DNA from: a virus
Length of the DNA: 27,821 nucleotides
Strand: one strand, 5' to 3'
IMG/VR virus record: IMGVR_UViG_3300046007_002511
Location: 1-27,821 of that record
In this document: piece after piece, positions 1 through 27,821 of the stretch
Numbering within the stretch: the first letter of the stretch is position 1
Layout: each line of letters opens with the position of its first letter
Program-made: the position numbers and the translations under genes
The notes under the pieces: generated by a model
Database searches by the model: none
The model's input: the letters and a program-made list of their open reading frames with translations, nothing else
What the model was told of the DNA's origin: nothing

Positions 1-123
1 GATCTCAAGGTGCTGCCAGCCCGAACGATGCTTCACTGCCACCGAATCACAGAGGCCCGTATTCGTGACTTGCTTGACGGCAAAGGCAAAGAACACGACG
101 TTCTTTTCCAACCTTTGCAATAA
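1..123 (+). CDS. C-terminal fragment of an unknown protein (partial at left edge)
   Basis: The first reading frame is open from the window edge to a TAA at 121-123 and gives 40 codons, ending in residues such as ARIRDLLDGKGKEHDVLFQPLQ without the last two (fragment ends VLFQPLQ). It lies on the same strand as the small-gene operon that follows, directly in front of that operon's promoter. Charged and hydrophobic residues alternate as in a folded protein, but the piece is too short to recognise. It could be chance, since an open frame of 40 codons is not rare. No function is proposed. Confidence 0.45.
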   Translation, partial: DLKVLPARTMLHCHRITEARIRDLLDGKGKEHDVLFQPLQ

Positions 124-128
124 ACTTC

Positions 129-157
129 TTGACGCTCGCAAAGGATTGCCTTACAGT
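129..157 (+). promoter_or_regulatory. sigma70-type promoter of the left operon
   Basis: TTGACG at 129-134 and TACAGT at 152-157 are separated by exactly 17 bp. They match 5 of 6 and 4 of 6 consensus positions. The promoter sits just after the stop codon of the partial gene and about 90 bp before the first well-supported start codon of the plus-strand operon, so it probably drives that operon. Confidence 0.6.
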
Positions 158-245
158 AAACACATCGCAACACAGACACCCGGAGCCCCAAATGATCTGT
201 TTTAATGACGCCGAACTGAACGCCCACTACTCCAAGGAGGAAGAT

Positions 246-431
246 ATGGATCGCAGACACGAGATTGCTTTGAGCGAGCTGGATGGTGAGTCACTCCATT
301 CATATTGCGATGATTTGGTTGAGTACTGTCAAGATTACGAAGCTGGTTTGATTACGCTTGAAGAGCTTGGCCTCCACCTGCTACGGGCTCGTAATCTTGC
401 TGTCGAAGCCGCTGTGGAAAAGATGGAATGA
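246..431 (+). CDS. Small acidic protein of unknown function (61 aa)
   Basis: First gene of the left operon. The start at 246 is chosen because a perfect Shine-Dalgarno AAGGAGG (234-240) lies 5 nt upstream. An in-frame ATG at 192 would add 18 residues but has only a weaker GGAG signal. The protein starts MDRRHEIALSELDGES, is rich in Glu and Asp, and is predicted to be mostly helical. No family is recognised. Its stop overlaps the next start (ATGA at 428-431), so the two genes are probably translationally coupled. As a small acidic early-type gene it could modulate a host protein, but nothing in the sequence shows this. Confidence 0.75.
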   Translation: MDRRHEIALSELDGESLHSYCDDLVEYCQDYEAGLITLEELGLHLLRARNLAVEAAVEKME

Positions 432-628
432 AAGAAATCATGTCAGGTATGGATTCATCTGACGTGAGAGAAATTAGGGCATACAGAATTGATGCCCTGA
501 TTGAACTTTTGTTAGACATTAGCCATGAAAAAAACAACCTCAGTCAAAACGCCGGGCTCTGGGTACATGCTCAGAAGTTCTTTGACGATGCACAAGAATG
601 TGATGAAATTTTGGACACACTAAGATGA
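428..628 (+). CDS. Small helical protein of unknown function (66 aa)
   Basis: Second gene of the left operon, with 4-nt ATGA overlaps at both ends. The chain is acidic, with a central amphipathic stretch (RIDALIELLLDISHEK) that could form a helix or a short coiled coil. A second in-frame Met at 440 is an alternative start. The upstream signal is weak, which fits coupling to the gene before it. No homology is recognised and no function is assigned. Confidence 0.7.
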   Translation: MKEIMSGMDSSDVREIRAYRIDALIELLLDISHEKNNLSQNAGLWVHAQKFFDDAQECDEILDTLR

Positions 629-993
629 AAAGACGACCAATTGCAAAAGAAATGATTGAAGCTTTAATCAACTTTGGACCAATGACTTGCTTGGAATTGT
701 GCAAGCACATAAACGTAGAAAAAGATAAATCAGGGTCAATTATTTCACGTTTAATGAAGAAATCGCCAAAAAGAAGGAAGCGTGTTCACATCTGTGGATG
801 GACTGAAGATTCTGAAGGAACACGACGCTATCTTCGCCCAATCTACAACGTCGGCGCCTGCCTTGATAAGCCAAAGCCTTTGATGTGTGTACGAAGAAAA
901 GAAAACCGCGCCCGGTACACGAAAAGCAAGGTAAATCGAGTCAGCAGCATTTGGGACTTGGCCAAGACAGTCAAAGAAAGACTAGCAGCATGA
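625..993 (+). CDS. Winged-helix DNA-binding protein (122 aa)
   Basis: Residues 5-50 look like a helix-turn-helix or winged-helix fold: a first helix (AKEMIEALINFG), a second (MTCLELCKHINV) and a recognition-type helix with basic residues (SGSIISRLMKKSPKRRKRV), followed by a beta-wing segment around HICGWTEDSEGTRRYLRPIY. The C-terminal third is very basic (RRKENRARYTKSKVNR). Similar small proteins of this shape recur in phage early regions, where they are annotated only as HTH proteins. The gene is coupled to its neighbours by ATGA overlaps on both sides. It is probably a nucleic-acid-binding regulator; its target is unknown. Confidence 0.75.
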   Translation: MKRRPIAKEMIEALINFGPMTCLELCKHINVEKDKSGSIISRLMKKSPKRRKRVHICGWTEDSEGTRRYLRPIYNVGACLDKPKPLMCVRRKENRARYTKSKVNRVSSIWDLAKTVKERLAA

Positions 994-1190
994 GTGAAGT
1001 TACCTGGCGGGGTCTTCAGAAAATCCTGTCTGATCTGGACGAAAAGACAGTTCTTAAGATGCTGGAAGACGAATGTAAGGCGGAGTTCCCTAGGCTTTCA
1101 ATTGTTTGGCGGCTTCATCAACGCTACACGATGCTTAGGATGAACAGAGAACGTGATGATATTGTGAGTGCAATTAAACATGAATATTGA
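990..1190 (+). CDS. Small protein of unknown function (66 aa)
   Basis: Starts at the ATG at 990, whose ATGA overlaps the stop of the winged-helix gene. A longer frame reaching back to 885 exists but would lie inside that gene, so the short form is preferred. The protein (MSEVTWRGLQKILSDLDE at the start) is charged and helical with one Cys. No family is recognised. It overlaps the next gene by 11 nt, in keeping with the packed operon. Confidence 0.65.
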   Translation: MSEVTWRGLQKILSDLDEKTVLKMLEDECKAEFPRLSIVWRLHQRYTMLRMNRERDDIVSAIKHEY

Positions 1191-1518
1191 TCAAACTCTA
1201 AATGAACGAGGCAACAGGTACGGAGAATTTGCAAGCCATGCTCAAGTAAGCCAACGGCTCAAAGAAATGGCACGATTTGAGCTTTCTTACCGAGACAAAA
1301 GATTAGCAGATGATCAAAAAGAAGCTTTAGAAATGATCTTTCACAAGATCGCTAGAATTATTAACGGAGACCCAGATTACGCAGACTCCTGGGTTGACAT
1401 TGCAGGCTATGCAACTTTGGTAGCCAATCGATTAGAGGAAAAAAAATGGACAAGCGAAGAACTTCAGGCAGGCGAAAAGAAGATGGAGAGTCGTTCTGCC
1501 TTCCCACCTCTATTCTAG
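1180..1518 (+). CDS. DUF6378-like phage protein (112 aa)
   Basis: The start at 1180 (MNIDQTLNERGNRYGEF) is preferred over 1168. The sequence matches the DUF6378 pattern as I remember it: an N-terminal ERGNRYGEF motif, then EALEMIFHKIARIINGDP around residues 50-67, and a closing DSWVDIAGYATLVANRL. The family is common in phages of Proteobacteria, usually in early regions, and has no known reaction. The HKIARI...DP...W...AGY pattern recalls small helical nucleotide-pocket proteins, but that is only an impression. The tail after VANRL is unusually long, and its reading frame overlaps a second small gene (1446-1574). Confidence 0.85.
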   Translation: MNIDQTLNERGNRYGEFASHAQVSQRLKEMARFELSYRDKRLADDQKEALEMIFHKIARIINGDPDYADSWVDIAGYATLVANRLEEKKWTSEELQAGEKKMESRSAFPPLF

Positions 1519-1574
1519 TGATTTTGGTTGTAATAGCCACCTTGGTGGTGGCTAACATTCTTACTACTTTGTGA
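1446..1574 (+). CDS. Single-pass membrane microprotein (42 aa)
   Basis: The start codon at 1446 is preceded by GAGG with a 6-nt spacing. The frame gives 42 aa: a very basic head (MDKRRTSGRRKEDGES), then one strong hydrophobic segment from about residue 21 to 41 (ILVILVVIATLVVANILTTL). By the positive-inside rule the N-terminus would be in the cytoplasm. It overlaps the 3' end of the DUF6378 gene by 73 nt in another frame and runs 11 nt into the convergent holin gene. A hairpin (1534-1554) lies inside the frame, so part of the apparent coding pattern might come from a terminator. Real gene likely but not certain; the role could be membrane or lysis related. Confidence 0.5.
   Translation: MDKRRTSGRRKEDGESFCLPTSILVILVVIATLVVANILTTL
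1534..1554. terminator. Terminator-like hairpin between convergent transcripts
   Basis: TAGCCACC (1534-1541) pairs perfectly with GGTGGCTA (1547-1554) around a 5-nt loop. It lies where the plus operon meets the minus-strand holin gene. Neither side has a good T-tract, so termination, if real, would be weak or factor dependent. Confidence 0.35.
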
Positions 1575-1968
1575 CGCCTTGAATCTTTTCGGCTGTTCGG
1601 TACGCACCCAAACCGAGCATCCCGAAAAGTAAAGGCATCATAGTTCCAAGGTCCATCTGAGGGAACTTTACAGGATGCCCAGCAATGTTTGTTATCCATT
1701 CCCCGAGCGGTCCGATAACAAACTGAACGGCAAAGCCAGAGCCGCAAACCCAGCCGATGAATGGCCGCCAACCTGCAACGAACAAATGCGGATTGGCGGC
1801 TTCTGCTTTGTTGATGTCCATCTGCCCAACGATCTGAGCCAGCTCCCCACTTTGCTGAATCTTGATAAGCTCAAGCCGCGCCGCTGATGCCTGAACCGGG
1901 TCTGCCCAGACTCGATCAATGACTTTGCCGCCAATTTCAAGCAGTGCCGTAACGGGATCAAGTGCCAT
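1564..1968 (-). CDS. Holin of the 3-TM (gene-transfer-agent type) family (134 aa)
   Basis: Forms the inner-membrane hole that releases endolysin. The N-terminal 60 residues are soluble and helical (ALDPVTALLEIGGKVIDRVW). The diagnostic stretch FVAGWRPFIGWVCGSGFA at about 63-80 leads into hydrophobic segments, and a last one (MMPLLFGMLGLGAYRTAEKI) lies near the C-terminus. This matches PF11351 (GTA_holin_3TM) as I recall it. Length is typical. The start codon follows directly after the endolysin stop with GGAG 6 nt upstream, so the two are coupled. It is the last gene of the long minus-strand operon. Confidence 0.88.
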   Translation of the reverse strand: MALDPVTALLEIGGKVIDRVWADPVQASAARLELIKIQQSGELAQIVGQMDINKAEAANPHLFVAGWRPFIGWVCGSGFAVQFVIGPLGEWITNIAGHPVKFPQMDLGTMMPLLFGMLGLGAYRTAEKIQGVTK

Positions 1969-2436
1969 TTAAGACTCCAGAAGATTTGAAGCAATGCGAC
2001 GAGCCCAACCTTTGCCGAAGGTAGGCCACACGCCGAGGTCAGTCATAAACATCAATCGAGAGCCGTTGAACCGGGCCACAAGGCGAGATCCAGGCATGGA
2101 TTGAATAGCCTGCAAGGTGTTTGGGCCAAGGATGCCATCCTCAAACTGCCCAACGGCCTTTTGTAGCGTCTTGATGGCCGCTTTAACGCCAGAGTTGACA
2201 GCCATATCAAACAGATCAAACTTGATGGCTTCAGGCACAGCATCGCAACCCGCTGGCCCCCAATAATCCTGATGATAGATCCGCTTTGCACGGTCTAATG
2301 TGAGGTTGATGATGTCTTCGCCAGGATAGGCGCGTTTGCTGATGCCGTACTTGGTCAGCCCGCCGCCATCCAATGGGTGATTGGACACCACGCCTTCATG
2401 GCCGATGAGTCTGAGGAAGGCATCATCAAAGTTCAT
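1969..2436 (-). CDS. Endolysin, glycoside hydrolase family 108 (155 aa)
   Basis: Peptidoglycan-degrading muramidase. The N-terminal domain carries the family signature: Glu14 in GHEGVVSNHP is the expected catalytic acid, followed by DGGGLTKYGIS (residues 23-33). The C-terminal half (DMAVNSG...FEDGILGPNTLQAI, about 77-111) is a PG_binding_3 type domain. Full length for the family. No signal peptide or SAR-type N-terminal anchor is visible, so export should depend on the holin. Its ATGA start overlaps the stop of the 74-aa membrane protein, which places it in a three-gene lysis cassette. Confidence 0.93.
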   Translation of the reverse strand: MNFDDAFLRLIGHEGVVSNHPLDGGGLTKYGISKRAYPGEDIINLTLDRAKRIYHQDYWGPAGCDAVPEAIKFDLFDMAVNSGVKAAIKTLQKAVGQFEDGILGPNTLQAIQSMPGSRLVARFNGSRLMFMTDLGVWPTFGKGWARRIASNLLES

Positions 2437-2657
2437 GTCTTGTCTACCTTGTGCTCAAGTTTGTCGAAGATCTTGGTAAGCATACCTTTAATCTCTGAAA
2501 CGTCTTCCTTGTAATCCGTCTTGGCCACATAGGTGTGCGGCATGGCCCGTACATCTTTGTCAAGCTTCTCGATAGACCTGTAGATGTTGTTCAATGTCCA
2601 ACCACCAAAGAACCCAGCGGTGGAGACTGCGATATTGAATAAAACTTGAGTGTCCAT
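2433..2657 (-). CDS. Small membrane-anchored protein of the lysis cassette (74 aa)
   Basis: One N-terminal hydrophobic segment (VLFNIAVSTAGFFGGWTL, about residues 6-23) is followed by a charged helical tail (YRSIEKLDKDVRA... SEIKGMLTKIFDKLEHKV) that could form a coiled coil. GAGG lies 4 nt before the ATG, and its stop overlaps the endolysin start. Proteins of this shape are often found beside phage endolysins and have been called holin or spanin-like without proof. Topology resembles an i-spanin but the chain is short and no o-spanin partner is seen. Function left open. Confidence 0.8.
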   Translation of the reverse strand: MDTQVLFNIAVSTAGFFGGWTLNNIYRSIEKLDKDVRAMPHTYVAKTDYKEDVSEIKGMLTKIFDKLEHKVDKT

Positions 2658-2663
2658 TAGTCC

Positions 2664-4355
2664 TCACTGCTGGCCGGGTTGTTGAAACATTAATGGCAAT
2701 GTTGGTGCGAGCATGTTGACTGCGCTTTGCTCTCTCATCGGAATTCTCAAAGAATTTGCCAATTGTGGAGCAGATCTTGATGCAGCCAATGCGCGGTTTC
2801 TGGCGATAGTTGAAACAAGTTCGGGAGTGATGGCTGCAAAACCACCAGCCAATGCGCCACCTGGGCCGCCAAAGTAACTGCCGCCTGCGGCGAGGCCACC
2901 GACTCTAGCAGCCAAATTGGCCATCTTTGCTCCGGGAATTCCAGGTTCAGCCTTAGCCCGCAATGATCCAATATTTGCTCTGTCAGGAAATAGGTTTGGC
3001 GCAGCATTAGCGAATTCACCGATTGTTCTCAGCTCACCCGTAAGACCTTGATCAAGTTGGGATGCCAGCTTGGCGGTGTCAACAGAACCAGTTCCCTTGA
3101 CAATTGAATCCCCAACAGCATGGCTCATTGCAATGCGTTTTCTTGCTTCTTTGAAGTTGTCCAAGAGTGCTGCATCGCTTGGATTGCCGCTACCAGCGAG
3201 TTTGCGCTCAATTCTATCTTCAAGGGCATTGGCAATCGCTTTCTGAGCCTTTGCCAGTCCTGTGTTTCCATTCTGGAAATTGCCGCTTGCGTCTTCCCTC
3301 AGTGAACTGATGCGTTTCATTGCATCTGCGGAGTCAAAGCTGCGTTCGTAGTGGGCTTCTACAAGTCGTTTCACTTCATCTTTTGCAGCTTTCGGAAACG
3401 AGTTAGAAACAGAACCGTATTGAGACTGTATGTTCTTTAGATCAATCCCATATTGTTCATCGCCGTATATCTTGCCAACTGATTTGATCGGTTCGTATCC
3501 AGTGTCAAACTCTTGCTTCCTAATCGCCTTCATGCTCTCATCTGTCAATGGAGCATTCTTTTCCAAACCAAGCGCCTTTCTGGAAAGATCGTTTGCTTTT
3601 GCTTGATTGGCAATGCTCACTTCTTTTTCGATGCCGCCAGCCGCACGCTCTGCAAAGCCGGGCTTCTGACCGGGCGTGTAATAGCTTTGTGGCACGGCAA
3701 AACCTTCTTGCTGTGCTGAACGCAAAGTGTTTTGCATCACTGCATTTTGATTTTGTCCAGCAGCCAAAGCATTTTGAGTTGCCATGCGCTGCGTTGCCAT
3801 CTTGTTTGACACGCCAGTGGCTGCTGCGGGAACGAGAGAACCTGCCAGTATTCCAGCAACAGGAGACCCGGTAGACTCTCCAACGCCTTGTCCAGTCATT
3901 GACGCAGCAGCGCCCGTGGCGGCTGTTTTCGCCATGCCAGCAACTGATGGTCTACCAGCCAAAGCACTGAGACCACCCTGCAAACCTACATCAAGATATC
4001 TTTGCCCAGGCGTCATCTGCGCTTGCACTTCATCAGGACTGATGATGCCTGCCTTTTGCCCCATCTTATAAAACATGCTCGGGCTTGGCGTTACTTCTGG
4101 CGCAAGATCTGGCCTGCCAAGTGCAGTAGCAGCCGTGCCAAAAGCAGCTTTACCAAGGTTATAAACATTTAGAGGTGCCTCAGCCATGACATCAGCAGCC
4201 CCAGCCAATGCTTTAAATGGGGATTCACTAAGGACTCGTGTTGTAGTAGGCGCAGCCTGACGCTGCTGGGGGATACCTTCGGTTTGTTGCTGCATCCTAA
4301 GGCGTGCATTTGCCAATGCAATCGCCCTACGTTGTTCAATCGTCATTTCATCCAT
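2664..4355 (-). CDS. Internal virion / DNA ejection protein (563 aa, gp16-like position)
   Basis: Largest and last of three genes that follow the tail genes, the position held by P22 gp16. The sequence is low in Cys, rich in Ala, Gly and Gln, and mostly helical. The N-terminal part has Ala/Gly-rich stretches (about 45-180), the middle is charged and helical, and a Gly-rich segment near residues 480-510 (AAGGSYFGGPGGALAGGFAA) could insert into membranes. Such features are typical of ejected virion proteins that span the cell envelope during DNA entry. No enzymatic motif such as a lytic transglycosylase Glu was recognised. Exact homology to gp16 is not shown; the call rests on composition and gene order. 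Confidence 0.6.
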   Translation of the reverse strand: MDEMTIEQRRAIALANARLRMQQQTEGIPQQRQAAPTTTRVLSESPFKALAGAADVMAEAPLNVYNLGKAAFGTAATALGRPDLAPEVTPSPSMFYKMGQKAGIISPDEVQAQMTPGQRYLDVGLQGGLSALAGRPSVAGMAKTAATGAAASMTGQGVGESTGSPVAGILAGSLVPAAATGVSNKMATQRMATQNALAAGQNQNAVMQNTLRSAQQEGFAVPQSYYTPGQKPGFAERAAGGIEKEVSIANQAKANDLSRKALGLEKNAPLTDESMKAIRKQEFDTGYEPIKSVGKIYGDEQYGIDLKNIQSQYGSVSNSFPKAAKDEVKRLVEAHYERSFDSADAMKRISSLREDASGNFQNGNTGLAKAQKAIANALEDRIERKLAGSGNPSDAALLDNFKEARKRIAMSHAVGDSIVKGTGSVDTAKLASQLDQGLTGELRTIGEFANAAPNLFPDRANIGSLRAKAEPGIPGAKMANLAARVGGLAAGGSYFGGPGGALAGGFAAITPELVSTIARNRALAASRSAPQLANSLRIPMREQSAVNMLAPTLPLMFQQPGQQ

Positions 4356-4367
4356 GATGCCCGCCCC

Positions 4368-5798
4368 TTAAGGATTTGGGTTTGCAAACAATGCCCGTTC
4401 TTCTGGGGTCATCACATTCCAAACGGCTTGATCTACGTTAGAAGGTCTTCCTGGCGCAGCGGGCTGTTGTGAATTTTTGGCCTTTAGTACTCTTGATTCA
4501 GGTAAGTTTTGGAACTGAGGGAAACGCTCAAAATCTTCTCCGCGTGTCTTTTCATATCCATCTTTAATCCTGTTAATTGCTCCAATTGCTTGATTTTCGA
4601 TAAGGTCAATCTGTTCAAGCAATGGGCCTTTGCCTTTTACTGGATCAATGTTCGCAATTTGATTTGCGAGAATTTCCCATTCTTTGGTTGCTATTGACCC
4701 GATTGAACCGCCCATTGACGCAACTGCTTTTCCCAAGGCGGTAATCTTACCTTTTAAATTGGCGAGTCTTGTTTCTGCTTGTGCTGCTTGACCGCCAGGC
4801 ATTGAAGGAAGTTTACCTAAATAACCAGTTGATGCTTCCAAGCCGGGCGCAGTTTTTACGGCATTAATAGACTCAAGCAGATCATCCATCTGACTAATGG
4901 TCGTAGAAGCGGCTTTATAGTCCTTGCCGACATCCCCACGCAACTTGATTTCTTGTTGTTGCGTTAGAGGCTTCTGAGCAGGCGGAACAGGCTTAAGTTC
5001 TTGACCTGCGGCTTTTCTGGCGGCCTCTTGCTCTTTAGCAGCAACTTCACGCTCTCTCAATGAAAGATTTTTATTGGTGGCTTCTAGTTGGCCTTGCTGA
5101 TAGATCGTGGGTGTCTTATCTGAATAATTAGTAATAGCCTTCTGATACAAGGCGTGCTCAGGCGACCCTGGCGCATACTTTGCTTGCTCATTTAGCAATT
5201 TTGCCAGCCCTGTTTGGCCTTGCTCTTGCTGACGCAGCATATCCCTGTGGGATTTCATGCCCATCTTTTGTTCTTCAAGGTAATATTTGAATTCAGTTGG
5301 CCCTGCTGCGACAACGTCCTTAAACTTTTTTAATGCTTGTTCTTTAGTAATACCATTGGCTTCCAAATATTGCTTAAGAATTTTGTTCTCATACGTCTTG
5401 TCAATGTAGCCAGAATATTCTTCTGGATAGTGAATTTTACCCAACGCTCTTTCATTAAGCTCAAGTTCCGCTTTAACAACGTCTTGATTTGCTTTCGTGG
5501 CTTTACTCTCAGCCTCTGTGCGTTCAGATTGGGCTTTCAACATCGCCAAACCTGGTTTTCCATATCTCATTACATTAGACTGTGCTTCTGATGAACTGAG
5601 GTCAGGATTTCCGGCAAGGTAGTTTCTCAAGCCTTCTTGTTCCTGAAGGCCTCGTGCGTACTCCTGAGACTGCATGCGTGCAAGCTCATTGGCGTACTTA
5701 GCGCCTTGGAGCTTCATCACATTTGCTTCGATGTTCTGAGGGGACTCCAGCTCGTAGGTTGGCTTGAAGCCAAGCGCAATTCGTGGATCAATAGGCAT
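4368..5798 (-). CDS. Internal virion / DNA ejection protein (476 aa, gp20-like position)
   Basis: Middle gene of the three-gene ejection block. It starts MPIDPRIALGFKPTYELESP and then becomes long, charged and helical with coiled-coil character (about 25-270; many Gln, Glu, Lys, Ala, as in EARKAAGQELKP). The C-terminal half includes a helical segment near DLLESINAVKTAPG and ends in a Pro-rich tail. No known domain is recognised. Composition and order (after a gp7-like gene, before the 563-aa gene) suggest the role of P22 gp20, a minor protein injected with the DNA. The ribosome-binding signal is weak. Confidence 0.6.
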   Translation of the reverse strand: MPIDPRIALGFKPTYELESPQNIEANVMKLQGAKYANELARMQSQEYARGLQEQEGLRNYLAGNPDLSSSEAQSNVMRYGKPGLAMLKAQSERTEAESKATKANQDVVKAELELNERALGKIHYPEEYSGYIDKTYENKILKQYLEANGITKEQALKKFKDVVAAGPTEFKYYLEEQKMGMKSHRDMLRQQEQGQTGLAKLLNEQAKYAPGSPEHALYQKAITNYSDKTPTIYQQGQLEATNKNLSLREREVAAKEQEAARKAAGQELKPVPPAQKPLTQQQEIKLRGDVGKDYKAASTTISQMDDLLESINAVKTAPGLEASTGYLGKLPSMPGGQAAQAETRLANLKGKITALGKAVASMGGSIGSIATKEWEILANQIANIDPVKGKGPLLEQIDLIENQAIGAINRIKDGYEKTRGEDFERFPQFQNLPESRVLKAKNSQQPAAPGRPSNVDQAVWNVMTPEERALFANPNP

Positions 5799-5807
5799 GA
5801 TTAGTTC

Positions 5808-6806
5808 TCATTCAGAAGATTGACCAGCCCAGCCAAATTGGCTTGGTCCTTGATAAAAACCGAATGCATCCGTGCCTGGCATGCCCCCTCCGCCTGGCCT
5901 CATCCTTTGGTTGTACCCATAAGCATTGATGCCTTGGTTTAGGGCTCCAGTCAAAGCATTAGCTTGCCCCAAGTAGCCAGAAGCACGCGCATTGCCCGCT
6001 CCCATGTAAGCCTCACCTGCTTGGTTGGCATAGTTCTGGCCAGCGGTGCCAATCGTGTTGACCGACAGTTGTCCTTTGTCAGACAATGACAGCAATGGGT
6101 TCAGTTGGTTTGTGCGATTGGTTTGGTAGCGGTTGAAGGCGTTCATGTACTCTTCGCTAGCCATGTCTTGGCCATAACGCTGGGATGCCTTCAATGCCGC
6201 ACCAGAGATCAGCCCACCTCGTGCTGCTGCCTGACGATCAAGCGCCTTAAGGCCTTCACTCATGCGGAAGGCATAGCCAGGATCTTGCTGGAAGTCCTGC
6301 ATACCAAAGTCGCGGGTGTACTTGCCGAAGTCGGGTGAGTTTCGTTGAGCTTGATAGGCCTGCTGTGCGGCTTGATCTTCAGCCATAGCGGCTTGGATAG
6401 CTGCATTCAGGCCAGATTCATCAACGGTGTCAGCGGCTCTCGGAACCCACCTTTTGACTATAGAGTCAGAATCACCATTGCCTTCCCGAACGTCCTCGTA
6501 ATACCCGCCACTTTCAGGGCCGGTGCCAGACCTCATGTACTGAGAAGCTAAAGAATTTCGCAACTCTGCTTGAGTGCGAACCTTTGGTGCTGCACCAGTT
6601 TGAAGGCCAAGATATTGAAGCAGTTTGTTCTGAGCCGCCAAGCCGCCTTGACGAAATGGCTCTTGCAGCTCAATGTTCTTCTCAAACATTTGCTTCTGCA
6701 AAGCGGCTGCCTCACGAGCGGTATCAGCCTGTGTATTGGCCGCTTGCCTGCTTGATTCTTTTCCCATCAGGCCGCCTAGAAGCGCCCCACCAAGTGCTGC
6801 CCACAT
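5808..6806 (-). CDS. DNA transfer / ejection protein (332 aa, gp7-like)
   Basis: Starts with a Gly/Ala-rich hydrophobic segment (MWAALGGALLGGLMG) after AGGAG at 6 nt spacing. A helical region with many Gln and Ala follows. Residues about 175-245 contain the pattern DPGYAFRMSEGLKALDRQAA, then RGGLISGAALKA and SEEYMNAFNRYQTNRTNQLN, which I know from phage proteins annotated as DNA transfer proteins. The C-terminus is Gly-rich (about 280-332), including a GNARASGYLGQANAL repeat-like stretch. In P22-like phages this protein leaves the virion with the DNA and helps it cross the envelope. Its place directly upstream of two more ejection-type genes supports the call. Confidence 0.75.
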   Translation of the reverse strand: MWAALGGALLGGLMGKESSRQAANTQADTAREAAALQKQMFEKNIELQEPFRQGGLAAQNKLLQYLGLQTGAAPKVRTQAELRNSLASQYMRSGTGPESGGYYEDVREGNGDSDSIVKRWVPRAADTVDESGLNAAIQAAMAEDQAAQQAYQAQRNSPDFGKYTRDFGMQDFQQDPGYAFRMSEGLKALDRQAAARGGLISGAALKASQRYGQDMASEEYMNAFNRYQTNRTNQLNPLLSLSDKGQLSVNTIGTAGQNYANQAGEAYMGAGNARASGYLGQANALTGALNQGINAYGYNQRMRPGGGGMPGTDAFGFYQGPSQFGWAGQSSE

Positions 6807-6818
6807 GTCAATCTCCTA

Positions 6819-7154
6819 TTAAGACACTTCCCGCCCACTAACGCGGATATTGATCGATGCCGCAGTACCGGCAATGGTCGAGATGAACCCACCAGGATTG
6901 AGCACTTGGCCAACCAGCTCAGGGAAGGTGTACACCTCGGCAGGTTGCAGCGTTTTGGTCTTGGAAATCAAGTTTTGATTCCCTGCGGTATCGCCATTGG
7001 TCACCAGATTAACACTGATCGTTGCAGCCGTTGCGCTGTAGTTGGTCGCAGTGAACTTATCAATGATGGTGGTGACATTTACCGCAGTGTACTGCGTTGT
7101 CTGTGAGGCCGCCGCAATGACGGCAGGTACTAGGTTTTTTACGGTGACGGTCAA
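6819..7154 (-). CDS. Small beta-rich virion protein with TTG start (111 aa)
   Basis: The first codon is TTG (7152-7154), supported by AGGAG six nt upstream; no ATG fits. The sequence is rich in Thr, Val, Ala and Asn (MTVTVKNLVPAVIAAASQ; later NYSATAATISVNLVTNGD), a composition typical of beta-sandwich structural proteins. The C-terminus reads like a closing beta strand (SINIRVSGREVS). It lies between tail-type genes and the ejection block, so it is probably a minor virion component. No named family is recognised. Confidence 0.7.
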   Translation of the reverse strand: MTVTVKNLVPAVIAAASQTTQYTAVNVTTIIDKFTATNYSATAATISVNLVTNGDTAGNQNLISKTKTLQPAEVYTFPELVGQVLNPGGFISTIAGTAASINIRVSGREVS

Positions 7155-7169
7155 TTTATGCTCCTTGAA

Positions 7170-7745
7170 TTAGCTTGAGGCCATAATCAGCCAGTTTGTG
7201 CCATTACTGACAAGTGTGGCCCAACTGCCTGCCGTAGCTGGAAGAATGGCGGTGGAGGCCGATCCGCCAATCCTCGGCACCACGTTGGCCGAGGCACTAA
7301 TAAGTGTTAGAGGTTGGTAATTCAAAAACATAACCTCACGTCCAACCCAAGATGACGCCGTGGGAAGGGTAACAACGCAAGACGTAGTCGGCTTGTTGTT
7401 AATTACTCGGTTTTCATTTGATGCAAGAGTAAAGTCGGCAGTCTTGGTAACTGGTTGGCCAAGTCCGGATGGAGTTGCAATGATGTTATCCACGCTCCAA
7501 ATCAGAACATCGGTGGCGCTATACAACGCCAACTTATAGTAAGCATCAGCCCCAAGCCACACAGAAGCCTCACCACGCGCATCAAGAATGACAGGGTTGG
7601 TATTGGCAGAAACTTGGGTGGAATCCGTGTAGGTGGCCAATGGCGAAGTGGTGCCTGCCGTGTAGCTGTACAGCTTGCCGCCGACCAATGGGTTACCGTT
7701 GGCATCAAAGAATTGCAGCTTAGGGGATGGGCTAAGGATGGCCAT
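7170..7745 (-). CDS. Virion protein with tail-fibre-type N-terminal domain (191 aa)
   Basis: Residues 8-90 match a domain common at the front of phage tail fibres and spikes: LQFFDANGNPLVGGKLYSY, TYTDSTQVSANTNPVILD, GEASVWLG and YKLALYSATDVLIWSVDNI. The second half is a beta-rich domain (KTADFTLASNENRVINNK ... CVVTLPTAS ... ILPATAGSWATLVSNGTNW), also familiar from phage structural proteins. No enzymatic or receptor-binding C-terminal domain follows, so it is short for a fibre. It may be an adaptor or a fibre base. Position after gp10 fits a tail component. Confidence 0.7.
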   Translation of the reverse strand: MAILSPSPKLQFFDANGNPLVGGKLYSYTAGTTSPLATYTDSTQVSANTNPVILDARGEASVWLGADAYYKLALYSATDVLIWSVDNIIATPSGLGQPVTKTADFTLASNENRVINNKPTTSCVVTLPTASSWVGREVMFLNYQPLTLISASANVVPRIGGSASTAILPATAGSWATLVSNGTNWLIMASS

Positions 7746-7766
7746 ATTTAACCTGTTGTGATGTTT

Positions 7767-8291
7767 TTACCAAGCCGGGATATAGCGAGTCGTGCCGGCA
7801 TCGTTAATGGCGATCCACTTTGTAGGATTGCCAGCAGCAGGAGAATTTAGAAGCGAACCAGCAGCAGCACCAGAACCGTTTGTCAAAGCCGTCTTGGTGC
7901 CAATCAAAGTAGCCCCGCCCGCCAACACAGCAGTGCCCCCAGTAATGGAGACATTATCCGCGTTTTGGGCAGACATAGTGCCAAGTTCTGTTCTGGGTGA
8001 TAAATCATCAAGCTGGACAATCTGCACCTGAGGCGGGCTTACATCGTCTGGTAACGTTGTTGTGGCAGCAATCGGCGTAACGGATAACTGGCTCAACAAA
8101 GTGACAATGTTGTCAGTCTGATCAACAAAGTTTGGGGCAATCTGTAGATCTACCGTGCTCGCATCACTCGTCCCACTGCCCGTAATTTGAAACAGGTTCA
8201 GCAAGAATCGATACCACTCACGCGATATCAGTCCAGTCCGTTCATCAATAAACGGGACTCGCTGTGGCGGAATATTGGTGATGTTAGGCAT
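7767..8291 (-). CDS. Tail-associated virion protein of unknown function (174 aa)
   Basis: The N-terminus (PPQRVPFIDERTGLISREW, then YRFLLNLFQITG) is a motif I recognise from phage proteins encoded beside tail genes. The rest is low in charge and rich in Thr, Ser, Ala and Gly, with a repetitive beta-like middle (NVSITGGTAVLAGGATLIGT). It overlaps the gp10 gene by 8 nt. In P22 this position belongs to the tail needle gp26, but the expected long trimeric coiled coil is not visible here, so that name is not used. Confidence 0.7.
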   Translation of the reverse strand: MPNITNIPPQRVPFIDERTGLISREWYRFLLNLFQITGSGTSDASTVDLQIAPNFVDQTDNIVTLLSQLSVTPIAATTTLPDDVSPPQVQIVQLDDLSPRTELGTMSAQNADNVSITGGTAVLAGGATLIGTKTALTNGSGAAAGSLLNSPAAGNPTKWIAINDAGTTRYIPAW

Positions 8292-9801
8292 TTGTGCCTG
8301 ACGCTGAGAGTTCCGCGCCCAGAATCATCACCTTCACCGGGTCGGTGCCAGAGATTTCATACACACGGTCGCGCAGTTTCACGGTCATGCCGAGACGACG
8401 CCAAAACACGCGCTTCTTGTAATCCCCATAAGCGCCAGTACCTGTCCAGTGCTCGTTTGACCAAGTGTGGCCGCCGTCATCAGACCAGCGCAGCATCACT
8501 TGAGCTTCATTGTTGAGTGATACAGGATCCAACTCTTGCGTCAGATATGAACCATCTTCGGTCGTAAGAAACTCAAATGCTTCAGTCAGAAGCCTGACAT
8601 CCAAGCCTCGGTCAAAGAACGCACCAGTTTCGCAGTCCAGTTGAAGACTATGGTGAATGGTGCGCTTCAGTGTGTTTTGACCCGTGGGAATGGCTCTCCA
8701 CGAGCGCAGCCACTTCTGAATGTTGCCGCCATCTGCGAACACTTCCATGTCAAACGCATAGATGTCGGCAGTCTCAAAGTCGCCAACAATGATCTCGTTG
8801 TTGAACGCCGCTTGGCAGTTGCTGCGGTGCCTGGTGAACAAGCCACTGTCAAACCCTGCCCGCTCATGCCAGGCTTGCGTTGACACGTCATACACCCATG
8901 TCTTGCCTGCCGTTGGGAACGTCAGCACATAGAAGGAGTGGCCATCTTGCTGGTAGGTGTAGGCGATCGCATCAGAGATCGTGCCGTACTGCTGAATCTG
9001 CCACTCAACAGCGTGAGTGCTGATCCGCTGGCCGGTGTAGCCGTTGGCCCGGTATACCATACCTTGTCCACGAGCATCAGCAGCAAGCCAGAACAACCCG
9101 TTGTCCAGCTTGGCCACGGAGTAGGTAGCAGCACAGCCAATTTCATTGAACGCGCCTTGAATACGCGCCAGTGGGAAATCAGCCCCGCCAGAGTTGTACC
9201 AAACCTCAACCGAGTTGGAGCCAAACAGCCACACTTCCCGGTGATCCACGATCATGGACACTAAACCGTCAGGAGACCCCTCAGCACTGGCAAAGTCCAA
9301 CGGATCAACGGCAGTACCATCCAGCAGGCTGGTGACCCATACAAGCTGTGAGTTGGGTTGGGTAAATACAAAGAACCCATCCAGGTACCCGACCGTCACA
9401 GCGCCAGGAAAGTCCGGGTCAGTGATTTGTGCGAAAACGTTGGTGGTGGCGTTGTAGATGTAGCTGGGGCCGTTGCAAGCAATGAAGAGCTGAGTCCCAT
9501 TGTCTGCCATGCTGACAGGGCCAGAGCCTGATACAGAGCCGATTAACGTAGGCACATAGGCTGCGCTAACTTTGTACAACTGAGTGCCAGAGACAGCGTA
9601 AAGACTACCGCCAAACGACCACAAGCCACGGATAGGGCCAGTGCCGACTGAAGCCAACGGGCGCAAGCCTGGGGCACGTTGCAAAAACCCAGCCTCTTTG
9701 CCGCCTTCAGGAATAACTTCTGGGAACAAGTTGATCATGCGGTTGTCTGCCGCATTGACCGATCTTGCTACATAGGCGCTGCCCAAAATTGGCGTACGCA
9801 T
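8284..9801 (-). CDS. Packaged DNA stabilisation protein, P22 gp10-like (505 aa)
   Basis: Closes the portal channel after packaging and forms part of the short tail. The N-terminus (PILGSAYVARSVNAADNR, then MINLFPE) and the following repeats of a propeller-like beta fold (RGLWSFGGSLYAVSGTQLY; GPVSMADNGTQLFIACNG) are typical of the gp10 family (PF11134 from memory). Length is close to P22 gp10. An upstream GTG at 9804 exists, but the ATG at 9801 overlaps the gp4 stop as TGATG and is the better start. Directly follows gp4, as in P22. Confidence 0.9.
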   Translation of the reverse strand: MRTPILGSAYVARSVNAADNRMINLFPEVIPEGGKEAGFLQRAPGLRPLASVGTGPIRGLWSFGGSLYAVSGTQLYKVSAAYVPTLIGSVSGSGPVSMADNGTQLFIACNGPSYIYNATTNVFAQITDPDFPGAVTVGYLDGFFVFTQPNSQLVWVTSLLDGTAVDPLDFASAEGSPDGLVSMIVDHREVWLFGSNSVEVWYNSGGADFPLARIQGAFNEIGCAATYSVAKLDNGLFWLAADARGQGMVYRANGYTGQRISTHAVEWQIQQYGTISDAIAYTYQQDGHSFYVLTFPTAGKTWVYDVSTQAWHERAGFDSGLFTRHRSNCQAAFNNEIIVGDFETADIYAFDMEVFADGGNIQKWLRSWRAIPTGQNTLKRTIHHSLQLDCETGAFFDRGLDVRLLTEAFEFLTTEDGSYLTQELDPVSLNNEAQVMLRWSDDGGHTWSNEHWTGTGAYGDYKKRVFWRRLGMTVKLRDRVYEISGTDPVKVMILGAELSASGTNA

Positions 9802-10511
9802 CACATATTTCCAGCGTAAATATTGTACCTTTGCCTCGTCGCCACCAGCGCATAAGGCAAGCTCATAATGTCATCAGGATTGTTGATTCGCTTCAGATTG
9901 CGCTTGGATGTCATGGCAATCCGAGCCACAGTAGGCGAAGGTTCAACGCCGAACTCAGGTGCGAACTCGCAGGCTAAGTTGTACCTGAACGCCCTCAAGT
10001 AGCCTGGTGGCAAATAAAGCTGCGTGGCCAACGTGACCGGCTGGACAATCTCATCCACAGAAACGAAGTGCCATTCCAAAGCCCGAGTAGGCTTTGGATA
10101 GATCGTCATCTGGATGTTGGGGTACTCCATGTTGATCCACATCACCTGTGGATAAGTAGAGGTCACCGTCTTCACAGCAATACCGTTGTATTGCTGCTGG
10201 TTGATCATTTTGATGCCAAACGAAACATTCGTTGACGCATCACGGAAATAAGTGGAGTCTTCAAGCAACACAGGCCGGTTGCCAACAAAGTCACCCGTTG
10301 GGCCAAGTGTTCTAGTGATCTGATCCGCAGGCCAAGTGAATACTTGATCTTGGGTGTTATAGATCATCAGCTTCTCAGTGTTCCACGAATCAATCATCTG
10401 ATTCATGGCGAGAAGTGCGTCTTGAGACGTTTCAGCAGAGGGGGTCTCGCCTTCTGCAATCTGGCCAATCAGCCGGAGAGCACCATTAATAATATCGCCA
10501 GCCGTTGCCAT
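9801..10511 (-). CDS. Tail accessory factor / head completion protein, P22 gp4-like (236 aa)
   Basis: First protein to bind the portal after packaging; it creates the site for gp10. Evidence is the start MATAGDIINGALRLIGQIAEG, a pattern shared by gp4-type proteins (helical, with a conserved ALRLIG), then SAETSQDALLAMNQMIDSW, a WTYPxx-like middle (EYPNIQMTIYPKPT) and a helical C-terminus (LRAFRYNLACEFAPEFG). Longer than P22 gp4 (166 aa) but typical of the wider family. AAGGAG lies 8 nt before the start. Order coat, gp4, gp10 agrees with P22. Confidence 0.88.
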   Translation of the reverse strand: MATAGDIINGALRLIGQIAEGETPSAETSQDALLAMNQMIDSWNTEKLMIYNTQDQVFTWPADQITRTLGPTGDFVGNRPVLLEDSTYFRDASTNVSFGIKMINQQQYNGIAVKTVTSTYPQVMWINMEYPNIQMTIYPKPTRALEWHFVSVDEIVQPVTLATQLYLPPGYLRAFRYNLACEFAPEFGVEPSPTVARIAMTSKRNLKRINNPDDIMSLPYALVATRQRYNIYAGNM

Positions 10512-10514
10512 CTA

Positions 10515-10709
10515 TCACGCTCCTTGCGCGATCACTCGCGGGGGTCTACCTCGTCGCTTAACTTCCAGTTCATTCACGGGAGCCGCAACTTCAGACATGG
10601 AAGGCGTGTCAATAGTATACCTCACCCATCCATTACGTTCATCTGCTTCAGCTTCAATCTCAAAGCTAGCAATTTTGTTTCCGTGGATTGGATGTCTGAG
10701 AAATATCAT
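10515..10709 (-). CDS. Small protein with C-terminal AT-hook-like motif (64 aa)
   Basis: The start at 10709 is chosen because AAGGA lies 5 nt upstream; longer frames run back into a terminator. The N-terminal part (MIFLRHPIHGNKIASFEIEA) looks like a small beta unit. The C-terminus contains KRRGRPPRV, which matches the GRP core of AT-hook DNA-binding motifs flanked by basic residues. Small proteins with such tails are common between coat and head-completion genes of similar phages, with no proven role. It could touch packaged DNA, or the motif may be just a basic tail. It begins right after the terminator at 10720-10750. Confidence 0.7.
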   Translation of the reverse strand: MIFLRHPIHGNKIASFEIEAEADERNGWVRYTIDTPSMSEVAAPVNELEVKRRGRPPRVIAQGA

Positions 10710-10719
10710 TGTCATCCTT

Positions 10720-10750
10720 AAAAAGCCCCACACCGTCTCCAGCATGGGGC
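10720..10750 (-). terminator. Rho-independent terminator after the coat region
   Basis: On the minus strand GCCCCA (10750-10745) pairs with TGGGGC (10730-10725) around a 14-nt loop and is followed directly by five T (10724-10720). It lies between the 133-aa gene and the 64-aa gene and would separate highly expressed coat genes from the tail genes. Confidence 0.75.
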
Positions 10751-10758
10751 CTACTACA

Positions 10759-11160
10759 TTAAGCAATACGGTACAAAGTCCAAGCCAGATCGCCAGTTTT
10801 GCGGGCCAAGAATCGAGCCGAAGAGGTTACAGCAACAACAGCGTTACCAACAATAGTCCATCCGGCGCCAACCAAGATAGTTACTGCACCAGAAGAAGTG
10901 CCAAGATTGACCAAGGCCAGTTCAATGGTTGAACCAACTTTGGCATTAGCAATTACAGCTTCGGTCAAAGCAACAGTCGGCAGCGTGTAAGAAGCAGCCG
11001 TTGTGCTTGGGTTGGCAACTAACATACCACCGGTAATTTGAGCAGCCGTCAGAGTCGCGGTTGCAGTCGCGGTCTGAGGATCGGCCATCTCGCCCATGAA
11101 GATTTCATTGACGTTGCCGTCACCGATTTGGTAACCACCACCAACTGTAGGGAGAGCCAT
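10759..11160 (-). CDS. Decoration-like small virion protein (133 aa)
   Basis: Lies directly downstream of the coat gene with AAGGA 7 nt before the ATG. The N-terminus (MALPTVGGGYQIGDGNVNE) is glycine-rich and flexible. The rest is beta-rich and low in charge (TATATLTAAQITGGMLVA; STIELALVNLGTSSGAVTI; AGWTIVGNAVVAV). This composition and position suit a capsid decoration or stabilising protein, but no named family is recognised. Flanked by a UUCG hairpin upstream and a terminator downstream, so its expression is probably tied to that of the coat protein. Confidence 0.75.
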   Translation of the reverse strand: MALPTVGGGYQIGDGNVNEIFMGEMADPQTATATATLTAAQITGGMLVANPSTTAASYTLPTVALTEAVIANAKVGSTIELALVNLGTSSGAVTILVGAGWTIVGNAVVAVTSSARFLARKTGDLAWTLYRIA

Positions 11161-11187
11161 GATTTTTTCCTTAAAAAAGTTACATAG

Positions 11188-11203
11188 AGGGGCCGAAGCC
11201 CCT
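11188..11203 (-). terminator. UUCG-tetraloop hairpin after the coat gene
   Basis: On the minus strand AGGGGC-TTCG-GCCCCT forms a perfect 6-bp stem closed by a C(UUCG)G loop, an unusually stable RNA hairpin. It begins 8 nt after the coat stop codon. The T-tract (TTTTTT, 11178-11173) comes about 10 nt later, too far for a standard terminator, so it may be a partial attenuator or may protect the 3' end of coat mRNA. Confidence 0.55.
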
Positions 11204-11211
11204 TAGACAAG

Positions 11212-12420
11212 TTAGCCCCAGAGACGGCAAGCCATCGCTGGGCGAATGACCTTGTAGCCGTAAAGAACGTCAATACGGCAAGGCATACGGTCATTGTTGA
11301 TGTCGTACTGACGAACAATGCGCATTGAAATACCGTTGTGAACTTGACGAGAAGCCATGTCCACACCTTGGGGCAACAGCAAGTCAGCCGTTGCGAAGGT
11401 GATCGCATCCTTGTGATACACCAAGTTCTGAGCGTACTGGGTAGCAGAGCCGCCCAAGAAGGTCAGGGCTGCGCTGGACTGTGGGAACGAGTTCACAGTA
11501 GCCAGAGCATGAGCCGAGGTAAAGATTGCCGGTGAGACGCTCAGGGTTGCAGTTGTGCCAGAAGACACGGACACGTCAGCAGTCACGGTGAACTGTTGCA
11601 GCGAACCGGTCGATTGACGTGTCTGTGGGTTAACAGCAAACACGCCACCGATGGTGAAAACGTCACCGACCTTGAAGGTAGGCGAACCGCTGGTGAAGCT
11701 GATGGCCAAAGAGGTAGCGCCTTGAGCAGAAACCGTGGTAGCCACGATTGGGGCCGTAGGAGTCACGCCAGTGGTGTGGTTGACGATTGACTGAGACATG
11801 TTGATCTCGTCAAAGCCCAACACGCCAGTGCCCATCATGCCATTCTTGAATTGCTTGCTGATGGTGTCCGTAGGATTGAACAGACCTTTCATGCCTTCAA
11901 CCAAGCCAGCGTTTGCGGCAGGGTTAACGGTGGCGTAACGGGGGCTCATGCCGGCAGCGTTCTCGTTCAGTTTTTGCTGGGCTTGCAACAGAACCAAAGA
12001 GGTGCCAGGGGTCGTGCCAGGGGTGCCAACGGAGGAATAAATCTCACGGTAAGCATTGGCAACGTCAGCATCAATCGAGGCAGCCAGTTGGCTAACGCGA
12101 GGCTTCAGAACACGTTCCGCGAAGTCATCCAATTGCATGGTGAGTTCGGCAGAGGTGAAGTTCACGCCAATGTGCTTTTGATTGGCAACAGCCAGGGTCG
12201 TGGATTGCTCGTTGTCGTCCTGAACTTGCAGGGCGGCACCGTCCGTCACTAGGGCGCGGTCAGGCAGGCGGATACGCAGGGTAGAACCAATCTTGCCTCC
12301 TTCAACAGCAAAGCTGTCGTCGTACTGACGGTTTACGTTACGGGTAAGAACCAGATTGTTCTCCAGGATCTGGAGAGCTTTTCGGGTAATCATGTCAATG
12401 GTTAAGATTGAATTTGCCAC
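11212..12420 (-). CDS. Major capsid (coat) protein, P22 gp5 family (402 aa)
   Basis: Builds the icosahedral shell. The N-terminus (MANSILTIDMITRKALQILE, then NNLVLTRNVNRQYDD) and the following GSTLRIRLPDRALV strand are characteristic of the P22-type coat family (PF11651 from memory). A Thr/Ser/Val-rich insertion near residues 220-310 (VATTVSAQGATSLAISF) corresponds to a surface domain. Length is near P22's 430 aa. The start codon is GTG, with AAGGA 9 nt upstream. Scaffold lies just upstream and decoration-like protein just downstream, the usual order. Confidence 0.92.
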   Translation of the reverse strand: MANSILTIDMITRKALQILENNLVLTRNVNRQYDDSFAVEGGKIGSTLRIRLPDRALVTDGAALQVQDDNEQSTTLAVANQKHIGVNFTSAELTMQLDDFAERVLKPRVSQLAASIDADVANAYREIYSSVGTPGTTPGTSLVLLQAQQKLNENAAGMSPRYATVNPAANAGLVEGMKGLFNPTDTISKQFKNGMMGTGVLGFDEINMSQSIVNHTTGVTPTAPIVATTVSAQGATSLAISFTSGSPTFKVGDVFTIGGVFAVNPQTRQSTGSLQQFTVTADVSVSSGTTATLSVSPAIFTSAHALATVNSFPQSSAALTFLGGSATQYAQNLVYHKDAITFATADLLLPQGVDMASRQVHNGISMRIVRQYDINNDRMPCRIDVLYGYKVIRPAMACRLWG

Positions 12421-12449
12421 GGCAAATGTTCCTTTAAGAAGAAGTTAAA

Positions 12450-13226
12450 TTAACGGTTTCGTGCTTCCAACCTTTTCCGTTCACGCATATTTTCAGCTTC
12501 AATCCACTGGCTGGCCGTCATAGTTTTAGTAGAACGGGGATCAGTAGTGTCATAAGCAGGACTACCCGTTGTGCGGGCAGTAACAGGCGTAATCGGAGTC
12601 GGTGCGCTTGAAGTTTTCTTGACGGGAGGATTGTCAGCCAACTTGGCCTCAATCTTCCCAATTTCCTTAGCTTGCACATAAGGCGTAAGTCTGGAAATAC
12701 GTTCAGCTTCCTTTGGATTGGTTCCCAAGAAGTAAGCTACTTCAGGGCCAATGTCCGAGGATTGAATTGCTTCAGCCATCACGTTGGTGATGGGAAGACT
12801 CGGGTTATATGCGACTTGTTCAAAGTCATCATACTTAGACCGAACCTCTTCTTCACGGTCGTGATAAGCACTCAGCACTTCTTGCTGTTGCCGCTTTGCA
12901 TCCCGGTCACGAAGCAGTTCTTCAGCTTTACGCAGTGCCAGTGCTTCGGCATACGCATCAACTGATTCAAACTGATCTGCTGAAGGAAAGTTAGCTGGGG
13001 TGCTTGGCGCTTGCGACTGTACTGACCGCTGCGCTTGTTCCCTTTCCCACTTACGCTGCTCACGAGCGAGCCTTTTGCCAATGGCTGCATCAAGCTCTTC
13101 TTGGGTGAAGGTCTTGCTAGCTTCCGCTGGCTTTTCTTCCGGCTGAATAACTTCAGTTTCTGGGGCTGCCGTAGCTTCCAGTTCTGGCGCGGGCACTTCC
13201 GCTGAGATTTGAACTTTTTCTGTCAT
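12450..13226 (-). CDS. Scaffolding protein (258 aa)
   Basis: Guides procapsid assembly and leaves before DNA packaging. The start at 13226 (MTEKVQISAEVPAPELE) has AAGGA 7 nt upstream and is preferred to 13259. The N-terminal third is acidic and Pro-rich, the middle is a long charged helix (EELDAAIGKRLAREQRKW; AEELLRDRDAKRQQQEVL) and the C-terminus is basic (ENMRERKRLEARNR), which is the part that binds coat in scaffold proteins. Low hydrophobicity, no Cys, and a position just before the coat gene support the call. Confidence 0.88.
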   Translation of the reverse strand: MTEKVQISAEVPAPELEATAAPETEVIQPEEKPAEASKTFTQEELDAAIGKRLAREQRKWEREQAQRSVQSQAPSTPANFPSADQFESVDAYAEALALRKAEELLRDRDAKRQQQEVLSAYHDREEEVRSKYDDFEQVAYNPSLPITNVMAEAIQSSDIGPEVAYFLGTNPKEAERISRLTPYVQAKEIGKIEAKLADNPPVKKTSSAPTPITPVTARTTGSPAYDTTDPRSTKTMTASQWIEAENMRERKRLEARNR

Positions 13227-13299
13227 GGTTGAATCCTTGGATTCCCTGGTGAATCGCACCAGTACGGGGGGAGTTTACTACTTATTAGATTGTTGATGG

Positions 13300-15129
13300 T
13301 TATGTCTTATTAAATAGACCGACCCAAGTCCCAGCAGACGAACCAGCAACGCCAGCGACTGTACATCGATAGGCTAGAGGATTCCCGGTTGTGGCCACCC
13401 AGTTATATGCAACATCACCGACCTGATTGTCAGCCGCGTTTACGTTGGTGGTTCGAGCAAATCCGCCAATAACAACTCGTGCGCCGTAGTTCGAGCCTGT
13501 CACTCCGTCGCCTTCGTAACTAATCCCGTAACCCTTTGTGGTGACGCGAAAAGCTGTGCTGCTCAGAAGTTCATCGTAATAAAAGTATGTGCTCCATTCG
13601 TTTTTGCCGTATTGGACGGGGTAGGCCGTCGTTCTTGAAGGGGTGTATCCAATCGCGCCAGCGTGCGAAATAAATTTGTTTCCTTCTGCCCAACCGTTCA
13701 AAAGCGCGAACTTAAGTTGGGTGCCCGTCCAAGTCAGTGACGAATCAATGGTGATGTTGTTGTTTGTGAACCGGCAGTTTGTTGCAGAGATAGAATACGA
13801 AAAGACGTTTGTGTCCGAGACCGACCCGCCAATCACACGCGCGTCGTGAGCGTTACCGGAGATTTCACACAGGCCACCAACAGCGCCAACAGACAAGCCA
13901 CTTTCACCAACGAAGGTGTTGTTCCTGATGTAGAAGTTCTTGTAGCCCGTCACGCCACCGAACCCAATCCGAATAAAGTAGTTTGGAACCGCAGGCATAT
14001 ACATGCGGTTGTTGTCAATCGTGATGTCTGTGTTTGTAGCCCCGGAAATGTCTATCCCGAGACCCGCCGTGCTGTTTAAAGTGAAAACATTGTTTTGGAT
14101 TTGAATGCCAGAAGAAGCACCCTCAATGCTGATCTCTTTTGCCAGGTTCCCAAATACGCAATTTGAGATGATCGCGTTAGAAGTTCGGATTGATGCAAGG
14201 CCACGCAAGCCGTTGCCGCTAATCTCTGCCCCAATAACCACAATGTCCGACTGAGTGTAGCCAGCATCAGGTTCAAGATCGATTCCAGCTTGATAGCTGC
14301 CGCCACTGGAATCCGCGTAGCGGCCACCAATCACGCGAACTTTACTGTTCTGGACAATCGACAACGCATTTCTGTTTGCACCTTTGGAATAGCAATTGAC
14401 GATGTGGCCTTTAGCTCCACCATAGGTGCTGGAATAAGTCGGCCCGCAGTAGATGCCATCAGTTGACGAATTGGTAACTGTGCAGTCCTCTATTCGGTAG
14501 TCAACGACACCCCGAAGCGCAATACCCATGCTGGCACCATCTCCGGTGCCGCTGGAGTAGGTCAACTTCTGCATCTCGCAGTTCAAACCCAAAATGTTTA
14601 TGTTGTAGCAGGTGCCGTTCCCAAACGACCGAAACTGAATCGCGCCTTCTTCGTTTCCGTAGTTTGACGTTGCATTAACCACCCAACCTGATGGGATAAC
14701 TTGCTTTAATGTCGCGCCGTAGCCTTCAATGGTGACATCGTGAACGTCTACAAGTTCAACAGCAAAACGCCACGCGTAGGCGCTTGAGTAGTGATTTTGT
14801 GGCGAGAACACGTACACGCCAGGCGGATAAACGCCTCGCACATTACTGCCGATGGCCTTAATCGCGGAATGGAATGCAACTATTGCAAGCGTATCGTCAG
14901 TAACACCATCCCCAACCGCTCCAAAATCCTTAACTGAAACACTCTCCCTGAGCTTGGTCTGCACAGTCGTAACCACAGCCCCCACCCCAGCAGGCGTGTA
15001 GGCAGCAGCGGCACTTAAGTTGGCAACACTGACCTTAACGGTAGCACCAGACTGCACCACAGGCACCAGCTCGGTGCCTGCAAGCGGCAAAGTAGCCGAC
15101 GTGAGTTGGGAGATTTTCTTGTCAGCCAT
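13300..15129 (-). CDS. Tailspike with parallel beta-helix (pectate-lyase-like) fold (609 aa)
   Basis: Binds, and may cleave, the host surface polysaccharide. The N-terminal 65 residues form a small anchor (ADKKISQLTSATLPLAGTEL). The motif VKDFGAVGDGVTDDT at about 66-80 is the hallmark entry into a right-handed beta-helix of the pectate lyase type, followed by many short N-rich coils (ISGNGLRGLASIRTSNAII; IQIQNNVFTLN; ITIDNNRMYM). The C-terminus (after about 540) is a separate beta domain ending AGSSAGTWVGLFNKT. Catalytic residues cannot be fixed by eye. It is unusual that the spike lies between portal and scaffold genes. Confidence 0.87.
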   Translation of the reverse strand: MADKKISQLTSATLPLAGTELVPVVQSGATVKVSVANLSAAAAYTPAGVGAVVTTVQTKLRESVSVKDFGAVGDGVTDDTLAIVAFHSAIKAIGSNVRGVYPPGVYVFSPQNHYSSAYAWRFAVELVDVHDVTIEGYGATLKQVIPSGWVVNATSNYGNEEGAIQFRSFGNGTCYNINILGLNCEMQKLTYSSGTGDGASMGIALRGVVDYRIEDCTVTNSSTDGIYCGPTYSSTYGGAKGHIVNCYSKGANRNALSIVQNSKVRVIGGRYADSSGGSYQAGIDLEPDAGYTQSDIVVIGAEISGNGLRGLASIRTSNAIISNCVFGNLAKEISIEGASSGIQIQNNVFTLNSTAGLGIDISGATNTDITIDNNRMYMPAVPNYFIRIGFGGVTGYKNFYIRNNTFVGESGLSVGAVGGLCEISGNAHDARVIGGSVSDTNVFSYSISATNCRFTNNNITIDSSLTWTGTQLKFALLNGWAEGNKFISHAGAIGYTPSRTTAYPVQYGKNEWSTYFYYDELLSSTAFRVTTKGYGISYEGDGVTGSNYGARVVIGGFARTTNVNAADNQVGDVAYNWVATTGNPLAYRCTVAGVAGSSAGTWVGLFNKT

Positions 15130-15140
15130 GTTTGCTCCAA

Positions 15141-15524
15141 TTATTTAGCAGGAACCCAAACTGGAAACCAGTCCGGACTATAAGGCTTAACCGTGTAGCC
15201 GGTAACACCCGCCAAAAGACTGTCATCCGGTTTTACAAACACCCAAGAGTTTTGTAGCGTTTCCTGCGCCGTTGCCCAGGCTGTTGTGTAGCCTGTGCTT
15301 ACGTTTTTAGATTGTGTCGAGGCAATCACGCCAAAGATCGGAAAGTGCCGCGATGCCGCATCAGTCTGCACCGTTTCTTCAGGGGTCAAGCTGTCTTTAA
15401 CTACAACTTGACCGGTCGAAACGTTCATCAAATCTGGCGAATTGATTGCCTCCACCATGTTCGCATAGATGACTTCAAGCGCGGTTTTTGCTGCCGCTTC
15501 AGTCGTGAAAACTAAGTAGTCCAT
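15141..15524 (-). CDS. Small protein of the receptor-binding cassette (127 aa)
   Basis: Starts MDYLVFTTEAAAKTALEVIY and ends with Trp/Pro-rich KPYSPDWFPVWVPAK. The middle has LTPEETVQTDAASRHFPIFG. No named family is recognised. It is sandwiched between a lectin-like protein and the tailspike, only 3-11 nt from each, so it is likely a partner or assembly factor for one of these spikes. The ribosome-binding signal is poor, suggesting coupling to the upstream gene. Confidence 0.65.
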   Translation of the reverse strand: MDYLVFTTEAAAKTALEVIYANMVEAINSPDLMNVSTGQVVVKDSLTPEETVQTDAASRHFPIFGVIASTQSKNVSTGYTTAWATAQETLQNSWVFVKPDDSLLAGVTGYTVKPYSPDWFPVWVPAK

Positions 15525-15527
15525 GAT

Positions 15528-16331
15528 TTATACCGTGGGGGGTAAAGATTTATAGGGGTGATCTGCGGGCAGGTTAGCGACCAAGCCCCATTTCCAGGCT
15601 AGGTAGCCTTCGAGTTTTTGGCGGTCAGGGGTGGATAGAGGTGATGCAGTAAGGATTATTTCAGAAATGTCCACATTGCTGCCCAAGCTGGCAGATGCCC
15701 CGTTCGAGCGTGCGCCAATAGCCCCGTATGTCAAGGTGAGAGGAGTTGTTCCATTATTGGCGGAATACAAAAGCGAACCGTTGCCGTATATTCCCTCTGT
15801 CGTCACATATCCATAAAGCATAGTGGAGTTCATTGTGTAGGAGCGGTTATTATTTCCTGACCCGTTGTAATACGCATCCGCTCCACTGGGCAATCCTGCG
15901 CTAAAACCGGAACTCCATGGAAGAAAGCCCCCGGCAAGATAATCCTGACCGCCGCTATTGAAACTTAAGACCCCAGTGTTAGATGCGCTTGTGGAATACA
16001 GGTTTCCAACAATAAACGCACCCGCCCCCGCCAACGGAATTGAGCCACTGTAAACAAGCGCATCGTTAGTAAAAGCAATTAGCTTTGATGAAGCGTTATA
16101 AGCAGGCTGTAATGACCCCGATGGTTGCGAAAAATTTCGCCCATTCCCGCTTTTGTCATTCCACTGGCTTACTGTTGATCCATTGAGCGTAATGCTGCTT
16201 GGGCTGTCAGCATCAAGCCAGAGAGCAGTCGCAATGGCACTGGGCGTCCACAATCTGGTTCCGCCAAAGATCGTCCCATCATATCTGTACGGATGATCGC
16301 TGTTAAGCAATCTGACCATTTCGTAAGGCAT
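15528..16331 (-). CDS. Lectin-like (LamG/ConA-type) spike protein, paralogue of the upstream gene (267 aa)
   Basis: One concanavalin-like beta-sandwich domain, from WTPSAIATALWLDADSPS to EGYLAWKWGLVANLPADHPY, which I know from phage head fibres and many secreted proteins; it probably binds sugar or cell surface. The start at 16331 is chosen because its ATG overlaps the upstream stop as TGATG and has GGAGG six nt before it; an in-frame ATG at 16346 lies before that signal. The domain is clearly a copy of the last domain of the 644-aa neighbour (SQWNDKSGNGRN in both). The N-terminus carries LNSDHPYRYDG, which resembles the LPADHPYK tail that normally ends such a domain. Confidence 0.8.
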   Translation of the reverse strand: MPYEMVRLLNSDHPYRYDGTIFGGTRLWTPSAIATALWLDADSPSSITLNGSTVSQWNDKSGNGRNFSQPSGSLQPAYNASSKLIAFTNDALVYSGSIPLAGAGAFIVGNLYSTSASNTGVLSFNSGGQDYLAGGFLPWSSGFSAGLPSGADAYYNGSGNNNRSYTMNSTMLYGYVTTEGIYGNGSLLYSANNGTTPLTLTYGAIGARSNGASASLGSNVDISEIILTASPLSTPDRQKLEGYLAWKWGLVANLPADHPYKSLPPTV

Positions 16332-18265
16332 CAGGCTCCTCCCCATTTCCAGGCTAAGTAGCCTTCAATCAATTGACGGTTAGTGGTGGACGCAGTGGAT
16401 TCAAGGTAAATCACTTCGGCAATATTGCCCGTGAGTCCGTAGGCGCTGTATCTGCCCCCAACTCTGAATCCGCCAACAGAATCGGTAGTAAATTCAACGA
16501 ATGAGCTGTCAGTGGTGTGGAGCGTTCCGTTCCGGTATAAGCTGCCAAGTCCTGCTTGTTTTACTTCTCCATAAATACCAAAAGACGCTTCGTCCGGCGA
16601 CGCACTAAGACGGTAAGAAATTCCTGATGAACCCGCTAATTCAAAACTATTTACTCCTATTGAGCCTGTTGTTGCGACATACCCATTCGGTTGATCGTAG
16701 TCATTGCCTGATGTTTTTACTGTAAAAACCCCTGCGGAACTGGCTCTTGTTGTTTCACGAACAACTACAAACATTGACCGGGTTATCAGCTTCAATGTTG
16801 CGGTCGTATTTTCAAGGATTTTGTTGTCGTAGACAATGGCCGGTTTTGAGGATTCCCACCCAGTCGCGCTGTACGTAGGTTGATTGGCAGCCGTAGCCTG
16901 AACGACGTTTCGACCATTACCGCTCTTATCATTCCATTGACTGACATTCGACCCATTAAGCGTAATCGTGGCTGCATCAGCAGCGTCAAACCAAAGCGCA
17001 GTTGTGAGTTGTGCAGGAGTCCATGCGGGTACTGCCGTCAAACTTTGCAAAGTCGCGTTGCTCAGACGGGTGTTGTAGTACGCGAAGGAGCGGATGTGGC
17101 CGTTGAGGAAGTTTGCGTTGCCTGCCCAGTTAGTGCCAATGTACAGGCGATCCACTGTAGGGACGGTTCCCGTCGAATCGGTCTTTGGCGTCGCGCCGTT
17201 GCAAGACTCCCCAAAATTGTTTTGTTTGTACGCAAAAGCATCTTTTGTAGTGTTTGTAGATGCCGTTATGCTGAATGAGCCGATTCCAGAGGCCTGATTC
17301 ACTCCGCTATTTAAAACGTTTGCACCAATGTAAAGATTGCCTGCGTTGAAATTTCCGTAAATACTTTGGTTAAACGTGCCGTCGCTGATTGCGTGAGTAA
17401 GCGCAGCGGCAGTTACGCTTGGCCACGTTGAAGCCTCTACGTATGTAGTCCCCTCAACCGGGTTATACCAACTAGAAAAGTTCGCCCCCGTAACGCTGGC
17501 AACATCTGCTGCGCGAGTGATGGCGGCTGTTGTGGTGGGAATGTAGCTGGTTGCAAAGCTGGCTTGCTCTAATTGCATGCCCCAGACATTGACGCTGGTA
17601 TTGGCAGACAACGCGTTACGGAAGCAATACACCCGAACAGATACGCACGTTGCAGGCGTTGTGAACGTGTACGTGACCCTTGTCCATGCAGTAGACGAAG
17701 GCGTTTGAGTTGGGACAATGTCCGCCGCAATAAATGCAGAATTCGTATTGTCGTAAACGGCAATCTTGTAATCCCCAGGCCCCATTGTTCCCAACTTCAC
17801 ATACAACGAAAAATGGTAAGTTGTGGATGCCGTGCAGGCTACGATTTGATAAACACCGTTGTTAGTCCCGTTTACCGTAATGGTATCGGCAGTTGTTGTG
17901 CCGTCAGGAGCGGACGTAGTGTTTCCAGTAAGTACTGCGTTTGCCCCGTACACCCAAGTAACATTCGTTAAATCTGACGAATACAGACAGAGGTTCGTCC
18001 TCTGCTCCTCAATCAGCAGCCCACGAGCTGCCAGCGTCACAGGGTCGTAGTCGAAGCGGGGTTCATTGACCGCAGCACTAGAAATAATGCCTGAACTGTT
18101 GACATACGTCCCGGTGGTTGTGCGCGTAAACGTAATCCTCGGGTCAAGCACACCTGTCTCGGCAAACAGGAACTTCACCGCAGCATAAGGCGGAGCATTA
18201 CGCAAAGATGGAATACCACCCAGCCCTAGGCCAATGGCGTTTCGGAGTGCTACGCCCCAGCTCAT
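16331..18265 (-). CDS. Multi-domain head-spike / lectin-like fibre protein (644 aa)
   Basis: Residues about 40-95 contain RITFTRTTTGTYVNSSGI, FDYDPVTLAARGLLIEEQRT and N, the signature of phage head-spike fibre proteins. Residues 96-250 look like a carbohydrate-binding beta-sandwich (ending VWGMQLEQASFATSYIP). Residues about 265-405 form a first LamG-like domain, and 415-643 a second (WTPAQLTTALWFDAAD, SQWNDKSGNGRN, EGYLAWKWGGA). The role is probably adhesion to the host or to a surface polymer. It starts at an ATGA overlap with the 106-aa gene. The last domain stops abruptly after WKWG, without the usual LPxDHPYK tail. Confidence 0.8.
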   Translation of the reverse strand: MSWGVALRNAIGLGLGGIPSLRNAPPYAAVKFLFAETGVLDPRITFTRTTTGTYVNSSGIISSAAVNEPRFDYDPVTLAARGLLIEEQRTNLCLYSSDLTNVTWVYGANAVLTGNTTSAPDGTTTADTITVNGTNNGVYQIVACTASTTYHFSLYVKLGTMGPGDYKIAVYDNTNSAFIAADIVPTQTPSSTAWTRVTYTFTTPATCVSVRVYCFRNALSANTSVNVWGMQLEQASFATSYIPTTTAAITRAADVASVTGANFSSWYNPVEGTTYVEASTWPSVTAAALTHAISDGTFNQSIYGNFNAGNLYIGANVLNSGVNQASGIGSFSITASTNTTKDAFAYKQNNFGESCNGATPKTDSTGTVPTVDRLYIGTNWAGNANFLNGHIRSFAYYNTRLSNATLQSLTAVPAWTPAQLTTALWFDAADAATITLNGSNVSQWNDKSGNGRNVVQATAANQPTYSATGWESSKPAIVYDNKILENTTATLKLITRSMFVVVRETTRASSAGVFTVKTSGNDYDQPNGYVATTGSIGVNSFELAGSSGISYRLSASPDEASFGIYGEVKQAGLGSLYRNGTLHTTDSSFVEFTTDSVGGFRVGGRYSAYGLTGNIAEVIYLESTASTTNRQLIEGYLAWKWGGA

Positions 18266-18582
18266 CGGATATTAATCGGTTTGGCGTACAAAGTTCCGCC
18301 AGATGCAACCTGAACAGCACTAACAACCCACGGGCCGCCAGTGCCATTCACGCCAGATGCAGGATTAGGCACATTAAACGGGATCGGCGTACCAGCAGGA
18401 ATAGGCGTATCCGCCGTTGTAGCCGTAACACCCTCACCAACTCGAATATAAGCATCCGATGTAGACCAGACCAAAACACCTTGAGGGCCAGGAGGCCATG
18501 ACAAAGTTGTTCCAGCGGTGCCCGTATACGCTACGCTTTTGGCGCCATACGACGCATCCATGCAAGGTCGAAGAAGTTCCAT
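18262..18582 (-). CDS. Small virion-associated protein (106 aa)
   Basis: Good start with GAGG 6 nt upstream. The sequence starts MELLRPCMDASYGAKSVAY and is then beta-rich, low in charge and Pro/Gly/Thr-rich (TLSWPPGPQGVLVWSTSDAY; IRVGEGVTATTADTPIPAG). This resembles small beta-barrel proteins encoded near portal or spike genes. No family is recognised. It is coupled by ATGA to the 644-aa spike, so it may be its attachment or assembly partner. Confidence 0.7.
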   Translation of the reverse strand: MELLRPCMDASYGAKSVAYTGTAGTTLSWPPGPQGVLVWSTSDAYIRVGEGVTATTADTPIPAGTPIPFNVPNPASGVNGTGGPWVVSAVQVASGGTLYAKPINIR

Positions 18583-18590
18583 TTTTTACC

Positions 18591-18953
18591 TCACGCCAAA
18601 AAGCGTAGTTTGTAAAGAGTTGAGAGATACAACGCAACAATCTCATCAATGATATTGTGCAACGGGGTACAGTCTTTATCCACAATTTTGTACCGTTCCG
18701 CCTCAATCTCGTCCATCTGCGCCTGCAAAAACTCAACAATGTTGGTGGTCTTCTTTGCAGACATCAACGCGATAGGCCCCATCAAGCCATGCTTGCCCTG
18801 GTAAGCCTCAGCAAAACTATCTGCCAGATCCACAATGCCCTCATAGAAGCCTTGCAAGGCCATATGTTTGGCAAAACTGCGGGTGTTGAGGTGGACGCTG
18901 TGCGTCACATCACGGGCCAAGAACAGCATTCCAACGAAATCACATGCCTTCAT
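18591..18953 (-). CDS. DUF5856-like protein (120 aa), ferritin/Dps-like helical
   Basis: The start at 18953 (MKACDFVGMLFLARDVTHSV) overlaps the portal stop by 14 nt; the longer frame up to 19055 lies within the portal gene and is rejected. The helical pattern ARDVTHSVHLNTRSFAKH, then GIVDLADSFAEAYQGKHG, matches the phage family DUF5856 as I recall it; some annotations call members starvation-inducible or Dps-like regulators. His and Glu residues in the two helices recall four-helix ferritin folds, but metal binding is not shown. Found next to portal or packaging genes in many phages; role unknown. Confidence 0.82.
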   Translation of the reverse strand: MKACDFVGMLFLARDVTHSVHLNTRSFAKHMALQGFYEGIVDLADSFAEAYQGKHGLMGPIALMSAKKTTNIVEFLQAQMDEIEAERYKIVDKDCTPLHNIIDEIVALYLSTLYKLRFLA

Positions 18954-21114
18954 TTTGCATTCCTTGTTGTGGCATTTGCTCAGGCATCTCAGGCATTTCC
19001 TGACGCATTTGCGGAGCACCAGCAACCAAATCTCCAGTGTCCATTGCAGCAGCAATCGTGCCCATCACAATGTCTTGAATTTGCTCAGGCGACATACCAG
19101 CCTGCACAGCACTAATACGCTGTGTCTCAGCCTGATATGCCTTGACCTGCGAATCAAACTCCTTGATGGCAATATCACGCGCTTCCATAGACTTGGACAC
19201 GTTCTGGAGCATCTGGTGCATCTGCTCCATCTCCTTGCCCATTGCTTCCATTTGCTGATTCGCAGCCTGCAAAGCAGGGTCGTCCTGATCCGAAAGCAGC
19301 TTAGGATCTATCGTCTTCTTCAATCGCTCGGCCATCTCAGTAGCGCCAGGCCAGTCCATGTTCTTCACAAACAAGTCACCAGCCACAGACCACAACTCAG
19401 GATTGCCCTGAAGAATCTGGCTCATCGCCTCCATCGATTCTTGGCGCTTCGTCATATAACTCGGGCCAGTCGTGACGAACACGTCATATTTGCCAACGCC
19501 AGGGTTGTAGATCTTCTCAATCACAATCCCATTTTGATCCTGAATTTTCTTAACAGGCATCGGCTGGCTTGGATCAATCTTGGCCATCTTGGTCTCACCA
19601 TCGATGCCAATAATTCGAGCAATTCGCTGTGTGTCATAGATCTTCGGTGCAAGATCAATGATTTGCCTCCCGATGTAGCGCACCGCACGGGAGTAGTTGT
19701 CAACGAAGTGATACGTTCCCGTATCGCCCTGCTTCTCACGGGCCAGAATAGCCCGGCCAGATCGCTCGTTAGACGTGGCCCCCAGACTCGCGTCATATTG
19801 CCCCGTAGTGGACTTGATGTCCTCCGAAGCCCCCATCTTGGCTTGTATAAGGCCATTTTGGGCCATTGGAGGTTGGGCACGTTGAGGTAGGGGCAAGACT
19901 GCTCCCTGACCGTCTGTAACGTCCGGGTTGACCTCAAGGTACGGCCAGTTCTGCGTGTTAGCCGTCTTCCACTGGTTTTCGTAACCCTCAAACTGGCCCC
20001 CATATCCAATGAACGGCGCTTTAGGTGCCAAAGCCAACATCTCGGCCTCTTGGCTCACCCAATAGTTGTACATCCGCTGTGCATCCTTGGCGTTACGCAC
20101 CAAGCCAGACACATACAACCGACCATCCACCTCAAATTCATTGCCAACCACACGAACCACAGGAATGTACTTTCCAGCCCAGTCACGCTCTTCCAAAATC
20201 TCGTAACCGTTGATCTTGCACCACTTCACGCGTTGCACATCCACCTGACGGGTGCGAATAGGCTTCATGCCCATCATCTTCATCTGCTTGTCTTGCTGAT
20301 CTCCAGCAAAGGCAGATACGTTGCCGTGGTACAGATTCAGAGTCTTCTTCTCATGCTCAATGTAGAAATACTCGGCAATCCGAACCGTGTCCTCATTGAC
20401 CCACTGCGACAACGACTGGTCCCCCACCCCCAACGTCTGCAACGTGGAAATAGGATTCGCATCCGGGAACATGCGCTCGTAGTCTTCTTTGAGAATGTCC
20501 TCAGTGATGAAGCACCACTTGGCATCCGAGCCACAAGGATCCTGAATCGTTGGATCCATGTACACCGAAAACGCGTTCCTGACCCGGCCAATCTTGATGT
20601 CTTGGTCAAAGGAGTTCTCGTCACAATACTCCGTCAACAGCCGAATGTAGCCCTCACCGTACACAACTTGGTTCTCACAAGCAGTGTCATACGCCACATC
20701 AGCGTCCGAGATGTACTCAATATGACGCACCAGCCCGTCATAAATCTCAGCCATCTCAGGATCAGCCTGATCATCCACCGGAATGACTTTGATTGAGGGA
20801 CGATTCTGACGCTGATCGTTTGTCACCTGACGCACATGCTGAGGCAGCTTGTTCATCGTCAGGCAAGGCCGTGCATTGATCGTCTGACCCTGCACAGCAC
20901 CACGAGTAGCCAATACATCAGCAGGCCACTGCCAATGATTGTCAGGAGAGCCAGCAAAGAACTTCAGATCGTCCAGCTCATCCTCACGGCTCTCCGAATA
21001 CGCCGAGATCGCCATGTTAAGCCGAGAACGCGCCTTGGCCAGCACGTCAGAGTCTGACTTGCCCCCAGATCGCTTCTCATTGGTAACCGATCCCGCCGCA
21101 GTCAATTCACCCAT
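18940..21114 (-). CDS. Portal protein, P22 gp1 family (724 aa)
   Basis: Forms the dodecameric DNA channel at one capsid vertex and docks terminase and tail. The N-terminus has a helical region (AISAYSESREDELDDLKFF), then NKLPQHVRQVTNDQRQNR and PSIKVIPVDDQADPEMAE at about 88-120, patterns typical of P22-like portals (PF16510 from memory). Length matches P22 gp1 (725 aa). The C-terminus has a long helical coil (about 625-680, EMEQMHQMLQNVSKSMEA) and a Met/Gln/Pro-rich tail, comparable to the P22 barrel. Lies 3 nt after the 48-aa gene. Confidence 0.94.
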   Translation of the reverse strand: MGELTAAGSVTNEKRSGGKSDSDVLAKARSRLNMAISAYSESREDELDDLKFFAGSPDNHWQWPADVLATRGAVQGQTINARPCLTMNKLPQHVRQVTNDQRQNRPSIKVIPVDDQADPEMAEIYDGLVRHIEYISDADVAYDTACENQVVYGEGYIRLLTEYCDENSFDQDIKIGRVRNAFSVYMDPTIQDPCGSDAKWCFITEDILKEDYERMFPDANPISTLQTLGVGDQSLSQWVNEDTVRIAEYFYIEHEKKTLNLYHGNVSAFAGDQQDKQMKMMGMKPIRTRQVDVQRVKWCKINGYEILEERDWAGKYIPVVRVVGNEFEVDGRLYVSGLVRNAKDAQRMYNYWVSQEAEMLALAPKAPFIGYGGQFEGYENQWKTANTQNWPYLEVNPDVTDGQGAVLPLPQRAQPPMAQNGLIQAKMGASEDIKSTTGQYDASLGATSNERSGRAILAREKQGDTGTYHFVDNYSRAVRYIGRQIIDLAPKIYDTQRIARIIGIDGETKMAKIDPSQPMPVKKIQDQNGIVIEKIYNPGVGKYDVFVTTGPSYMTKRQESMEAMSQILQGNPELWSVAGDLFVKNMDWPGATEMAERLKKTIDPKLLSDQDDPALQAANQQMEAMGKEMEQMHQMLQNVSKSMEARDIAIKEFDSQVKAYQAETQRISAVQAGMSPEQIQDIVMGTIAAAMDTGDLVAGAPQMRQEMPEMPEQMPQQGMQNEGM

Positions 21115-21117
21115 GTG

Positions 21118-21264
21118 CTATTTCTTCTTTGATGTAGGTTTGGCAGCAGATCGCTTGACAGAGTAAGCAATGGCTACACTTTGAGCGACAGACTTGCCAG
21201 CACCCACCTCAGCCTTCACGTTTTTGCGGAAGGCCTCTTTAGACGTGGATTTGACTAATGGCAT
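21118..21264 (-). CDS. Small basic phage protein (48 aa)
   Basis: The frame starts at 21264 and reads MPLVKSTSKEAFRKNVKAEV, then GAGKSVAQSVAIAYSVKRSA and a Lys-rich end. The pattern MPLVKS.SK.AF..N...E...GK...Q..AIAYSVKR is one I have seen in many phage genomes near portal or terminase genes, always as a protein of about 40-60 aa. No role is known. Its charge (about one quarter Lys/Arg) would allow nucleic-acid contact. Start spacing is tight: 2 nt after the stop of the upstream gene. Confidence 0.82.
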   Translation of the reverse strand: MPLVKSTSKEAFRKNVKAEVGAGKSVAQSVAIAYSVKRSAAKPTSKKK

Positions 21265-21266
21265 GA

Positions 21267-21680
21267 TTACACGCAGTGAATCAGCGCAAAGTTGATGACC
21301 ACAGCTTCGGCCAATGGAGTAGCAGCCGTAATGTTACGCAGCGTAATGGAAGCAGTGCCAGCGCCCAAACTGTTCACCCAGCAATTGTACGATTCAGTCG
21401 TAGCACCACCAGAAAGCGTAACAATCAACACGTCATTCGCACTTATAAAGCTGTTGTTCAGCGTGAAAGACACGTTGGTTTGAGCAGCCAAAGAGGCAGC
21501 ATTCAACGTGATACGGCCAGCCGACTTATTCAAAGTCACAGCCGTTGACTTGCTGGTCGCTTGAGTCACAACGCCCTGCGCCTGCGCCGTGTAGCCAAGC
21601 TCACGGTCAGAATAAATAACATCAGCGCCGTTAATGTCCTGATCCAGATACGCAACGCCGATAGCTTTGCTGTTTGACAT
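21267..21680 (-). CDS. Beta-rich virion protein of unknown function (137 aa)
   Basis: The start at 21680 (MSNSKAIGVAYLDQDINGAD) follows the terL stop after 2 nt; a longer frame to 21698 would lie within terL. The first 35 residues are polar; the rest is a Thr/Ala/Asn-rich beta-sandwich type chain (GRITLNAASLAAQTNVSFTL; SANDVLIVTLSGGATTES; SITLRNITAATPLAEAVV). Similar proteins lie near terminase or portal genes in other phages and are annotated as hypothetical or structural. It could be a head decoration protein. Confidence 0.72.
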   Translation of the reverse strand: MSNSKAIGVAYLDQDINGADVIYSDRELGYTAQAQGVVTQATSKSTAVTLNKSAGRITLNAASLAAQTNVSFTLNNSFISANDVLIVTLSGGATTESYNCWVNSLGAGTASITLRNITAATPLAEAVVINFALIHCV

Positions 21681-21682
21681 GA

Positions 21683-23248
21683 TTAAGATCCCATCCAAGA
21701 GTTAGTAACGCCGCCAGGGCCTAAGCTACTCAACCGACGTACGTTTTTGGGATTGTACTCCCTACTTGCCACAGGATACGCAAAAGTTACTGCTAAAGCA
21801 TCCGCCGCATCAGGAGAAGCCAAACCCCTCGCCCTCATCTCCTTCTTACCTTCCAAGAAAATAGTCCCCGACGAATCCGGCTTCTTCATAGGCCCCAACA
21901 AATCAGACCTCAAAGCTCTGTCTTGAGGAATTGAGGCCGTCTTCAGCCAATCCCTCATCGCCCCCCACATTTCCGCCCTCTTATTTCCAAACATTACCGG
22001 GTTCTTGGCCTTCCAACCAAAATTAACTCCCTTTACCTTGTATCTCTGCTCCGTCAGCCTGTCCAATACTCCATATCCCAACCCACCCTCATCAATCACC
22101 ACCATCGCAGGCTTGTACTCCTCTATCGCCTCAATCACATGCCCCACCGTCACCATCGTATCGTCGCCCTTATATCGCTTAATCGCCACAATGTCCCGCC
22201 CCTGCCTCACCACAATGACCGTCGAATCCATCCCGCCCCGCGCCGGATCCACACCAATCACTATCGGCGCACTCTGATCCTTGTACTTGGGCCTTGACAT
22301 CGCCTCATCTATCACCACAGGCGATATGAACTGATCCTCCCCAGCCGCAGGAAACTCCCCATACACCTCCACCCGCGCCTGAATCGAGTCCTCGCCGTAC
22401 TCCTCAATAATCTGCTCGTACACCGCCTTGTCAGTCCCCTCCACCGACCGCGCATCAATCACCTTCGTTTTCCAAAAGTCCCTCTTTGCCCCAAAACACT
22501 CAAAAAAGTACCCAGCATTGCGCCGTGGATTGCTAAACGCCAGCCAAAACCGATTCGGCGTGTTTTCAGTGAAGAAACCCGTCGCCACAGACCAAATAGC
22601 ATCGTCAATCCCCGACGCCTCATCAAAAATCACCATCACACCGTCAAAGTTGTGTACACCCGCATAAGCATCCGGGTTTTCAGCACTCCACAACCGACCC
22701 TCCACACCCCAATAACGCGTCCCCTTGCGTAAATCCTTCTCCACCAGCTCCGCCAACCACTTCGCAGGCAACACCCTCGTCGCACTGATCTCAAACCAGT
22801 GACTGTTGATCCCCATCGCCAACCACTTCGTAATCTCAGCCCACGTCACCGACCTGAGTTGAGGCTCACTATTGGCCGAAATGATCGTCGTCGAACCAAT
22901 CCGCGTTGACAACATCCAAATAACAATCCACGACACCAACGCCGACTTGCCAATCCCCCGCCCCGAACTCACCGCCTGCCTCAGCACCTTAAAAGCAATA
23001 TCGTCCTCACTCTCATGCGGCAACTTTGCATCAGCTAGAGCTTTATTGCTCTTGATGTGCTCCGCCATGTCAGCTAACACCTCCCTCTGCCACTTCCTCG
23101 GCCCCTGGAAACGCTCCAGCGGAGTCCCCTTCTCACCCCAGGGAAACGCATACATCACAAACGCCAATGGGTTGTCCTTGATCTTGTCACTCCAGATCAA
23201 TGACATTAGCTCCTGTTCCTCTTGAGCCTTGTAGATGGGGGTTTGCAT
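21683..23248 (-). CDS. terL: Terminase large subunit (521 aa)
   Basis: ATP-driven DNA packaging motor and nuclease. Walker A is SSGRGIGKSALVSW (94-107, Lys101); Walker B is VMVIFDEAS (204-212, Asp209 and Glu210). The C-terminal nuclease carries Asp334 in IGVDPARGGMDS, Asp386 in MVVIDEGG, and Asp480/Asp483 in SPDAADALAV, the expected acidic triad. Full length for the family. The ATG at 23248 has almost no Shine-Dalgarno signal; an in-frame ATG at 23206 (MSLIWSDKIKDNP) has AGGAG just upstream and may be the true start. Unusually, terS is not adjacent but lies 1.6 kb away behind a plus-strand island. Confidence 0.95.
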   Translation of the reverse strand: MQTPIYKAQEEQELMSLIWSDKIKDNPLAFVMYAFPWGEKGTPLERFQGPRKWQREVLADMAEHIKSNKALADAKLPHESEDDIAFKVLRQAVSSGRGIGKSALVSWIVIWMLSTRIGSTTIISANSEPQLRSVTWAEITKWLAMGINSHWFEISATRVLPAKWLAELVEKDLRKGTRYWGVEGRLWSAENPDAYAGVHNFDGVMVIFDEASGIDDAIWSVATGFFTENTPNRFWLAFSNPRRNAGYFFECFGAKRDFWKTKVIDARSVEGTDKAVYEQIIEEYGEDSIQARVEVYGEFPAAGEDQFISPVVIDEAMSRPKYKDQSAPIVIGVDPARGGMDSTVIVVRQGRDIVAIKRYKGDDTMVTVGHVIEAIEEYKPAMVVIDEGGLGYGVLDRLTEQRYKVKGVNFGWKAKNPVMFGNKRAEMWGAMRDWLKTASIPQDRALRSDLLGPMKKPDSSGTIFLEGKKEMRARGLASPDAADALAVTFAYPVASREYNPKNVRRLSSLGPGGVTNSWMGS

Positions 23249-23481
23249 GGCAAGATGTGAGAATTGTGATAATGAATGTTAACTGAGAATTAAAACTCAA
23301 AATTAAAACTCAGAATTAAAAAATAAATTTTGCGTGGGGGATGGCTTCCACACGGCCCGATTGGCAGGGCCCTAGGGGGGGGCTAAAAATTGAGCGCGCA
23401 GGGCTGGCTCTGCCAGGGCGTTTGATCGCTCAGCATAGGTTGATTTGATGATGAGTGGGGGGGGCTAGCCCCCTGGGTACA
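23249..23481. other. Non-coding stretch between terL and the 46-aa gene
   Basis: No supported gene. It contains the 13-bp repeats, a perfect hairpin CTGGC-TCT-GCCAG (23404-23416), runs of G/C such as eight G at 23457-23464, and the palindrome GGGGG-CTAG-CCCCC (23460-23473), which sits 9 nt after the stop codon of the minus-strand 46-aa gene and could act as a weak terminator or RNA stop. A cos or pac site here is conceivable, but nothing proves it. Confidence 0.5.
23286..23324. repeat. Tandem 13-bp AT-rich repeats before terL
   Basis: Three head-to-tail units of 13 bp: AGAATTAAAACTC (23286), AAAATTAAAACTC (23299) and the degenerate AGAATTAAAAAAT (23312). The first two differ at one position. 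They lie 38 bp upstream of the terL start. An A/T-tract phase of 13 bp might favour protein binding; a packaging or regulatory site is possible but unproven. Confidence 0.6.
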
Positions 23482-23622
23482 TTAGGCTTGCTCAACCTTT
23501 TGTATTTGCCAGTTAAGCGCCATTGCTCTCAACCTTGCGTCATCCATTGAGCGATGCATTTCAATGTTGATGAACTCTCTGTTCAGAATTTTTGAGTAAA
23601 CGTAGAAGGTTACTTTGATCAT
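23482..23622 (-). CDS. Small protein upstream of terL (46 aa)
   Basis: AGGAG lies 7 nt before the ATG at 23622. The chain starts MIKVTFYVYSKILNREFINI and ends MALNWQIQKVEQA; a beta strand, then a helix (HRSMDDARLRAMALNW) are expected. No family is recognised. It is the first gene behind the near-consensus promoter at 23679-23707 and lies about 230 bp before terL, so it begins the transcript that may run into the structural genes. Confidence 0.72.
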   Translation of the reverse strand: MIKVTFYVYSKILNREFINIEMHRSMDDARLRAMALNWQIQKVEQA

Positions 23623-23678
23623 TTCGTTTCTCCTGGTGTTTGCATCTGTTAGCTGCTGCTGTTTGATGCGATGAATGA

Positions 23679-23707
23679 ACTATAGCAAACGAACAGTGTG
23701 TTGTCAA
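23679..23707 (-). promoter_or_regulatory. Near-consensus sigma70 promoter facing terL
   Basis: Minus strand: TTGACA (23707-23702), spacer of 17 nt, TATAGT (23684-23679). This matches 6/6 and 5/6 consensus bases. Transcription would start near 23672 and run through the 46-aa gene toward terL and the virion operon. Confidence 0.75.
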
Positions 23708-23717
23708 CAATTTAATG

Positions 23718-23739
23718 CACTAGTGTTTTCCCTAGTGTT
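23718..23739. promoter_or_regulatory. Operator-like repeats in the divergent intergenic region
   Basis: CTAGTGTT occurs at 23720-23727 and again at 23732-23739 (12-bp period), and the first copy overlaps the perfect palindrome CACTAGTG (23718-23725). The repeats lie 10-32 bp upstream of the -35 box of the minus promoter, a usual place for an activator or repressor site that could also control the plus-strand island. Confidence 0.45.
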
Positions 23740-23820
23740 CTTTTGCAAAGCAATCGTTTACATTGGAGTCACTGCGGAACACGAATCAACGGACCTCGCA
23801 GCAACTTAAAGGAAATGATC

Positions 23821-24057
23821 ATGCTGAACACCAAAAGCGCTCCACGATTCAAGATCGGCACCACCTACAAACCTATCGGCAGGAAGCATGCTTCTGTGTG
23901 TACTGTTGTGGACATTTACACCACTACAAACCTAGCCGGGGAAATAGTTCGAATCGGTTACGTGACATCTCATGAGTTCTGCGGGCAGACAGTCTTTGAA
24001 TATGACGTGTGCGACACCACCATAGCGCGCGGCTTGATAACCGCAGTCACCGCCTAA
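23821..24057 (+). CDS. Conserved-looking phage protein of unknown function (78 aa)
   Basis: First gene of the plus-strand island. The start at 23821 is chosen because AAAGGA lies about 7 nt upstream (the ATG at 23815 is too close to it). The pattern FKIGTTYKPIGRKHASVCTV, later GQTVFEYDVCDTTIARGL, is one I have seen in small phage proteins with no known role. Three Cys are present but no clear zinc motif. Beta-rich, perhaps an SH3-like or OB-like small barrel. Confidence 0.75.
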   Translation: MLNTKSAPRFKIGTTYKPIGRKHASVCTVVDIYTTTNLAGEIVRIGYVTSHEFCGQTVFEYDVCDTTIARGLITAVTA

Positions 24058-24086
24058 CCATCATAGGAACATCATAGGAACATCAT

Positions 24087-24281
24087 ATGAACGTCAAAGA
24101 ACTGATGGAAATTTTGGCAGAAATGCCACCAGAACTTGAAGTAATTGTTGAAAGGCATAGCGATTACGGCTACGCGGGCGAACCGCAAATCACAAAGGCT
24201 ATTGGTAGAGATTTTTACGTCCGGAGATGGTACCCGGAGCTGGGTGACGGCCCAGAAGTAGAGAACTTCCTCCTTATATAA
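24087..24281 (+). CDS. Small acidic phage protein (64 aa)
   Basis: Starts MNVKELMEILAEMPPELEVI. The front (KELMEILAEMPPELEVIVER) followed by a short Gly-rich turn and beta strands is common in small phage proteins of unknown role. An AGGAACAT unit occurs twice just before the start (CATAGGAACAT at about 24062 and 24073), the second serving as ribosome-binding site at 8 nt. The duplication may be a recent slip. Confidence 0.75.
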   Translation: MNVKELMEILAEMPPELEVIVERHSDYGYAGEPQITKAIGRDFYVRRWYPELGDGPEVENFLLI

Positions 24282-24316
24282 CACTCACTGGGCTCCGGCC
24301 CCAGCAAAGGAACACA

Positions 24317-24406
24317 ATGAAGAACCCAAACGAATTCTGGTCAGAAGTAGCCTTCGCCCTTATCCTGGGCTCACTCGCCGGTTACGTCCTAGCAATCTAC
24401 TTCTAA
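24317..24406 (+). CDS. Single-pass membrane peptide (29 aa)
   Basis: AAAGGA lies 5 nt before the ATG at 24317. The product has a polar head (MKNPNEFWSEV) and one hydrophobic segment (AFALILGSLAGYVLAIYF). The strong ribosome-binding site and tight packing with neighbours favour a real gene although it is only 29 aa. A membrane-active or superinfection-type role is possible but not shown. Confidence 0.6.
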   Translation: MKNPNEFWSEVAFALILGSLAGYVLAIYF

Positions 24407-24415
24407 GGTGCCACC

Positions 24416-24556
24416 ATGCCCCAAACGATCCTTAGCCACCTCCTGAGCCTCATGAACAACCACAGCGCGCCGTTCAAGATAGCTGCGCTACTCACCGCGC
24501 GTCAATTCAACGTGCCTCAAGTCTACGTTGAGCAACTCTTTCATCGAGGTGTGTGA
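24416..24556 (+). CDS. Small helical protein, perhaps HTH-like (46 aa)
   Basis: AAGGTG lies 5 nt before the ATG at 24416. The chain (MPQTILSHLLSLMNNHSAPF, then KIAALLTARQFNVPQVYVEQ) could form two or three helices; the ALLTARQFNVPQVYVEQLF part has the spacing of a helix-turn-helix, but this is only suggestive. The stop overlaps the next start as TGATG, so it is coupled to the zinc-ribbon gene. Confidence 0.6.
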   Translation: MPQTILSHLLSLMNNHSAPFKIAALLTARQFNVPQVYVEQLFHRGV

Positions 24557-24693
24557 TGTGCCCACTATGCAAAGCCCCAGGCCGAGTTCTTGAAACAAGG
24601 ATCAGCAGGCCTTCAGGCGTAAAGCGTCGCCGCCTTCGATGCACAGCCTGCCTCTATCGATTTACATTGATCGGTGAGGCATATAAGAAATAG
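24556..24693 (+). CDS. Zinc-ribbon microprotein (45 aa)
   Basis: Two Cys pairs, C2-P-L-C5 and C29-T-A-C32, are separated by 23 residues containing a basic stretch (SGVKRRRLR). This layout, with RRRLRCTACLYRFTLIGE after it, closely resembles the N-terminal zinc ribbon of NrdR, the repressor of ribonucleotide reductase genes, which has CPxC, RRRR-ECxxC-x-RFTT. Here the ATP-cone domain of NrdR is absent. GAGG lies 6 nt before the start. It is likely a DNA-binding or protein-binding regulator; resemblance to NrdR is by eye. Confidence 0.7.
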   Translation: MCPLCKAPGRVLETRISRPSGVKRRRLRCTACLYRFTLIGEAYKK

Positions 24694-24751
24694 AAATTGC
24701 CCTACAGACACGGGGGGGGCCACCTTACAAAATGCACAAAAAGGAGGCCCT

Positions 24752-24841
24752 ATGGACTTTGACTTCGACACCAACCTTTTGTGCAGCATCTTTGTGTTTT
24801 TGTCTTGGATAGTCTCAACATGCACAGATGACGACGACTAA
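24752..24841 (+). CDS. Membrane peptide with poly-Asp tail (29 aa)
   Basis: A perfect AAGGAGG (24741-24747) lies 4 nt before the ATG. The product is MDFDFDTNLLCSIFVFLSWI followed by VSTCTDDDD: acidic ends around one hydrophobic segment of about 14 residues with two Cys. The hydrophobic part is short for a full membrane span. Last gene of the island; its stop is 17 nt before the bidirectional terminator. Function unknown. Confidence 0.5.
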   Translation: MDFDFDTNLLCSIFVFLSWIVSTCTDDDD

Positions 24842-24857
24842 GCCCCACCAACACACC

Positions 24858-24882
24858 AAAAGGCCCTCATGGGCCTTTTTTT
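24858..24882. terminator. Bidirectional rho-independent terminator
   Basis: GGCCC-TCAT-GGGCC (24862-24875) is flanked by AAAA before and TTTTTTT after. It ends the plus-strand island (seven T) and, read the other way, ends the terS transcript (four T). The terS stop codon overlaps its outer edge. Confidence 0.85.
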
Positions 24883-25360
24883 ACGTCTCCCCCTGCCCTG
24901 ACCCATCCTCGATCTGCCGAGGCTCCACGAGCTTCGCATCGATGATGTCCGAAGCAATGAGCCGAGCCTTCGCCGCCTCCAGTGCATCAGTAATACTAAT
25001 ACCAGTATGCACTATCTCGTGCTTCTGAGTTTCTGCCCATCTCATTTGAGTTTTAGTCCACCAGATAAGTGACCCAGTATCCCCGGCCATTGCCTTATCA
25101 AATAGAGTCTTACCTATTTTCCCATTTGCTTTGGCCCGGCCCAGCTCCAATTCTCTTTTGAAGTGAGTCCGCAAGGTATCGATGTGAATACCATCTCTCA
25201 CCATGGCCGCAATACTCTCTTGCTGCAATCCAAACCCCGAAAGTTTCTCGACCATCTCGCGTTCTTCATCGGTCGGACAAAGCGCAGGCCCACCAGCTCC
25301 AGGCCTCGCACCACCCCACCCAAACTTTTCTTGTTTCGGAGTTTCAAAATCTTCATCCAT
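24881..25360 (-). CDS. terS: Putative terminase small subunit (159 aa)
   Basis: Recognises phage DNA for packaging. The N-terminus has the flexible FGWGGARPGAGGPA motif, then a helix-turn-helix type region (EEREMVEKLSGFGLQQESIA to HIDTLRTHFKRELELG, about 33-74), then an amphipathic helix pair with IGKTLFDKAMAGDTGSLI and WWTKTQMRWAE. This order is typical of small terminase-like phage proteins. GGGAG lies 7 nt upstream of the start. Unlike most phages, it does not directly precede terL. It ends against a bidirectional terminator, so it is not in one transcript with terL. Could instead be a related HTH regulator. Confidence 0.7.
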   Translation of the reverse strand: MDEDFETPKQEKFGWGGARPGAGGPALCPTDEEREMVEKLSGFGLQQESIAAMVRDGIHIDTLRTHFKRELELGRAKANGKIGKTLFDKAMAGDTGSLIWWTKTQMRWAETQKHEIVHTGISITDALEAAKARLIASDIIDAKLVEPRQIEDGSGQGET

Positions 25361-25380
25361 GTTAGTGCTCCCTAACTTGT

Positions 25381-25695
25381 TTAAAGTTTGTGACGAATCT
25401 TAGCGATATCTGGCATATCGTCTGAGCATCCATCTTTGTACTCATCAAGTTCGGACAACACGTGATGCACCACTGCTGGGTCGCACTTGTCACGAACGAT
25501 CATGTGCATGGCATTGATGAAAACCATAGTTTTACATTGTTCAAACGTGGCCTCTTGAACTTCCGTATTGCAAGCGCCCCATGACGATTCAGAAGCGCCT
25601 TTGAACAATCTCTGCCCTTGTGCTGGCCACTTCTGCAAGCCAACTCGGCCATCACCAGTCCAGATGACCATATATTCTTTAATGCTCTTGCTCAT
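25381..25695 (-). CDS. Unknown protein behind the structured leader (104 aa)
   Basis: Starts MSKSIKEYMVIWTGDGRVGL. Contains a segment rich in aromatic and Cys residues (SESSWGACNTEVQEATFEQC) and a helical C-terminus (AVVHHVLSELDEYKDG). No family is recognised. The start has only a weak GGAT signal and lies immediately after a long terminator-like RNA structure, so expression probably depends on read-through. It precedes terS by 20 nt, so both are likely controlled by the leader. Confidence 0.75.
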   Translation of the reverse strand: MSKSIKEYMVIWTGDGRVGLQKWPAQGQRLFKGASESSWGACNTEVQEATFEQCKTMVFINAMHMIVRDKCDPAVVHHVLSELDEYKDGCSDDMPDIAKIRHKL

Positions 25696-25704
25696 GTTTG
25701 ATCC

Positions 25705-25786
25705 AAAACAAAAGCCCTTGGGGACAGTCTCAGGCTTTTGGCCTGTTGGCGGACACCGAGTAGGTGCAGACTGCCCTCAAGGGCTT
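25705..25786 (-). ncRNA. Terminator-like nested RNA structure / possible attenuator
   Basis: Positions 25712-25730 and 25768-25786 are complementary over 19 bp with one G-U wobble and one mismatch. Inside the loop are two more perfect hairpins: CAGGC-TTTTG-GCCTG (25731-25745) and CACC-GAGTA-GGTG (25754-25766). On the minus strand the stem is followed by TTTTGTTTT (25713-25705). This is a rho-independent terminator with an elaborate cloverleaf-like head, ending only 10 nt before the 104-aa gene. Confidence 0.65.
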
Positions 25787-25842
25787 ACTCTAAGAACCGC
25801 CACCAAGCGGTTTGTGTGACATCTCTTATTGTCACACCTCAT
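25777..25842 (-). CDS. Possible leader peptide (21 aa)
   Basis: AGGA lies 5 nt before the ATG at 25842. The frame reads MRCDNKRCHTNRLVAVLRVS then P and TGA. The stop codon (25777-25779) falls inside the 5' arm of the terminator-like stem, so a translating ribosome would melt that arm. The NRLVAVLRVSP stretch reminds me of the RPVAxxRA motif of short Ash-family phage peptides, but the likeness is weak. Chance remains possible in such a short frame. Confidence 0.45.
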   Translation of the reverse strand: MRCDNKRCHTNRLVAVLRVSP

Positions 25843-25998
25843 CTTTTTCCTGTGACCTAAACCCCCTGTGACAAGTGTGACAGAGTTATCTGGCCCTTAG
25901 GGGCCAGTATAACAGCCTGTCACGCATTGTCAACACTTTCAGCCGCGTGACAAGCGTGACATGTCACACCATGTCACACCTGTCACACCTGTCACGCC
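25814..25998. repeat. Cluster of eleven GTGACA/TGTCAC repeats (iteron or operator array)
   Basis: Exact copies lie within units at 25814, 25830, 25867, 25875, 25918, 25945, 25954, 25962, 25972, 25981 and 25990. The last four are tandem TGTCACRCC units with 9-10 bp period. GTGTGACA-N8-TGTCACAC (25814-25837) is a perfect inverted repeat and GTGACATGTCAC (25956-25967) a 12-bp palindrome. The last copy contains the stop codon of the primase-helicase gene. This could be a replication origin for that protein or an operator array for the promoter. Confidence 0.8.
25906..25933 (-). promoter_or_regulatory. Near-consensus sigma70 promoter within the repeat cluster
   Basis: Minus strand: TTGACA (25933-25928), 16-nt spacer, TATACT (25911-25906), matching 6/6 and 5/6 consensus bases. 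Transcription would start near 25899 and give a leader of about 200 nt before the 104-aa gene. A GTGACA copy lies in the spacer, and the perfect 7-bp hairpin CTGGCCC-TTAG-GGGCCAG (25890-25907) overlaps the start point. Confidence 0.75.
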
Positions 25999-27821
25999 GC
26001 CCCATTTCCATAAGATTTCAGGCCCATAAAGCAGCCAGCGAACACCGTAGACATGGCGTGCTCTGTCACCTGATATCCGCCTTGAACCTCGCGCATAATC
26101 TTGCATTCCTTCAGCTTTTTCCTAGCGCGAGATAATGCTTGTCTGCGATTTGCGGGTGTGGCGTGCTGCCCATTTTTCTCTTCATGATCGTTCCATGCTT
26201 CGGCGCAAACGAATGGCAGGTCTTCCGGTGCGCGTTTGTAGCCACATGCATCAATAGCGGCTTCCAGCATAGCTATGGCCTCTGGCGCACCTTTTGGCAA
26301 TCCAGCGGATGATTCCTGATCGCTTTCTGGCGCGGTCCCTGGTGTGGCGATAACGGTGCCTATGGCGTCGCCAAAATTGTCTAGCGCAGTCGGATGATTC
26401 ACTGGCTTCAGATCAAAATACATGGGATCGAAATGCCGGCCGCGGAATTTTTGGCCATGAGCAAATAGCTCGGTTGTTGTTTCACCAGACTCACGCCACA
26501 AGCACAGGCAACCATCAATAGAGCCGACAAAGGCGCTACCACCACGCGGGAGCAAGGTTTCTTTTGTGGCGCCCTTGGATGGGTGCATCAGAGCGATGGT
26601 GCATGGCATACCAAGCGGGGCCATTAGCTCGCGCATGGCAATTGCTAGTGTATGCATGGCCCGGTTGTCGTTTTCATCGTCCGCACTGCTGTGAGCCGGG
26701 CCAGTATCAATAAACATCAGGTCATACGGGCCATGTGCCACAGCCTCTGACGCAAACCGCGCAAGCTGCAAGCCGTCATCAATCGCAAAAGGTCGGCGCG
26801 TGAAATAGATGCGGTTATGCAGCGCGTCAACGCTTAAGCCCATTTCTAGCAACATCACCTCCATTCGTAAACGCACGTCCTGAGGGTTTTCGCCGCACAA
26901 AAACAAAACCCTGCAAGGCATCGTTTTCTTGCCCATCAGCGGCTTGCCCAGCGCCATCATGACGGCCATGTAAAGGCTCACGGAAGTTTTGCCGCTACCA
27001 GGGTTCGCTGTCATGGCGTACAGCCAACCACGCGCCAAAATATGCTGCCAGACGTAGGATATGCCAACGCCTTCAACCATAAACTCCCGGATCGGCACCA
27101 CATTAACTAATGCCTCAACATGCTGCGGAGCTAGCAAATCTTTTAGATCATTTCCCGCCTGAGCGTAATCGTTAGCATCGCCTGGCGTAGGTATAACAAT
27201 CATTCTCGCCCCATACTTTGCGCTGGCCTGCTCGGCGTACCGCTGGCCGATGCCGCTCTGGTCGTTGTCAGCCACAATCACCAGCTCCTGCGCTGGCATC
27301 TGTTCACGAAGTGAGCCGGTGGTGGGAACTAGGTTGCTCGCTGAGTACGCCACAATGCAGGGGCGATTTGTGACTTGGTGAATCGTCGCTGCTGTGGCAA
27401 AGCCCTCGGCTATATAAAGTACGCCTGGCTGATCTAGGGTGCCTAGCATCCAATACATTCCGCCAGTTTGGCCGCCGCCGTGGTACAGCTTGCCCCCGGA
27501 CTCGTCTATGTACTGGAGGCTTGAGAGCTCACCATCTGGGCTAAAAAGGGGCAGCATCAGACGCCCATCACCTGTCACCCGTGCCCCGTGTGGCTCTACG
27601 CCTTTCCGCTTTAGATATGGATGCTCTGCGCTGGCCTGCACACCACCTGACCAGATTGTCTCTACTGTGCTGGCTGCTACGCTTCGATCCCTTTCGATCT
27701 CTGCATCGCGTTGTTTCTTTGCAGCAATGACCCGGGCAATGTGGGCCATTTCCTCTGCCGGGGTCCACTTCTTCCCGCCCATGTCGGCTTTGACAGTCTG
27801 CGTGATGTCCTCACGCCAACA
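25992..27821 (-). CDS. TOPRIM primase / RepA-like helicase (at least 609 aa, 5' end outside window)
   Basis: Replication enzyme. Numbering from the ATG at 27782: the TOPRIM domain spans about 118-200, with Glu126 in VLYIAEGFATAATIH and Asp172/Asp174 in VIVADNDQSGIG. A RecA-like ATPase follows, with Walker A NPGSGKTS (260-267) and Walker B YDLMFIDTGP (Asp359). The C-terminus (about 500-575) looks like a winged helix (RRQALSRARKKLKECKIMRE). No N-terminal zinc finger is in view. The frame stays open beyond 27782 to the edge (13 more codons, including WREDITQTVKAD) and that ATG lacks a ribosome-binding site, so the gene probably continues out of the window. Confidence 0.9.
   Translation of the reverse strand, partial: CWREDITQTVKADMGGKKWTPAEEMAHIARVIAAKKQRDAEIERDRSVAASTVETIWSGGVQASAEHPYLKRKGVEPHGARVTGDGRLMLPLFSPDGELSSLQYIDESGGKLYHGGGQTGGMYWMLGTLDQPGVLYIAEGFATAATIHQVTNRPCIVAYSASNLVPTTGSLREQMPAQELVIVADNDQSGIGQRYAEQASAKYGARMIVIPTPGDANDYAQAGNDLKDLLAPQHVEALVNVVPIREFMVEGVGISYVWQHILARGWLYAMTANPGSGKTSVSLYMAVMMALGKPLMGKKTMPCRVLFLCGENPQDVRLRMEVMLLEMGLSVDALHNRIYFTRRPFAIDDGLQLARFASEAVAHGPYDLMFIDTGPAHSSADDENDNRAMHTLAIAMRELMAPLGMPCTIALMHPSKGATKETLLPRGGSAFVGSIDGCLCLWRESGETTTELFAHGQKFRGRHFDPMYFDLKPVNHPTALDNFGDAIGTVIATPGTAPESDQESSAGLPKGAPEAIAMLEAAIDACGYKRAPEDLPFVCAEAWNDHEEKNGQHATPANRRQALSRARKKLKECKIMREVQGGYQVTEHAMSTVFAGCFMGLKSYGNGAA

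Follow-up and report, generated by a model that had tools for sequence, protein, structure and literature searches.

A conserved RNA with two reciprocal pseudoknots and a terminator-like stem, found in front of genes in many different phages

In phage lambda, protein N works with boxA/boxB RNA, and the terminator is a separate element. Fluoride and ZTP riboswitches have pseudoknotted aptamers and act by terminating transcription. In phage HK022, putL lies just behind the promoter PL, and putR about 270 nt behind PR (PMC9378689). The HK022 put RNA is about 70 nt long and consists of two stem-loops, with no terminator of its own (PMC9378689).

The RNA described here was found in a stretch of viral DNA of 27,821 nucleotides, the whole of which is called the window below. 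It is 110 nt long and runs on the minus strand at 25704..25813, where it scores 113.8 bits with covariance model R1; it is also part of a 28-sequence alignment, A4. Unless noted otherwise, all positions are window positions, and all features are on the minus strand.

A sigma70-type promoter, TTGACA-16-TATACT with a TG before the -10 box, is present at 25933..25906. It is identical to the consensus at 11 of 12 positions, and it is kept in the closest relatives, L005/L006 and L024/L025. Transcription is expected to start near 25899. The original prediction had placed a leader of about 200 nt behind this promoter, and this is borne out, with the elements in the places given for them. There is a long stem that encloses two nested hairpins, made up of 9 + 9 bp around a single A-C mismatch. 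At the end of the stem there is a T-tract (TTTTGTTTT, 25713-25705), and close behind it the ATG of a 104-aa gene, at 25695. A 21-aa open frame, MRCDNKRCHTNRLVAVLRVSP (25777..25842), indeed ends within the 5’ arm of the stem, at a TGA (25779-25777).

The 203-nt leader folds with a z-score of -4.6, and the 93-nt 3’ part of it with a z-score of -4.8. None of 200 shuffles folds as well.

The 104-aa gene (25381..25695) lies directly behind the RNA. In the protein family search, no Pfam or PHROG family was found for its product. It is followed by terS, the small terminase subunit (24881..25360, phrog_309).

The window has two further features of note. A second near-consensus minus promoter, TTGACA-17-TATAGT, again with a TG before the -10 box, is at 23707..23679, some 430 nt before the start of terL. 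In addition, the short repeat GTGACA occurs in 11 copies between 25820 and 26000, overlapping the window promoter. In related phages too, a short repeat is present about ten times, at the primase gene or immediately after it, and its sequence differs between them. In the same place there is GTTGCA (10 copies) in L026, CGTAAC (10) in L010/L012/L014/L015, AGGGGC (9-11) in L007/L017 and GGTAAC (12) in L038. In shuffled sequences, the maximum copy number averages 2-3 and is at most 5. These repeats look like origin iterons, or like operators that change sequence from phage to phage.

Going from 5’ to 3’, the RNA starts with a hairpin, P1 (25796..25811), which is supported by covariation. It lies 5’ of the stem, and the first reading of this DNA overlooked it. 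The P1 loop, UUGGUG (25806-25801), is the covarying 5’ strand of a pseudoknot, PK1; in the window RNA its partner is the strand that separates the two inner hairpins. A short linker leads to GAGUA (25786..25790), the 5’ strand of a second pseudoknot, PK2, which directly abuts the 18-bp terminator stem, P2.

The 5’ arm of P2 has an outer part, beside the T-tract in the folded stem (25778..25785, from fold and covariation), and then an inner part (25768..25776, from covariation). Next comes hairpin P3 (25754..25766), the loop of which, UACUC (25762-25758), is the 3’ strand of PK2. P3 and both strands of PK2 were placed by alignment and pairing parse. Two nucleotides further on lies CGCCAA (25746..25751), the 3’ strand of PK1 and covarying partner of the P1 loop. 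Alignment A4 then gives hairpin P4 (25731..25745) and the inner 3’ arm of P2 (25722..25730). The outer 3’ arm (25720-25713) and the T-tract together make up a predicted intrinsic terminator (25705..25720, from fold and alignment A4).

The two pseudoknots are reciprocal: the P1 loop pairs with a strand immediately 3’ of P3, giving PK1, and the P3 loop pairs with a strand immediately 3’ of P1, giving PK2.

Alignment A4 holds 28 non-redundant sequences. Of its cells, 96.5% pair, compared to a mean of 77.4% after shuffling and roughly 34-42% when the partners are slid. There are 188 cells with changes on both sides, where shuffling yields 47 +/- 5.6, and sliding by 1-3 columns yields 33 at most. 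Compensatory changes occur in 28 of the 40 pairs. When mapped on a tree, the compensatory double changes number 13 in P1, 10 in PK1, 8 in outer P2, 23 in inner P2, 8 in P3, 17 in P4 and 2 in PK2. The slid controls on the tree have 0-2 double changes per helix, with up to 4 for P4.

Both pseudoknots are present in each of the 56 copies that were parsed, PK1 in eight sequence forms. PK2 varies pairwise, as GAGUA/UACUC, GGGUA/UACCC, GAAGCAA/UUGCUUC and UGUAGUA/UACUGCA; its two strands have changed together in the L075 group, in L079 and in L098. Because the loop length differs in these, part of the change in PK2 is missed by the column count. The independent tree events for PK2 are few (the 2 above), and inspection shows more where the loop length differs. 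On the sequence evidence, the RNA has two reciprocal pseudoknots, both with compensatory changes.

Relatives of the window were gathered by scans, with the primase leading to 21 viral loci and the 104-aa protein to 6. The viral collection was searched with six DNA-pattern scans, followed by scoring with covariance models R1 and R2. The RNA is found in 60 viral contigs, including the window, and in one bacterial genome of the order Burkholderiales (L098). This genome had been left out of model R1, and scores 69.4 bits with it. Three near-identical contigs (L039, L043 and L045) are members by pattern and sequence match alone. There is usually one copy per contig; L054 has two, which are divergent. 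A survey of about 800 bacterial genomes delivered one match, using a fast filter that loses weak matches.

Several candidates were rejected. Eight pattern matches in genome contigs (L067-L074) are chance-like, having no covariance-model score and neither stem nor T-tract. L047 and L049 were dropped since they have no covariance-model score, and the covariance model also rejected L087, L093 and L097, as well as 17 of the 18 matches that were new in the last pattern scan. Low-scoring matches on the opposite strand of L036, L042 and L098 come about because the P2 stem is near-palindromic, and were ignored.

The window RNA has no match in Rfam 15 at E-values up to 10, and L098 has only sub-threshold chance matches there. 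Scanning 21 loci at Rfam gathering scores gave no match covering the RNA. With blastn, ten family members were compared to 50,697 phage records and 72,556 plasmid records, and none gave a match. A literature search of open-licence papers found no description of this RNA. The family is real and apparently undescribed. A strongly conserved structure shared by many different phages, with neither an Rfam entry nor a match in the phage records searched, amounts to a gap in the catalogue.

Two related phages, L028 and L033, also contain the Rfam Betaproteobacteria-1 RNA (RF02932, 103 bits), at 6892-7009 and 4830-4947 of their respective minus strands. In both, the new RNA is on that strand as well, about 3.5 kb away, a hint that the hosts are betaproteobacteria.

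In nearly all loci the next start codon is close behind the T-tract, with a Shine-Dalgarno-like sequence in between. In a few loci, such as L036, L042 and L026, the automatic choice of start was off, and there is an obvious ATG nearer by. Replication initiators, taken as a single-linkage cluster that includes DUF1376, Lin1244_N and PHROG replication proteins, are encoded immediately downstream of the RNA in 14 copies; in another 14, a single short frame comes first. This intervening frame is often a GIY-YIG or HNH-type gene; several of the HNH assignments were made by eye only. Genes of this kind sit exactly between RNA and initiator in L059, L060, L075, L077, L081, L090 and L096, as if homing genes insert repeatedly behind this RNA.

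Other downstream genes encode ParB-like proteins, a helicase-methylase and, in L054, a putative Erf-like protein for which no Pfam match was found. In the window, the RNA precedes the 104-aa gene of no known family and terS, and not replication genes. Of the two copies in L054, the left one lies upstream of the putative recombination gene; downstream of the right one are DUF1376 and a DnaB-like helicase. These gene names were partly given by eye.

On the 5’ side, some loci have a -10-like box 6-8 nt before P1. Most have the stop codon of an unrelated, co-directional full-length gene there, mostly 8-27 nt before P1. Some of these upstream genes encode Cro/YdaS-type regulators, others RusA or VRR-NUC nucleases or MazG. 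A search for a protein family common to all loci, which would be a candidate trigger, found none; the replication initiators form the most widespread protein cluster, present in 29 of 41 loci.

PK2 lies close against P2: its 5’ strand ends 0-1 nt before P2, and in several loci it shares nucleotides with P2, for example GAGUAG/CUACUC in L089, L090 and L096, and GAAGCAA/UUGCUUC in L079. PK2 and outer P2 are thereby adjacent or overlapping, and both are supported by covariation. P3 is only about 4 bp long and sits at the far end of the 18-bp P2. By A-form geometry, a complete P2 would put the two strands of PK2 several tens of angstroms apart. Given this adjacency or overlap and the short P3, PK2 and a complete P2 should be mutually exclusive. 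PK1 and inner P2 are compatible with either state.

The median helix energies are -10.6 kcal/mol for outer P2, -11.7 for inner P2, -6.3 for PK1 and -3.4 for PK2. Outer P2 is energetically favoured under the nearest-neighbour model, so termination would be the default. The energy gap between outer P2 and PK2 also means that a strong stabiliser would be needed for read-through.

Taken together, the sequences point to a cis-acting conditional terminator, where the pseudoknotted fold would lead to read-through and the full stem to termination. We put the probability of this reading at about 0.6. Hairpins P1 and P3 would form while the RNA is being made, and interlock via PK1 and PK2. If the interlocked fold is still in place by the time the final P2 arm has been transcribed, outer P2 could not close beside the T-tract, and the polymerase would read on. 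If PK2 opens, outer P2 would close and transcription would stop. We infer that the stem terminates, that the two folds compete in the cell and that control, with whatever trigger, runs in this direction. The stabiliser of the pseudoknots might be a small molecule, a protein, or the polymerase itself. Replication initiators would be the genes held back in most phages.

The original prediction was an attenuator before the 104-aa gene, in which a ribosome on the 21-aa frame would open the stem. An attenuator-like RNA structure at this place is strongly supported, by covariation and by its occurrence in many phages; control by translation is not supported, in light of L026 and the wider family. 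The window does look like the leader-peptide attenuators of his, trp and pheA in that a short leader has a frame and a terminator. L005/L006 and L024/L025 also keep promoter, frame and stem, including the stop codon within the stem. L026 however, with a 104-aa protein that is 72% identical, has a different promoter region and retains the 3’ structure. This structure has paired changes (CAGGC/GCCTG to CAGAC/GTCTG), and its P3 loop and the strand behind P3 are identical in sequence to those of the window. The start codon of the 21-aa frame is missing and the stop is gone (TTGAGG to TTGGGG). Since L026 keeps the RNA fold without the frame, the conserved object is the RNA structure and not the peptide. 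The three alleles that do keep the frame differ by five amino-acid changes and one silent change, and no purifying selection is visible on the peptide. Leader-peptide attenuators have a conserved short frame overlapping the switch, which L026 and the other loci lack, and runs of regulatory codons, where MRCDNKRCHTNRLVAVLRVSP has no run of a single residue. In the other loci, what precedes the RNA is a -10-like box or the stop of an unrelated gene, so that a leader peptide is no part of the design. The 21-aa frame is judged incidental rather than a functional leader peptide, and attenuation by a ribosome on it is highly improbable.

There are three other explanations. The element could act in trans, as a small RNA of about 100-200 nt that premature termination releases and that serves, for instance, as a decoy or an antisense regulator of host or phage RNAs. 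The very stable fold and the defined ends, with a promoter or gene end before and a T-tract behind, would suit this. Against it, loops and single strands are taken up by covarying intramolecular pseudoknots, so that little conserved sequence stays free. Whichever gene follows, the RNA also directly precedes a ribosome-binding site, and this constant place argues for a function in cis; a role in trans is unlikely. A put-like element would be a folded RNA that attaches to the host polymerase during transcription and renders it insensitive to terminators, the RNA's own included, with no phage protein involved. In favour of this, some phages have the RNA immediately after a promoter and others after a cro-like gene, and L054 has two divergent copies; the lack of a trans-acting gene common to all loci fits a host target. 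Still, this idea is doubtful too: the RNA has neither the length of about 70 nt nor the two-stem-loop fold of putRNA, and it ends in its own terminator, which would be superfluous for an element that modifies the polymerase. Finally, the strong stem and T-tract, with termination the default state by energy, might be an unconditional terminator or insulator, with the extra folds doing no more than protect the RNA or hasten closure of the stem. A plain terminator needs neither two compensating pseudoknots nor an 18-bp stem, and it would deprive the replication genes of the transcript that runs into them, with little room for a further promoter between T-tract and next gene. This makes it less probable again.

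If the RNA is the conditional terminator proposed above, it would gate the start of phage DNA replication. Its trigger would then reveal a host or phage signal that phages read before committing to replication. It is possible, and this is a tentative suggestion, that RNA switches of a new class, built on an interlocked reciprocal double pseudoknot, gate the passage from immediate-early to replication genes in unrelated phages. They would do the work of lambda N, nut and tR without a dedicated phage protein, by sensing a host signal or the polymerase itself.

Of the known systems, putL and putR of HK022 are the nearest functional relatives. They too are cis-acting structured RNAs at the head of early operons, behind an early promoter or further inside, and may occur twice, once per divergent operon, as in L054. 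The present RNA differs in having two reciprocal pseudoknots and an integral terminator.

Fluoride and ZTP riboswitches share the logic, a pseudoknotted fold that competes with a terminator stem just before a gene. By sequence and structure, the RNA likewise appears as a conserved fold directly before a gene, ending in a predicted intrinsic terminator. Unlike riboswitches, it matches no Rfam family, and it precedes varied phage genes instead of a metabolic pathway. The likeness is one of logic, and membership in the put or riboswitch class cannot be claimed.

In place, the RNA resembles nutR/tR1 and nutL/tL1 of lambda, coming after cro-like or immediate-early genes and before replication or recombination genes. 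The two copies in L054 match the places of tL1 and tR1. The difference with lambda is that no shared protein was found, and that here the terminator and the control fold are one RNA.
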